From NCBI GenBank assembly GCA_016291135.1, contig JAEFAE010000001.1, positions 186,001 through 250,000 of the forward strand: DNA of 64,000 bases, given 5' to 3'. Source of the DNA: Bacteroidales bacterium (lineage in GTDB: Bacteria > Bacteroidota > Bacteroidia > Bacteroidales > F082). The translations under genes were made by a program, and so were the position numbers. This document shows, piece by piece, positions 1 through 64,000 of the stretch. Each line of letters begins with the position of its first letter. Position 1 is the first letter of the stretch. Below the pieces are notes generated by a model that ran no database searches, was not told where the DNA came from, and saw only the letters and a program-made list of their open reading frames with translations.

Positions 1-1
1 C

Positions 2-190
2 AAGAACAACATGGGCGCAGCCGCCAACACCCAAAGCGCTAGCGACGCCACTGCTCCCAAGACCACTGTGGTAAAAGAAAGCAAGAACAACATGGGCGCT
101 GCCGCCAACACCCAAAGCGCTAGCGACGCCACTGCTCCCAAGACCACCCTTGTGAAAGAAAGCAAGAACAACATGGGCGCTGCCGCCAAC
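2..190 (+). repeat. 81-bp in-frame tandem repeat (units start at 2, 83 and 164)
   Basis: 'aagaacaacatgggcgc' recurs with period 81; units 1 and 2 differ at about 5 of 81 positions. Confidence 0.9.
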
Positions 191-325
191 ATCAACCAAG
201 CCGCAGGCAAAACCAACCTTAGCACCGCCAGCAGCAACGATCACAAACTCAATCTGAAGCCCAAGACCCTCAAGGTCAAGAAAGACACTCCCCAGACTGC
301 CCAACCCGGAAAGGTCAACAGATAA
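2..325 (+). CDS. C-terminal part of a tandem-repeat protein (27-aa repeat MGAAANTQSASDATAPKTTVVKESKNN), truncated by the window start
   Basis: Open frame from position 2; two near-identical 81-bp units plus the start of a third; TAA at 323-325 followed by a terminator-like hairpin. Confidence 0.6.
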   Translation, partial: KNNMGAAANTQSASDATAPKTTVVKESKNNMGAAANTQSASDATAPKTTLVKESKNNMGAAANINQAAGKTNLSTASSNDHKLNLKPKTLKVKKDTPQTAQPGKVNR

Positions 326-342
326 TCAACACGAACAACGAT

Positions 343-375
343 AAAAAAAGCAGGCCGATGAGCCTGCTTTTTTTA
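343..375. terminator. Bidirectional intrinsic terminator
   Basis: aaaaaaAGCAGGCcgatgaGCCTGCTttttttt between convergent genes. Confidence 0.8.
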
Positions 376-1344
376 TTTCTCCCTGCCCGAGAGCAGTTCC
401 ATATACCTCCGGAGGTGTCGTTTGTTTTCCTCCGGGACCTGAACTGCATCGAGGCAGGCGGACGCCTGTCGCTCATAAGCGGCCATCGCCGATTCCGTCA
501 CTTGCTTGACGCCAAGGCGGTCATAGAGCGCCAGCACGGCGGCCACCTTTTCCTGAGGATCGATCGGCACTTGGCCGGAGTAGAGCGATAGCAAGCGTTC
601 CCGATCCATTGGGCCAGCCAGCTCCAAGGCGCGCAGGTAGAGGTAGGTCTTCTTGTTTTCCACGATGTCGCCCCCCGTGACCTTGCCAAAGACCGACACA
701 TCGCTGTAGCAGTCGAGGATGTCGTCCCAGAGTTGGAACGCCATGCCATGGGCGATGCCGAAGTCGTAGAGATGCCGCTGGTCTTCCTCGCCAGCGCCTG
801 CGACGACCGCCCCCATCTGCAGGCTGGTCGCCAACAACACGGCGGTCTTCAACCGGATCATCTCCAGGTATTCGGGGATGGACACAGACGCCCGATGCTC
901 GAACTCGAGGTCGTATTGCTGGCCCTCACACACCTCCCGCAACACCTTCACCAACAAGGCGGTCGTATCGAGCGCCTTGGGCGTGCGCATGACAAACTCA
1001 AAGGCCCGGATCAGGGCGGCGTCGCCCGAAAGGATGGCTGTGTTGGTGTTCCATTTCTTATAGACCGTCGCCATGCCGCGGCGCAACGGGGCCTGATCCA
1101 TGATGTCGTCGTGGATCAAGGTGAAGTTGTGTGCCGTTTCCAAGGCCAAGGCGGGGTATTTCGCCGCCTCGACATCGCCTCCGAAGAGGTCGCAAGCCAG
1201 CAGACAGAGCATGGGACGCAGACGCTTGCCCTTCTGCAATACGGTATAGGCGACCGGGGCATAGAGCCCTTCGGGCTGGCCGCCGAAATCGGCGGAGGCG
1301 ATGAAGGCGGCCATTTCCTGTTGTAACTGTTGTATCTTTTCCAT
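373..1344 (-). CDS. Polyprenyl synthetase family protein
   Basis: Isoprenyl synthase motifs: GKRLRPML, HDDIMD, LWDDILD. Confidence 0.9.
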   Translation of the reverse strand: MEKIQQLQQEMAAFIASADFGGQPEGLYAPVAYTVLQKGKRLRPMLCLLACDLFGGDVEAAKYPALALETAHNFTLIHDDIMDQAPLRRGMATVYKKWNTNTAILSGDAALIRAFEFVMRTPKALDTTALLVKVLREVCEGQQYDLEFEHRASVSIPEYLEMIRLKTAVLLATSLQMGAVVAGAGEEDQRHLYDFGIAHGMAFQLWDDILDCYSDVSVFGKVTGGDIVENKKTYLYLRALELAGPMDRERLLSLYSGQVPIDPQEKVAAVLALYDRLGVKQVTESAMAAYERQASACLDAVQVPEENKRHLRRYMELLSGREK

Positions 1345-1415
1345 AGCACAAAAATAGTGGTTTTTTTGGTGCGATATTTGCATGGTGAATTATTTTTGTT
1401 TCAACACCAAGCACC

Positions 1416-2333
1416 ATGAAAAAAATCTTGCTTCCCCTTTCCCTGATGGTCGTCGTGCTGGCCACCTCCTGCAACACGACCCGAAAACTCTATGAAGCCC
1501 AACAATACGACCAAGTGATCCAACGCGAGGCGCCCAAGGTTTGCGAGGGGCGGATCAACCCCAACATGATCGGCCTGATCGCCGCCTCCTACCACCGCGC
1601 CAACCAGGCCGACCACGAGCGGATCCAGGCCCTCAAGGCCTCCGGGCAACCCGAGGTCTGGCCCGAGATCTACGAACGATTCTGCAGCATGAAGGGCCGC
1701 AACCAAGCCTTGGCCTGCTTCCCGAAACAGGTGAAAAACGACATCCAATATACCACGCTCCAGCTCGACGAGGAGCTGAAAGCCGCCCAAAACAAGGCCG
1801 AGGCCTACCTGACGGCCAAAATCAGCCAAACCCTCGACGGCACCCAGCCCGACCTGGAGGAGATCGACCGCATGATCCGGAGGCTCCAAGACCTCAATCC
1901 GGAAAACACCCGCCTCAACGAGTTCAAGGTGCGCTCGCTGGCCAAACGCTACGGCGACCTCTCCCGCATCATGCACGTCGATGTCGTGAAACAGCAGGTG
2001 AGTCCCAACCGCGACGAGACCGTAACGTTCAAGGAAAGCGCCAACGGCCTCACCGCCTCGGTCACCGACCACACGCTGTCAAAGACCGCCAACGCACAGG
2101 GCAAGGTACGGTTCATCGATCCCAAGAGCAAGCGCCTGCTGCTTTCGGTTCCTTTCGATGTCAGCTCCAAGTTCAACGCCACCTACACCCAGGTGGAAGG
2201 CCCGACGGAGGCCTGTTCGGAACAGACCCTGGAACGGCTCCGGCAAGCGCCGGTCCCCTTCCCGACCGACCAAAGCCTGTTGGAGGATGCCCTCCGCCAG
2301 CTGAACGAAAGCTTCTCCCAATGGATACAATAA
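1416..2333 (+). CDS. Hypothetical lipoprotein
   Basis: Lipobox-like N-terminus (MKKILLPLSLMVVVLATSC); no family recognised. Confidence 0.6.
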   Translation: MKKILLPLSLMVVVLATSCNTTRKLYEAQQYDQVIQREAPKVCEGRINPNMIGLIAASYHRANQADHERIQALKASGQPEVWPEIYERFCSMKGRNQALACFPKQVKNDIQYTTLQLDEELKAAQNKAEAYLTAKISQTLDGTQPDLEEIDRMIRRLQDLNPENTRLNEFKVRSLAKRYGDLSRIMHVDVVKQQVSPNRDETVTFKESANGLTASVTDHTLSKTANAQGKVRFIDPKSKRLLLSVPFDVSSKFNATYTQVEGPTEACSEQTLERLRQAPVPFPTDQSLLEDALRQLNESFSQWIQ

Positions 2334-2361
2334 AAAAAGCGGGGCGCGCCCCGCTTTTTTT
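2332..2361. terminator. Bidirectional intrinsic terminator
   Basis: aaaaaaaGCGGGGCGCGCCCCGCttttttt. Confidence 0.85.
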
Positions 2362-2364
2362 CGT

Positions 2365-3582
2365 TTACCATTTCAGGATCCGCCTGAAGTCGTATTCCTC
2401 CGGATCGGGCACGTAGGCCTTGGCCGCCTCGTAATCCTCGGGACTGAGGTACTGCAGGCCATCGTTGAAGATCAGCTCGGCCTTCGGACCGTTGAGGTTG
2501 ACCAGTCGTGGCTTGATCTTGCCGTTCTCGTCCTCCACGTCTTTCAGGTAAAGCGGGATGATCTCGCCCTTGGGGTTGGTGGTGACCATGGCGCCGGTGA
2601 CGCCCTTGTCGAAGAGCTTCTTCACGCCATAGCCCAGCAAGGAGCAATAGGTCAGGTCGTAGCCGTTGGGCTGCACGCAGCGGATGCCGTAGCCGATCTC
2701 CACCGGGCGGCTTTTGACGGAGATGCCCAGCAGCTTCAGCCGCTGTTGCAACAACAAGTTGAAGATGTGGGCCTTGCTCACATTGCCCAACTCGGGATGG
2801 CCGTGCTCGTCGTAGGTGAAGGCCACGCCCGACTTCTCGATCTCGGCGTCGGTCATGAAATGGAACACGCCTTCGCTGATGATGATGACGCCATACTCAA
2901 TGCCTAACAATTTACGCTTGACGATGGAGCTGACCATCAGCCGGATGATCGACTCCAAGGTGACCTGGGTGTGATTGAACATCTCGGGGATGATGACCAT
3001 GGGGCAATGGCAGGCGGAGGTCATGCCAAAAGCCAGGTGGCCGGCCTCGCGTCCCATGGCGGAGAGCACAAACCAGTTGCCGCTGGTACGGGCATCCTCA
3101 TAGACGGTCTGCACCAGATGCACGGCGGCGTCCTTGGCGGAATAGTAGCCGAAGGTGGGGTTGCCATCGGGCAGAGGCAGGTCGTTGTCGATGGTCTTGG
3201 GCACGTGGATGTTCTGGATCTGCACGTTGTTCTCGCTCAGGTACTTCGAGATGCGGTTGGCCGTGGAGGCGGTGTCGTCGCCACCGATGGTGACCAGCAG
3301 CTTCACGTTGTTCTTCACAAAGAAGTCGGTATTGAACTCCTCGTTCTTCGGTTTGTAGCGGCTCATGCGGAGGGCCGAACCGCCCTGTTTCTGGATCTCA
3401 TCCGCATAGATGAAGTCGATCTCGTCGACTTGAGGATTGGCTTTGAAAAGGTTCTTGTAGCCGTCGTTCAGGCCCAGGACACGGTATCCCGCCTTCAGAA
3501 AGGTTTTGGCCACGGTGCTGATGACCGTGTTGATGCCAGGAGCCGGACCGCCGCCGGCGAGGATGACAATAGCGTCTTTCAT
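2365..3582 (-). CDS. 6-phosphofructokinase, probably pyrophosphate-dependent
   Basis: GGGPAPGIN, GGDDTAST and PKTIDND motifs; GGDD and PKTIDND typify PPi-PFK. Confidence 0.85.
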   Translation of the reverse strand: MKDAIVILAGGGPAPGINTVISTVAKTFLKAGYRVLGLNDGYKNLFKANPQVDEIDFIYADEIQKQGGSALRMSRYKPKNEEFNTDFFVKNNVKLLVTIGGDDTASTANRISKYLSENNVQIQNIHVPKTIDNDLPLPDGNPTFGYYSAKDAAVHLVQTVYEDARTSGNWFVLSAMGREAGHLAFGMTSACHCPMVIIPEMFNHTQVTLESIIRLMVSSIVKRKLLGIEYGVIIISEGVFHFMTDAEIEKSGVAFTYDEHGHPELGNVSKAHIFNLLLQQRLKLLGISVKSRPVEIGYGIRCVQPNGYDLTYCSLLGYGVKKLFDKGVTGAMVTTNPKGEIIPLYLKDVEDENGKIKPRLVNLNGPKAELIFNDGLQYLSPEDYEAAKAYVPDPEEYDFRRILKW

Positions 3583-3614
3583 ATTTCAAGATTTAAAGAT
3601 TTCTGATTTCAAGA

Positions 3615-6581
3615 TTATTCAATGACGAATTCGTCGCAGAAGATCCAGGCAGGTTGCCCGGCACCGGGATGCCAGTCGGGACAGGTACCGATGTTCTTGG
3701 CCGCCATTTTCACATAACGGGCCTCGCAACGCGTACGTGCCTCCAGCTCCTGGATCACGCCGGTATCCACGTCCATCGGGACCGTATTGACCGCACGGCC
3801 CACCTGACGGAACTGCTTGCCGTCGTCCGAGACGAAGAAGGTGACCTCGCTGGGCATGAAGATCCAGGAAGCCTGGTCCTGCAGGAAGCTGCCGGCAAGG
3901 CGGTTGATCCGCTGCTTGGATCCCAGGTCGACCGTGGCCACCAGATCGACCCCATGGTAGCCTTGCCAGGTGCCGGTGCGGAAATTGTCGCCGCCACGGA
4001 GGTGGTCGATGAGGGCTTTCTGGCCGCCCGCCTCATATTGATCGGAATAGGGATGCTCCAGACGCACCGCCCGTTTGGCATCGATGAGATGGTACTCCGC
4101 ATCCGCCACACGACTCCAACGACCCTCCTGCAAGGCAGCCGCACGGACCGTCGAGGTCTGTTTCAACACGATGGGCTCGGTATAACGCGGGCTGTTCTCG
4201 TTGGGCTCACTGCCGTCGAGCGTGTAATACACTTGGACACCCTCCACCGGATGGCTCATGGTCACCGTCAGGCTGTCGAAGAAGGCGTTGTGCTCGGCAT
4301 TGATGGACGGCACCACCACAATCGACGCGCCAGGGATGCGCATCACCGGGCATTGCTCGGGTGCCGTGGCCCAAGAGGTCTCAGGGTTGTCCGTCATGGT
4401 AAACACCAGTTCGCCGCCCTGATAGAGCTCGTCGAAGGTGATGTAGCTCCGTTCCAGCGGCTTGCCGTTGAGTTTCACCGATTTGACGTAACGGTTGGCA
4501 GGGGTCAGGTTCTTGGCGACCACCGTGAAGCACTTTCCGTTGTCGAGGGTCATGGCTACCCGCTCAAAGCGAGGCAGACCCAGCACATAATAGCCCGAAG
4601 CGGGGGTGGCGGGATAGAAGCCCATGGCGGAGAACACGCCCCAGGCCGACATCTGGCCACAGTCTTCGTTGCCGCTGAGGCCGTCGCGACCGTCGGTGTA
4701 ATACTCATCCAGGATCTGGCGCACATAGCGCTGCGTCTTGGTAGGCTGTCCCACAAAGTTGTACATATAGACCGTATTGTGGCTCGGCTCGTTGCCGTGG
4801 GCATACTGTCCGATCAGGCCGGTGATGTCCACCTGCTCGCGACCCGACAACTTGCTCGAGGAAGTGAAGAGCGCATCCAGTTTCTTGGCATACGCCTCCC
4901 GGCCACCCATCATGTCGATGTGGGTGTTGACGTCTTGGGGAACAAAGAAGTTGTATTGCCAAGTGTTGGCTTCCGTCAGGGTGAAGTTGACCTGGGTGGG
5001 GTCGAAGGGTTGCATGAACCCGCCGTTGCGACGGCCATGGAAGAACTGGTCCTCGGGGTTGTAGAGGTTCTTGTAGGCCTGTGCCCGCTGGTAGAACTCG
5101 TCGGCGATGTCGTTACGCCCCATGGCCTCGGCCATCCGGGCCACACACCAGTCGTCGTAGGCATATTCCAGGGTCTTGGAAGTCGCCTCGCCTTCGAGGT
5201 CGACGGGGATGAAGCCATAGTTCCGATAGGCACCCATGCCACGACGGTCCTGACGGGAGGAGTTGACCATGGCTTCGAGGGCCTTCTCGGCGTCAAAGCC
5301 GCGGATGCCCGTGAAATAGGCATCGGCAATCACCGGAATGGCATGGTTGCCGATCATGCAATGGGTTTCGTTGCCGGCCAGCTCCCAAATGGGAAGCATG
5401 TGTTCGGGATCGGTCTCGTAATTATTAATAAAGGTATTGATGAAATCGATGGTGCGTTCCCGCTGGATGAGGCTGAAGAGCGGATGCAGGCTCCGGAAGG
5501 TGTCCCACAATGAGAACACGGTATAGACGGGACGGTCGGCATGATGGATCTGAAGGTCGTGGGCACGGTAGCGTCCGTCGGCATCGGAGAAGAGGTTCGG
5601 GGCGATCATGGCGTGGTAGAGGTTGGTATAGAACACCCGGATGTCGGCCTCGTCGCTGCCTTGCACACGAAGGCAGCCCAAAGCCTCGTTCCATTGGCCG
5701 AAGGCACGCTCCGCCAAGGCATTGAAGTCGAAATCGCCCTCAGGAAGCTCGGCATATAGGTTGTTCTTGGCGCCGGCACCATCGACGGCTGAGAGGCCGA
5801 TGCGCATCACGAGCGGTTCCCCAGAGAGGGCCTCGAAACGGAAGGCGGCTTTCAGATGGTCGCTGGCCGCACCCTCGCCTGCCACCTCCTGGCCATGGTC
5901 ATAGAAGGCATGGGACAGGATGGGATGGGAGAACTCCGCGTAGAAAAAGAGGGTCTGGTCGTTGGCCCAGTCGCGCGTACGACGGTAGCCGCAGATCGCC
6001 CGGTCCGAAACGACGTTCAAGGTGGATTCGTATACGAACTCGTCGTTGACGCCCTCCACCATGTCGAGGAACAGCTGGGCATCGGCCCCTTCGGGGAAGG
6101 TGCAGCGCATCATGCCCACACGCTGTCCGGTGGTCAGCTCCACCTGGATGTTGTCGTCGTCGAGCAGGACACTGTAATAGCCGGCGCGGGCAGTCTCGTT
6201 TTCATGGCGGAAAGAGGAACGGTAGCCCGAATCCGGATGGTCGGCTTCCCCCTTGTCGAGTTGCAATGCCCCAGTAAAGGGCATGAAGCGGAAGTCGCCG
6301 TAATCGGAACAGCCCGTGCCGCTCAGGTGGGTCGTGCTGAAACCGAGGATGGTATGGTCGGAGGTGTGGTAGCCCGAGCAGCCGTCCCAGTCGTTCATCC
6401 GGGTGTCGGGACTGAACTGGATCATGCCGAAAGGCACGGTGGCACCGGGGAAGGTATGTCCATGGCCGCCAGTACCGATAAAGGGATCGACCATGGCGGC
6501 TGGCGTTTCCACAAAGGCCGGCTCTTGCCGGCAGGCCGTGACACTCAACAGTATCAAGGCGAAGAGCAGGATTCGTTTCAT
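3615..6581 (-). CDS. GH92 family glycosyl hydrolase (alpha-mannosidase-like)
   Basis: MVDPFIGTGGHGHTFPGATVPFGMIQFSPD, GNEDCGQMSAWGVFSAMGFYPATPASGYYVLG; C-terminal discoidin-like region. Confidence 0.9.
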   Translation of the reverse strand: MKRILLFALILLSVTACRQEPAFVETPAAMVDPFIGTGGHGHTFPGATVPFGMIQFSPDTRMNDWDGCSGYHTSDHTILGFSTTHLSGTGCSDYGDFRFMPFTGALQLDKGEADHPDSGYRSSFRHENETARAGYYSVLLDDDNIQVELTTGQRVGMMRCTFPEGADAQLFLDMVEGVNDEFVYESTLNVVSDRAICGYRRTRDWANDQTLFFYAEFSHPILSHAFYDHGQEVAGEGAASDHLKAAFRFEALSGEPLVMRIGLSAVDGAGAKNNLYAELPEGDFDFNALAERAFGQWNEALGCLRVQGSDEADIRVFYTNLYHAMIAPNLFSDADGRYRAHDLQIHHADRPVYTVFSLWDTFRSLHPLFSLIQRERTIDFINTFINNYETDPEHMLPIWELAGNETHCMIGNHAIPVIADAYFTGIRGFDAEKALEAMVNSSRQDRRGMGAYRNYGFIPVDLEGEATSKTLEYAYDDWCVARMAEAMGRNDIADEFYQRAQAYKNLYNPEDQFFHGRRNGGFMQPFDPTQVNFTLTEANTWQYNFFVPQDVNTHIDMMGGREAYAKKLDALFTSSSKLSGREQVDITGLIGQYAHGNEPSHNTVYMYNFVGQPTKTQRYVRQILDEYYTDGRDGLSGNEDCGQMSAWGVFSAMGFYPATPASGYYVLGLPRFERVAMTLDNGKCFTVVAKNLTPANRYVKSVKLNGKPLERSYITFDELYQGGELVFTMTDNPETSWATAPEQCPVMRIPGASIVVVPSINAEHNAFFDSLTVTMSHPVEGVQVYYTLDGSEPNENSPRYTEPIVLKQTSTVRAAALQEGRWSRVADAEYHLIDAKRAVRLEHPYSDQYEAGGQKALIDHLRGGDNFRTGTWQGYHGVDLVATVDLGSKQRINRLAGSFLQDQASWIFMPSEVTFFVSDDGKQFRQVGRAVNTVPMDVDTGVIQELEARTRCEARYVKMAAKNIGTCPDWHPGAGQPAWIFCDEFVIE

Positions 6582-6686
6582 AAGTAGGTTGTCAAGAATT
6601 GTTTTCCAAAAATAAAAAGAATTCATGTGCGCAACCGAATCCAAGAAAAAAAATTCGTTTTACCCCTTGAAAAAACGAAAAATGTG

Positions 6687-6694
6687 TATATTTG
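6687..6694 (+). promoter_or_regulatory. Bacteroidetes -7 box TATATTTG
   Basis: TAnnTTTG consensus upstream of the 6758 CDS. Confidence 0.55.
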
Positions 6695-6757
6695 TAGGCT
6701 CAAAAGAATGTTATCGACAACACATCTTACACAATTATTAACTTAAAAACATCAACA

Positions 6758-8686
6758 ATGAAAAAACTGTTTACTTTACTGATGGTTTTGGCCGTTGCCT
6801 CTGTCGGCTACGCCCAAGTAAGATCCATGTCCAAGAATGATCTTGGTAAAGTTGCCAAACAGCGCGTCGCCCTCCGTAATGATGGCAACGAGGCCTTGGT
6901 GAATGTCCAGAGCCAACCCAACATGACGAGAACCAATGGCGAACTGGATTACACCTTCTACGACTGGCAGACCAACTGCGCCTCCCGTACCTGGACCAAG
7001 GTCTGGGACGACGGCAAGATCAACTTCGCTTTCACCACTGCCTCTGACGCTGCCTACTCCGACCGTGGTACCGCCATCGGCACCTACGACAGCAACAACG
7101 ACGAATGGATTCCGCTTGGCGGCCGTATCGAGAACGAAAGAACCGGTTTCGGTACCATCGCCCAGTACGGTGCCAACGGCCTTGTGGTCGCTGCCCACAC
7201 CTCTTCTGAATGCGGCGTCTACATCGTGGAAGACAAGGACAACATGACTCCTGGTAGCGCCATCACGCTGGAGAAGCTGGATCCCACCAACGATCCTTGC
7301 TGGCCCAACGTCATGACCTCTGGTGCGAACCGCGACATCATCCACGTTGTCGCCACCGCCAGCGCCAACAACCTGGACGGCATGGAAGACGTCACCGACC
7401 CCATCATCTACTTCCGTTCAACCGACGGTGGTGAAACCTGGGACAAGGAAAACGTCGTTCTGCCCTTCATGGGTCCTGAATACGGCCTCGACTGGGGTTC
7501 CAACGTGTGCTACTGGATGGAGACCACCGAAGACAACTGCCTCGCCTTGGTCGTGAACAACGCCTGGAGCGATGGTATGGTCCTCTACAGCTACGATGAT
7601 GGTGAAACCTGGGACAGAATCGTGTTCTACAAACACCCCGGTATCGATGCTAACTTCACCGATATGTATCTCATGTATCCCCGTTGGGTCTCCGCCCAGT
7701 GGGATCAGGGTCACAACCTGCACATCGCTTACGAATTCAACGCCACCACCGGTGAACCCGGTTCTGGCAGCTACTATCCTGGACTCGGTGGTGTTGGCTA
7801 CTGGAACGAGAACCTGCCTTACCATGGCTGCGACACCTGCCCGTATCCTTATGGCAATTCCCACGTGGTTGGCGAGCCTTTCGTGATGGACACCGTCTAC
7901 ATTTACGAAGACATCTATGCCAGCTGGGGCTTCTTCTCCGACGCCTCCCACGAGTCATGGCCTGAATACATCGGACCCCTCGTCTCTCTGACGGACGCTG
8001 GTGACCCGGAAGATCCGTGGCACGATGAAATCACCGCCTTCAACCTGGTCAATAGTGATGCCAGAGGCCAACACGGCAAATACAACTGCGGTGTCTGCGC
8101 CAATCCTGTGCTTTGCAGAGTCCCCGGCAGCGACGACTTCGTGGCCGTTTGGAGCATGATGGACGAAAACCACCAGGACGAAAGCGATAACTACTACTTC
8201 AAACTCTATGCGAGATACTCCGGTGACGGTGGTTTCACCTGGAGCCCGATGAAGGCTTTGACCAAGGCCACCCTCTTCAGAACCGCTGAGATGGTTTACT
8301 GCCAAGCCGCTGTGGTGGGCCACACTTTGGTTGTCGCCTGCCAGTCCGACCAAACCGCCGGTACCTACGTCCAGGGCGACGATGCCGCGGGTGACGACAA
8401 CTTCTACCAGGGCTTGACCTTCAACCTGGACGAACTGTTCGACAACGTCAGCGTTCCTGAGATCGCCAACGAAACCAAGATGACGATCTGCCCGAACCCG
8501 GCCGTTGACAACCTCGATGTGACGCTGAGCAGCAATGCCGAGATCGTGATCTACAACATCATGGGTCAGGTGGTTGCCAGCCAGATGGGTCATGTCGGTC
8601 TCAACACCGTCCGCGTCTCCAACCTCAGCAGCGGTGTTTACTTCATCAACGCCGGCAACGACACCCAGAAGTTCGTTGTCAAATAA
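6758..8686 (+). CDS. Secreted protein with T9SS type A C-terminal sorting domain
   Basis: Signal peptide MKKLFTLLMVLAVASVGYAQ; repeated SxDGGxTW-type (BNR-like) motifs; C-term ICPNPAVDNLDVTLSS..VIYNIMGQVV..LSSGVYFIN..KFVVK. Confidence 0.85.
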   Translation: MKKLFTLLMVLAVASVGYAQVRSMSKNDLGKVAKQRVALRNDGNEALVNVQSQPNMTRTNGELDYTFYDWQTNCASRTWTKVWDDGKINFAFTTASDAAYSDRGTAIGTYDSNNDEWIPLGGRIENERTGFGTIAQYGANGLVVAAHTSSECGVYIVEDKDNMTPGSAITLEKLDPTNDPCWPNVMTSGANRDIIHVVATASANNLDGMEDVTDPIIYFRSTDGGETWDKENVVLPFMGPEYGLDWGSNVCYWMETTEDNCLALVVNNAWSDGMVLYSYDDGETWDRIVFYKHPGIDANFTDMYLMYPRWVSAQWDQGHNLHIAYEFNATTGEPGSGSYYPGLGGVGYWNENLPYHGCDTCPYPYGNSHVVGEPFVMDTVYIYEDIYASWGFFSDASHESWPEYIGPLVSLTDAGDPEDPWHDEITAFNLVNSDARGQHGKYNCGVCANPVLCRVPGSDDFVAVWSMMDENHQDESDNYYFKLYARYSGDGGFTWSPMKALTKATLFRTAEMVYCQAAVVGHTLVVACQSDQTAGTYVQGDDAAGDDNFYQGLTFNLDELFDNVSVPEIANETKMTICPNPAVDNLDVTLSSNAEIVIYNIMGQVVASQMGHVGLNTVRVSNLSSGVYFINAGNDTQKFVVK

Positions 8687-8720
8687 GGTTTGATGGATTA
8701 AGACATCCCTTTGAAACAAG

Positions 8721-8754
8721 CAACGCCCGGCGCATGCCGGGCGTTGTTTTTTTA
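8721..8754 (+). terminator. Intrinsic terminator
   Basis: CAACGCCCGGCgcatGCCGGGCGTTGttttttt. Confidence 0.85.
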
Positions 8755-8768
8755 TTTCCCTTGCGCGC

Positions 8769-11252
8769 TTAGCAGGGATCCACATCGATCTGGACGATGA
8801 CGGACTTGAAATCGGGCTGTTCCTGAAAGAGACGGACCTGCTCCATGATCAGCGCCTTCACCTGCTGGGCGTTGTGTTCCCGTTTGAACTTGACCATCAT
8901 CTGCTTGATGAACAGGTTTTTCACCCGCGAAACCATCGGATACTCCGGGCCCAGCAGGTCCTGCTTGAAGAGGGGCCGCAGCTGACTGGCCAAGGCTGCC
9001 GCAGCGGGATTCAACTTGCGGTCGTCCTTGTGCTTGAGACGGATCATCACCAGGCGGTAGAAGGGCGGATAACCGAACTGTCGGCGGGTCGCCATCTGCT
9101 TTTCGTACAGGCCACGGTAATCGTTGCGGAGCACATCCTGAAGCACCGGATGCATGGGCTCGTAGGTCTGGATAACAACCTTGCCCTGTCCCCCCTTCCG
9201 ACCCGCGCGACCCGCCACCTGGGCCATCAGCTGGAAGCTGCGTTCGTGGGCACGAAAATCGGGATAGGAGAGCATGTTGTCGGCATTGAGCACCCCCACC
9301 ACCTTGACGGAGTCGAAATCCAATCCCTTGGTGACCATCTGGGTGCCCACAAGCAGATTCGTCTCCTTGTCCTGGAAGGCTTCCAGGATGTGCTGGTAAT
9401 CGTTTTTCGAACGGGTGGTGTCGAGATCGAGCCGTGCCACCTTGGCTTCAGGAAGCAGGATCTTAAGGTCCTCTTCGATCTTTTCGGTGCCAAAGCCGTG
9501 CATCTTGAGGTTGGTGCTGTGACAGGCGGGACAGGAGGAAGGGACGCTGGCAGTATAGCCGCAATAATGGCATCGGAGCACATTTTGCCCCTTGTGGTAG
9601 ATCAGACTGACATCGCAGTTGATGCACTGCGGCACATAATGGCAGTCGTCGCACTCGAGACGGAGCGAGAAACCCCGACGGTTTTGGAACAGGATGGCCT
9701 GGTTGTGCTGCTCCAAGGTGGTCCGCACTGCATCGAGCAAGGTACGGCCAAAGTCGGCCTGCATGGTCTTTCTCCGTTTCTCCACCCGCAGGTCGCTCAA
9801 GACGATCTCGGGCATCTCCACCCCGCCATAGCGCTGTTGAAGCTCCACCAAGTGATACCGCCCTTGCAATGCGTTGTAATAGCTCTCGTAGGCGGGGGTG
9901 GCCGAACCCAGCAAGACCCGGGCATGATGCATGGCGCCCAGCACCACGGCCGCATCGCGGGCATGGTACCGAGGCGCGGGATCCACCTGCTTGAAGCTGG
10001 CATCGTGCTCTTCGTCGACAATGATCAGCCCCAAGTCGGAATACGGAAGGAAGATCGCGGAACGGGATCCCACGATGATCTGGCAACGGCCTTCCCCACG
10101 GTGTTGGGCGAAGTCGTTCACGTAACGCCACACCTCGACCCGCTCGTTGGTCCCATAACGGGAATGGTACACGCCCAGCTTGGCCCCGAAATACTGCTTC
10201 AACCGGTTGATGATCTGGGCCGTGAGGGCAATCTCAGGCAGGAGATAGAGCACCTGACGCCCTTGGTCGAGCGTTTCCTGGATCAGCTTGATGTACAACT
10301 CGGTCTTGCCACTCGAAGTGACGCCGTGCAACAGCACCGGTTTCGAGGCCTCGAAACCGGCCTTGACTTGGTCGAAGGCCCGTTGCTGCGCCTCGGTGAG
10401 CTGGATCGACGACACCGGCACCTGGGCCTCGAACGTCTTCAGCCGACTGACCGGGCGTTCCCGCACCTCGAAGATCCCCTTCCCCACCATGGCGTTCAAG
10501 ACGGCAGTGGTGGCCCGGGCCTTTTTCAGCACCGCGGTCACCGGCAATTCATGGTCGCAATCGCCCCCCATGCTGAGAAAGGCCAGCATCACCTCCAGTT
10601 GCTTGAAGGCGCGCTTGGTCAAGGCATCCATCAAGGCTTGGAGCGACGGCTCGTCGCGATAAGGATCGGCCAATCGCAGGGTCCGTTCGTATCGCACCTT
10701 GTATTTTTCGTTCAGTTCCTCTTCCAACACCAAGATTCCCTTCTCCATCATGGTATGGATCAAGGGCATCACTTTCTTGAATCCCACGATCCGGCTCACC
10801 TCGCTGACCGCAATCTTGGGTTGGGTCTGGAGGGCTTCCACGATCAGGTATTCAAAGTCGTTGAGGGACTGGCTGTCGAGAACATAGTCGCGGTGCAGGG
10901 CAACCGTCGACTCGCTGCTGAGTTTCAAGGCAGAGGGCAGGGCGGCCTGCATCACCTCGCCGGGATGGCACAGGTAATAGGTCTTCACCCAATCCCAGAA
11001 CCGAAGCTGTATGGGCTGGACCACCGGCTCCTCATCGAGCAGGTCCATCAGATACTTCACCTCCACCTCGGGCACCTCCTCCGTAAGCCGGACCACCAAC
11101 CCCGACAGGATCTTGCTCCTGCCAAACTGCACCACCGCACGCTGCCCCACCTTGATGGCGTCATTCAGCTCATAGGGCACGCGATAGGTGAAGGTACCGG
11201 GGACAGGAATGGGCAGGAGGATGTCTGCAAAAAGGGTAATGCGCTCGGACAT
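8769..11252 (-). CDS. priA: Primosomal protein N' (replication restart helicase)
   Basis: LLHGVTSSGKTELY, DEEHD, GSATPAYES and zinc-binding CxxC pairs. Confidence 0.95.
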   Translation of the reverse strand: MSERITLFADILLPIPVPGTFTYRVPYELNDAIKVGQRAVVQFGRSKILSGLVVRLTEEVPEVEVKYLMDLLDEEPVVQPIQLRFWDWVKTYYLCHPGEVMQAALPSALKLSSESTVALHRDYVLDSQSLNDFEYLIVEALQTQPKIAVSEVSRIVGFKKVMPLIHTMMEKGILVLEEELNEKYKVRYERTLRLADPYRDEPSLQALMDALTKRAFKQLEVMLAFLSMGGDCDHELPVTAVLKKARATTAVLNAMVGKGIFEVRERPVSRLKTFEAQVPVSSIQLTEAQQRAFDQVKAGFEASKPVLLHGVTSSGKTELYIKLIQETLDQGRQVLYLLPEIALTAQIINRLKQYFGAKLGVYHSRYGTNERVEVWRYVNDFAQHRGEGRCQIIVGSRSAIFLPYSDLGLIIVDEEHDASFKQVDPAPRYHARDAAVVLGAMHHARVLLGSATPAYESYYNALQGRYHLVELQQRYGGVEMPEIVLSDLRVEKRRKTMQADFGRTLLDAVRTTLEQHNQAILFQNRRGFSLRLECDDCHYVPQCINCDVSLIYHKGQNVLRCHYCGYTASVPSSCPACHSTNLKMHGFGTEKIEEDLKILLPEAKVARLDLDTTRSKNDYQHILEAFQDKETNLLVGTQMVTKGLDFDSVKVVGVLNADNMLSYPDFRAHERSFQLMAQVAGRAGRKGGQGKVVIQTYEPMHPVLQDVLRNDYRGLYEKQMATRRQFGYPPFYRLVMIRLKHKDDRKLNPAAAALASQLRPLFKQDLLGPEYPMVSRVKNLFIKQMMVKFKREHNAQQVKALIMEQVRLFQEQPDFKSVIVQIDVDPC

Positions 11253-11255
11253 GGC

Positions 11256-12536
11256 TCAATGGGCGTTTTGGGTGGTATAGCCTATCAGTTCGTCGTATCC
11301 TTTCAATGCATTGTAATAATAGAAGTAGACCCGGTACAGGTTTTCGGTCTCCCAGAAATTGCCCTCGGTCCGCTCCGTCGTCACCGAACCCGTATCACGG
11401 TCGGCCGTGACGAACTGGAAGTTGTAGTAGCCCTGCTTGAGCAACAGCTGGCAGAGGTAGCCTCCCAACTGGGGTTGGTATTCCATGCGGTTGCGGTCGT
11501 CGAAACGCCAGTCGTTGAGGGCGCCGATCACATACAGGTCTTCCTGGTCCAAGGGATCGGGCCAGCGCAGGAAGAGATTCACCCAGGCATAGTCGGCCTC
11601 GGTGTCGGTTTCACGGCCTTCGTTGGCGATGTAGATATAGCGTTCGCCATGGATGTCTTCGTAGGTGACGTAAGGTTTGCGCGCCTTCGGCTCGCAGACG
11701 GCATAGTCCACCACATAGTAGTCATCGGTTTGGTAAATCCGTGCTATGTTTTCCGATTCGAAATAAAAGTCGCTGAAATTCAGCCTTCTGAACTGGTTGC
11801 CAGCCTCGAAAACCGTCTGTGGCTGATGCTCGTAGGTAAGGTGGTCGGGATATACAAAAGAAGGCTTCAGGCCAATGGCGGCATTGTCCCAGCGACCGTT
11901 CTGACGGATGGTCAGGTTCCCATACTGCTGTACGTTGGAAGCCATCATGTCGGGCATGGAAAGAAGGATGTCCAGCTGCTGATGCGTATTGCTCAACGAC
12001 AGGTCGTCGCAATAGCGGGGAACGGTTACCTGCAGGTCGACCCGTTCATCGAGCACCATGAACCGGCGGGTAAAGTAGATCTCGCCTTCGGAAAGGTCGT
12101 CGCCATAGACGATCAGCAGGTAATTGCCCGAAAGCCGAGGCATCATATCTTCCTCGGGAAAGGAGAGCCGATAATGGACATAGTCGATCAGCGTATTGCG
12201 CGAATACTGGAAGTCGTCGATACGGCCATAGTCGAACCCGTTCACATATTGGTTGCGTTGCAAGGCGGAGGGAACCCAGTCCTGGGTACAGTGGATAAAG
12301 GTGTAGTTGAGGGGTTGGCCTTCGTCGCCCAATAGGTCGAACGACAGCGTCAGCCGGTAGCCTGGGTTGTCCAGGGGAACCATGGGTTCCTTGTTTTGGT
12401 TGCCGTCGGCATACAAAAGCACGGTTTGCACCGCATCACGATAGTTGAGGTCGGCACAAGGCAGCATCCAATCCTGGGCGGCCACGAACACCGAAACCGA
12501 CAGCAGGATCAATAGGCAAGCGATTCTTTTCATCAT
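11256..12536 (-). CDS. DUF5103 / type IX secretion system Plug protein
   Basis: Signal peptide; VQTVLLYADGNQNKEPMVPLDNPGYRLTLSFDLLGD..YTFIHCTQDWVPS resembles DUF5103 proteins. Confidence 0.8.
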   Translation of the reverse strand: MMKRIACLLILLSVSVFVAAQDWMLPCADLNYRDAVQTVLLYADGNQNKEPMVPLDNPGYRLTLSFDLLGDEGQPLNYTFIHCTQDWVPSALQRNQYVNGFDYGRIDDFQYSRNTLIDYVHYRLSFPEEDMMPRLSGNYLLIVYGDDLSEGEIYFTRRFMVLDERVDLQVTVPRYCDDLSLSNTHQQLDILLSMPDMMASNVQQYGNLTIRQNGRWDNAAIGLKPSFVYPDHLTYEHQPQTVFEAGNQFRRLNFSDFYFESENIARIYQTDDYYVVDYAVCEPKARKPYVTYEDIHGERYIYIANEGRETDTEADYAWVNLFLRWPDPLDQEDLYVIGALNDWRFDDRNRMEYQPQLGGYLCQLLLKQGYYNFQFVTADRDTGSVTTERTEGNFWETENLYRVYFYYYNALKGYDELIGYTTQNAH

Positions 12537-12606
12537 GACGCAAAAATAATAAATAAAAACCGTAAAAGTTGTAGGAAATCGGCCTTGCCAAAACAAAAAG
12601 TTTTCC

Positions 12607-12614
12607 TACCTTTG
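12607..12614 (+). promoter_or_regulatory. Bacteroidetes -7 box TACCTTTG
   Basis: TAnnTTTG consensus upstream of the 12659 CDS. Confidence 0.55.
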
Positions 12615-12658
12615 CAAGTTACAGAAAGAATCCGATGGGATTCAAAAGCAGAAACGAC

Positions 12659-13483
12659 ATGAAAAAGCTGATCCTACCCCTCCTTTTGTTGTGCGCCGTC
12701 TTGTGCAGCACCCCGATGGAAGCCCAGTCTTACCGACGCTCCAGGGCCAGTAACCGGTCCTTCGGATTGGAGCGGCGCGTCCCCTTGAAGAACATCTATC
12801 TGGGTGTCAAGGCGGGGACCAATGCCTTGGGCATGCGCTACACACAACAGGTTGTTAAACGGGACACCCTCATTTACAATCCATCCGCCTTGTGGAAGGG
12901 TGACCTGATAAACTGCCTGTCTGGCGGCATCACGGTGGAACGCACCCTCCCCCACTTCTCCTACGGCGTGGAAGGGATGATCATGGGGTTGGACGCCCGA
13001 TCAACCGACACGGTAAAGCCCGTGTTTGAGAGGGACTCGGCATGGCTGGTTGACATTCGGATTCCGCTCAGGCTCAAGTTCCTCGAGGACTATGCCTGCT
13101 CGCCCTACGTGATGGTGGCTCCCAGTTTCGGAACCTACCTGTCTGTGATTGACAGCGTGGCCGCCAATGGAACGGAGTTCTCCTATACAATCAACGGCCA
13201 GTCCGAATGGAACGGAATGATAATCAATTGGGGCACCAACAACACCCGATCCTTCCATTTCGGCTTGGTGGCCGGTATTGGCATGGATGTCAAGATCCCC
13301 ATCGGCAACTACGAGGCCAAGCTTCGGGTAGAAACCACCTATCAGCTGGGGCTCAGCAACTTATTCCCCAAAAAATTCAGCAATAAGGATTTGAAGGTGT
13401 CCCGAACGTTACGGGGGTTGGAAGCCACCATCGGCATCTGCTTCCCCTTGTTCGGCAATCCACACTACTCCTGGATGATGTAA
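12659..13483 (+). CDS. Outer-membrane beta-barrel protein (PorT/OmpA-like barrel)
   Basis: Signal peptide MKKLILPLLLLCAVLCSTPMEAQ and alternating beta-barrel pattern. Confidence 0.6.
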   Translation: MKKLILPLLLLCAVLCSTPMEAQSYRRSRASNRSFGLERRVPLKNIYLGVKAGTNALGMRYTQQVVKRDTLIYNPSALWKGDLINCLSGGITVERTLPHFSYGVEGMIMGLDARSTDTVKPVFERDSAWLVDIRIPLRLKFLEDYACSPYVMVAPSFGTYLSVIDSVAANGTEFSYTINGQSEWNGMIINWGTNNTRSFHFGLVAGIGMDVKIPIGNYEAKLRVETTYQLGLSNLFPKKFSNKDLKVSRTLRGLEATIGICFPLFGNPHYSWMM

Positions 13484-13504
13484 TCTTCGGGAACGGCTGA
13501 AAAC

Positions 13505-13538
13505 AAAAAATCACATCAGAAAGCTGATGTGATTTTTT
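13505..13538. terminator. Bidirectional intrinsic terminator
   Basis: aaaaaaTCACATCAGaaagCTGATGTGAtttttt. Confidence 0.85.
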
Positions 13539-13908
13539 GTTGGATTCCCACGAACGCCTCGGGGCTTAGCTTCAGGTGTTCCTTCTTGAAGTCCAGATCC
13601 CCTTCGCAAGTAATGGGCACCAGGTGGATGTGCGCATGAGGCACTTCCAAGCCAATCACGGCCACACCGATCCGTTTGCAGGGGATGGCCTTTTCGATGG
13701 CCGCAGCCACCTTCTTGGCAAAGACCATCATCTGGGCCAATTCCTCGTCGTCGAGGTTAAACAGGTAATCCGTTTCGTGCTTGGGAACGACCAAGGTGTG
13801 TCCTTCCGACAAGGGATTGATGTCGAGGAAAGCGAAGAAACGTTCGTCCTCAGCGATTTTGTAGCAAGGGATCTCTCCTTGTATGATTCGGGTGAAAATC
13901 GTGGCCAT
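13516..13908 (-). CDS. HIT family hydrolase
   Basis: IFTRIIQGEIPCYKIAEDE..FAFLDINPLSEGHTLVVPK; HAHIHLVP. Confidence 0.95.
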   Translation of the reverse strand: MATIFTRIIQGEIPCYKIAEDERFFAFLDINPLSEGHTLVVPKHETDYLFNLDDEELAQMMVFAKKVAAAIEKAIPCKRIGVAVIGLEVPHAHIHLVPITCEGDLDFKKEHLKLSPEAFVGIQQKITSAF

Positions 13909-13917
13909 AACGAAAGA

Positions 13918-14391
13918 TTATCGGGTTATTTCAAGGATTTCGAAGAACATCTTACCGGCAGGAACCATGATTTCGGCCACCTCGCCTACTTTCTTGCCCA
14001 GCAAACCTTGACCAATCGGCGAATTGATGGAGATCTTGCCCGCCTTGAAATCGGCTTCCTTCTCCGGAACGATGGAATAGGTCATGGTCGTCTTGGTCTT
14101 GGTATTCTTGATCTTGACCGTGGAATACAGCAACACCTTCGACGTGTCGATCTTGGATTCGTCGAGCACGCGGGCGTTGAAGATCAAATCCTGAAGGTCG
14201 GCGATCTTGGCTTCGAGCAGGCCTTGTGCCTCCTTGGCCGCATCATATTCGGCATTCTCCGACAAATCACCCTTGTCGCGTGCCTCGGCAATGGCTTGCA
14301 CGATGCGCGGGCGTTCACGAAGGATCAAGTCGTCCAGTTCGTCCTTCAGTCGTTGCAACCCCTCAGGGGTAAAGTATTTGATTTCTGACAT
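13918..14391 (-). CDS. greA: Transcription elongation factor GreA
   Basis: YFTPEGLQRLKDELDDL..DKGDLSENAEYDAAKEAQG..SPIGQGLLGKKVGE. Confidence 0.95.
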   Translation of the reverse strand: MSEIKYFTPEGLQRLKDELDDLILRERPRIVQAIAEARDKGDLSENAEYDAAKEAQGLLEAKIADLQDLIFNARVLDESKIDTSKVLLYSTVKIKNTKTKTTMTYSIVPEKEADFKAGKISINSPIGQGLLGKKVGEVAEIMVPAGKMFFEILEITR

Positions 14392-14413
14392 AGCAATGGT
14401 TTTTAAAATGCGT

Positions 14414-14453
14414 GAAAAAAGAGACCCTTACCGAAATAAGGGTCTTCTTTTTT
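14414..14453. terminator. Intrinsic terminator, probably ending the TBDR/cargo/PorV unit
   Basis: gaaaaaagAGACCCTTAccgaaaTAAGGGTCTtctttttt. Confidence 0.7.
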
Positions 14454-14500
14454 CAGACGATGCAAAGATACTAAAATTATTTCAAATGTCGCAAGACATT

Positions 14501-15571
14501 TTAGAAAATAAGTCTAGCACCGATGCAATGGGTACCGGCGTAGTGGTAGGTCTGCCTGAACGAGTAGTCCACGGCAAACATCGGGGCGTTCTCCTGCTTG
14601 GAGATCGGGATCTGGACCGAACAACCCGCATTGAGACCCGCATTGAGGTTCATGCATTGCTCGTCCCATGCGCCCTTGAACAGGCCACTCTCGTAGGTGT
14701 AACCGGCACGGACCATGAGGTATTCCTTCCATCCGTATTCCACACCCAAGACATATTGGTCTTTGGTGAAGGAGTTGGAGATGAAGTTACCGGCAAAGGT
14801 CACACGCTGATTCTCTGCCACATGCCAATCATAGGCGGCAGCGATACTCAGCTGGGTAGGCAACTCGAACTGATCGACACGTTGGATCACCGTGTGTTGG
14901 ATGGTACCTTGCTGCATCAGGAAAGCCTTGATCGACAAACCGTCGCCCGAGAACTTCAGCGTAGGTCCGATGTTCTTCAGGGTGATACCGAAGTGGATGT
15001 TGTCGAAAGGTCCCGTCACATACTGGATACCGGCATCCAAAGCCACACCCGTGGCCGACATGTTGGCGATGGACTCGCTGATGATCTTCAGGTTGAAACC
15101 ACCACTGATACTGTTGGAGAAGGTCTTTGCAAATGCCAGGTTGATGTTCATCAAGGTCGGCTTGAAAGTACCGATACCGCCGTCAGGGCTGTCCGTGGTG
15201 GTTTCCATCACTTCGCCCAGGCTAAACGACATGAGGGAGAGACCCAGCACACTGGACTCGCCGACACGCGCGGCCAAACCGAAGGAGGAAATCCGGATAC
15301 CGCTGCCTTTCAGCCAGTCGGTATGCGTGAAGTTGACATCCAAGGTGTTTACACCGTGAAGACCGGCGACATTACCGAAGATGGACTCAACACCTTTCAC
15401 AAAGGACATGCCTGCATTGCCCCAGCCTGACGAAGCAGCCCAGGGGTTAATCAGCAGTTCCGCTGCGCCAGCTTGACCGGAACGATCCTCATTACCTGCA
15501 AATGCCTGAGGAGCACCGACTCCAATCAGAAGAGCCAGGCTCAATACCATATATTGAATTGATTTTCTCAT
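14501..15571 (-). CDS. PorV/PorQ family outer-membrane protein
   Basis: AGAAELLINPWAASSGWGNAGMSFVKGVESIFGNVAGL followed by barrel; resembles the PorV/PorQ (UPF0164-like) family. Confidence 0.8.
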   Translation of the reverse strand: MRKSIQYMVLSLALLIGVGAPQAFAGNEDRSGQAGAAELLINPWAASSGWGNAGMSFVKGVESIFGNVAGLHGVNTLDVNFTHTDWLKGSGIRISSFGLAARVGESSVLGLSLMSFSLGEVMETTTDSPDGGIGTFKPTLMNINLAFAKTFSNSISGGFNLKIISESIANMSATGVALDAGIQYVTGPFDNIHFGITLKNIGPTLKFSGDGLSIKAFLMQQGTIQHTVIQRVDQFELPTQLSIAAAYDWHVAENQRVTFAGNFISNSFTKDQYVLGVEYGWKEYLMVRAGYTYESGLFKGAWDEQCMNLNAGLNAGCSVQIPISKQENAPMFAVDYSFRQTYHYAGTHCIGARLIF

Positions 15572-15609
15572 AATTCTGTAATTTTTAATAGTTAGCATTT
15601 ATCGATAAT

Positions 15610-18600
15610 TTAGAACGTATTCAGGTCGATTTGACGCATGGCACCGAAGAACTTGACGGTACGCTCGCCACCGCTGACGTTGTCTTTGACGTGGATCAAG
15701 TAGAAGCCAGAGGCGACAGGCGTGTTGGCGAAGTTGGTCAGATCCCAATCCAACGAGGGTTCCTCGTTGTCCTTACGGAACTGGCGGATCTTCGTACCGG
15801 CGATGTTGTAGATCGTTACCACGCAGTTGTTGGGCAGGTTGGTGATCTTCACCTTATTGTTCAACGCGTTCTTCTCGTAGGTCGAATAGGCGTAGTAAGG
15901 ATTCGGGACCACCGTGATCAGATCGAGGTCGGATTCGGTCTTCACAGGATCGTTGTAGGACGGATTCAGACCCTCGATGGAGAACCGGTACTTGGGATAC
16001 ATGTTGTTGATGTCGAGGTCGGCAGGCACCGAGTCAAGTTCAACGCCATTGTAGTAACCCTTGTCGTACGGCTTGGACACACGGATACGCACCTTGGCGT
16101 CGTTACCGGGAGCCAGCCATTGCGTACCTTCGACGGCCATCGGCATACCGACGTACATGCAAGTGCGCCAGAAGTACTCCTTCACCGTATTTTGATAACC
16201 GGAGGCAATTTCCTCCAATTCTCTCAGCACATGATAGGAGTGGGCGCCACCATCGTAGGCGGGGCTGTTGAAGTCGATGTGGTCGAATTCGGATTCGATA
16301 CCCGTAGGCTTATCCATACCCATAATATACACGAAGTGCTTGCCACCCATCACCGGGTCGCCATCGATCTGGCGGAAGATGGAAGGATCGTAGTTCTGGG
16401 AATAGTCGCCATACATCTCCTCGATGGTTGCCTTGAGCAGCGCCGGAGGATTGAACTGCATGTCACGACCATTCAAGTCTTCGCAATAGGAGTCTTCGCC
16501 GAAGATGATGTTCAGACGGGCGCCGGATTCAACGTCGATGGCATAGCCCGGGAACCAACCCATGCCTTGAGCGGCAATGTAGTTGGCAGCTTCGGGATCG
16601 TCACTGCCTTGGTCGGGATGGGTCTTCCAATCGACACTGGTAGGATTGCCATCCTTGTCGACAGAAGCGTGACGACGCAGGAAGAAACGTTTGGCATTGC
16701 CCTCAGACAAGGTGTTGTCCATACACATTTCAACCACAGGGCAACGGGTCCACTTGGAGCGGTCGGCCGTAAGGACGATGTCCACGCTGGCAATTCTCGG
16801 ATAGTACTGGGGCGAACGGGCCAGACCCACTGCCACAGGACCGGGGTTCGTGGAGAAACCTTGCTTTTCGAAGGAGCAGAGGTTGAAGGGTGCCCACGTT
16901 CTGTTGGCAATCTTCTCGAAATGCTCACCCGGGTCGTAAGGCGTGTTGATCGTCATGTTAAAGTCGGCATTGGCCTTGTCATCCTGGTCGATGTAGGTAC
17001 CCGAACGGATCCAGTTCAACACGGATCCAGGGATGTCCTTGTCGCGGATACCATCCATCCAACGGTTGGTACTGTCTTGGAAGGTCAGCGAAGAGACGAT
17101 CAAACCGCTTCGAGGCGTCACCACTTCCTTGGTAGGCTTCCAGGCATTGTTGTCGAGGATCGAACCTACCAACACGGGGCCAACAGGATACTGCTGCGTG
17201 ATGGAGACGGAAATACCGCGGTCCACAAACATTTGCTCATTGGTGTACACGGTGGTGGTATCGCTCATGACCGCCGGCTCGTCGGAGTTGAGGTCCTTCA
17301 GGAACCAGTGGGAAGCCATGCGCTCGGCCGAGTCACCCATCACGGATTGGTTGGTGGTGACACCGTGGGAATACACGCTGAACAAGGTATCAAACCAAAG
17401 TTCATAGTCCGTGGTCTTCACGTTCAACGGGTCAACGATCTTGACATCCAACGGGCCGTAGCCCACCTTGTAAGTCGGGTGATAAATGATCGGGTAGTCG
17501 GGGTGACCGAACACGACCTTCTTGCCGTTCTCGTCGTACGAGTTGGCGAGCTTCTTTCCATTGAAGAGCTCATCGATCGACTCCTGAGTGAGTTCCAGCT
17601 CGTTACCGCCATTGCCTTGACCCACCAAACGGGTGATGGAAGGCTTGTCGCCATATTCGCAGTTGAGGACCGTACCATTGACGATCTTGTGCGGCACAGC
17701 GCTGTAGCAAGCGATGTTCTTACGACCTTCGAGATAAGGCTTCATCTGGCCATACAGACCATTGATGATGCCGGGCTCTTGCGAATAGGGGAAGAAGTTG
17801 TTATAAGCGTAGGCAACGGCCATGAAGTAATAGGTCTTGTGGTTGACCAAGGCGGGGTTCTCCGTGGTAGAGAATTTGTCTTCGGTGACCACGAAGCTGT
17901 GGGTGATACCGGCATCGCCGCCATCCACCTTCAGCGAAGGAACATTGGCGCCGATGGAGTTGTCGAACTCATAGTTGACCAGACGGGTGACGGTGTTCTT
18001 GACGTCGCATTGGAAGACCAGACGGGCCTTGTTGTTGTCGTTCAGCTCGTCGGCACCAACTTCACCGTTGACCAACTGATAAACCTTGTAACCTTCGAAG
18101 CGATAGTAACGGTCGGCATACATGGCACCTGTAGAGTCATCAGGACGGAGCTCCGGAATCTCAGGATCGATTTCCTCGTAGCCTTCCTTGTAGTTGTTGG
18201 AGATCGGGCTGTTGGAGAGGTAGATGATGAGTTTCTGATCGAGCTCGCGGATGCTCAGGTCGGGTGCATTGGGGCCATCGATCACCTTGAAGCAGTTGTC
18301 GAACAAGGCTTGGCACTTGTCGTCGGTGACGCGAAGCAGTTCCACAGAAGCGAAAGGACCGCCGCTGGTGGCACGTGCCCACGGCACACCGAAGGTGATG
18401 TAGTTCACAGCACCAGGTTGCAGGGTGAAGGGACCAGCAGACTGCATGAAACGACGGTCGTTGGGTTGGTTACCAGCCGTTTCCTCAGTCCAATACTTGC
18501 CATTCAGGTTGAAGCCATCCCCAGGAGGAATGCCTGCAGTACCCCAGTTGCAGGGGTCGGTGTCGCCCGGGAACATGAAGTCGCAGTCGGGACCGACCGT

Positions 18601-20049
18601 GCCTTCAGCACCAGGATAGGCATTGCCACCATATTGCATACGGTTACCATCCTTCCAGTAACCACGCAGCAGGTTGTAGGTTTCAGCAGCGTTGCGCGGG
18701 TCGCCAAGGTGGTCGCCCGTGTTGTTGTGATAGAGGAAGCGGCGCATACCGAAACGCTCATCGTCCACAATACCGTTGCCGAAGTTCACACCATTGATGG
18801 ACTCGTCGCAGAGTTGCACCTTATTAATAGTGTCGTACACAACCTCCGTAGTGTCGTGGGTAACGGGATCGATCACATAGCTCACATTCACCGTGAAGCT
18901 GTACTTGGGGTTGTCGAGAAGGTCAGGGTCCATGTAGGGGCCTTGGAAGAAGTCGACACCGACCGCCGGAGGCTGGTCGCCGTAGGCTTCCGGTTCACCG
19001 CTACCGTCAACGGCGTTACCATTGTAGCCGTATCCCAGACCACGCTGGACGTCGCAACCTACATAGTCGTCCCAACCATGACCGAGGTCCACATCCGTCC
19101 AAGGGCAGAAGTAGGTGCCCTTGAGGATGTAGGTGGAACGGTTGATGATCTCATACGAGCAGAAGGTCATGTTGTTGATTTCGTCGTTGGTGGCGAAACC
19201 GAAGGCTTGACCACGTACCTCAATACCAATCGGAGAACCGTCGGATTCGGTGTGGGCATTACCTTTGTCATTGAAAACCCACCAAAGGGTTTGGTCGCCC
19301 TTCAGCACTTGGTCGGCGAGGATGGAACCATGCACCGTACCATCGTACTCCTCTTCCATGGTCGGAGTCTTGGTGTGGCAAAGCACGTTGTCGATGTCAT
19401 AGTAGGGATAGTCACCCGCATTAGGTTCATAGTCACCATTGCCGTTCTGGTCGTAGAAAGGTGCCAGGAAGCGGCTCACGCCAGTCGTTCCAAAACCATC
19501 GGGATGGGCAGGCCATTCCAAGATGCTGTTGGGAATGACGTAGCCGTCCTCTTGGTTGATCCCATTACCGTCGAAGTGCAACAGGAACTCATCCACCTCA
19601 GCACGGGTGATCTTGAAGATACGGTCCCACTGGGCGCAGGTAACATCGTCAATAGAGGCACCCTGGATGGTCAAAGGTCCCGTCCAGAAGTCGTTACCAT
19701 CCTGGCGGAAACGGACGGCAGCACATTTCAACTGGTTGTTGACGTCAACACCAGCAATCCAAAGTGAGCCGGCAAACAGAGAAGTAGCAGAACCGTTTGC
19801 AGGAACGTAATACTTGGAACCGGTACCCGAAGGAAGGTCCCACCACATATCACCACCTGCATTAATACGCGTTCTGACGTTGTTGATGTTCAACCACTCG
19901 AAAGCGGAGGAAGGTGAACATCCGGCTGTAGTCTGCTTCAAGGCACGGTGGCCACCGTCCTTTTGACCGACATACATCTCAGCCTTTGCGGAAGTTGTGG
20001 CGCCCGCAATGAGGAGCGCGACAAACAATAAACGTACTATATTCTTCAT
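15610..20049 (-). CDS. Large (1479 aa) secreted protein with T9SS-type C-terminal domain
   Basis: Signal peptide; C-term VVPNPYYAYSTYEKNALNNKVKITNLPNNCVVTIYNIAGTKIRQF..VASGFYLIHVKDN. Confidence 0.8.
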   Translation of the reverse strand: MKNIVRLLFVALLIAGATTSAKAEMYVGQKDGGHRALKQTTAGCSPSSAFEWLNINNVRTRINAGGDMWWDLPSGTGSKYYVPANGSATSLFAGSLWIAGVDVNNQLKCAAVRFRQDGNDFWTGPLTIQGASIDDVTCAQWDRIFKITRAEVDEFLLHFDGNGINQEDGYVIPNSILEWPAHPDGFGTTGVSRFLAPFYDQNGNGDYEPNAGDYPYYDIDNVLCHTKTPTMEEEYDGTVHGSILADQVLKGDQTLWWVFNDKGNAHTESDGSPIGIEVRGQAFGFATNDEINNMTFCSYEIINRSTYILKGTYFCPWTDVDLGHGWDDYVGCDVQRGLGYGYNGNAVDGSGEPEAYGDQPPAVGVDFFQGPYMDPDLLDNPKYSFTVNVSYVIDPVTHDTTEVVYDTINKVQLCDESINGVNFGNGIVDDERFGMRRFLYHNNTGDHLGDPRNAAETYNLLRGYWKDGNRMQYGGNAYPGAEGTVGPDCDFMFPGDTDPCNWGTAGIPPGDGFNLNGKYWTEETAGNQPNDRRFMQSAGPFTLQPGAVNYITFGVPWARATSGGPFASVELLRVTDDKCQALFDNCFKVIDGPNAPDLSIRELDQKLIIYLSNSPISNNYKEGYEEIDPEIPELRPDDSTGAMYADRYYRFEGYKVYQLVNGEVGADELNDNNKARLVFQCDVKNTVTRLVNYEFDNSIGANVPSLKVDGGDAGITHSFVVTEDKFSTTENPALVNHKTYYFMAVAYAYNNFFPYSQEPGIINGLYGQMKPYLEGRKNIACYSAVPHKIVNGTVLNCEYGDKPSITRLVGQGNGGNELELTQESIDELFNGKKLANSYDENGKKVVFGHPDYPIIYHPTYKVGYGPLDVKIVDPLNVKTTDYELWFDTLFSVYSHGVTTNQSVMGDSAERMASHWFLKDLNSDEPAVMSDTTTVYTNEQMFVDRGISVSITQQYPVGPVLVGSILDNNAWKPTKEVVTPRSGLIVSSLTFQDSTNRWMDGIRDKDIPGSVLNWIRSGTYIDQDDKANADFNMTINTPYDPGEHFEKIANRTWAPFNLCSFEKQGFSTNPGPVAVGLARSPQYYPRIASVDIVLTADRSKWTRCPVVEMCMDNTLSEGNAKRFFLRRHASVDKDGNPTSVDWKTHPDQGSDDPEAANYIAAQGMGWFPGYAIDVESGARLNIIFGEDSYCEDLNGRDMQFNPPALLKATIEEMYGDYSQNYDPSIFRQIDGDPVMGGKHFVYIMGMDKPTGIESEFDHIDFNSPAYDGGAHSYHVLRELEEIASGYQNTVKEYFWRTCMYVGMPMAVEGTQWLAPGNDAKVRIRVSKPYDKGYYNGVELDSVPADLDINNMYPKYRFSIEGLNPSYNDPVKTESDLDLITVVPNPYYAYSTYEKNALNNKVKITNLPNNCVVTIYNIAGTKIRQFRKDNEEPSLDWDLTNFANTPVASGFYLIHVKDNVSGGERTVKFFGAMRQIDLNTF

Positions 20050-20083
20050 ATTATATGTGATTATTCGTTAATACCAGCGGTCA

Positions 20084-23000
20084 TTAGAAGTTAAAGCTTG
20101 CACCAACCTTGATCTGACGCGGGGTAGCATAGCGGCCACCGTTGTTCACATAGAGCTGATACATCTGGATGAAACTCTCAGGATCCAACTGCTGACGAAT
20201 CTCGTTCCGATACTTCGGAGAAGTGAGGTAACCGTCATCATCGGCGTTACCCGTAGCCGGATACACACTCAAGATGTTCTTTGCGTTGAGCAAGTTGGAA
20301 ATCGTGACATAGACGTTGAAGTAGGCTTCACGTCCCGTCTTGCCTTCCTTATTGCCACCCAAGGTGAAGTAGAAGTCCTTGTCGGCACGGAGGTCCACCT
20401 TGAAGGAAGCAGGCATTCTAGAACCGAAGTAGGTACCTTCGAGCAGGTTGCTACCACCGGAGATCGGTGAGGAAACCGTACGGGAGGCCGTGTAAGGCGT
20501 ACCGGAACCACCGGTGACCGTCATGGAGACACCGGCGTTGGCCAGGATCTGGAGCGGAGCCTTGCCTGACTTTTCACGCTTGATAACCGGGCCATCGTAC
20601 TTCTTGCCAGAACCAAAGCGGTAGTCCACATTCAAACTGAAGTTGTGACGACGGTCGGTACCGGTCGGGAAGGTGGATCTCAGGTTCGGCACACCAGCGT
20701 TGATCAAAGCGGCAGCCGTGGTGGTGGAGGAACCGGTCATGTTGGCATACTGCAAAGTATAGCTGGCACGAACACGGACGTTCTTCGTTCTACGGAGGTC
20801 ATACTCGGCGGTCAAACCCTTGATGGTACCGAAGTCGAGGTTGCTGAAGGAGGAATAATCCTTAGGATAGGCACCCGTGAGACGGTACATCTGGATCATG
20901 TTGCGCACCTCATTGTAGTAGGCCGTGATGGTGAGCGAAGAGGTGTTGGTCAGTTTCTGGGTGAAACCGAGTTCATAGTCAACCGTCTGCATCGGCTTCA
21001 GGTTGGGGTTGGCCAAGGTGCCGGACACATCGTTGAAGTAGTAGTAGGTCAACGGGTTGATGAAGAATGAACTGGAAGGACGCTGGGTCAACACATCATA
21101 GTGTGCGAAGAACAGGGCCTCGTCGGAAATCGGGAAGGAGAAGGAGATACGCGGCATGAAGTTCCACTGAGGTTCATAATCCTCGAAGGAATTGATGTCG
21201 ACACGCTGCTGATCGGGATTGACCAACCAAGGCGAAATACCGCTACCTTTGTCGAGCACGGTGGGAGAAGCAATCAAGGCACCAGCGGCATTGTACCAGT
21301 TTTGGCCCTGACGGTAACCCACGATCTCGTTGATGTCACTGACTTTATTGACATAGATGGCGAAGTCGTCGCCGATGTTGCTCGGAACCGGGACCCATTC
21401 ATCCGTATTCTTAATATGGATCTGGCCATTATTGCGGAGATCACCGACTTTTACATAATCATAGAGGATGAAAGGATCCTTCAACACCTTCTGGTTGGCA
21501 TCGAAACGGTCGGCACGGACACCGATCTGGAAGATCAGGTCTTTGAAAGCGAACTTGTCTTGAATGTAACCGGCGGTGTAGATCGGCTGGCTGGCAGCAA
21601 CGGGACGGGTGTGGAAGGTCATTCCGTTGGCATCCGTCATCGTCTCGTTGAAGAAGTCTTCCATGCTGGGATGCTCGTTCCAGCGATGCTTGTGGCCGTC
21701 GAACGAGTAGCCGTAATAAGAGACATACATGTTGCCGTCGCGGGTAAGTTCCTCGGGAGAGAACATGTTGATGTTAAGACCACCTCTGACATAGCCTTTC
21801 TTCAGCTGTCCGGTGGGGGTATAGTACATGATGGAATTGTCGTTGAAGTCGTAGGAGTCCATCAGGATATATTCGGTACCAGTCACCGGCAGACCCATGG
21901 CTGCACGCAGGTTGGCATCGAACACATACTGCTCGTCGGCATTGTAGTAACGATGGTACCATACCGTATCGACAAATCCGTCGTGGCTGATGGCATAGGG
22001 ATCGCTCATGTCGAGCTCACGGATATGGGCATTCACCAAGCTACGCATCAAGGTCCAGTAATTGCTGCTATAGCTCATGGCGCTGGAATTGCGCTGCTCA
22101 TACTGGAAACCAAGCTTGATTTCGTGTGAGCTTTCGCCCTTACCCACGGTCATGGAAGCATTGACGTTCACGGCGAACTGGTCGCTGACGTTCTTGCTGT
22201 AGTTTGACATCAAGGTACCGGGAGCGGCATACAAACCATAGATGGCTCTTGGAGAGTCACCGTTCAACAGGGCGCCACCCAACATCAGGTTCGAGAAGTT
22301 GTCGTAATAATATTGGGAACCATAACCGCCATACAATTCATAGTAGTTTTCCGTATAGCGGGCCAACAGCGGGTTGAACTGGGAAGCATGGAATTCGACG
22401 AGGGTGTCGTGATCCCAGGTGTTCAGCACCCACACGTTGTTGAAGTTTTGGGGGTTGGATGCATCGCCATCGACCGTAACGCCCGTCGCATTGCCCAACT
22501 CGAAGGTGGGTTCCTTATAGGTGATGTAACGACCCAGGTTGCCATAGGCAAAGAGATTGTCCCAAAGATCGGGGTCTCCGTCTTCACCGGAAGCACGGGT
22601 GTAGTCGGCTTGAATGCTATAATAGAAGTTGCGGATCAGGGACGGGCTGTCGGCAGCCGTGGGGAAACGCTGTGTGAAACGCACATAGCCACGGGCGGTC
22701 TGGCTCGTACTGATCGAGTTCTTCTGGGTGTTGAAATAGGAGTATGAAGAGGCAAAGTCGTGACCATACCAACGATAGAACGAACCACCGATGGTCAAGT
22801 TGATGGTCTCCGTGGTACGGACGTTGATGTTGCCCGAGAAGTTCATACTGTAGTTGCTGGTGTTGGTGGAGAACCTGGAATACTCCAGATCGTTCTTCTT
22901 GGTGTAGGAAGCCAGCTGATAGGTACCGGAACCGATACCGGAAAGGATCAGCGGGTTCTTCTCAATACGATCCTGCCAGGCATCCGTAGCAGTGTAGAAT

Positions 23001-23854
23001 CCCGTGGCGGACAGGGCACCGATCTTGTTGTAGGAGATATCACCGGCGAGGAAGAAACCAAGCAATGCGGTCTCCGCCTGCTTGCCCTTGATCAACGGAC
23101 CTTGGATGCTGAAGCCCAAACGGCTGCGGCCATAGCCTTCCACCGAGGTTTCAAGTTCCAAACCGGCACCGAAGGTACGGCTGGGGCCCTTCGTGGTCAA
23201 GTTGATGATACCACCCATGGCGTCACCGTACATGGCCGGGGTACCACCCAAGATAACGTCCACCTGGTCGATGGCGCTTTGGGGCACGCTGGCACTACCG
23301 ATGACCTTCACACCGTCGATGTAGTAGACGGCGCTTTCACGAGAACCACGGACGCTACCGACCTCACCGTCCACAGAAACAACGCCACCCACGGTAGAGG
23401 CGACGCCCGAAGCGGAACGGTTCGGCAACTTGGCAATTTCCTCTGCCGTAATGGACGCACCGGAAGTGGTGTTGTCCTTCGAGATCAGAGGCACTTCGTA
23501 ATCGATGACGGTGACCTCAGTCAAGCTGATGGCGCCACTGGTCATCTTGATGTTCCAATCGGTGATCTTGTTGGCCGGAATAATGATGCCGTTCAAGACA
23601 TAATTGTTGTAGCCCACAAAGGTCGCCTTCAAATCATACGTTCCCGGAGGAATCGGGTTGATGTCGTAGTTACCATCGAAATCCGAAGTCGCGCCACCAA
23701 TCATCGTTCCACCTTTCTCGAGGACGATGTTCGCGAATGATACGGGCTGACCCGTTTCATCGGTAACCTTTCCTTTGAGTCGTCCTTGCTGTGCGAAAGC
23801 AAGCGTACATGTTGCCAACACAATCGCAAGGGTCATTAGTAAATTTCTAAACAT
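20084..23854 (-). CDS. TonB-dependent receptor with carboxypeptidase-like regulatory N-terminal domain
   Basis: GRLKGKVTDETGQPVSFANIVLEKGG..; plug motifs VRGSRESAVYYIDGVKV, YGDAMGGIINLTTK; C-terminal beta strand ending NF. Confidence 0.92.
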   Translation of the reverse strand: MFRNLLMTLAIVLATCTLAFAQQGRLKGKVTDETGQPVSFANIVLEKGGTMIGGATSDFDGNYDINPIPPGTYDLKATFVGYNNYVLNGIIIPANKITDWNIKMTSGAISLTEVTVIDYEVPLISKDNTTSGASITAEEIAKLPNRSASGVASTVGGVVSVDGEVGSVRGSRESAVYYIDGVKVIGSASVPQSAIDQVDVILGGTPAMYGDAMGGIINLTTKGPSRTFGAGLELETSVEGYGRSRLGFSIQGPLIKGKQAETALLGFFLAGDISYNKIGALSATGFYTATDAWQDRIEKNPLILSGIGSGTYQLASYTKKNDLEYSRFSTNTSNYSMNFSGNINVRTTETINLTIGGSFYRWYGHDFASSYSYFNTQKNSISTSQTARGYVRFTQRFPTAADSPSLIRNFYYSIQADYTRASGEDGDPDLWDNLFAYGNLGRYITYKEPTFELGNATGVTVDGDASNPQNFNNVWVLNTWDHDTLVEFHASQFNPLLARYTENYYELYGGYGSQYYYDNFSNLMLGGALLNGDSPRAIYGLYAAPGTLMSNYSKNVSDQFAVNVNASMTVGKGESSHEIKLGFQYEQRNSSAMSYSSNYWTLMRSLVNAHIRELDMSDPYAISHDGFVDTVWYHRYYNADEQYVFDANLRAAMGLPVTGTEYILMDSYDFNDNSIMYYTPTGQLKKGYVRGGLNINMFSPEELTRDGNMYVSYYGYSFDGHKHRWNEHPSMEDFFNETMTDANGMTFHTRPVAASQPIYTAGYIQDKFAFKDLIFQIGVRADRFDANQKVLKDPFILYDYVKVGDLRNNGQIHIKNTDEWVPVPSNIGDDFAIYVNKVSDINEIVGYRQGQNWYNAAGALIASPTVLDKGSGISPWLVNPDQQRVDINSFEDYEPQWNFMPRISFSFPISDEALFFAHYDVLTQRPSSSFFINPLTYYYFNDVSGTLANPNLKPMQTVDYELGFTQKLTNTSSLTITAYYNEVRNMIQMYRLTGAYPKDYSSFSNLDFGTIKGLTAEYDLRRTKNVRVRASYTLQYANMTGSSTTTAAALINAGVPNLRSTFPTGTDRRHNFSLNVDYRFGSGKKYDGPVIKREKSGKAPLQILANAGVSMTVTGGSGTPYTASRTVSSPISGGSNLLEGTYFGSRMPASFKVDLRADKDFYFTLGGNKEGKTGREAYFNVYVTISNLLNAKNILSVYPATGNADDDGYLTSPKYRNEIRQQLDPESFIQMYQLYVNNGGRYATPRQIKVGASFNF

Positions 23855-23902
23855 ACCTTGTAATTTTATGTTATACTGCTTTTAAATGCATTAAAAAGAC
23901 TT

Positions 23903-23910
23903 CAAAAGTA
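23903..23910 (-). promoter_or_regulatory. Bacteroidetes -7 box TACTTTTG
   Basis: CAAAAGTA on + strand, about 50 nt upstream of the TBDR ATG. Confidence 0.5.
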
Positions 23911-24024
23911 TAAACTTTTCGGCACGCACACAAGAAAAATCGCTTTTTAGTGCATCTTTTTTAATCATAAAATTTTTAACATTTGCTAAACACAATGAAA
24001 ATTAGCGCTTTATAAAAACGAATG

Positions 24025-24048
24025 AAGGAGGCCTCCCCTAGCCTCCTT
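24025..24048 (-). terminator. Possible terminator hairpin
   Basis: AAGGAGGCctcccctaGCCTCCTT downstream of the 24131 gene; weak U tract. Confidence 0.35.
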
Positions 24049-24130
24049 TTGGCAATTTCGTCGCAAAAAACACCTTTTTATATTAATACAGCCGTTTTTC
24101 CAGCGCCGCAAGCGCCGTTCGAAACGGCGA

Positions 24131-24382
24131 TTAATACCGCCGAAGCGACCGATTCAGCCGTCGAGCCCGCCTCCGGTCTTCGCGGATCATTTTCCTGGTT
24201 TTCGGCGCCTGTCGCTTATAATGGTCGGACTTGGCCTTGTCATAGTCCTTCCTGGCTTGGTTGGCCTGCTGCTCCATCCTCCGTTCCGCCTTACGCATGG
24301 CTTTGGTAGGACGGTCGGCACAGGAAACGGCCAACAGCAGCGAAAACAGGAACAAAACGACCAGGGCTTTCTTGGATTTCAT
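24131..24382 (-). CDS. Small, highly basic putative lipoprotein
   Basis: MKSKKALVVLFLFSLLLAVSC lipobox, then Lys/Arg-rich tail. Confidence 0.55.
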   Translation of the reverse strand: MKSKKALVVLFLFSLLLAVSCADRPTKAMRKAERRMEQQANQARKDYDKAKSDHYKRQAPKTRKMIREDRRRARRLNRSLRRY

Positions 24383-24464
24383 GGCAATGTGGTTTTCTGC
24401 TGCAAACATAACAATTTCCAACGAAAAGCCACCGTTAATGGAGCAAAAACCCTATCTTTGCGTC

Positions 24465-24914
24465 ATGAAAAAAACGATGCGTTACCTGATCCCTCTGCTG
24501 GCTGCCCTTCTGTTCCTGGGCTGCCGCCATCCCATGGTGAACCCCAACCAGCCCAACGCCATCGTCGATTTCACAATCGACTTGAGCACCCCTTCGTATT
24601 ACATCCTGAATTACGTGGGCAACTTCATGTACCTGACCTCGGACCCGCAAAGCAACAGCAGAGGCATTATCGTTTACCGCGCGTCACAAGACGAGTTCAG
24701 GGCCTACGACCGCCTACCCCCCAACGAGCCGAACACCTGTTGCCACGACGGCGTATGCTCACGACTCGTGGTGGACGGCCCCTTTGTCGTGGACAGCTGC
24801 AACCTGATCCGGTATAACATCCTCAACGGCGAGGTGTTCGACGGAGACGGCATCTATCCCCTATTTCAATACCGTACCAGCTATGGCGGGAATGTCTTGC
24901 GCATCAGCAACTAA
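24465..24914 (+). CDS. Small lipoprotein, possibly Rieske-like without cluster ligands
   Basis: MKKTMRYLIPLLAALLFLGC lipobox; GIIVYRASQDEFRAYDR..C-terminal region resembles small Bacteroidetes Rieske-domain lipoproteins. Confidence 0.55.
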   Translation: MKKTMRYLIPLLAALLFLGCRHPMVNPNQPNAIVDFTIDLSTPSYYILNYVGNFMYLTSDPQSNSRGIIVYRASQDEFRAYDRLPPNEPNTCCHDGVCSRLVVDGPFVVDSCNLIRYNILNGEVFDGDGIYPLFQYRTSYGGNVLRISN

Positions 24915-25017
24915 CCAGCTGGATATGAACGTGCTATCAAACAATTGTTGATTCTTTTCGAAATAGTGAAGACGTTTTTCGGGCTACCGGTGAAACGGTT
25001 CCCCTATTTTTGCAGGG

Positions 25018-25095
25018 TAAACCGATAAACACACGGGTTTTATTATACTGCTTGAAATCATAATGCAAAAAGAGCCTGCCACCGGCAGGCTTTTT
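25018..25095 (+). ncRNA. Candidate small RNA (promoter and terminator in a convergent intergenic region)
   Basis: TATTTTTG at 25005-25012; terminator at 25073-25096; no ORF between them. Confidence 0.3.
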
Positions 25096-25096
25096 T
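25067..25096. terminator. Bidirectional intrinsic terminator
   Basis: aaaaagAGCCTGCCaccGGCAGGCTttttt. Confidence 0.85.
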
Positions 25097-26160
25097 CATG
25101 CCTCGTCGAAAAGGTCGGACTGCCGGCGGATGGAAGCCTGATGGATGGCCTCAAAGACCGACTGGACCAGCTCGGGATCCAAACCCAATGCCTTCCCCAA
25201 GGCGATGTGGTCGGAAAGGATGGCTTTCCAGCGGTCCATCTGCACCACCGTCATCCCCGCTTGTTTCTTGAAGGCTCCGATCCGGGTGGCGATCTCCATC
25301 CTTCGAGCCAGCAGTTGCAACAGCTCGTCATCCACATCGTCGATCTCGCCCCGCAAGGCCGAGAGCACCTGGGAATGTCCCCCCGTCTGCTTGGAACGGG
25401 GCGCCAAAGCCTCCAACAAGGCAGACAAGGCCGAAGGCGTGATCTGTTGCTGGGCGTCGGTCAGGGCGGCATCGGGATCAACGTGGCATTCCACCATGAG
25501 GCCGTCGAAGGCCAGGTCGACAGAAAGTTGGGCCACCCGCTGCAAGAGGTCGCGTCGGCCGCAGATATGGCTGATGTCGGTGATGACCGGAACGTCCAGT
25601 TGCCGCTTGAGTTCGATGGGAATCTCCCACATCGGGAAGTTGCGATAGGGCGACTCCTTATAATAATGGAAGCCGCGATGGATGCCCGCCAGGCGTTTCA
25701 GTCCCACTTTGGAAAAGCGCTCGAAAGCACCCACCCAAAGCTTGACGTCGGGCGAGACCGGGTTTTTGATGAAGACAGGGATGTCCACCCCCCGCATCGC
25801 CTCAGCCAGCTGCTGCACCGAAAAGGGATTCACCACGGTACGTGCACCAATCCACAATGCATCGATGCCATAGCGCATCGCCAACTCCAGATGGGCAGGC
25901 GTGGCCACCTCGGTGGCAACGGGAAGTCCCGCGGCCTTACCGGCCTCCTTCAACCACGACAGGCCGGCCTCGCCCGTGCCCTCAAAGGCATCGGGACGGG
26001 TACGCGGTTTCCATACGCCCCCACGCAACAGCCCCACCTGGGGAATACGCGACAGGCCCTCCACCGTGGCGTTGAGTTGGACTTCAGACTCCACGCTACA
26101 AGGGCCGGCCATCACCAATGGATGGGAAGGATGGGAGAACCAAGTGTCAAGATCTACCAT
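25096..26160 (-). CDS. Bifunctional 3-deoxy-7-phosphoheptulonate synthase / chorismate mutase
   Basis: [30 protein letters not shown]-terminal chorismate mutase-like helix [26 protein letters not shown]. Confidence 0.93.
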
Positions 26161-26269
26161 AACGGACGTTTTCTTCGCCGCAAAGGTAAAAAAATACGAG
26201 GATTATTCAGTAAAATTTCGTTCCTTTGCATTTTCAATCCAAGCATTCAACAACACAAAGCATAACAAC

Positions 26270-27709
26270 GTGAAAAGAGTAGAAATCAAGCAAGCCCTGT
26301 CGATGCAGGCTTCCGAAGAAGAAATCACCGTCATGGGATGGGTGCGCAACAAGCGCGGCAGCAAGAATGTGGCATTCATTGCCTTGAACGACGGATCGAC
26401 GATCAACAACCTACAGCTGGTGGTGGACCTCAATACGATCCCCGAAGAACGGCTGGCTTTGATGCACGCCGGCGCCTCGCTATGGGCCAAGGGTGTGCTG
26501 GTAGCCTCGATGGGCAGCGGCCAAGCCGTGGAGCTCTCCGTGAAGGAGATCGGCCTGTTCGGCCCCGCCAACCCCGATGAATACCCCCTGCAACCCAAGA
26601 AGCACTCCCTGGAGTTCCTGCGCGACATCGCCCACCTGCGTTTCCGCACCAATACCTTCGGCGCCGTCATGAGACTGCGTCATGCCATGGTGTTCGCCAT
26701 CCACAAGTTCTTCACCGAGCGCGGTTTCTACAACATCCACACCCCGCTGATCACCGCCTCCGACGCCGAAGGTGCCGGTGAGATGTTCCAGGTGACCACC
26801 CTCGACCTGAACAACCCGCCGCGTGACGAGCAGGGCAACATCGACTACAAGCAGGACTTCTTCGGAAGGTCCACCAACCTCACCGTATCGGGACAGCTCG
26901 AAGGCGAGCTGGCTGCCACGGCCTTGGGCAAGATCTACACCTTCGGCCCCACGTTCCGCGCCGAGAACTCCAACACCACGCGCCACCTGGCCGAGTTCTG
27001 GATGATCGAACCAGAGATGGCTTTCTACGACATCAACGACAACATGGACCTCGCCGAGGAAATGCTGAAATACCTGATCCAGTACGCCTTGGACAACAAT
27101 ATGGACGACCTGCAGTTCCTCAGCAAGCGCCTGCAAGACGAAGAGAAGGGCAAGAAAGAAGAGGAGAAATCGATGGAACTCATCAGCAAGCTGCACTTCG
27201 TGCTCGAGCATGAGTTCGTACGCCTCACCTACACCGAGGCCATCGACATCCTGCGCAACTCGAACTACAACAAGAAAGGCAAGTTCCAATATCCCGTCAC
27301 CGGCTGGGGCGTCGACCTGCAGTCGGAACATGAGCGCTACCTCGTCGAGAAGCACTTCAAGAAGCCCGTCATCCTGACCGACTACCCGAAGGAGATCAAG
27401 GCCTTCTATATGAAACAGAACGAAGACGGCAAGACCGTCCGTGCCATGGACGTGCTCTTCCCCGGCATCGGCGAGATCATCGGTGGATCGGAGCGTGAGA
27501 CCGACATCAACAAGATCCTCGACCGCATGCACGAGGTGGGCATCCCCGAGGAATCGATGAACTGGTACCTCGACAGCCGTCGCTTCGGCAGCGTACCGCA
27601 TTCAGGCTATGGCCTCGGCTTCGAGCGCCTGCTGCTTTTCATCACCGGCATGACCAACATCCGCGACGTCATCCCGTTCCCGAGAACACCGAAGAATTGT
27701 TTATATTAG
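26270..27709 (+). CDS. asnS: Asparagine-tRNA ligase (GTG start)
   Basis: [23 protein letters not shown], class II motifs [22 protein letters not shown] and [29 protein letters not shown]. Confidence 0.95.
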
Positions 27710-27735
27710 AATTCAGAATACAGAAGTAAGAAGCT

Positions 27736-29262
27736 ATGAGTGACCAGCGATTGACTCAGATACAGCGGCAGGAGCTGAAACTGTCGCCCCAACAGATTCA
27801 ACTGATGAAGCTGTTGCAACTGCCTTTGATTGAACTCGAACAACGCATCAAGGAGGAGATTGAATCCAATCCCGCCCTCGACGACAACGAGAGCAGTGAG
27901 GAAAACGAGCCGATCACGGACACCGACGAAGGCGAAAGCTACGACGACAGCGATGACAACGGGGATAACGGCGAGAACGACGACTACAACGACGACGAGC
28001 CCATCGTCAATAAAGAAGAAGAGTTCGACATGACGGACTACCTCCCCGACGAGGACGAATACGACTACTCGTACAAGCTGCAGGCCAACAACCGCAGCCG
28101 CGACGACGAGGACTACCAGGCCCCGGTCACCCATGAGGAGTCGTTCCAGGATTACCTGATCCAACAACTCGGTTACCATGAGCTCACCGAAGAAGAAGAG
28201 ACCATCGGGCGGCTGATCATCGGCAACCTCGACGACAACGGCTATTTGAGCCGCCCCATCCCCAACATTGTGGACGACCTGCTTTTCACCATGAACATCG
28301 AGACCACCGAGGAGAAGGTGAAGAAAGTGCTTGACGTGGTGCAGCAGCTCGACCCACCCGGCATTGGCGCCACCGACCTGCAAGAGTGCCTGCTCATCCA
28401 GCTGAAACGCATGCAGGAGGAGAACCCCTACAGCGACTACTCGCTGGCCATCACGGTCATCAGGGACTGCTTTGAGGAGTTCACCAAAAAACACTACGAC
28501 AAGATCGCCAAGAAGACTGGATCCAGCAACCGTCAACTCAAGGCGGCCTTGGACGAGATCCTGAAGCTGAACCCGAAACCGGGCGATTCCTCGACATCGG
28601 GCGCCAAAAACAGCCATTACATCACCCCCGACTTCTTCATCACCATCAAGGACGACAACCTGGAGCTCTCGCTCGACGGACGCAACAACCCCGACTTGAA
28701 GGTCAACAAACAATATGTGCGGATGCTCGACGACTTCTCCAAAGAGAAGACTTCCCGTAGCAAGCAGGAGGCGGCCGTGTTTGTCAAGCAGAAGATCGAC
28801 AGCGCCAAATGGTTCATCGACGCCATCCGGCAGCGGCAGCACACCTTATATATCACCATGAAAGCCATCATGGACATCCAGAAGGAGTATTTCCTCACCG
28901 GCGACGACACCAAGCTCAAGCCGATGATCCTGAAAGACATCGCCGAGCGTGTCGGGCTGGACATCTCCACCGTGTCGCGCGTGGCCAACAGCAAGTACGT
29001 GCAAACCCCCTACGGCACCTTCCTGCTCAAGACCTTCTTCAGCGAGGGCATCACCAACGAGGAAGGCGAGGAGGTTTCGACCCGCGAGATCAAGAAGATC
29101 CTTCAGGACAGCATCGACAGCGAGAACAAGACCAAGCCGCTCACCGACGAAGAGCTGATGGGCGTGTTGAAAGAGAAAGGCTACCCCATCGCCCGCCGCA
29201 CCGTGGCGAAGTACAGGGAGCAGCTCGGCATCCCCGTGGCAAGGCTAAGGAAAGAGCTCTGA
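27736..29262 (+). CDS. rpoN: RNA polymerase factor sigma-54
   Basis: N-term QLKLSPQQIQLMKLLQLP; C-term RpoN box ARRTVAKYREQLGIPVARLRK. Confidence 0.95.
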   Translation: MSDQRLTQIQRQELKLSPQQIQLMKLLQLPLIELEQRIKEEIESNPALDDNESSEENEPITDTDEGESYDDSDDNGDNGENDDYNDDEPIVNKEEEFDMTDYLPDEDEYDYSYKLQANNRSRDDEDYQAPVTHEESFQDYLIQQLGYHELTEEEETIGRLIIGNLDDNGYLSRPIPNIVDDLLFTMNIETTEEKVKKVLDVVQQLDPPGIGATDLQECLLIQLKRMQEENPYSDYSLAITVIRDCFEEFTKKHYDKIAKKTGSSNRQLKAALDEILKLNPKPGDSSTSGAKNSHYITPDFFITIKDDNLELSLDGRNNPDLKVNKQYVRMLDDFSKEKTSRSKQEAAVFVKQKIDSAKWFIDAIRQRQHTLYITMKAIMDIQKEYFLTGDDTKLKPMILKDIAERVGLDISTVSRVANSKYVQTPYGTFLLKTFFSEGITNEEGEEVSTREIKKILQDSIDSENKTKPLTDEELMGVLKEKGYPIARRTVAKYREQLGIPVARLRKEL

Positions 29263-29340
29263 GAATTGAAAATTTAGAATTTAGAGGGAGACCGTATAGG
29301 GTTGATCTCAAAAGGATGGTTTCCCGTTCTCCGTTTTCCG

Positions 29341-30369
29341 TTAAAACAAGTCCAGCTCCCCTGTTTTGGAAAATCGGATTTTCCCTAAATGTTTATAGGC
29401 CAATTCGGTGCATTCACGACCCCGAGGGGTGCGCATGAGGTAGCCTTCCTGGATGAGGAAGGGCTCATAGACCTCTTCGATGGTGCCGGGATCCTCGCCC
29501 ACTGCCGTGGCGATGGTGTTGACGCCGACAGGACCCCCCTTGAACTTGTCGATGATGGTGTTCAGGATCTTGTTGTCCATATCGTCGAGACCATGCTCAT
29601 CGACATTGAGCGCCGACAAGCCGATGCGGGCAATCTCCACGTTGATGCGTCCGTCGCCCTGGATCTGGGCGAAGTCGCGCACGCGGCGTAAAAGCAGGTT
29701 GGCAATACGCGGGGTACCACGGCTACGCCGCGCAATCTCAAAAGCCGCAGCCTGGTCGATAGGCACCTGGAGGATGCCCGCCGATCGTTTCACGATGCCC
29801 GAAAGCGTCTTGGCATCGTAGTACTCCAGCCGGAGGTTGATGCCAAAACGAGAACGCAACGGTGCCGTGAGCAGGCCCGAACGCGTGGTGGCACCTATCA
29901 ACGTAAAGGGATTCAGGGCGATCTGGATGCTACGGGCGTTGGGACCCGTCTCAATCATGATGTCGATACGGTAGTCCTCCATGGCCGAATAGAGGTACTC
30001 CTCCACGACAGGGCTAAGCCGGTGAATCTCATCGATGAAAAGCACATCGTTGGGCTCGAGGCTGGTGAGCAACCCCGCCAAGTTGCCCGGCTTATCGAGC
30101 ACCGGGCCGGACGTCATCTTCATGTTGACGCCCAACTCATGGGCGATGATGTGCGACAAGGTGGTCTTGCCCAATCCCGGAGGGCCGTGCAACAAGGTGT
30201 GGTCGAGGGCCTCACCACGTTGGGCCGCCGCCTTGACGAAAACCCGCAGGTTCTCCACGACCTTCTCCTGTCCTGCGAAGCTGCTGAAGGCATCGGGACG
30301 CAACACGTTCTCCAGGTCTTTCTCCGCCTTGGAGAGATGGGAGCCGTTCGGATCGAGGTTGTTGTTCAT
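29341..30369 (-). CDS. ruvB: Holliday junction branch migration DNA helicase RuvB
   Basis: [48 protein letters not shown]. Confidence 0.95.
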
Positions 30370-30441
30370 CGTTTTCGTTTCTGGGTACAAAAATAAGAAA
30401 AAAGTTTGTAATTTAGCAGCCCGAAATCCATCCTAATAAAA

Positions 30442-30909
30442 ATGAAGCGAATTCTGACCCTTCTCATATTGACCAGCCTGGCCTTCTGCGGATACGCCCA
30501 GCGGCGCGGTTCCCTTCACATCGACCAAGACAGCCGCGTGGATCGTCTGATGAAACGGCAACGCGACGTGTATGCCGTAAGCAACACCATGAACGGATAC
30601 CGTGTCCAAATCTTCATGGAGATCGGCAACGACGCCATCGCCCACGCCGAGGCCGTGAAAGGGGCTTTCACATCGGCCTTTCCCGAGCTACCGGTCTATC
30701 TCACCTACGAACAGCCTTACTACCGCTTAAGGGTGGGCGACTTCCGCAACCGCGTGGAGGCCGAGAAGTATGTACGGCTCATCAAGCCTCAGTTCAACCT
30801 GGCTTTCGTCACCGCCGACGTCATCAACCCGCCGAAGAAGCTCTCGCCGGTGGATCCCGACGCGCTTCTCGACGACAACGAAGAGACCGGAGAAGATTTC
30901 ACGGAATGA
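30442..30909 (+). CDS. SPOR domain-containing exported protein
   Basis: Signal peptide; GYRVQIFMEIG..YRLRVGDFRNRVEAEKYVRLIK. Confidence 0.75.
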   Translation: MKRILTLLILTSLAFCGYAQRRGSLHIDQDSRVDRLMKRQRDVYAVSNTMNGYRVQIFMEIGNDAIAHAEAVKGAFTSAFPELPVYLTYEQPYYRLRVGDFRNRVEAEKYVRLIKPQFNLAFVTADVINPPKKLSPVDPDALLDDNEETGEDFTE

Positions 30910-30942
30910 CCCTATTGCGCATCCCATCAAAAGGCGGCTGCG

Positions 30943-31788
30943 TTATTTCGCATTGATCCTTTCCAGAATCAGATTGGCCAACCGGCTGGTACCCACCCGG
31001 AACAGGTCCTTGTTGAGCCACTGCTCTCCCAGAATGTGTTTGACCAGATAATAATAGGTAAGGGCATCTTCGGGCGTCTTCATGCCGCCGGCAGGCTTGA
31101 AGCCGACTTTCTTGCCCGTGGCTTCGTAGTATTCCTTGATGGTGTCGATCATGATGATGGCTGCCAAGGGCGTGGCGGCCACCGGCACCTTGCCCGTCGA
31201 GGTCTTGATGAAGTCGGCACCCGCGAGGATGGCAAGCTCCGACGCCTTGCGGATGTTCTCGACAGTCTTCAGCTCACCTGTCTCGAGGATCACCTTCAAA
31301 TGGGCCTTGTCGCCACAGGTCTCCCTGATGGTCTTGATCTCGTCGAAGACCTCGTCGTAACGGCCCGCCAGGAACGTGCCACGCGAGATGACCATGTCCA
31401 CCTCGTCGGCACCCTCGTTGACGCAGTATTCCACCTCTTTCACCTTGAGGTCGAAAGGCATCTGCCCCGAAGGGAAACAGCAGGCGACGGTAGCCACACG
31501 GATGCCGCTGCCGGCCAACAGCTGCTTGGCCTGACGGACAAAAGGACTGTAGATGCAGATGGCTGGAACGGAGAGGTGTGGCGCCTGTTTCGGGAAGTCG
31601 AGCGCCTTGGCGCAGAAGTCGTTGATCTTCTCCTCGTTGTCGAAGGCCTCGAGGGTGGTGAAGTCGATGCTTTGGAAAATGGTTTTCAAGGCTTCCTTCA
31701 GGCTGCCTTGCTTCTTCTCGATGTTGACAATCTGATCGATGCGCTCGTTGAGGGCGGCTTCGCTATGGTTGTAGGCTTGGAATTTCAT
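30943..31788 (-). CDS. deoC: Deoxyribose-phosphate aldolase
   Basis: GADFIKTSTGK and VGFKPAGGMKTPEDA. Confidence 0.95.
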   Translation of the reverse strand: MKFQAYNHSEAALNERIDQIVNIEKKQGSLKEALKTIFQSIDFTTLEAFDNEEKINDFCAKALDFPKQAPHLSVPAICIYSPFVRQAKQLLAGSGIRVATVACCFPSGQMPFDLKVKEVEYCVNEGADEVDMVISRGTFLAGRYDEVFDEIKTIRETCGDKAHLKVILETGELKTVENIRKASELAILAGADFIKTSTGKVPVAATPLAAIIMIDTIKEYYEATGKKVGFKPAGGMKTPEDALTYYYLVKHILGEQWLNKDLFRVGTSRLANLILERINAK

Positions 31789-31851
31789 GATGCTTGGATG
31801 TTGATTTGCAAAAATAATAAAAAACTCCTACTTTTGTAAAAAAATTGCGCC

Positions 31852-32517
31852 ATGACTTTCAGCGAAACACTACATGTGCTCTGCTCCATCCCCAAGACCC
31901 TGAGGTTCAACCTGCACTATTTTCCGTTCAAGACGGCGTTGCGATGCCCCGTCATCGTCTCGAGAAGGGTGTATCTGCGGGAGCTGCACGGGAAAGTGTC
32001 CCTCCCCGAAAACGCCGACACCGGCTGCATCCGCATCGGATTCGGCGACGTAGGCCATTACGACCGGAAACGTTCAAGGAGCATCTGGCAGGTGAGCGGC
32101 GAGGTGGATTTCAAAGGCAAGGCCTCCATCGGCCACGGCTCCAAGCTCTCGGTGCGTGGTCGGCTGGAGCTAGGCGACGGGTTCAACATCACGGCGGAGA
32201 GCACGGTGGTATGCGCCAAGGAGATCCGTTTCGGCAACGACTGCCTCGTGAGCTGGGACGTACTGGTGATGGACACCGACGAGCATCCCGTTTTTGACAA
32301 AGCAGGGGAACGCATCAACGAAGACCGTCCCATCGTGGTGGGCAACCATGTGTGGATCGGATGCAAGTGCATGCTGCTGAAGGGAGCCGAGCTTCCCGAC
32401 AACACGATCCTCGCCGCAGGCACCGCCTTACGCTCGGCCTTCCACGGCGAGGAACAGATCATCGGCGGCAACCCACCATCCATCCTCAAGCGAGAAGTCC
32501 ATTGGGAGAAATCATAA
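31852..32517 (+). CDS. Hexapeptide-repeat acyltransferase
   Basis: FGNDCLVSWDVLVMDTDEHPVFD..PIVVGNHVWIGCKCMLLKGAELPDNTILAAGTAL. Confidence 0.85.
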   Translation: MTFSETLHVLCSIPKTLRFNLHYFPFKTALRCPVIVSRRVYLRELHGKVSLPENADTGCIRIGFGDVGHYDRKRSRSIWQVSGEVDFKGKASIGHGSKLSVRGRLELGDGFNITAESTVVCAKEIRFGNDCLVSWDVLVMDTDEHPVFDKAGERINEDRPIVVGNHVWIGCKCMLLKGAELPDNTILAAGTALRSAFHGEEQIIGGNPPSILKREVHWEKS

Positions 32518-32523
32518 CTCCAA

Positions 32524-32631
32524 CGGGTGCGCTTCGTGCCCGCGAGCGTACGAAACACCCCCAAAAGGCACATTCGTAACGGACCGAAGGGAGTTACGCC
32601 GTGCCGTTGGGGGTGTTTCGTTAAGCGAGGG
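32524..32631 (+). repeat. Structured intergenic element, copy A
   Basis: Hairpin I 32524-32542; hairpin II CGAAACACCCCCAA..TTGGGGGTGTTTCG (32551-32620) with inner stem CGTAAC/GTTACG; aligns with copy B. Confidence 0.85.
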
Positions 32632-32665
32632 AGTCACCGCCCTTTACTCAAAATACCCGATACGC

Positions 32666-33235
32666 TTAAAGCGTGTCGATCACCTCACAAAGCTTCTTGA
32701 AGATCTCGGGGATTTCGCCTACGCCGTTCACCGGATGGAGGTTCCCCTTGGCTTCGTAATAGGCCAGCACCGGCTTGGTCTTGGCTTCGTATTCCACGAA
32801 ACGGTGCTTGATGGAGTCGATGTTGTCGTCGGCACGGCCGCTGATCTTGCCGCGCTCGAGCATGCGCTCGATGAGCAGGTTCTCAGGCACCTCGAGGCTC
32901 AACACGCCTGAAAGTGCAATGCCGTATTTCTTCATCATCTCGTCGAGGATCTCGGCCTGCTTGACGGTACGCGGATAGCCGTCGAACAGGAATCCGGGGG
33001 ACGCGATGTTTTCCGACAGCTTTTTGTCGATGATGGCGGCAACAATCTCGTCGGAGACAAGGCCTCCCTGGCTGATGATGCCTTTCACCTGAAGGCCGAG
33101 CTCGGTTTCGGCGGCAATCTCCTCGCGGAGGATCTCACCGGTGGAGATATAGGTTAACTGGTATTTTTCGCGAAGGAACTGCGACTGGGTTCCCTTGCCT
33201 GCCCCTGGAGGGCCGAAGAGGATGAGGTTAAGCAT
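32666..33235 (-). CDS. adk: Adenylate kinase
   Basis: LILFGPPGAGKGTQSQFL and FLFDGYPRTVKQAE. Confidence 0.95.
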   Translation of the reverse strand: MLNLILFGPPGAGKGTQSQFLREKYQLTYISTGEILREEIAAETELGLQVKGIISQGGLVSDEIVAAIIDKKLSENIASPGFLFDGYPRTVKQAEILDEMMKKYGIALSGVLSLEVPENLLIERMLERGKISGRADDNIDSIKHRFVEYEAKTKPVLAYYEAKGNLHPVNGVGEIPEIFKKLCEVIDTL

Positions 33236-33285
33236 GGTATGTTACTTTGTTAATTCGTTCAAAAAAAAACTGTTGTCTTCTGTAC

Positions 33286-33831
33286 TTACTCTTCCAACTC
33301 CATCACCTTATAGATGTCGGGAAGGTTGCGACCCTGCTGGTCGTAGTCAAGACCATAGCCCACGATGAACTCGTTGCCGATGTCCATGCCCTTGTAGTTG
33401 ATGGTATAGTCGTATTGGAAGTTGGCGGGTTTGAAGAACAGGGTGGCGATGCGCACATCGGACGCCTTCAGGTCGCGCAGCTTCTGGAGGGTGTAACGCA
33501 TGGTGTGTCCGGTATCGACAATGTCTTCCACGACGACCACATGACGACCGTCGAGCGAGTGGTCGAGCCCAATCAGCTCACGCACCACGTTGGTGGTCTC
33601 CGTGCCCGCATAGGACGAAAGCTTCACGAAGCTGATCTCACAGGGGATGGTCAGCCGCTTGAACAGCTCGGAGGCAAACATAAAGGCACCGTTGAGCACC
33701 ACGAGAAACAAGGGATTTTTGCCGGCGAGGTCGTGGTTGATCTGGTCCGCCACGGCTTGAATGGCGTTTTCGATTTTTTCCTGAGGAATGTAGAGGGAGA
33801 ATTCCTTGTCTAAGACTTTGACCGTTTTCAT
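33286..33831 (-). CDS. hpt: Hypoxanthine phosphoribosyltransferase
   Basis: VVLNGAFMFASEL, VVVEDIVDTGHTM. Confidence 0.93.
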   Translation of the reverse strand: MKTVKVLDKEFSLYIPQEKIENAIQAVADQINHDLAGKNPLFLVVLNGAFMFASELFKRLTIPCEISFVKLSSYAGTETTNVVRELIGLDHSLDGRHVVVVEDIVDTGHTMRYTLQKLRDLKASDVRIATLFFKPANFQYDYTINYKGMDIGNEFIVGYGLDYDQQGRNLPDIYKVMELEE

Positions 33832-33919
33832 GTTATTAGAATTGGAAACACAAAAATAAGGAATTCTTGGTTTCATACGTTCGAAAAACACTATTTTTGT
33901 ACCAACAAAACAATGTGCA

Positions 33920-34426
33920 ATGAATCCGATCGTAAGCATCATCATGGGAAGCACCTCCGACCTTCCCGTCCTAGAGAAAGCCGCCCAGTTCCTCGACGAG
34001 CTGGAGATCCCCTTTGAGATGAACGCCCTGAGCGCCCACCGAACGCCCCAAGAGGTGGAGCGGTTTGCCCGCGAAGCCCAAGGCCGTGGGGTCAAAGTCA
34101 TCATCGCCGCTGCCGGCATGGCCGCCGCCCTGCCCGGCGTGATCGCTGCCAACACCACCCTACCCGTCATCGGCGTGCCGGTGAAAGGCATGCTCGACGG
34201 CATGGACGCCCTTTTGTCGATTGTTCAGATGCCTCCGGGCATCCCCGTGGCCACCGTGGGGGTGAACGGCGGGTTGAATGCCGCCATCCTGGCGGCCGAG
34301 ATGTTGGCATTGTCCGACGAAGGCATCGCCCAACGGGTGGCTGCCTATAAGGATGGTTTGAAGAACAAGATCGTCAAGGCCAATGAAGAATTAAAAGAAA
34401 TTCAATATAAATATAAAACAAACTGA
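33920..34426 (+). CDS. purE: 5-(carboxyamino)imidazole ribonucleotide mutase
   Basis: IIMGSTSDLPVLEKA..NALSAHRTPQ..AAGMAAALPGV. Confidence 0.95.
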   Translation: MNPIVSIIMGSTSDLPVLEKAAQFLDELEIPFEMNALSAHRTPQEVERFAREAQGRGVKVIIAAAGMAAALPGVIAANTTLPVIGVPVKGMLDGMDALLSIVQMPPGIPVATVGVNGGLNAAILAAEMLALSDEGIAQRVAAYKDGLKNKIVKANEELKEIQYKYKTN

Positions 34427-34427
34427 T

Positions 34428-35105
34428 ATGAGAACACACCACAAACTTGCGCTAGCCATTACCCTGCTGTTTGTTGGGTTCTTTTCCTCGTGTGCCACAC
34501 AAGGTTTCGTATCAAACGTAACCCGTGCCGACATCCAACAAATAGCTCAATTTGAGATCCTTACCGATGTGGGTCTCATCGAGAAAGGCAACAAGATCGT
34601 GAACAATGACTCGTTAACGCAGATCGCCCAAACGCTATTTGAAACTGCATTGACCAAGGAAAAGACACTTCCAGTGACTAATATTATTGTGATTGAAGAC
34701 AATGCCATACACAATCAAGTCCAGTATGAAATAGCAACGCTGATGAATTGTGTGGAGAGTAAAATGCGTCCTAAAAACCTGCCCATTCCACCCACCATCG
34801 ATTCCATTCTTTGCGCACGGAATGAGCGTTTCGGTATGCTCGTTTACGACTGGGGATTTGTCCGCACCGGCGGCAATTACGCCAAGCAAGCTGTCAAAAG
34901 CGTTGCCATCGGCATCCTCACCTTAGGCATGGTGATTCCCGTTTACTATAAAGAGGCGACCCATACTGGCATCCTCATCTATGATGCGAAAAACCATAAC
35001 TTCGCATACGTTGCCAACGTTGAAGGGGAGAGCAGTCCTGTGAAAGAAAGCACCTACCAAAGACATATGCAGGGTCTTACGTGGAGGTATAATAAAAAAC
35101 GCTGA
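34428..35105 (+). CDS. Hypothetical lipoprotein
   Basis: MRTHHKLALAITLLFVGFFSSC lipobox; no family recognised. Confidence 0.65.
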   Translation: MRTHHKLALAITLLFVGFFSSCATQGFVSNVTRADIQQIAQFEILTDVGLIEKGNKIVNNDSLTQIAQTLFETALTKEKTLPVTNIIVIEDNAIHNQVQYEIATLMNCVESKMRPKNLPIPPTIDSILCARNERFGMLVYDWGFVRTGGNYAKQAVKSVAIGILTLGMVIPVYYKEATHTGILIYDAKNHNFAYVANVEGESSPVKESTYQRHMQGLTWRYNKKR

Positions 35106-35112
35106 CGGTCAG

Positions 35113-35220
35113 CGACAGGCAACCCCGTGGGTTGTCGGAGCGTGCGAAGCACCCCCATAAGGCAACTTGCGTATCTCCGAAGGAGATATGCCGTGCCTTA
35201 TGGGGGTGTTTCGCTAAGCG
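35113..35220 (+). repeat. Structured intergenic element, copy B
   Basis: Hairpin I CAACCC-cgt-GGGTTG; hairpin II CGAAGCACCCCCATAAGGCA..TGCCTTATGGGGGTGTTTCG with inner stem GCGTATCTCC-gaa-GGAGATATGC. Confidence 0.85.
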
Positions 35221-35238
35221 ACGAGGTTACCGATAGGG

Positions 35239-35256
35239 GAACCCCTCGAGGGGTTC
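35239..35256. repeat. 18-bp perfect palindrome GAACCCCTCGAGGGGTTC
   Basis: Sequence equals its reverse complement; overlaps the stop codon of the M16 gene. Confidence 0.95.
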
Positions 35257-36493
35257 AACGTTGTCCGCGGAAAATCAGGGTGGTCATGCGGTCACGGTTG
35301 AAGACCTCGTTGGCTTCGGCCAGCAGGTCGTCGGCGGTGATGACCTCGATGGTGTGGATGATGTCGGGCACCGTCTCCACCGGTTCGTTCATCAGCAAGG
35401 AACGCGTGATGGCCAACAACTCACTCATCCCGTTCTCGCGGCCCAGGGCGAGCTGGCCAATCAGCTGCTGCTTGGCGTGATGCAACTGCATCGTACCCAT
35501 CTTTTGGTTACGGAGCTTATCCAACTCCTTATAAACCAGATGGACCGCCTTCTCCAAGGCATCCGGATCCACCCCCATGTACACGTTGAAAAGCCCGATG
35601 TCGGAATAGGCGTTATACTGCGACTCGATGGTATAGGCAAAGCCGTATTTCTCACGGATGTTCAGGCTGAGTCGGGAGTTCATGGCAGGACCACCGAGGA
35701 TGTTGTTCAGCAACACCATGGTGCGCTTCTTCGGATGTACGAATTCCGGCGCCAACCCACCGATCATGCAATGGCTGAGATGGTTGTTGCGTTCCATCTC
35801 CACCTTGTTGGGACGATACGAAAGGAACGGCTGACGGCGGTTCGGCACCCGATGCGCCGGACGCGCGCCGAAGAAACCCATCGCCATCTTCTGGAAATCC
35901 TTGAAGCTGATGTCGCCGATGGTGGCCAGGATCATGGAGTCGGTGCTGTAGTTGGCCTCCATGAAACGCAGGATGTCGTCGCGCCGGAAGCCCTTCACCA
36001 AGGCACTGGTGCCCAAGATGTTCCGGCCCAAGGGATGGTCCTTGAACATCGTCTCCTCAAACACATCATAGATCTCCTCGGAAGGCATGTCGAGGTAGGA
36101 GTTGATCTCATCCAGCACCACATCCTTTTCCTTTTCCAACTCGTTCTCGGGGAAGGTGGCTTGAAAAGCGATGTCCGAAAGCAGGTCCATCGCCCGTTTG
36201 TAATAGACATTCAGGAACGAAGCCTGCAGGCAGGTCTCCTCCTTGGTGGTGAAGGCGTTCAGGTCGCCCCCCACGTTGTCGAGGCAGCTCAAGATGTGAT
36301 AGGGTTTCCGGTTGTAGGTGCCCTTGAAGATGGTATGCTCGATGAAATGCGCCATACCGTTCTCCACCGCACGCTCATCACGTGAACCCGTTCCCACCAC
36401 CAGCACCAGATGGGCGATCTCGCCTTTTTTCTGCCGATGGAGCAGCCGGATGCCGTTGGGCAGGGTCGCTATGTTGTATTGTTCCGTTTCCAT
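35255..36493 (-). CDS. M16 family metallopeptidase (processing peptidase-like)
   Basis: MAHFIEHTIFKGT (HxxEH) and VLDEINSYLDMPSEEIYDVFEE. Confidence 0.93.
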   Translation of the reverse strand: METEQYNIATLPNGIRLLHRQKKGEIAHLVLVVGTGSRDERAVENGMAHFIEHTIFKGTYNRKPYHILSCLDNVGGDLNAFTTKEETCLQASFLNVYYKRAMDLLSDIAFQATFPENELEKEKDVVLDEINSYLDMPSEEIYDVFEETMFKDHPLGRNILGTSALVKGFRRDDILRFMEANYSTDSMILATIGDISFKDFQKMAMGFFGARPAHRVPNRRQPFLSYRPNKVEMERNNHLSHCMIGGLAPEFVHPKKRTMVLLNNILGGPAMNSRLSLNIREKYGFAYTIESQYNAYSDIGLFNVYMGVDPDALEKAVHLVYKELDKLRNQKMGTMQLHHAKQQLIGQLALGRENGMSELLAITRSLLMNEPVETVPDIIHTIEVITADDLLAEANEVFNRDRMTTLIFRGQR

Positions 36494-36541
36494 ATTCGAT
36501 AAAAAACGCGGCAAAGGTACGAAGTTCATACGATTAATTCG

Positions 36542-36549
36542 TATCTTTG
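36542..36549 (+). promoter_or_regulatory. Bacteroidetes -7 box TATCTTTG
   Basis: TAnnTTTG upstream of 36581. Confidence 0.5.
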
Positions 36550-36580
36550 CGTTCTTTAAAAACAAAACAACCCTCAGACC

Positions 36581-37396
36581 ATGAAAAGAGGCCTCCTCCT
36601 ACTTCTGCTCGCCTTGCTGACCGGAACCGCCGCTTTCAGCCAAGCCAAGCTGCGCGACATCCAGCATGAGATCGTCCCCACGACGCTCTTCCAGTTCACC
36701 TACGCCGCCCAGCTGCCCGGCATGGACACCCGTGCCGACTATGGTTTCACCAACACCATCGGAGGCAGCGTGATCTATAAGACCGACCATAACTGGCTGT
36801 TCACCGCCAACGGCAACTTCATCTTCGGCGACCGCATCAAGGGTAGCCGGACCGACATCCTCGGCGAAGGCATCACCACCATCGACGGCGACGTGATCGG
36901 CGGCGGCGGACTGCCCTCTTCGTTGGCTTTCTTCCAACGGGGACTCCATTTTCAGGCAGAGGTGGGCAAGCTCATCCCCTACGCACCCAACCCCAACAGC
37001 GGTTTCTTCGTGCAGTTCGGCATCGGCTACCTGTACAACCGCATCCGCATCGACTATCAGATCGAGGCACAGAACGACCCCTATCCGCTCATGGGCGACT
37101 TTCAATACGGTTATGACCAGATGCGTGGCGGCCCCGCCCTCCATGCCGAAGCCGGCTACCTGCTGATGAGCAGCTCCAAGCTGTACAACTTCACTGTGTC
37201 GCTGGAGGCCACCTACGCCCGGAGCCGACACCTGAGAGACTACGACTTCCGGGTGTATTTCGACGAGGCGGGAGAGCCCCATCCCATGGGCTATAACGAC
37301 AAGAGCAAACGCTTCAACGACTTTTACTATGGCATCCGTGTGAGCTGGATGTTCCCCACCTACCAGCGGAAGCCGGAACAATACTACTACAATTAA
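36581..37396 (+). CDS. Outer-membrane beta-barrel protein of unknown function
   Basis: Signal peptide MKRGLLLLLLALLTGTAAFSQ; barrel-like pattern; 4 bp upstream of waaA. Confidence 0.6.
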   Translation: MKRGLLLLLLALLTGTAAFSQAKLRDIQHEIVPTTLFQFTYAAQLPGMDTRADYGFTNTIGGSVIYKTDHNWLFTANGNFIFGDRIKGSRTDILGEGITTIDGDVIGGGGLPSSLAFFQRGLHFQAEVGKLIPYAPNPNSGFFVQFGIGYLYNRIRIDYQIEAQNDPYPLMGDFQYGYDQMRGGPALHAEAGYLLMSSSKLYNFTVSLEATYARSRHLRDYDFRVYFDEAGEPHPMGYNDKSKRFNDFYYGIRVSWMFPTYQRKPEQYYYN

Positions 37397-37399
37397 GGC

Positions 37400-38674
37400 A
37401 TGAGGGGACTTTATACCCTAGCGGTGAAAGCCTACGCCGCGGCCGTGAGGGCCGCGGCGTGGCTCGGCCATCCCAAGGCACGCCTCTGGGCGGAAGGCCG
37501 CCGGCCCACCGCCCAGGGACAAGCCCACCCCGTTTCCACCGACCCCAAAACCCAGACGGGCACCGCCGAACACTGGGTGTGGTTCCATGCCGCCTCGCTG
37601 GGCGAGTTTGAGCAGGGCCGTCCCCTGATCGAGGCCCTCAAGGCCCAGCACCCTGGGCTCAAGGTGTGCCTGAGCTTCTTCTCCCCTTCCGGATACGAGG
37701 TCAGGAAAGACTATCCCCTGGCCGACGAGGTATGCTACCTCCCTGTCGACACGCCCCGCAACGCACACGCATGGGTGCAGCGCCATCCCTACGTCGCCGC
37801 CTTCTTCATCAAATACGAGTTCTGGTTCAACTACATGCAGGCTCTCCATGAGGCGGGGATTCCGTTGTACTACGTCTCGCTGCTGCTCCGGCCCCAGCAG
37901 TATTTCTTCCGTTGGTATGGCGGCTGGTTCCGCAAGCAGCTGGAGCTGGTCTCCCATTTCTTCGTCCAAGACGAGGCCACGTTGGAACTGCTCAAGGGCA
38001 TCGGCTTCAACAACGCCACCGTCTGCGGCGACACCCGTTTCGACCGGGTGGCAGCCATCGCCCGCCAGGCGATGCCCTTCCCCGAGGTGGAGGACTTCCT
38101 GCAAGGACGTCACTGCATCGTCGCAGGAAGCACCTGGCCGCCCGACGAGAAGCTGCTGATCCCCTACATCGAGCGGCTGCCCGACGACTACTGCATGATC
38201 CTGGCACCCCACGACGTCGGAGAACACCACGTCAAACAGATCACGGAACAACTGCGCCAGACGCTGAGCGACGACTTCCAACGCTACACCGACCTCCATC
38301 CGGAGCGCAAGGGCCGGGTGTTGGTGCTCGACACCATCGGCATCCTGTCGCAGCTCTACCAATATGCCCGTTTCGTGTATATCGGAGGCGGCTTCGGCGC
38401 CAACATCCACAACATCCAGGAGCCTGTCACCTTCGGCTGTCCCGTGGTGTTCGGCCCCCGCCACAAGACCTTCAAGGAAGCCGTCGACCTGGCCGCCTTG
38501 GGAGGCGCCTTCCCCATCGACAGCCAAGCGGCGTTGGATCAGGTGTTCGACCGCTTGGTCCACGACGAGCCCTTCCGGCAGAAGGCTTCCGCCGTCTGCC
38601 GCGACTACCTGGCCACCCAGCTGGGTGCCACCCAAAAAATCATGGATCGGATTACATCCACTTTCTCCGCTTGA
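37400..38674 (+). CDS. waaA: 3-deoxy-D-manno-octulosonic acid transferase
   Basis: VWFHAASLGEFEQGRPLIEALK..YIGGGFGANIHNIQEPVTFGCPVVFGP. Confidence 0.93.
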   Translation: MRGLYTLAVKAYAAAVRAAAWLGHPKARLWAEGRRPTAQGQAHPVSTDPKTQTGTAEHWVWFHAASLGEFEQGRPLIEALKAQHPGLKVCLSFFSPSGYEVRKDYPLADEVCYLPVDTPRNAHAWVQRHPYVAAFFIKYEFWFNYMQALHEAGIPLYYVSLLLRPQQYFFRWYGGWFRKQLELVSHFFVQDEATLELLKGIGFNNATVCGDTRFDRVAAIARQAMPFPEVEDFLQGRHCIVAGSTWPPDEKLLIPYIERLPDDYCMILAPHDVGEHHVKQITEQLRQTLSDDFQRYTDLHPERKGRVLVLDTIGILSQLYQYARFVYIGGGFGANIHNIQEPVTFGCPVVFGPRHKTFKEAVDLAALGGAFPIDSQAALDQVFDRLVHDEPFRQKASAVCRDYLATQLGATQKIMDRITSTFSA

Positions 38675-39569
38675 AGACGATGATGAACACGACGCCCACC
38701 AGCGCCATCAGCACCAACAGCCCATAGAAGGCCCAGGCCTTGTCTTGGAACGGCAGTTCCACATTCATGCCGTACAGTCCGGTGATGAAGGTCAACGGAA
38801 GGATGATCGACGAGATGATGGTGAGGATCTTCATCGTGTCGTTGGTCTTGTTGGTCTGCATCGAATCGAACGTCTGCGAAAGGCCCTCGATCAACTCCTC
38901 GTAGTCCTCGGTCATATCCCATACCTTCTGGTAGTAGTCGAGGATGTTGCCCCAGTAGTCTTCCATGTACTCGATGTCTTCGGTGAAGCCCCGGATCTTG
39001 CCGTTCTCGAACATCTGGAACAGACGGAGCTGCGGCTTGAAGATGGTGTTGATCAGGATGAGGTTCTTACGGGTGACGGAGATGCGTTCGATGATGCGGT
39101 CCTGCTTCTCCTGCAACAGCTCCCGGTTGATCAGTTCCACGTCGAGCCCCACCTTGCGTAGCAAGTAGACTGACTCGGTGATCAGTTTCTCCAGGATGCG
39201 GTACAACAGCTTGTCGGAACTCTCGATGCTGACTTCCTCTTCGTTTTGAATCTTTTCCTCATATTCGGAGAAGAGCTGCGACACACCCCATGGATTCTTT
39301 TCGATGGAGATAATGTAGTTCTTACCCCAGAACAGTTTCACTTCCTTGATCTTCACGAATTTGTTCTGACGGTCGAAGTTCGGAAAATGCAGGATGAGGA
39401 AGTAATAGTCGTCGTAGATATCGATCTTGGGACGTTGGTTGGCCGATTTACAGTCTTCGATGTCGAGGGGGTGGAAATGGAAACGGTCTTTGAGAAACTC
39501 AAAGTCCTCCTCGCTCGGGTTGTTCAGGTGGCGCCACGTGATGTCGCCTATTTTGAGACTGTTGATCAT
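38652..39569 (-). CDS. corA: CorA family magnesium transporter
   Basis: C-terminal LTFITGLYGMNVELPF (GMN motif) followed by TM helix. Confidence 0.93.
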   Translation of the reverse strand: MINSLKIGDITWRHLNNPSEEDFEFLKDRFHFHPLDIEDCKSANQRPKIDIYDDYYFLILHFPNFDRQNKFVKIKEVKLFWGKNYIISIEKNPWGVSQLFSEYEEKIQNEEEVSIESSDKLLYRILEKLITESVYLLRKVGLDVELINRELLQEKQDRIIERISVTRKNLILINTIFKPQLRLFQMFENGKIRGFTEDIEYMEDYWGNILDYYQKVWDMTEDYEELIEGLSQTFDSMQTNKTNDTMKILTIISSIILPLTFITGLYGMNVELPFQDKAWAFYGLLVLMALVGVVFIIVFKRRKWM

Positions 39570-39671
39570 GACCGTTCCCCGTGTTTTTTGCCGTTGCAAA
39601 ACTAAACAAAAAAATTTGAAAAAAAAGACTTATTTGTGAAAAAAAACGGGCTCGGATTGCAAGCAAGTTAT

Positions 39672-39679
39672 TATCTTTG
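39672..39679 (+). promoter_or_regulatory. Bacteroidetes -7 box TATCTTTG
   Basis: TAnnTTTG upstream of ruvA. Confidence 0.5.
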
Positions 39680-39702
39680 CAGTTTGAATCAGAGCACACC
39701 GC

Positions 39703-40284
39703 ATGTACGCTTTCATTTCCGGCACCATCGCCGCCATCACCCCCGCCTACGCCATCCTCGAAAACAATGGCATCGGGTACTTCGTGAACATCACAGTCAA
39801 CACCTTCACCGCCATCGGCGAACAGGAGCGGGTGAAGCTTTACACCCACCTGCAGATCCTCGAAGACGCCCACAACCTCTTTGGCTTCTACACCGAAAAG
39901 GAGCGCGACCTCTTCGAGATGCTGATCACCGTGAGCGGCGTGGGATGCAACACCGCCCGGCTGCTGCTGTCTTCGTTGACCGTCAACGAGCTCAGCACCG
40001 CCATCGCCAACGAGGATTTCAAGACCATCCAGCAGGTCAAGGGCATCGGCACCAAGACCGCCCAACGCATCGTGGTCGACCTCAAGGACAAAGTGAAGAA
40101 GACCGAATTCACCGAAGAAATCGTGGAGACGGTGGACAATACCGTCAAGACGGAAGCGTTATCTGCATTGATGATCCTGGGATTCAGCAAAGGTCCTGCC
40201 GGCAAGGTGCTCGACAAGCTGCTTGGCAAGACGCCCGACGCCTCGGTCGAGGTGTTGATCCGCGAAGCCCTCAAACTATTGTAA
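39703..40284 (+). CDS. ruvA: Holliday junction branch migration protein RuvA
   Basis: MYAFISGTIAAITPAYAILENNGIGYFVNI..FKTIQQVKGIGTKTAQRIVVDLKDKV. Confidence 0.95.
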   Translation: MYAFISGTIAAITPAYAILENNGIGYFVNITVNTFTAIGEQERVKLYTHLQILEDAHNLFGFYTEKERDLFEMLITVSGVGCNTARLLLSSLTVNELSTAIANEDFKTIQQVKGIGTKTAQRIVVDLKDKVKKTEFTEEIVETVDNTVKTEALSALMILGFSKGPAGKVLDKLLGKTPDASVEVLIREALKLL

Positions 40285-40322
40285 ACCCCAAAAAGCAACC
40301 TTCATTGACCTTGAAAGCCACG

Positions 40323-43300
40323 ATGAAACGATATATCGTCCTGACCCTTTTCCTGGCCCTCCTCCTTCCGGGACGGGCACAACAGCACGACACCTTGCGA
40401 CCGGTGTACCCCATCCCCATCAACACCGGCGACCCCAACCAACAGCTGTACAACCAGTCGCCGCTGTATTTCCAGGATCCCTCCAACATCACCCACGAGG
40501 TTGAGTACGACCCCCTCACCGGGCAATACACCTTCAAGCACAAGATCGGCGACTTCGAATACATGCCGCCCGTCACGATGTCGCAACAGGAATATTTCAA
40601 CTACAAGAACCGGCAAGGCGTGATGGACTACTGGAAGGAACGCCGCAAGTCGAACGCGCGCTCCACCACCAACGGCAACTCCATCATCCCGCCCATGTAC
40701 ATCGGCGGCGAGGCTTTTGACCTGATCTTCGGCAGCAACACCGTCGACATCCGGCCCCAAGGCTCGGTCGACCTCACCTTCGGCATCAAGCACAACTACC
40801 GCGGCGACCCCTCCATGACGCGCCAGACGGTGACCAACTTCGACTTCGACCAGGACATCCAGATGAACGTCATCGCCAAGATCGGCGACAAGATCAACTT
40901 CAACATCAACAAGAACACCCGGGCCACCTTCAACTACGAGGACCTGATGAAGCTGAAGTACGAAGGCAAGGAAGACGAGATCATCCAGCTGCTTGAGGCG
41001 GGCGACGTGAGCTTCCCCCTCAACAGCACGCTCATCACCGGTACCCAACGCCTGTTCGGTCTCAAGTCGAAACTCAAGTTCGGCAAGACCACCGTCTCTT
41101 CGGTGGTTTCCTATCAGGAGAGCGAGTCGCGCAACATCGCCGTGCAAGGGGGCGCCCAAACCAACGAGTTCGACATCTCCTGCCTCGACTACGAGGAAAA
41201 CCGCCACTTCTTCCTGAGCCAGTACTTCAGGGAGCAGTACGAGGCCGCGCTGTCCACCTTGCCCACCGTCACCTCCAGCATCAACATCACCAAGATCGAG
41301 GTGTGGGTGACCAACACCAACTCCACTACCCAAGACACACGTAACATTCTGGCACTCACCGATGTAGCTGAAGGAAAGAACGAATGGATCTATAACAGCG
41401 AAATCGCGCCGGCCAACACCACGGTCATCTATCCCCGCAACGGCGCCAACGACCTCCTGACCCGGATCGACACTTCCCAGATCCGTAGCATCAGCTCGGT
41501 GACGAACTACATGTCGGGCGACCCGTTGCGCATCGGAAAGCAAGGTTACATGACCTCCGGACGCGACTTCGAGAAGATCGAGAACGCCCGCCGTCTGAGC
41601 ACCACGGAATACTCCCTGAACTCCAAGTTGGGTTTCATCTCGCTGAATGTGAACCTGAACTCCAACCAGACCCTGGCGGTGGCTTACCAGTATACCATCG
41701 TGGGCAGCGACCAGGTCTATCAAGTGGGTGAGTTCTCCGACCAAGGCGTCAACGCCCCGCAGGTGTTGGTGGCCAAGCTGCTGCGCGGCACCACGGTGAA
41801 CACCTCCATGCCCATCTGGAACCTGATGATGAAGAACGTGTACAACATCAAGGCCTACCAGATCAGCTCGTCCGACTTCATGCTGAACATCTTCTACAAC
41901 GGCAACTCCAACAGCACGCCGATGGGCTATTTCACCGAAGGTCCTGAAGACGTCAAGGGCGTGTCGCTGCTGCACCTACTCGGACTCGACAACCTGACCC
42001 AGCAGAACAACCCCATCCCCGGTGGCGACGGCGTGTTCGACTTCATCAACGGGGCGCACACCTCCGGCGGTACCATCAACTCCTCCAACGGACGCATCTA
42101 CTTCCCCGTGCTGGAGCCCTTCGGAAGCCACCTCCGCCGCATCTTCGCCGACGACATCGAGCTGGCCAACAAATACGCCTTCGACTCCCTCTATACCACC
42201 ACCAAGACCGCGGCCGAACAGTTCTCCGAAAAGAACAAGTTCGCCCTGCACGGCTTCTACTCCTCCCAGTCGGGCAGCGAGATCAGCCTGAATGCGATGA
42301 ATGTGGCGCAAGGCTCGGTGACCGTGACTGCAGGCGGACGCACCCTCATCGAAAACGTGGACTACACCGTCGACTACACCCTGGGCCGCGTGAACATCAT
42401 CAACGAAGGCATCCTCAACTCGGGCACCCCCATCAACATCTCCCTGGAGAGCAACTCCGGCTTCAGCGCCATGAAGAAGACCTTCCTGGGATCCCGCATC
42501 GAACATGAGTTCAACCCCGACTTCAGGGTGGGTGGGACCATCCTCTACCTGGGCGAACGTTCCTATACGCAGAAGATCAACTACGGCGAGGAAGCCATCT
42601 CCAATACCATCTACGGCTTCGACCTCAGTTACCATACCGAGGCCCGCTGGCTGACCAACTTCATCGACAAGCTGCCCGGCATCAGCACCAAGGCACCTTC
42701 GCGCATCAACTTCGATGGCGAATTCGCCCGGTTCATCCCCGGCCTCTCCCGGTCGGCCAGTGAGCGGGGCACCTCCTACATCGACGACTTCGAAGGCGCC
42801 AAGTCGACCATCGACCTGAGGCTCTACAGCAACTGGCACCTCGCCAGCACGCCCCAGCACCAATACGGCCTGTTCCCCGAGGCCGGCGCCGATACCGGAC
42901 TCGAGTACGGCAAGAACAGGGCCAAGCTCGCCTGGTACACCATCGACCACAACGTGTTCTACGACCGCAACACCACCATCCGGCCGAAGAACATCACCAC
43001 CGACGAACTCTCCAAGCACAGCGTCCGTCAGGTGCTCGAGAACGAGATCTTCCCGAACAAGGACATCCAGGCGGGCACCCCGACCAACATCAACGTGCTC
43101 AACGTGGCCTATTACCCCGAAGAGCGCGGACCCTACAACTTCGACGTCGCTCCCGGTCCCTACTCCTACGGTATCAACGAGGAGGGCGCCCTGAACAACC
43201 CCGGAAGCCGTTGGGCCGGTATGATGCGGCGGATGGAGACCACCGACTTCGAGGCCACCAACATCGAATACATCGAGTTCTGGCTGATGGACCCCTTCAT

Positions 43301-46300
43301 CGACGAGGAATACGCCAACAACCCCGGCAAGCTGTACTTCAACCTGGGTGACATCTCGGAAGACGTGCTCCGCGACGGACGCAAGTTCTACGAGAACGGC
43401 ATGCCCGAAAACGAAAACGTAGCCAATGTGGACACCACCATCTGGGGTCGCGTGCCCATCATGCAAGACCTCGTCGGCACCTTCAGCACCAACCCCGACG
43501 CCCGCCAATACCAGGACATCGGCTTCGACGGCTTGCGCGACGACGACGAGCGCAGCTTCTTCCAAGACCCCTACCTGAGTCCCATCCGCGACTACTACGG
43601 CGAGGAATCGGCCGCCTACCAGAAGGCCTTGGAAGATCCTTCGGGCGACAACTACCACTACTTCAGGTCGTCGGAATGGAACAACGACGAGCTGCACAAG
43701 AGCATCCTCGAACGTTACAAGAACTACAACGGCGTGGAAGGCAACTCGCCCTCCGAATCGCAACGGGTGGAGACCTACCCCACCAGCAACACCACGCTGC
43801 CCGACGGCGAAGACATGAACTCCGACAACACGCTGAGCGAGTCGGAGCGTTACTACCAATATGAGATCGACCTCGACCCCAGTAAGATGGTGGTCGGACA
43901 GAACCACATCGCCGACGTGTTCGAGGCCAGCAACATCACCCTGGCCAACGGACAGAAGACCAACGTGAAATGGTACCAGTTCCGCATCCCGATCAAGCAG
44001 CCCGACCGCGTGATCGGCCATATCGAGGACTACACCTCCATCCGCTTCATGAGAATGTTCCTTCGCGACTTCCAGCGTCCCATCGTATTGCGTTTCGCCA
44101 CCCTGAACCTGGTGAAGGGCGAATGGAGAACCTACAGCCAGAGCATCCAAGCTCCCGGCGAATACCAGCCCAACGACCAAGCCAACAACACCAAGCTCGA
44201 CGTGTCGGCGGTGAACCTCGAAGAGAACGGCCGCCGTTCGCCCGTCCCGTACGTCATCCCGCCCGGCATCAAGCAAGAGCAGATGGTCGGTACCACGGCC
44301 GTGACCAAACTCAACGAGCAGTCGCTGCAGATGACCATCCAGAACCTGGTGGACGGTGACGGCCGTGCGGTGTACAAGACCGCCGACTTCGACCTGCGGC
44401 AGTACAAATACCTCAAGATGTTCGTCCATGCCGAGAAGGCGCACGAAGAAGACCGTCTCGAAGACCAGGACCTCACCCTCTTCATGCGTTTGGGAACCGA
44501 CTTCACCGAGAACTACTATGAATACGAGATCCCGCTGAAGATGACGCCCTGGTATACGGCTTACACCAACAAAGACGTGATCTGGCCGGAGATCAACAAC
44601 ATCGAGATCGAGCTCGAAGACCTGGTGACCGTCAAGGCCAACCGCAACGCCGCCATGAACCGCCCGGGAAGCAACGTACGCTTGAATTTCATCTATTCCG
44701 AACGCTTCCGCAAGGGCACGGTCGACAACCAAGACTACTTCCACACCATCAAGGTGATCGGTAACCCGACCATCAGCGACGTGGAGGCCATCATGATCGG
44801 CGTCCGCAACCCGAAACGCCAACAGCTTGACGGCCATGACGACGGTGAGCCCAAGAGCGCCGTGATCTGGATCAACGAGCTCCGTTTGACCGACCTCAGC
44901 AGCAATGGAGGCTATGCCGGCACCGGCCGTGTGGAAGCCACCCTGGCCGACTTGGGTCGCGTGGTCGTGAGCGGGTCATACAGCTCAGGAGGCTTCGCCG
45001 CCCTCGACAGCGACATCATCGACAACACCTTCGAGGCCCACTCCCAGTTCAGCGTCTCCACCGACCTGCAACTCGGCAAATTCGTGGAGAACACCGGACT
45101 GAAGGTGCCGCTCCACATCGACTACGGCAAGAACGTCACCACCCCGATGTACAACCCCTACGATCCCGACATCAAGCTCAACGACGCACTCGCCATGATG
45201 CCCAGCCAGAAGGAACGCGACTCGCTGACGGCCATCGTCCACAACATGACGCAATTCAAGAACATCAACTTGATGAACGTGCGCAAGGAACGGGTGGCCA
45301 AGAAGAACAAGAGAAGCGACGACAAGTCACAAGACCCGGGAACCTCCAACCGGAGGGATCCGAACAACATGAGCCGCGGCGGCAACATGCCTACCGTTCA
45401 CATCTACGACATCGAGAACTTCAACTTCTCGTTCGCCTACAGCGAGACCAATCAGGAGAACACCGACATCGAATACTTCAACGTGAAGACCTACCGGGGA
45501 AGCCTGGGATACAACTACGTGGGCAACCCGAAGAACGTCGCCCCCTTCGCCTCGAAGAAATGGGCCTCCAAGTCGTACCTCGCCCTGATCAAGGACTTCA
45601 ACTTCTACTACCTGCCCAAGAGCATGTCGTTCAACACGGAGATGTACCGCTACTACTCGGAGAAGCTGATGCGCAACAAGAGCGGCGGCGAGATCATCAT
45701 CAACCCGACCTACTCCAAGCAATGGGACTGGAACCGCAACTACCAGTTCCGGTACGACCTGACCCGTGGCCTGAACCTGGACTATTCCGCCGAAGCCCAA
45801 GCCTACATCTACGAGCCCGCCGGTCATCCCGACCAGGGCACCGCCGAGTGGACGATGTACCAGGATACCATCAAGAACGAGTTGCGGCACCTGGGCTCCA
45901 TGTCGCGCTTCCACCAAACGGTCAACGTCAACTATACCGTCCCGATCAACAAGCTGCCGCTGCTCAACTGGGTCACTGCCAGTGCCTCCTACCAAGGCCA
46001 GTACTTCTGGACCGCCTCGGCCCAATCCATCCAGTCGCGCCTGGGCAACACGATCGAGAACACCCATTCCATCCAAGGCAACGCCACCCTCGACTTCACC
46101 AAGATCTACAACAGCGTTCCTTACCTGAAGAAGCTCAACGCTCCCGCAAGCAGGCGAGGCAACAACCAACGGGGCAAGGACGCCAAGGGCAAAGACACGA
46201 AGAAGGGCAAGGACGACAACAAGGGTCAGGTGTCGGACAGCACGACCATGAAATCGAGCGTCAACGTCGGCAAGGTACTGCTCGACGGCGGACTGAAGAT

Positions 46301-47678
46301 CCTCACCATGGTGAAGAAAGTGTCCGGAACCTACAGCGTCAACGGCGGACAGATCCTACCCGGATTCATGCCCACGCCCGACTGGGTGGGCCTGAGCGGC
46401 ACCAACGGCGCGCCCGGATGGGAGTTTGTGGCCGGTTTGCCCCACAGCATCTACGGCGACGCCGTCGCCAACGGATGGCTCACCACCGATTCCATCCTCA
46501 GCCAACCCTACGTCAGGCGTAACACGGAGACCATCAGCTACCGCATCAACTGCGAGCCCTTCAGCGGTTTCAAGTTCGACATTCAAGGCAACCGGAACTA
46601 TGCCGACAACTACCAGCATTACTTCCGTGCCAACCCCATGGGTGAGTTCGAGATCTTCACGCCCACCAACGGAGGCAACTTCACCGCCTCCACCATGCTG
46701 CTGAGGACGGCCTTCCAGGTCAACTACGACGCCGACGACAACGAGTCGACCCTCTTCGACCAGATGCTCGCCAACCGCGCCGTCATCGCCGACCGCATCG
46801 CCCAAAACAACCCGCAATGGGTGGAACACGTGCAAAACTACTACTTCGACACCATCGCCGGAGCCTACTTCCCACAAGGCTATGGCGCTTCCAACATGGA
46901 CGTGCTGCTCTACTCCTTCCTGTCGGCCTATTCGGGCCAGGACGCCTCGAGCATCAGCCTCACCCCGTTCCAGAAGATCCCGTTCCCCAACTGGTCGATA
47001 ACCTATAACGGGCTCACCAACATCCCTGCCATAGGTGCCATCTTCAAGACCATCAACCTCACGCACAACTACCGCTCCACCTATACCATCAGCAACTGGG
47101 CGAGCAACGTCTATTACAACGAGAACAACCCGATCCAGACCTTCGAGAACAGCACCAACATCATCTCGAAATACGACATCACCCAGGTGATGCTCAACGA
47201 GCAGTTCATGCCTTTGTTCGGTATCGACATGGGCTTCCAGAACAGCCTGACCGCCAACTTCCAGTACAAGAAGTCACGTGCCCTCACCATGAGCTTCTCC
47301 AACAACCAGCTCACCGAGGTCAACGGCAGGGAGTTGGTCTTCGGCGCCGGCTACCGCATCAAGGGGCTGAGCTTCAACATCACCTCCATGACGGGCAACA
47401 AAGGCAAGAAGACCATCAAGAACGACCTGGTGCTGAAGTTGGACATCGGATTCAAGTACGACAAGACCGTGCTCCGTCGCATCGACGAGCGCAACAGCCA
47501 GGTGTCGGCCGGTCAGAACAAGATCAACGTCTACCTCACCGCCGACTACCAGTTCAGCACCCGCTTGAGCGCCCAGGCCTTCTTCAAGCGCGACATGAAC
47601 AACCCGTTCATCTCCACTTCGTTCCCGACCTCCTCCACCTTTGCCGGCGTGCTGATCCGATTCAACCTGGCACAATGA
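40323..47678 (+). CDS. sprA: SprA, cell-surface protein / T9SS outer-membrane translocon
   Basis: 2451-aa protein with signal peptide; GSVDLTFGIKHNYRGDPSMTRQTVTNFDFDQDIQMNVIAKIGDK, ASERGTSYIDDFEGAKSTIDLR; located between ruvA and gcvH. Confidence 0.92.
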   Translation: MKRYIVLTLFLALLLPGRAQQHDTLRPVYPIPINTGDPNQQLYNQSPLYFQDPSNITHEVEYDPLTGQYTFKHKIGDFEYMPPVTMSQQEYFNYKNRQGVMDYWKERRKSNARSTTNGNSIIPPMYIGGEAFDLIFGSNTVDIRPQGSVDLTFGIKHNYRGDPSMTRQTVTNFDFDQDIQMNVIAKIGDKINFNINKNTRATFNYEDLMKLKYEGKEDEIIQLLEAGDVSFPLNSTLITGTQRLFGLKSKLKFGKTTVSSVVSYQESESRNIAVQGGAQTNEFDISCLDYEENRHFFLSQYFREQYEAALSTLPTVTSSINITKIEVWVTNTNSTTQDTRNILALTDVAEGKNEWIYNSEIAPANTTVIYPRNGANDLLTRIDTSQIRSISSVTNYMSGDPLRIGKQGYMTSGRDFEKIENARRLSTTEYSLNSKLGFISLNVNLNSNQTLAVAYQYTIVGSDQVYQVGEFSDQGVNAPQVLVAKLLRGTTVNTSMPIWNLMMKNVYNIKAYQISSSDFMLNIFYNGNSNSTPMGYFTEGPEDVKGVSLLHLLGLDNLTQQNNPIPGGDGVFDFINGAHTSGGTINSSNGRIYFPVLEPFGSHLRRIFADDIELANKYAFDSLYTTTKTAAEQFSEKNKFALHGFYSSQSGSEISLNAMNVAQGSVTVTAGGRTLIENVDYTVDYTLGRVNIINEGILNSGTPINISLESNSGFSAMKKTFLGSRIEHEFNPDFRVGGTILYLGERSYTQKINYGEEAISNTIYGFDLSYHTEARWLTNFIDKLPGISTKAPSRINFDGEFARFIPGLSRSASERGTSYIDDFEGAKSTIDLRLYSNWHLASTPQHQYGLFPEAGADTGLEYGKNRAKLAWYTIDHNVFYDRNTTIRPKNITTDELSKHSVRQVLENEIFPNKDIQAGTPTNINVLNVAYYPEERGPYNFDVAPGPYSYGINEEGALNNPGSRWAGMMRRMETTDFEATNIEYIEFWLMDPFIDEEYANNPGKLYFNLGDISEDVLRDGRKFYENGMPENENVANVDTTIWGRVPIMQDLVGTFSTNPDARQYQDIGFDGLRDDDERSFFQDPYLSPIRDYYGEESAAYQKALEDPSGDNYHYFRSSEWNNDELHKSILERYKNYNGVEGNSPSESQRVETYPTSNTTLPDGEDMNSDNTLSESERYYQYEIDLDPSKMVVGQNHIADVFEASNITLANGQKTNVKWYQFRIPIKQPDRVIGHIEDYTSIRFMRMFLRDFQRPIVLRFATLNLVKGEWRTYSQSIQAPGEYQPNDQANNTKLDVSAVNLEENGRRSPVPYVIPPGIKQEQMVGTTAVTKLNEQSLQMTIQNLVDGDGRAVYKTADFDLRQYKYLKMFVHAEKAHEEDRLEDQDLTLFMRLGTDFTENYYEYEIPLKMTPWYTAYTNKDVIWPEINNIEIELEDLVTVKANRNAAMNRPGSNVRLNFIYSERFRKGTVDNQDYFHTIKVIGNPTISDVEAIMIGVRNPKRQQLDGHDDGEPKSAVIWINELRLTDLSSNGGYAGTGRVEATLADLGRVVVSGSYSSGGFAALDSDIIDNTFEAHSQFSVSTDLQLGKFVENTGLKVPLHIDYGKNVTTPMYNPYDPDIKLNDALAMMPSQKERDSLTAIVHNMTQFKNINLMNVRKERVAKKNKRSDDKSQDPGTSNRRDPNNMSRGGNMPTVHIYDIENFNFSFAYSETNQENTDIEYFNVKTYRGSLGYNYVGNPKNVAPFASKKWASKSYLALIKDFNFYYLPKSMSFNTEMYRYYSEKLMRNKSGGEIIINPTYSKQWDWNRNYQFRYDLTRGLNLDYSAEAQAYIYEPAGHPDQGTAEWTMYQDTIKNELRHLGSMSRFHQTVNVNYTVPINKLPLLNWVTASASYQGQYFWTASAQSIQSRLGNTIENTHSIQGNATLDFTKIYNSVPYLKKLNAPASRRGNNQRGKDAKGKDTKKGKDDNKGQVSDSTTMKSSVNVGKVLLDGGLKILTMVKKVSGTYSVNGGQILPGFMPTPDWVGLSGTNGAPGWEFVAGLPHSIYGDAVANGWLTTDSILSQPYVRRNTETISYRINCEPFSGFKFDIQGNRNYADNYQHYFRANPMGEFEIFTPTNGGNFTASTMLLRTAFQVNYDADDNESTLFDQMLANRAVIADRIAQNNPQWVEHVQNYYFDTIAGAYFPQGYGASNMDVLLYSFLSAYSGQDASSISLTPFQKIPFPNWSITYNGLTNIPAIGAIFKTINLTHNYRSTYTISNWASNVYYNENNPIQTFENSTNIISKYDITQVMLNEQFMPLFGIDMGFQNSLTANFQYKKSRALTMSFSNNQLTEVNGRELVFGAGYRIKGLSFNITSMTGNKGKKTIKNDLVLKLDIGFKYDKTVLRRIDERNSQVSAGQNKINVYLTADYQFSTRLSAQAFFKRDMNNPFISTSFPTSSTFAGVLIRFNLAQ

Positions 47679-47770
47679 TGGGCACGTTTTTTTCAAGAAA
47701 ATGCAGCGGCAAGCGGTAAAATATGTAATTTTGGCAGCGCAAATCGTTAACAACCTAACACAATAAAAAA

Positions 47771-48160
47771 ATGAACATTCCAACCAATCTGAAGTACACG
47801 AAAGACGATGAATGGATCCGTCTCGAAGGCGAATTCGGCTACATCGGCATCACTGATTATGCACAACACGAACTGGGTGACATCACCTTCATCGACATCG
47901 ATCCCGACCTCGTGGGCGAGACCCTCGACGCCGAGGAAGTCTTTGGCGCCGTTGAGGCCGTGAAGACCTCTGCCGAGCTGATGATGCCGGTTGCCGGCGA
48001 AGTCGTCGAAGTCAACGAAACCCTGGCCGACGAAGAGAACGCCAAGCTGGTCAACACCGATCCTTACGGTGAAGGCTGGATGCTGAAGATCAAAGTGAGC
48101 AATGTGGCCGACCTGGACGAACTCCTCGACGCCGCCGCTTACGAAGAGAAGATCAAGTGA
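47771..48160 (+). CDS. gcvH: Glycine cleavage system H protein
   Basis: YAQHELGDITFIDID..FGAVEAVKTSAELMMPVAGEVVEVN. Confidence 0.95.
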   Translation: MNIPTNLKYTKDDEWIRLEGEFGYIGITDYAQHELGDITFIDIDPDLVGETLDAEEVFGAVEAVKTSAELMMPVAGEVVEVNETLADEENAKLVNTDPYGEGWMLKIKVSNVADLDELLDAAAYEEKIK

Positions 48161-48582
48161 TTCCCCTTTTGGAACGATTCACGAGAAATAGTTACCCGGG
48201 AGTCTTCTGTGCCGCAGTGATCCTACTGCTTACAGGGCTTCCGGGTTCCTTGTTGCCCAAGGTGAAGCCCGCATTGGGCATCGACAAGGTAGCCCACCTG
48301 CTCATGTACCTCGCCTTCGCGTTCTGTTGCCTATGGGGATACCGCAAGCCCTATCGGGAGCGCGGAACGACCTATCGGCGCAAGGCCTGCCTGCTCACCA
48401 TGGCCATCGGCATCGGCTACGGCGCCTTGACCGAGGTGATGCAGGAATGCCTGATTCCGGGACGGGTGGGCAGTGTGTACGATGGGCTGGCCGACCTGAT
48501 CGGCAGCCTGCTGGGCGTAGCCCTGTTCGTTTTTTTCTCTCAAAAAGGAAATAAATTGAAGAATGAATCGTTTCGTAAATAA
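48157..48582 (+). CDS. VanZ family protein (GTG start, 4-bp overlap with gcvH)
   Basis: Short multi-TM protein with GIDKVAHLLMYLAFAF..VYDGLADLIGSLLGV. Confidence 0.75.
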   Translation: MIPLLERFTRNSYPGVFCAAVILLLTGLPGSLLPKVKPALGIDKVAHLLMYLAFAFCCLWGYRKPYRERGTTYRRKACLLTMAIGIGYGALTEVMQECLIPGRVGSVYDGLADLIGSLLGVALFVFFSQKGNKLKNESFRK

Positions 48583-48635
48583 ATAATTTGTATTTTCGCA
48601 ACGCAAAATTGTGAAATGACAAAAACGCTATAACC

Positions 48636-49310
48636 ATGGAAGAGAAAAAATCACCGAAAGCAAATCTCGAGAACAAGAAATTGATGTTCACCCAAATCGG
48701 TTTGATCATCAGCTTGATCTTGGCTTGGGTCGTATTCGAAATCAAGAGCTACGACAAGCGCGAGCTTGCCGATGTCGGAAGAACCGTCGAAATCGTTGAA
48801 GAAGAGATGGTTGAGATCACCAAGCAAGAGCAGAAGCCCCAGCCTGTTGAAGTCCCGAAGCAGACCACCCAGATCCAGGTCGTGGAAGACGACGTGGAGG
48901 TGGATGACGTGGAGATCAACGCCGAAGTCGACCAGAACGAAGTGATCGAGGAGTATGTGGCTCCCGAGGTGGTTGAAGAGGAAGTGGTGGAACAGGAGAT
49001 CTTCCAAATTGTGGAAGAGATGCCTGACTTCCCGGGCGGTACTGCCAAACTGGCCGAGTACCTCCAAAAGAACATCAAGTATCCTCAGATGGCCCGTGAG
49101 AGCGGTATCCAAGGCCGTGTGTTCGTCAACTTCGTGGTCGAGCCCGACGGTTCCGTCTCCAACGTGAAGGTGCTGCGTTCCCTCGGCGGCGGTTGCGACG
49201 AAGAAGCTATGCGTGTCGTGAAGTCGATGCCGAAATGGAAACCCGGCAAACAGCGTGGCAAGGCCGTGCGTGTCAGCTACATCCTTCCTGTCAACTTCAA
49301 GCTCCAGTAA
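48636..49310 (+). CDS. Energy transducer TonB
   Basis: Single N-terminal TM, acidic linker, C-term PQMARESGIQGRVFVNFVVEPDGSVSNVKVLRSLGGGCDEEAMRVVKSMPKWKPG. Confidence 0.92.
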   Translation: MEEKKSPKANLENKKLMFTQIGLIISLILAWVVFEIKSYDKRELADVGRTVEIVEEEMVEITKQEQKPQPVEVPKQTTQIQVVEDDVEVDDVEINAEVDQNEVIEEYVAPEVVEEEVVEQEIFQIVEEMPDFPGGTAKLAEYLQKNIKYPQMARESGIQGRVFVNFVVEPDGSVSNVKVLRSLGGGCDEEAMRVVKSMPKWKPGKQRGKAVRVSYILPVNFKLQ

Positions 49311-49330
49311 TTCTTGAGGTAAACGAGACC

Positions 49331-49361
49331 AAAAAGGGCGCCTTCGGGGCGCCCTTTTTTT
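49331..49361. terminator. Bidirectional intrinsic terminator
   Basis: aaaaaGGGCGCCttcgGGGCGCCCttttttt. Confidence 0.85.
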
Positions 49362-51159
49362 ATGCTTGGTGGAAATGGTCGAAGACCAACTTCGCCTTGG
49401 CAGGCCCGACCAAGGAGGTCAAGGTCTCGAGCGGAGCCTCCTTGATGGCCTTGACCGACTTCAGCTCCAGCAAGAGCTTTTCGGCCGTGGCCTTGCCGAT
49501 GCCTTTGATGTCGGCCATCTCAGAGTGGAGGAATCCCTTCTCGAACTTCTTGCGATGGTGGGTGATGGCGAAACGGTGCACCTCATCTTGCATGAAGGTC
49601 AGCAGACGGAAGATCTCGGAGTCGGGCTTGACTCCCACCGCCCGTGGCGGAAAGCCGAAGAGCATCTCGCGAGTGCGGTGCTTGTCGTCCTTGACCAAGC
49701 CGGCAATGGCGATATCGACGTGAAGCTCGTCTTGGATCACCTCGCGCACCACCTCCATCTGCCCCTTGCCACCATCGGTGATGATCAGGTCAGGCAGGGG
49801 TTTCTCCTCTTCGATGAGCCTGGAATAGCGCCGACGCACCACCTCTTTCATGGAGGCATAGTCGTCGGGCCCTGTCACCGTCTTGATGTTGAAATGCCGG
49901 TAGGCGTTCTTGTTGGGCTTGCCGTTGACGAACTGCACCATGGCCGCCACCGGATAGTCGCCTTGGAAGTTCGAGTTGTCGAAACACTCCATCACCTCGG
50001 GCAGCTTGGGCAGGTGCAACGCTTCCTTGAGTTGGTTGAGCACCCGCTTTTGATGGCGTTCGGGATCGACCAGCGTGCGTTGCTTTTCGAGGTCCATCTT
50101 GTATTGCAGGGCGTTACGACGCGACAGTTCCAACAGTTTTTGCTTGTCGCCGCGTTGCGGAACCGTTACCGTGACGTCCCCAAGGTCGAAGTCGGGTTTC
50201 AAGGGCAGGACCACCTCGGTGGATTGGCTCTCAAATTGCTGTCGCAGATCGGTGACCGCCAACGAGAGCAACTCCTCGGGAGGCTCCTCCAGCTTGCGTT
50301 TCATCTCGACGGTGTGCGACTGGACCACAGCGCCCTCCACCACCTTCATATAGTTGACATAGAACAGCCCGTCCGCATCCACAAAGGAGAACACATCCAC
50401 GTTATGGATGGTCGTGCTGACCACGGTGGACCGGCTGCGATAGTGCTCCAGCAGCTCGTATTTCTCCTTGACCAGCTGGGCCTCCTCAAACTCCATGCGC
50501 GAAGCGAGGTCCATCATCTGGGCCTTCAGCCCTCTCAAGACGCCCTGCAAGTTGCCCCGGATCACCTCGCGCACCTCGGCGATCATCTGGAGATACGCCT
50601 CCTGCGAGACCTCACCCACACAGGGGGCTGCACACTTGTGGATGTGGTAGTCGAGGCAGACACGGTATTTCCCCTTCGCTACATTGGCCAGGGTCAGCGT
50701 GGTGTTGCAGGAACGGATGGGATAGACCTGACGGAGCAAGTCGAGCAGCACATGCGCCGTACGCACCGACGGATAAGGGCCAAAGTAGTCCGATCCGTCG
50801 TTCACCTTCCTGCGTGTCAGGAAAACGCGAGGGAAAGCCTCCTTTTTGATGCAGATCCAAGGATAGGTCTTGTCGTCCTTGAGCATGATGTTGTACCGGG
50901 GCTTGTACTGCTTGATGAGGTTGTTCTCGAGCAGCAGGGCCTCCGACTCCGACTCCACGACGATGAATTTGATGTCGGCGATATGCGATACCAACACCCG
51001 CGTCTTGCCCGTCTGTTCCTTGTTGAAATAGCTGGAAACACGGCGTTTGAGGTTCTTCGCCTTCCCCACATAGATCAAGGTGCCGTCCTTGTCGAAGTAA
51101 CGGTACACCCCGGGCTTGTTGGGCAAGATGGACAATATGGATTTAACGGTATCGTTCAC
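49360..51159 (-). CDS. uvrC: Excinuclease ABC subunit UvrC
   Basis: PNKPGVYRYFDKDGTLIYVGKAKNLKRRVSSYF..ECFDNSNFQGDYPVAAMVQFVNGKPNK. Confidence 0.95.
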   Translation of the reverse strand: MNDTVKSILSILPNKPGVYRYFDKDGTLIYVGKAKNLKRRVSSYFNKEQTGKTRVLVSHIADIKFIVVESESEALLLENNLIKQYKPRYNIMLKDDKTYPWICIKKEAFPRVFLTRRKVNDGSDYFGPYPSVRTAHVLLDLLRQVYPIRSCNTTLTLANVAKGKYRVCLDYHIHKCAAPCVGEVSQEAYLQMIAEVREVIRGNLQGVLRGLKAQMMDLASRMEFEEAQLVKEKYELLEHYRSRSTVVSTTIHNVDVFSFVDADGLFYVNYMKVVEGAVVQSHTVEMKRKLEEPPEELLSLAVTDLRQQFESQSTEVVLPLKPDFDLGDVTVTVPQRGDKQKLLELSRRNALQYKMDLEKQRTLVDPERHQKRVLNQLKEALHLPKLPEVMECFDNSNFQGDYPVAAMVQFVNGKPNKNAYRHFNIKTVTGPDDYASMKEVVRRRYSRLIEEEKPLPDLIITDGGKGQMEVVREVIQDELHVDIAIAGLVKDDKHRTREMLFGFPPRAVGVKPDSEIFRLLTFMQDEVHRFAITHHRKKFEKGFLHSEMADIKGIGKATAEKLLLELKSVKAIKEAPLETLTSLVGPAKAKLVFDHFHQA

Positions 51160-51169
51160 CTTTCACCCA

Positions 51170-52225
51170 TCAATGCGTTCCCTTAAAATGGTTCCATCCC
51201 TGCGCCTTCAGCGGGATGACGTGGTTATCGGGCGTGATCAGCTCTGCGATGCCCTTGTCGGCCGTCATGTAGCCGATGACCGTGACGTCCTCGCTCATCT
51301 GCTGGATCTTCTCGTAATCCTTCTGCTGAATGGTGAAGAGCAGCTCGTAGTCCTCACCGCCGCTGAGGGCTGCCACGCTGGGCACGATCTGGAAGTCCTT
51401 GGCGGTTTTCGAGGTGGAGGGATCGAGCGGGATCTTGTCTTCGTAGAGTTGGCAACCCACGCCCGACTCCTTGCAGAGGTGCAGCACCTCTGAGGCCAGC
51501 CCGTCGGAGATGTCGATCATGGAAGTCGGTTTGATGCCCAGTTCCTTCAACCGGGCCACCACATCCTTCCGGGCCTCGGGTTTCAGCTGGCGTTCCAACA
51601 CGTAGTCGAAGCCTTGCAGCTGGGGTTGCATGTTCGGGTTGGCCATATACTCGGCCTTCTCGCGTTCCAAGATCAGCAGCCCCATATAGGCACCGCCCAG
51701 GTCGCCGCTCACACAGAGCAGGTCGTTGGGTTGCGCCCCATTTCGGTAGACCACGTCTTCGTCTTTGGCCCGTCCGATGACCGTGATGGAAATCACCAGG
51801 CCAGAACGGCTTGAGGTGGTGTCGCCACCGACCAAGTCCACCCCGTAGGCCTCACAGGCCAGCCGGATGCCGGCATACAGCTCATCCAAGGCCTCCACCG
51901 AATAGCGGTTCGAAACCCCCAAACCTACCACGATCTGGGTCGGGGTGCCATTCATGGCATAGATGTCGGAGAAGTTGACCACGGCAGCCTTGTAGCCCAG
52001 GTGTTTCAACGGCGTGTAGGTCATGTCGAAATGCACGCCCTCAAGCAGGAGGTCTACTGAGACCAGGGTGCGGTCACCTGCATGGTCGATCACCGCGGCA
52101 TCGTCGCCGACCCCTTTCAGGCTGGAGGCGTTGCGCAAGGGAAAGTCCTGGGTCAGCTGGTCGATCAGCCCAAATTCACCGAGTTCTTCCAGCTCGGTAC
52201 GGGGATTATCGTTAGTTTCTTCCAT
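51170..52225 (-). CDS. thiL: Thiamine-phosphate kinase
   Basis: GVGDDAAVID..LLLEGVHFD..AAVVNFSDIYAMNGTP. Confidence 0.93.
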   Translation of the reverse strand: MEETNDNPRTELEELGEFGLIDQLTQDFPLRNASSLKGVGDDAAVIDHAGDRTLVSVDLLLEGVHFDMTYTPLKHLGYKAAVVNFSDIYAMNGTPTQIVVGLGVSNRYSVEALDELYAGIRLACEAYGVDLVGGDTTSSRSGLVISITVIGRAKDEDVVYRNGAQPNDLLCVSGDLGGAYMGLLILEREKAEYMANPNMQPQLQGFDYVLERQLKPEARKDVVARLKELGIKPTSMIDISDGLASEVLHLCKESGVGCQLYEDKIPLDPSTSKTAKDFQIVPSVAALSGGEDYELLFTIQQKDYEKIQQMSEDVTVIGYMTADKGIAELITPDNHVIPLKAQGWNHFKGTH

Positions 52226-53078
52226 ATTTATATTTTATTTTACTACACAATACAATCAGCAGGACCGTCGCCATCAAACTGGCAACGAGTATTATGGGGC
52301 TGTCGGTGGCGCCAAAGTCCTCGACTGAGGTCGAGATCTGGTTCCGTTGCTCGAAATAGGCCACCACCACTGCAGCGCCGTTGTTGACAAAATGCATCAG
52401 GATGCTGGTCCAAAGCGAGCCGGAATAGTAGAACATATAACCCAACAAGAGGCCCAGGAACATCCGTGGCAAAAACCCATAAAACTGGAAATGGATGAAA
52501 GAGAAGATCGCCGCCGAGAGGAAGATGCCCACATGGGCGTTCTTGCAGCCTTTCACCAGGGCCTGCTGCAGCATCCCACGGAAGGTCAGCTCTTCGCCCA
52601 GAGCGGGAATAAGGGCAATGACGAGGAGGTTGAACAGCAGTCCCCAAACGGTGTCCACTTGCAACATTCGCTCAGTCAGGTCGCCTGCCGTGTCTTCCAT
52701 CTGCTTCAGCAGGTCCTCCAATGCCTTAAAGGCGCCGAGGCTCATCTTCTCGTTCCAGGTCGTGAGCTGGTTGGTCACAGGAAGAGAAGCAAACATCACC
52801 GCCACGCCGATGAGCAGCATCCAGGCGCTGACCGACTTGCGGAAGCCGATGGCCCGCATGGGCTCGTGACGGGTAAAACCATACAGGATCAAGGGTGGCG
52901 CCACAAAAATCAGTAGCGAACTCAACCCTTGGCCGATCTTGAGCATGACAATGTCGTTGCCTGCTGCCAGCAAGAGTGTCAGGACGCCACCGACCAGGGA
53001 GCACACCAACAAGGCCAACAGGTAGATGAAGACACGCATCCCGGTGGATCGAACGAGGTTTTTCTTGAATTCATCCAT
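52212..53078 (-). CDS. CPBP family intramembrane metalloprotease
   Basis: PALGEELTFRGMLQQAL and SFIHFQFYGFLPRMFLGLLLGYMFYYSGSLWTSILMHFVNNG. Confidence 0.93.
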   Translation of the reverse strand: MDEFKKNLVRSTGMRVFIYLLALLVCSLVGGVLTLLLAAGNDIVMLKIGQGLSSLLIFVAPPLILYGFTRHEPMRAIGFRKSVSAWMLLIGVAVMFASLPVTNQLTTWNEKMSLGAFKALEDLLKQMEDTAGDLTERMLQVDTVWGLLFNLLVIALIPALGEELTFRGMLQQALVKGCKNAHVGIFLSAAIFSFIHFQFYGFLPRMFLGLLLGYMFYYSGSLWTSILMHFVNNGAAVVVAYFEQRNQISTSVEDFGATDSPIILVASLMATVLLIVLCSKIKYKYGRN

Positions 53079-53099
53079 GGCAAAACAAACGTTATCGAT

Positions 53100-53120
53100 T
53101 GCAAAAGTAGTATTTTTGCA
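53100..53120. promoter_or_regulatory. Back-to-back divergent -7 boxes (TACTTTTG on -, TATTTTTG on +)
   Basis: TGCAAAAGTA-g-TATTTTTGCA between the divergent CPBP and dusB genes. Confidence 0.6.
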
Positions 53121-53133
53121 GCAAATTAGCCAA

Positions 53134-54135
53134 ATGTATCAGATTGCCAACATAGAATTTGACCACTACCCCCTCCTGCTGGCCCCGATGGAAGACGTCA
53201 GCGACCCTCCGTTCCGCCATGTCTGCAAGCTGTTTGGGGCCGATCTGGTCTATTCCGAGTTCATCTCCTCCGACGGGTTGATCCGCGACAGTGTGAAGAG
53301 CATCAAAAAGCTGGATTTCGACGCCTTTGAGCGTCCCTTCGGGGTGCAGATCTTCGGCAACGCCGTGGAACCCATGGTGGCCGCCGCACGCTATGCCGAA
53401 ACCGCCCACCCCGACTTGATCGACATCAACTTCGGTTGCCCGGTCAAGAAGGTGGCCTCCAAAGGAGCCGGTTCGGGCATCATGAACGACATCCCCAAGA
53501 TGGTAGCCATCGCCGAAGCAGTGGTCAAGGCGGTGGACCTCCCGGTCACCGTGAAGACCCGTTTGGGTTACGACGAGGCGCACAAAGACATTGTGGAGAT
53601 CGCCGAGCGGCTGCAAGACGTAGGCATCGCTGCCCTGACCATCCACGGGCGGCTGCGCACCACCAAATACAGCGAGCCCGCCGATTGGACGCTGATCGGT
53701 GCGGTGAAAAACAACCCCCGGATGCACATCCCCATCATCGGCAACGGCGATGTCGTGGACGGACCCTCCGCCCAACATTTCAAGGACACCTACGGCGTGG
53801 ATGGTTTGATGATCGGACGCGCCACCTACGGAAATCCGTGGCTTTTCAGGCAAATCAGACATTATCTCGAAACGGGTGAGGAACTACCACCTCCCAGTCT
53901 CGAAGAACGCATACGCATCGCCCAGATTCAGCTGGAACGATCGGTGGCATGGAAAGGGGAACGGGTCGCCATCATGGAAATCCGAAAGCATTGGGGCTCC
54001 TATTTTAAAGGCATGCCCAACTTCAAGCCTTACAAGATACGGTTGATGGAAGCCAAGACCGCCGAGGAGGTCGGCAACATCCTAAACGAGGTGAAAGGAG
54101 CGCCCTGGGACGGGCCATCGCCCTCAGCAACATAA
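53134..54135 (+). CDS. dusB: tRNA-dihydrouridine synthase (DusB-like)
   Basis: LLAPMEDVSDPPFRHVCKLFGADLVYSEFISSDGL..DINFGCPVKKV. Confidence 0.93.
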   Translation: MYQIANIEFDHYPLLLAPMEDVSDPPFRHVCKLFGADLVYSEFISSDGLIRDSVKSIKKLDFDAFERPFGVQIFGNAVEPMVAAARYAETAHPDLIDINFGCPVKKVASKGAGSGIMNDIPKMVAIAEAVVKAVDLPVTVKTRLGYDEAHKDIVEIAERLQDVGIAALTIHGRLRTTKYSEPADWTLIGAVKNNPRMHIPIIGNGDVVDGPSAQHFKDTYGVDGLMIGRATYGNPWLFRQIRHYLETGEELPPPSLEERIRIAQIQLERSVAWKGERVAIMEIRKHWGSYFKGMPNFKPYKIRLMEAKTAEEVGNILNEVKGAPWDGPSPSAT

Positions 54136-54138
54136 CCC

Positions 54139-54792
54139 TCAACGATCCACGTCGAGGGCCACATCGGGACGCAGGATGCCGTCTTTGAACAGGTTGCGCA
54201 CCAACTCATCGCGATGGATGTGATAGGTGTGGATGCCCAATTGACGGGCTACGGCAATGTTGGCCGGGCTGTCGTCGATGAAGAGGGTCTCCTGCGGCTT
54301 CAGGCCTTGCTGCTCAAGGATGTACTCAAAAAACAGCGGATCCGGCTTCAGCAAATGCACGTCGAAAGAGAAATACGACTTGTCGAACAGGTCGTCGAAC
54401 TGCTTGTAGCCGAAACGCAACTGGAGGTCACGCACATAGAGGTCGTAATGGATCTCGTTGGTGTTGCTCATCAGGAAAATGTGGTAGTGCTCCTTGATCT
54501 CTTCGAGGGCTTGGATGCGCTCGCGGGGGATATCGAGCAAGATGGCGTTCCAGATGTAGTCGAAGTCGGCATCCGAGAGTTTGGGAAGGCCGACCAACTC
54601 CTTCACCTTCCGTCGGAACGAAGCAGCCGTGAGGATGCCCCGCTCGAACCGGTTATCGATGGAACGGAACGCCTCGCCCTCGATCAAATGCAGGTCAACA
54701 CCGCGTTTTTCCAATTCGTGAACGGCCATATTCTCGTCAATGTCGAGAATCACGCCACCAAGGTCGAAAATGATATGTTTGATTTTATCCAT
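54139..54792 (-). CDS. HAD family phosphatase
   Basis: IIFDLGGVILDID..FIDDSPANIAVARQLG. Confidence 0.9.
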   Translation of the reverse strand: MDKIKHIIFDLGGVILDIDENMAVHELEKRGVDLHLIEGEAFRSIDNRFERGILTAASFRRKVKELVGLPKLSDADFDYIWNAILLDIPRERIQALEEIKEHYHIFLMSNTNEIHYDLYVRDLQLRFGYKQFDDLFDKSYFSFDVHLLKPDPLFFEYILEQQGLKPQETLFIDDSPANIAVARQLGIHTYHIHRDELVRNLFKDGILRPDVALDVDR

Positions 54793-54872
54793 CTTTTCAA
54801 AAAAGTTTGTACTTTTGCAAGGCAAATATAAGGAATAATCCGCTGCAGACGACAGATGTTCCGAATTTTTGC

Positions 54873-54946
54873 GGTCCCATAGCGCAGTTGGTTAGAGCAA
54901 CTGACTCATAATCAGTAGGTCCTAGGTTCAAGCCCTAGTGGGACCA
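54873..54946 (+). tRNA. tRNA with CAT anticodon (tRNA-Met elongator or tRNA-Ile2)
   Basis: Acceptor GGTCCCA/TGGGACC, anticodon arm ACTGA-CTCATAA-TCAGT, T-arm CTAGG-TTCAAGC-CCTAG. Confidence 0.93.
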
Positions 54947-54956
54947 CCCGAAAACG

Positions 54957-54986
54957 AAAAAAGGATGCCGAAAGGCATCCTTTTTT
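54957..54986. terminator. Intrinsic terminator
   Basis: aaaaaaGGATGCCgaaaGGCATCCtttttt. Confidence 0.85.
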
Positions 54987-55006
54987 CATTCGAAGCGTCC
55001 TGCTTC

Positions 55007-55474
55007 TTAGTTCTCGAGCGCACTGCCCTTGAGGGTCGTATAGTTGATACGGAACGCACCCACTTTACGAAGCTCCTGCTTCACGTCGGTGACGACACCC
55101 ATACGGGTATCACGATGCACCTTCAGCGCCGTGGTGAGCAGCGGACGGTCGGCCTCGTTGCGCGCTTCACGCTCCTGAAGCACCCAGTCGGCGATGTCAT
55201 CCGGACGAGCGAACTGGTCGTTCAGCTGGATACGCGACTCGGTACCGAGTTTGGCGTCACGCGGAGGGCCGATGTAGATGGAGCTGACCAACGCCTTCTT
55301 TTCGAGCTTCTGGATCTCAGTCGCCTTAGGCATGGCAGTCTTGACTTTCAGTTCGACATCACGCATCGAAGTGGTGATCATAAAGAAGAAGATCAACATG
55401 TAAACGATATCCGGCAAGGACGACGTGCTGACTTGCGGCACTTCCTTTTTACCTTCTTTTCTGAATTTACCCAT
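55007..55474 (-). CDS. ExbD/TolR family transporter subunit (second)
   Basis: VSTSSLPDIVYMLIFFFMITTSMRDVELKVKTAMP. Confidence 0.85.
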   Translation of the reverse strand: MGKFRKEGKKEVPQVSTSSLPDIVYMLIFFFMITTSMRDVELKVKTAMPKATEIQKLEKKALVSSIYIGPPRDAKLGTESRIQLNDQFARPDDIADWVLQEREARNEADRPLLTTALKVHRDTRMGVVTDVKQELRKVGAFRINYTTLKGSALEN

Positions 55475-55489
55475 ATCTTTTCCTCCTTA

Positions 55490-56050
55490 TTAATATTCTG
55501 CGGGTTCTGCCTCACTGACACGTACAGGAACTGCATCGTTGACAGCTTTTGCTTGATCTTCGTTGAGCTGGTCGAAATGCTTATGGAAATGTTTCCAAGC
55601 CATATCTTCCTTCAATTCGTTGAAGGCACGTGCCAGCTCATTCTGCACACTGATATACATAGCGTATGATGTACCGCGGTCGTTCTGCAAGGAAATCACG
55701 CCCTTCGACATCATGACTTCGCCCAAAAGATCAAACGTCTTGGGTTCCACTTCCGGAGCGGTTTCGTCGCCCGGGCGCGGGGTCATGAAGTTCTTGGCAT
55801 CTTCCTTCAACGTGGAAATATCCGAAGGACGGCCGTTGACCATCAGCTTGTTATTCTTGTTAATCAAAACATTCATCACGTTTCTTTCCTTGACCTTGAC
55901 GTCGTCGTCGTTTTGCTCCACCGGAGGAGGCAGACGACGGGTGATACCGTAGTCCACGTCCATGGAGGTGGTCATCAGGAAGAAACACAACAGCAAGAAT
56001 GCTATGTCAGCCTGCGAACTAGAATTGATTTCTGGAACTTTCTTGGCCAT
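55490..56050 (-). CDS. ExbD/TolR family transporter subunit (first)
   Basis: MAKKVPEINSSSQADIAFLLLCFFLMTTSMDVDYGITRRLPP. Confidence 0.88.
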   Translation of the reverse strand: MAKKVPEINSSSQADIAFLLLCFFLMTTSMDVDYGITRRLPPPVEQNDDDVKVKERNVMNVLINKNNKLMVNGRPSDISTLKEDAKNFMTPRPGDETAPEVEPKTFDLLGEVMMSKGVISLQNDRGTSYAMYISVQNELARAFNELKEDMAWKHFHKHFDQLNEDQAKAVNDAVPVRVSEAEPAEY

Positions 56051-56062
56051 GATGAAATGTTT

Positions 56063-56488
56063 TTATCTACCTGATCTGATAACGGAATAGAGAATTGCAA
56101 GAATGCTAACTCCAAGTGTTACATAGAAGAAATTGAGGCCCCATTCGACCAAGCCGTGGGTTTTGCCTGAATAGACATGCTCACCCGTGGCGTATTCGAC
56201 GCCGAAACTGCCTCTCGACATGATGTATGCTACAACTCCAATAATGACAATCGCAGCCAAAGCAATTAAGATCTTCTTGAGATTGATGCCTTTGACAACA
56301 CCAGAGATGATAACTGATAAAATTGCGATAACGATGCCAAGTATAATCAAGATGTAGCCCCAATTCAGGATCAAGTTGGTGCGACCCTCATTCTTGAGAT
56401 CCAGGTAAAACATGATAGCCAGGATCACCGTGACGAGCGCCAGGGCACCAAAGACCCACTTTCCGATATTTGAAAGCTTACCGTTCAT
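56063..56488 (-). CDS. Integral membrane protein of unknown function within the ExbB/ExbD operon
   Basis: 141 aa with about four predicted TM segments; 12-bp gaps on both sides. Confidence 0.8.
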   Translation of the reverse strand: MNGKLSNIGKWVFGALALVTVILAIMFYLDLKNEGRTNLILNWGYILIILGIVIAILSVIISGVVKGINLKKILIALAAIVIIGVVAYIMSRGSFGVEYATGEHVYSGKTHGLVEWGLNFFYVTLGVSILAILYSVIRSGR

Positions 56489-56500
56489 GATTAGTACTTA

Positions 56501-57316
56501 TTATTTGTTGTATTTAACGAGGATATCCATAAAGCTGATGGAGGCATTCTCCATGTCGCTCGTGATTTTTTCGATTTTTGAAGCGATGAAGTTGAAGAAA
56601 ATCTGAAGGATGATAGCGGCGATCAGACCGAACACGGTGGTCAACAGAGCGACCTTCATACCGGAGGCGACAACCGTGGGGCTCATGTCACCGGCAGCGG
56701 CGATGTCGTCAAAGGCCTTGATCATACCGATAACGGTACCCATGAATCCGAACATAGGAGCCAAGCTGATGCAGAGGCCGATCCAGCTCAAACCGCTTTC
56801 GAGCTTGCCAGCGGCAACGGCACCGTAGGAAACGAGGGATTTCTCAACCTCTTCCAGGGATTGGCCGTCCTGGAGACGAATCAAACCTTGGGTGAAGATG
56901 CTGGCCACCGGACCGCGGGTGTTCTTGCAGAGGTTCTTGGCACCTTCCACATCACCGGCTTTCATCTTTTCCTCAATGCCCGCAAGGAGCTTCTTGGAGT
57001 TGGCGTCGGCCATGGTCAGATAGATGATTCTCTCGATGGAGATGGCCATACCAAGCAGCAAGATGATCAACACGATGCCCATGAAGGCAGGACCACCGTC
57101 GATGAACTGCTTCTTGATGGATTCACGGAAGGTCACAGGGCCTTCGGCGGGGGTAAGGTCGGTGGTAGCAGCCTCTTCCACAGCGGGGGCTACGGTTTCA
57201 GCAACCTGTTCGGTCGTTGCGGCTTCAGGTTGAGCTTGCTCTTCTTGAGCAAAGAGATTGCTGATTCCAAAAGTCATAAAACCAACAATCGTGAGTAAAG
57301 CAATTAATTTTTTCAT
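56501..57316 (-). CDS. MotA/TolQ/ExbB proton channel family protein
   Basis: SGLSWIGLCISLAPMFGFMGTVIGMIKAFDDIAAAGDMSPTVVASGMKVALLTTVFGLIAAI. Confidence 0.93.
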   Translation of the reverse strand: MKKLIALLTIVGFMTFGISNLFAQEEQAQPEAATTEQVAETVAPAVEEAATTDLTPAEGPVTFRESIKKQFIDGGPAFMGIVLIILLLGMAISIERIIYLTMADANSKKLLAGIEEKMKAGDVEGAKNLCKNTRGPVASIFTQGLIRLQDGQSLEEVEKSLVSYGAVAAGKLESGLSWIGLCISLAPMFGFMGTVIGMIKAFDDIAAAGDMSPTVVASGMKVALLTTVFGLIAAIILQIFFNFIASKIEKITSDMENASISFMDILVKYNK

Positions 57317-57361
57317 GATTGAGTTAATGTTGTGATTACTACTATTTCATTTTCCGTTTGG

Positions 57362-57449
57362 CGGAGAGAGCGGGATTCGAACCCGCGGTACCCTTTTGGA
57401 GTACACACACTTTCCAGGCGTGCTCCTTAAACCACTCGGACATCTCTCC
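57362..57449 (-). tRNA. tRNA-Ser(GGA)
   Basis: Reverse complement GGAGAGATGTCCGAGTGGTTTAAGGAGCACGCCTGGAAAGTGTG...GGTTCGAATCCCGCTCTCTCCG; long variable arm. Confidence 0.95.
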
Positions 57450-57520
57450 AAAAAAAATCGTTGCCAAAATTACAAAACTTTTCGTTTCAAAAACAAAGAA
57501 AGGGCATTTTTTTTCAAATT

Positions 57521-58558
57521 CTACGATTTCGTCATCTCGCCCCGAATCGAAACCCCAAGGATTTCAATGACTTTCTCCCTCGAAAGGCCCTCCCCTATCA
57601 GGTACATCAGTTTGGCGACGGCCGCCTCAGTGGTGAGGTCGTATCCGCTGACGACGCCGATGCGGGCCATGTCGAGACTGGTCTCGTAGCGTCCCATCTC
57701 AACGGAGCCCCCCTTGCACTGGGTGATGTTGAGGATGACCATGCCCCGGTCGATGGCTTCCTTAAGGGCATCGAGGAACCAGTCGGCCGTCGTGGCGTTG
57801 CCCGACCCAAAGGTCTCCAACACCATCGCTTTCAATCCCGGGGTGCGCAGGGCATGACGGACAAAGTCCTCCGAGATGCCGGGGAACAGCTTCAGGATGC
57901 CCACGTTGCGGTCCATGTTGGTATGCAGCTTCAGTTTCTTGAAGTTGGGTTTCAGGATGCGATCCTTGTTGTATTTGATGTGCACGCCCACTTCGGCCAG
58001 CCCGGGGTAATTGGTCGAGGCGAAGGCGTTGAAGTTCTCGGCGTTGAACTTGGTGGTGCGGTTGCCGCGGAGCAGCTGGTCCTGGAAGAAGATGCACACC
58101 TCGGGCACGATGGCGGTGTCGTCTTCCTTGGCGGCGGCGATCTCGATGGCGGCCAGGAAGTTCTCCCGACCGTCGGTACGCACCACGCCCATCGGCAGCT
58201 GCGAACCCGTAAGCACCACCGGCTTGTTGAGGTTCTCGAGCATGAAACTCAACGCCGAGGCCGTGTAGGCCATGGTGTCGGAGCCGTGCAGCACCACAAA
58301 GCCGTCATACTGCTCGTAGTTTTCGGTGATCTTCTGCGCCAGCTTGGCCCAAAAGTCAGGCGACATGTTGGACGAGTCGATGAGCGGGTCGAACGAGTAG
58401 AAGTCGATCTGGTAGCCGAAGTTCTGCAAGACCGGCAGATGCTTGTAGATGTTGTCGAAATCGAAAGGCACCAAGGCTCCCGTCTTGGGATCCTGCATCA
58501 TGCCGATGGTGCCGCCGGTGTAGAGCACCAGGATGGAAGTTTCTTCTTTTTGGGTCAT
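57521..58558 (-). CDS. ansA: Type I L-asparaginase
   Basis: VLYTGGTIGMM and VLHGSDTMAYTASALSFMLENLNKPVVLTGSQ. Confidence 0.93.
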   Translation of the reverse strand: MTQKEETSILVLYTGGTIGMMQDPKTGALVPFDFDNIYKHLPVLQNFGYQIDFYSFDPLIDSSNMSPDFWAKLAQKITENYEQYDGFVVLHGSDTMAYTASALSFMLENLNKPVVLTGSQLPMGVVRTDGRENFLAAIEIAAAKEDDTAIVPEVCIFFQDQLLRGNRTTKFNAENFNAFASTNYPGLAEVGVHIKYNKDRILKPNFKKLKLHTNMDRNVGILKLFPGISEDFVRHALRTPGLKAMVLETFGSGNATTADWFLDALKEAIDRGMVILNITQCKGGSVEMGRYETSLDMARIGVVSGYDLTTEAAVAKLMYLIGEGLSREKVIEILGVSIRGEMTKS

Positions 58559-58619
58559 TCTCTTTTAGAATTTGGAAGTCAGAAGACAGGACTGATTTCA
58601 GTGGCAAAGATAGGTTTTT

Positions 58620-59387
58620 TTAGATTCCGAAGAGTATTTTAGCGTTGCGTGTGGTGATTTCAGCGACCTCTTCCAAGGGCACCCCATAGCTTTCCGCGAT
58701 GCTTTTGGCGGTATCCGCCAAGAAGGCGGGTTCGTTCCGCTTGCCGCGGTGGGGCACGGGTGAGAGATAGGGCGCATCGGTCTCCAAAACGATACGTTCC
58801 GGTGAAATATTGTGCAGGAATTCGCGCACGTTGCAGCTCTTGTAGGTAGTCACGCCACCCAAACCCAGATGGAAGCCCAGGTCGAGATACGCCTTGGCTT
58901 CTTCTTCGGTGCCGGTGAAGCAATGCATCACCCCTTTCAAAGCGCCATCCTGGTGTTTCTCCAGGATGCGGACCATCAAGCCGAAGGCATTGCGGCAGTG
59001 GATGGAAAGCGGTAATCCGAGCTGCCTGGCCCATCCCAGCTGGGTCTCGAAGGCATCGATTTGCTCCTTCTCGAAGCTGGCGTCCCAATACAAGTCGAGT
59101 CCGATTTCGCCCACACCTATATATATGCCACGTTCCAGTTCGTTCTCCATGAGGGCGAGTACCGCTTTATAATCCGCTTTCACCTCTTCGGGTTGGAGGC
59201 CCATCATCACGCGGGTGCAGTCGGGAAAACGTCCATACGCTTCCAGCATGGGTTGGATCGTGGAGGCATCCACATTGGGCATGAGCAGCATCCCCACGCC
59301 TGCATCCAACGCACGTTGAACGGCTTCATCCCTATCGAGGTCGAATTCGGGATCATACACGTGGGTATGGGTGTCGATGAGGAACAT
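58620..59387 (-). CDS. TatD family hydrolase
   Basis: FLIDTHTHVYDPEFDLDRDE..IGEIGLDLYWD..LETDAPYLSPVPHRGKRNEP. Confidence 0.93.
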   Translation of the reverse strand: MFLIDTHTHVYDPEFDLDRDEAVQRALDAGVGMLLMPNVDASTIQPMLEAYGRFPDCTRVMMGLQPEEVKADYKAVLALMENELERGIYIGVGEIGLDLYWDASFEKEQIDAFETQLGWARQLGLPLSIHCRNAFGLMVRILEKHQDGALKGVMHCFTGTEEEAKAYLDLGFHLGLGGVTTYKSCNVREFLHNISPERIVLETDAPYLSPVPHRGKRNEPAFLADTAKSIAESYGVPLEEVAEITTRNAKILFGI

Positions 59388-59388
59388 G

Positions 59389-60582
59389 TCAATACAAGAA
59401 ATTATCGTAGGGATAGCGGATGGCGTGCATGTCGCGGATCTCTTTATAGAGCAAGTCTCTGAATTCCTGATAGTTGTCGCGGTTCTTGGCGGAGATGAAG
59501 ATGCAGTTGTCGTTCATCTTGGCCATCCAAGTCCGTTTCAGCTCCTCGTAGGAGACATTGCGCTTGGTAGGCGGGGTGAGATCGTCGGGGTCTTTCTCCT
59601 CCCATGTATAGGCGTCGGTCTTGTTGAAGACGACGATGGTCTTCTTGTCGGCACAACCCAGCTCGGCGAGGGTTTGGTTCACCACTTCCATCTGCGCCTC
59701 GAAGTCGGGATGCGAGATATCGACCACATGGAGCAGGATGTCGGACTCACGCACCTCGTCGAGCGTAGACTTGAACGACTCCACCAGATGGTGCGGCAAC
59801 TTGCGGATGAACCCGACGGTGTCGGACAAGAGGAAAGGCAGGTTTTCCACCACCACCTTGCGGACGGTGGTGTCGAGGGTGGCAAAGAGCTTGTTCTCGG
59901 TATAGACCTCCGACTTGCTCAGCAGGTTCATGATGGTGGACTTGCCCACGTTGGTGTAGCCCACCAGGGCTACGCGCACCAGCTTGCCCCGGTTCTTGCG
60001 CTGCACGGTCTTCTGCATGTCGATCTCCTTGAGCTTCTCTTTCAAGGCGGCAATGCGATCCAGAATCAATCGACGGTCGGTCTCGATCTGGGTCTCGCCG
60101 GGTCCGCGCATGCCGATACCGCCCCGTTGGCGTTCCAGGTGGGTCCACATACGGGTCAGCCGAGGCAACAGATACTGGTATTGTGCCAGCTCCACCTGGG
60201 CTTTGGCGTGTGCTGTATGGGCGTTGGAAGCGAAGATGTCGAGGATGAGGCTGGTACGGTCGAGCACGCGGCACTCCAGGGCCTGTTCCATGTTGCGGGC
60301 TTGGGTGGCGCTCAGCTCGTCATCGATGACGGCTATTTCGATATTTGCCGCCTTGATGTATTGATGGATCTCCTCCAGCTTGCCCGAGCCGAGATAGCTC
60401 ACGCTCGAAGGATGGTCCATGGCCTGCACAAAACGGGCCACAGGCACGCCACCGGCCGTCTCCAACAAGAAGGACAGTTCGTCGAGGTATTCCTCGGTAC
60501 GCTCACGGCTTTGTTTCTTGGAGGCAACCGCTATGAGCACCGCCCGCTCCGGAATCTTTTCGTATGTTACAAAGTCACCCAT
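59389..60582 (-). CDS. hflX: GTPase HflX
   Basis: RRGGIGMRGPGETQIETDRR and VALVGYTNVGKSTIMNLLSKSEVYTENKLFATLDTT. Confidence 0.94.
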   Translation of the reverse strand: MGDFVTYEKIPERAVLIAVASKKQSRERTEEYLDELSFLLETAGGVPVARFVQAMDHPSSVSYLGSGKLEEIHQYIKAANIEIAVIDDELSATQARNMEQALECRVLDRTSLILDIFASNAHTAHAKAQVELAQYQYLLPRLTRMWTHLERQRGGIGMRGPGETQIETDRRLILDRIAALKEKLKEIDMQKTVQRKNRGKLVRVALVGYTNVGKSTIMNLLSKSEVYTENKLFATLDTTVRKVVVENLPFLLSDTVGFIRKLPHHLVESFKSTLDEVRESDILLHVVDISHPDFEAQMEVVNQTLAELGCADKKTIVVFNKTDAYTWEEKDPDDLTPPTKRNVSYEELKRTWMAKMNDNCIFISAKNRDNYQEFRDLLYKEIRDMHAIRYPYDNFLY

Positions 60583-60613
60583 AAGATTGAATTCAGAAAA
60601 CGGAAGACAAAAG

Positions 60614-61606
60614 TCAATAGGGACGGAAGCCGATGATCTTTCTCACCTCGTTGAGGGTCTTGGAGGCACTCTCGCGGGCCTTTTCGGCACCCATACGGGC
60701 AATGCGGTCGAGGCGTTCAGTGTCGGACGAGAACTCCTGGATGCGTTCGCGGATGGGGTTCAGGGTCTGGACCATGTCTTCGGCAAGTTGTTTCTTCATG
60801 TCGCCGTATCGGAGGGTGCAGTCGTTCCACTTTTCGTCGAAGTATTTCACGGTTTCGGGAGCGCTGACGATACCCATCATGGTGAAGAGGTTCTGTATGA
60901 CCTCCGGCTTGGGGCTGTTGGGTTCTTGCGGCCCGTTGTCGGTGACGGCGCGCATCACTTTCTTACGCACGGTCTTCTCGTCCTCGAAGAGGTAGATGCA
61001 GTTGCCATCGCTCTTGCCCATCTTGCCCGATCCGTCGAGGCCGGGCACCTTGACGGCGTCGCCTCCGAAGTAGTAGTTCTGCGGCTCGGGGAAGAACTCC
61101 ACACCGTAGATGTTGTTGAAACGGCGGGCACACTTGCGGGCCATCTCCATGTTCTGTTCCTGGTCCTTGCCCACGGGCACCCATTTGGCCCGGTGTTGCA
61201 GGATGTCTGCGGCCATCAGTGTCGGATAGGTGAAGAGGCCGGCATTGACGTTGTCGGGTTGCTGACGTGCCTTTTCCTTGAAGGTCGTCACACGGCCCAA
61301 CTCGCCGATATAGGCGTTCATGTTGAAATAGAGATAGAGCTCGATGGTCTCGGGCACGTCGCTCTGGATGTAGATGGTGGCCTTTTCGGGATCGATGCCG
61401 CAGGCCAGGTATTCGGCCAGGATGGTCCGGGCCGACCGCTGGATGTTCTCCGGCTTGGGATGGGTGGTGAGCGAATGCCAGTCGGCGATAAAGAAATAGC
61501 AGTTGTAGTCCTCCTGCATCTTGACGAAGCTGCGGACCGCGCCATAGTAATTGCCGAGATGGAGGTTGCCGGTAGGCCGGATGCCGCTCAGTACGATATC
61601 TTTCAT
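60614..61606 (-). CDS. trpS: Tryptophan-tRNA ligase
   Basis: SGIRPTGNLHLGNYYGAVRSFV and GKMGKSDGNCIYL (KMSKS-like). Confidence 0.95.
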   Translation of the reverse strand: MKDIVLSGIRPTGNLHLGNYYGAVRSFVKMQEDYNCYFFIADWHSLTTHPKPENIQRSARTILAEYLACGIDPEKATIYIQSDVPETIELYLYFNMNAYIGELGRVTTFKEKARQQPDNVNAGLFTYPTLMAADILQHRAKWVPVGKDQEQNMEMARKCARRFNNIYGVEFFPEPQNYYFGGDAVKVPGLDGSGKMGKSDGNCIYLFEDEKTVRKKVMRAVTDNGPQEPNSPKPEVIQNLFTMMGIVSAPETVKYFDEKWNDCTLRYGDMKKQLAEDMVQTLNPIRERIQEFSSDTERLDRIARMGAEKARESASKTLNEVRKIIGFRPY

Positions 61607-61721
61607 AGTGTTCTGTTGTTCAGTGGTTCGGTTATGGTGTTATTTGGGGGCAAAAATAATAAAAAAGTAGAGACGCAAGGCAATGCGTCTCTACGATGGT
61701 TTTTTTTCAACGTCCCGGCAA

Positions 61722-63308
61722 TCAGATCTTGATGTCGTCGCCGTTGGCGTTCTGGAAATTGTACTGCAGCATGTGGAACTCGGGCATGGCCTGCACCTTG
61801 AAGGATTTGCCATATTTCTTCATCCACTTGCGCCGGATCGAAAACCAGCCTTTGGTGAGGTAAGCCTCAATGAAGGGATGGACCTGCAGGGTGATGTGGT
61901 TCTCGTTTTGGTCGAGCAGCAGGTACTTGAGGTTGTTTTCGATTTCGTCAATGTAAAGGATGGCAGGGCGGATCTTGCCTTCGCCGTCGCACACGGGGCA
62001 TTTTTCCTGCACTTGTACTTCCGTGGCGGGACGCACGCGCTGACGGGTGATCTGGATAAGGCCGAACTTGGTGGCCGGGAGGATGGTGTGTTTGGCGCGG
62101 TCGCGTGCCATCTCCTGGCAAAGGACGTCGAACAGTTCCTTGCGGTGCGACGCCTCGCGCATGTCGATGAAATCGACGATGATGATGCCTCCCATGTCGC
62201 GCAGCCGCAGCTGGCGGGCAATCTCCTTGGCAGCTTCTATGTTGACCAGAAGCGCGTTCTCTTCCTGCGTGTTTTCCTTATTGACGCGGTGGCCGCTGTT
62301 CACGTCGATGACGTGCATGGCCTCGGTGTGTTCAATGATGAGGTAAACACCGTTTCTGATGGTGACCACCTTCCCGAAGAGGCCCTTGATCTGCTTGGAA
62401 ACGCCGAAGTTGTCGAAAATGGGCTCCTTGCCCTTGTACAGCTTGACGATTTCGGTCTTCTGGGGTGCGATGGTCTGGATGTAACTCCGAATGTCTTCAT
62501 AAAGTGACTCGTCGTTCAGGTAAATGTTGTTGAACGACTCGTTCAGTAGATCGCGCAGCAAGACGGCAGTCTGGGCCTGTTCGCTGACCATGCGGCCCGA
62601 GGTGGTCATCTTCTTCATCTCGGTGACGCAGCGTTCCCACTTCTCTACGAGTGACTTGAGGTCTGCGTCGAGATCGGCCACCTTCTTGTTTTCGGCCACG
62701 GTACGGATAATGACTCCATAGTTGGCGGGGCGGATGCTCTGGATCAGGCGTTTCAGGCGGCTTCTTTCCTCGCCGCTGCGGATTTTTTGGGATACCGAGA
62801 TGCGGTTGGAAAACGGCACCAAAACGATGTAGCGTCCGGCAAAGGAGATCTCTGCCGAAATGCGCGGTCCCTTGGTGGAGATGGGCTCCTTGGCGATCTG
62901 CACCGGGATGAGGTCGCCGGCGTTGAGGATCGACCCGATCTTGCCGTTTTTGTCGATGTCGGGCTCGAGCTTGATCTTGTCCATGGTAACCTCGCCCGAC
63001 TTGTCCGCAGCGATCATGCTCTTGAACTTGAGCAGGGAACGGATCTGGGGGCCGAGATCGAGGTAATGCAGGAAAGCCTCCTTCTCGTAACCGACATCCA
63101 CGAAGGCGGCGTTGAGCCCGGGAAGGATCTTCTTGACCCTGCCCAGGTAGACGTCACCCACCGCAAATTGGTTGTTGCTTTTCTCTTTGTGAAGTTCGAC
63201 AAGTACCTTGTCCTCCAACAGAGCGATGTCAACCTCCGAAGCGCGGGCGTTGACAACCAACTCCCGCTCCACCGTCTTGACTTGGATTTGCTGTTGTTCT
63301 TCAGCCAT
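61722..63308 (-). CDS. rng: Rne/Rng family ribonuclease (RNase G/E)
   Basis: VGDVYLGRVKKILPGLNAAFVDVGYEKEAFLHYLDLG; DMGGIIIVDFIDM; CPVCDGEGKI. Confidence 0.94.
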   Translation of the reverse strand: MAEEQQQIQVKTVERELVVNARASEVDIALLEDKVLVELHKEKSNNQFAVGDVYLGRVKKILPGLNAAFVDVGYEKEAFLHYLDLGPQIRSLLKFKSMIAADKSGEVTMDKIKLEPDIDKNGKIGSILNAGDLIPVQIAKEPISTKGPRISAEISFAGRYIVLVPFSNRISVSQKIRSGEERSRLKRLIQSIRPANYGVIIRTVAENKKVADLDADLKSLVEKWERCVTEMKKMTTSGRMVSEQAQTAVLLRDLLNESFNNIYLNDESLYEDIRSYIQTIAPQKTEIVKLYKGKEPIFDNFGVSKQIKGLFGKVVTIRNGVYLIIEHTEAMHVIDVNSGHRVNKENTQEENALLVNIEAAKEIARQLRLRDMGGIIIVDFIDMREASHRKELFDVLCQEMARDRAKHTILPATKFGLIQITRQRVRPATEVQVQEKCPVCDGEGKIRPAILYIDEIENNLKYLLLDQNENHITLQVHPFIEAYLTKGWFSIRRKWMKKYGKSFKVQAMPEFHMLQYNFQNANGDDIKI

Positions 63309-63355
63309 TTTCAGTGTTGCTTTGAGGTTAACGTTTACATTGCTTCAATAAAACA

Positions 63356-63401
63356 ATAACACAACATTGTATTTTTTTTGAAAGATGCAATGCTGTGTTA
63401 T
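63356..63401 (-). terminator. Hairpin / terminator between the 29-aa gene and rng
   Basis: Minus strand ATAACACAGCATTGCA-tctttcaaaaaaaa-TACAATGTTGTGTTAT then TGTTTT; 16-bp stem with wobbles. Confidence 0.55.
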
Positions 63402-63429
63402 CAAATTGACGACTTCTTAAGAAGAAAGC

Positions 63430-63519
63430 TTATTTCTTCTTGTGTCTGTCCTTTCTCAAGCGTTTTTTGCGCTTGTGCGTTGACATCTTATGTCTCTTGT
63501 GTTTTTTACCGTTTGGCAT
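63430..63519 (-). CDS. 29-aa very basic protein (MPNGKKHKRHKMSTHKRKKRLRKDRHKKK), possibly ribosome-associated
   Basis: Complete ATG-TAA ORF in the hup-rng gap; below the ORF-track length cutoff. Confidence 0.7.
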   Translation of the reverse strand: MPNGKKHKRHKMSTHKRKKRLRKDRHKKK

Positions 63520-63549
63520 AGTATTGTGATTTTACGTAAAATGTTCAAA

Positions 63550-63822
63550 TTACTTAACAGCGTTCATGAAAGTCTTAGCGGGCTTGAAGGCCGGAATCTT
63601 GTGGGCCGGGATGGTGATGGCGACGTTCTTGGAGATATTTCTTCCGGTTTTTTCAGCACGCGTCTTGATGATGAAACTGCCAAAACCTCTCAGATAAACA
63701 TTGTCACCTTTGGCCATGGAGGCTTTCACCACTTCCATGAAGTTCTCGACTACCGTCTGGACAGCACCTTTCTCGATTCCAGTCTTACCGGCGATTTCGG
63801 CTACGATTTCTGCTTTGGTCAT
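63550..63822 (-). CDS. hup: HU family DNA-binding protein
   Basis: MTKAEIVAEIAGKTGIEKGAVQTVVENFMEVV..VYLRGFGSFIIKTRAEKTGRNISKN. Confidence 0.95.
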   Translation of the reverse strand: MTKAEIVAEIAGKTGIEKGAVQTVVENFMEVVKASMAKGDNVYLRGFGSFIIKTRAEKTGRNISKNVAITIPAHKIPAFKPAKTFMNAVK

Positions 63823-63959
63823 TTCTTTGCTTTTTTTAAAGGGTTATTGTTTTGGATTGTTTTAAATTTGCCGGCAAAGGTACGAACATTTTTCATTCCT
63901 CCTAAAAGAATTTGATTTTTTTTCTTCTAATGAACTCAAAATAAACCATTTCGAACCCC

Positions 63960-64000
63960 ATGGAGCGCTTGCAACAAACCCTTGCCCAATGGTATGGACA
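63960..64000 (+). CDS. Start of a CDS running off the window (MERLQQTLAQWYG..), possibly A/G-specific adenine glycosylase
   Basis: Open frame from ATG at 63960; N-terminus and position next to hup are compatible with MutY. Confidence 0.4.
   Translation, partial: MERLQQTLAQWYG

Follow-up and report, generated by a model that had tools for sequence, protein, structure and literature searches.

Two similar palindromes near adk and purE, each lodged between convergent genes, raise the question of what kind of element they represent. Inspection of the letters of the window (the whole analysed stretch, 64,000 nucleotides of Bacteroidales DNA) had offered two answers, a REP/MITE-like mobile palindrome or a structured RNA acting on 3' ends. 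That sequence-only reading had described two copies in direct orientation between convergent genes, and both positions and neighbours were borne out (Table 1). Copy A lies in the spacer between the convergent acyltransferase and adk genes, copy B in that between the convergent lipoprotein and M16 peptidase genes. They are homologous hairpin elements of ~85 nt each, share a direct repeat of 32 nt at 84%, and fold far better than their dinucleotide shuffles (A at z -4.9, B at z -10.3, with 0 of 200 shuffles equally stable). Within the window, the pattern GGGGGTGTTTCGYTAAGCGA occurs at the A and B sites only, against 0.00 expected. The interval from purE to copy B is taken up by a small lipoprotein-like gene (34428-35105), which is missing in the congener G013, where purE abuts the M16 gene.

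Table 1. Copies A and B and their parts in the window, with element boundaries as set by the covariance model.
Feature	Position	Strand	Remarks
Mini-hairpin upstream of A, outside element	32524-32542	+	folds; missing upstream of most other copies
Copy A, core of A type	32544-32629	+	R2 match 96.9 bits, E 1.2e-20 (R2 contains copy A)
Copy A outer stem, 5' arm	32550-32564	+	complementary 15/15 to 32607-32621
Copy A conserved core GGCACATTCGTAACGGACCGAAGGGAGTTACGCCGTGCC	32567-32605	+	kept between copies and species
Copy A outer stem, 3' arm	32607-32621	+	partner of 32550-32564
Mini-hairpin upstream of B, outside element	35118-35136	+	unit of separate repeat family GACAGGCAACCCC...GGGTTGTC
Copy B, core of B type	35138-35222	+	R2 match 73.5 bits, E 4.3e-15 (R2 contains copy B)
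Copy B outer stem, 5' arm	35144-35164	+	21 nt, 95% complementary to 35194-35214
Copy B conserved core GGCAACTTGCGTATCTCCGAAGGAGATATGCCGTGCC	35161-35197	+	common to several genome copies
Copy B outer stem, 3' arm	35194-35214	+	partner of 35144-35164

A short base forms the outer end of the element. Inward of it follow ~13-15 bp of outer stem, an asymmetric AA/G step, a GGCA/TGCC clamp and an apical hairpin, and the model of 84-86 positions is matched end to end. The clamp is almost invariant. The conserved core reads GGCAC...ACGGACCGAAGGGAGTT...GTGCC, with internal-loop letters conserved across families, and the outer stem is free in sequence yet kept paired. The core of copy B, GGCAACTTGCGTATCTCCGAAGGAGATATGCCGTGCC, recurs unchanged in 5 other genome copies and with a single differing base in 1 further copy. 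Two apex types were distinguished, CGTAAC-GGACCGAAGGGA-GTTACG and GCGTATCTCC-GAA-GGAGATATGC. In an alignment of 46 distinct copies fitted to the model, 99.2% of paired cells hold standard pairs, both sides have changed at 16 of 20 pairs, and doubly changed cells number 152 against 30.3 in shuffles, while slid controls reach only 37-51% pairing. A structure-free MAFFT alignment of 12 copies, made first, gave the same picture. Of 37 copies testable for the apical (inner) stem, which lies outside the model, 36 have complementary arms, with six letter sets in use. Coding pressure was considered separately: with 2.63 open frames among six, against 2.32 after shuffling, the element is only slightly more open than its shuffles, so that no clear selection for coding is seen.

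How widely is the element spread? In its own draft genome (2.62 Mb, 83% complete), BLAST with copy B found about 12 places and the covariance model R1 about 24; these counts, as all copy counts given here, depend on the filters, and all genomes are metagenome drafts. The copies are dispersed over many contigs, some in clusters of 2-3 with spacers of ~10-150 bp. Clusters occur both head-to-tail and head-to-head, the head-to-head pairs being found in other genomes. Four divergent copies, together with truncated ones, lie just past 5S rRNA genes at contig ends; the truncated pieces at L068, L069, L073 and L075 stand in tandem there and end in ...CACCTCAGCAACGGACCG. Among 35 congeners searched, three carry copies (G008 1, G013 6 and G023 about 10 places, both strands of one palindrome being sometimes reported) and at least 30 have none. 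When R2 was run on 393 genomes of the order under strict filtering, with few candidates admitted from each, it added one genome from another, distant family, G042. Its three copies have in common an outer stem, TTGAAGGGATTGTA, that differs from the others, and their core can still be recognised as that of the element. Scanning ~85,000 species genomes for the core pattern matched few MAGs, all of them Bacteroidales/Bacteroidia and no Rickettsia record among them; the source is a ruminant (goat, deer, yak), apparently its gut, where the title names one, and the 'RUG' and SRR bins among the matches are assumed to be likewise ruminant. The phage, plasmid and viral sequences searched gave no match to the element. 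In Rfam, the whole window yielded nothing but two tRNAs, the element scoring below the gathering cut-off. The sequence-only reading had staked its proposal on further copies, on covariation and on the lack of a named family; copies abound in the own genome and exist in relatives, the covariation is strong, and no named family was matched. The element was previously unlisted.

The gene context rests on crude ORF calling in draft MAGs: 16 loci are convergent, 8 tandem and 0 divergent, compared with about 21%, 54% and 25% of intergenic bases in the same regions, and most copies lie 0-40 bp from the closest stop codon. Some copies lie within genes. G023 and G013 have a secreted protein in which the palindrome forms an in-frame insert of 27 aa in a loop; in 20 other species, the window's own included, the loop is short and the insert missing. 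A large glycoside-hydrolase-like protein carries the element in the same linker in the window's own genome, G013 and G023. In the G023 linker, the core is in opposite orientation within a near-identical outer stem (L036 against L067 and L042, same codon), which is best explained by inversion in place. The corresponding linker of G008 (L126) holds a different palindrome-like in-frame insert, CHCERNSVKRGN. In-frame insertion in unrelated genes, by which Rickettsia palindromic elements (RPEs) are recognised, was found in two genes, with an empty site for one of them. Such insertions are best known from Rickettsia; those of this gut Bacteroidales lineage, having clear empty sites, make their effects on proteins testable in ordinary genes.

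Mismatches in the outer stem tell which strand folds. With orientation defined by the core, 40 G.T and 8 A.C mismatches are seen in the element's own orientation. When the count is confined to mismatches flanked by pairs and identical contexts are collapsed, G.T still exceeds A.C by 25 to 3 (p 2.7e-5, p-values being indicative only, since copies within one genome are related). A process at the DNA level should produce both in equal numbers, because in dsDNA the same event is viewed from either strand; the excess of G.T on the element's own strand therefore shows that pairing is preserved on that strand. Copies antisense to their host genes give 5 G.T and 1 A.C, too few to decide alone. These observations point to single-stranded DNA or the element's own transcript, rather than host mRNA, as the folded molecule. 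Copies that are orthologous at a site (L054/L045; L067/L042) are separated by changes that pass through G.T states, which implies that the constraint acts in place. With respect to replication strand, inferred from local GC skew, the copies show no clear bias. One-strand wobble bias is an argument, drawn from sequence only, for selection on a folded single strand even where the host transcribes the opposite one, and is relevant to how palindromes devoid of a transposase spread.

We consider the element to be a non-autonomous mobile palindromic repeat of ~85 nt, RPE/REP-like in behaviour, with a conserved core and a variable but paired outer stem, and assign this reading a probability of about 0.72. 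It is the mobile alternative of the two first offered, and it is favoured by dispersal, patchiness, clusters, location beside stop codons or in frame, presence or absence at orthologous sites, and pairing kept on one strand. During copying, a defined strand would fold, either as single-stranded DNA or in the form of RNA made from the element itself, and its core would be recognised by a putative enzyme acting in trans. Copies would then build up at 3' ends, in convergent spacers and in surface loops of proteins, the least harmful places, and effects on the host such as shielding of mRNA 3' ends or weak termination would be secondary. Against this reading, orthologous copies have kept their pairing where they stand, something not required of a dead, purely selfish copy; recent transposition was not seen among the compared genomes; and no mobilising gene was found, R1 matching nothing in the 30 fetched Y1 loci, that of the own genome included. 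As a tentative extension, rather doubtful at present, the element might represent a new class moving as a folded strand, in which a putative enzyme reads the core and the stem serves as support; different pairs of enzyme and core could then account for the species-specific palindromes that follow the same genes in this genus, a part of which would turn into new protein segments.

The other alternative, a structured RNA kept for host function at mRNA 3' ends, as a terminator or a block to exonucleases, would account for copies 0-40 bp behind stop codons, mostly in convergent spacers, for strong covariation with G.U tolerated on one strand, and for the other palindromes found at the adk site in other species. 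However, the eight tandem loci are split into 4 sense and 4 antisense, the rrn copies are antisense, and some copies lie inside ORFs. L062 and the rrn copies adjoin hairpins that already have a T-run. Moreover, orthologous sites do without the element: the acyltransferase gene of G013 and G023 leads straight into adk, leaving no spacer, and copy A is missing; purE and the M16 gene of G013 stand stop to stop, and copy B is missing. The absence of a poly-U tract, remarked on in the sequence-only reading, was confirmed by reading the sequence. An intrinsic terminator, i.e. a G+C-rich hairpin followed by a U run, was rejected, no T run following the stem in A, B and most copies. We therefore regard a 3'-end RNA as unlikely. 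Individual copies possibly act as terminators or 3' shields, a role that leaves the antisense, intragenic and post-terminator copies unexplained.

It is very improbable that the element is a neutral palindrome perfected by template-switch (quasi-palindrome) correction of DNA, with no function of the folded strand. Such correction agrees with pairing kept even within coding sequence and with a core inverted in place between species, but it is strand-symmetric, contrary to the 25:3 ratio of G.T over A.C, and does not explain the internal-loop letters of the core, conserved across families. Hardly credible is membership in the GTAG or CGTC REP superfamily moved by a RAYT: locations and clusters are of the kind reported (PMC3733652), a Y1 gene exists in the genome and CGTC/TGTC-type palindromes abound in the genus, but the end tags GTAG and CGTC are unenriched (27 and 17 copies against 22.1 and 25.2 expected by shuffling), the length is ~85 nt instead of 20-40, a different repeat flanks the Y1 gene, and none of the 30 Y1 loci has the element nearby. 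An attC-like site was set aside because conservation is at the apex, not at the stem base.

Like RPEs (PMC10969869, PMC3733652), the mobile palindrome is dispersed both between genes and in frame within unrelated protein genes, has no known transposase and varies in sequence between copies. Unlike RPEs, which belong to another phylum and by description have another sequence, it has ~85 nt with a conserved core in a variable outer stem and occurs in either orientation at one gene site; it also lacks the CGTC tag of RPE-4 and RPE-6. With GTAG/CGTC REPs it shares 3'-end and convergent locations, clusters in both orientations, some copies in genes and a single-strand hairpin. Those REPs are units of 20-40 bp with an unpaired tag, the GTAG type having RAYT neighbours (PMC3733652), whereas our element is not of that size and neither unpaired tag nor RAYT neighbour was seen. 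MITEs are likewise small, non-autonomous, patchy and furnished with inverted repeats, but a typical MITE has conserved ends and a variable middle, the reverse of what is found here. No parent transposon with matching ends was noticed in the 20-kb surroundings fetched. A target-site duplication was likewise not found, the flanks in relatives having diverged too far to delimit one.

The sequence-only reading had counted a small 5' hairpin as part of the element. The covariance-model boundaries exclude it and most other copies lack it, a mini-hairpin standing directly upstream in few copies only. At B, L037 and L034 (L034_1264) it is a unit, CCGACAGGCAACCCC...GGGTTGTCGG, of another repeat, to which the mini-hairpin of A is unrelated in sequence. 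The unit of this second repeat that forms the mini-hairpin of B, GACAGGCAACCC...GGGTTGTC, also adjoins element copies on contigs C14 and C44, and the genome contains 24 copies of the repeat's motif GCTACCGACAGG but a single match to the reversed control. Arrays of GCTACCGACAGG flank the sole Y1 (IS200/RAYT-like) transposase gene of the genome (L020, G000:C10:13284-13628), and the two together look like a separate REP/RAYT system.

Further palindromes occupy the adk site in other species, for example TGTCATTGCGAG...CGCAATGAC in G020 and G008. Behind adk at L185, L186, L189, L190, L192, L196 and L197, in several species of the genus, stands a palindrome other than the element, in some cases of TGTCATTGCGAG type; several unrelated families thus use one niche. 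The TGTCATTGCGAG...CGCAATGAC family is abundant in the genus and in its letters resembles the CGTC/TGTC-tagged class described in PMC3733652. Open frames of ~390-400 codons at G048:C103, G040:C160 and G050:C3 contain two adenylate-kinase-like matches each, and are possibly tandem adk fusions in other families.
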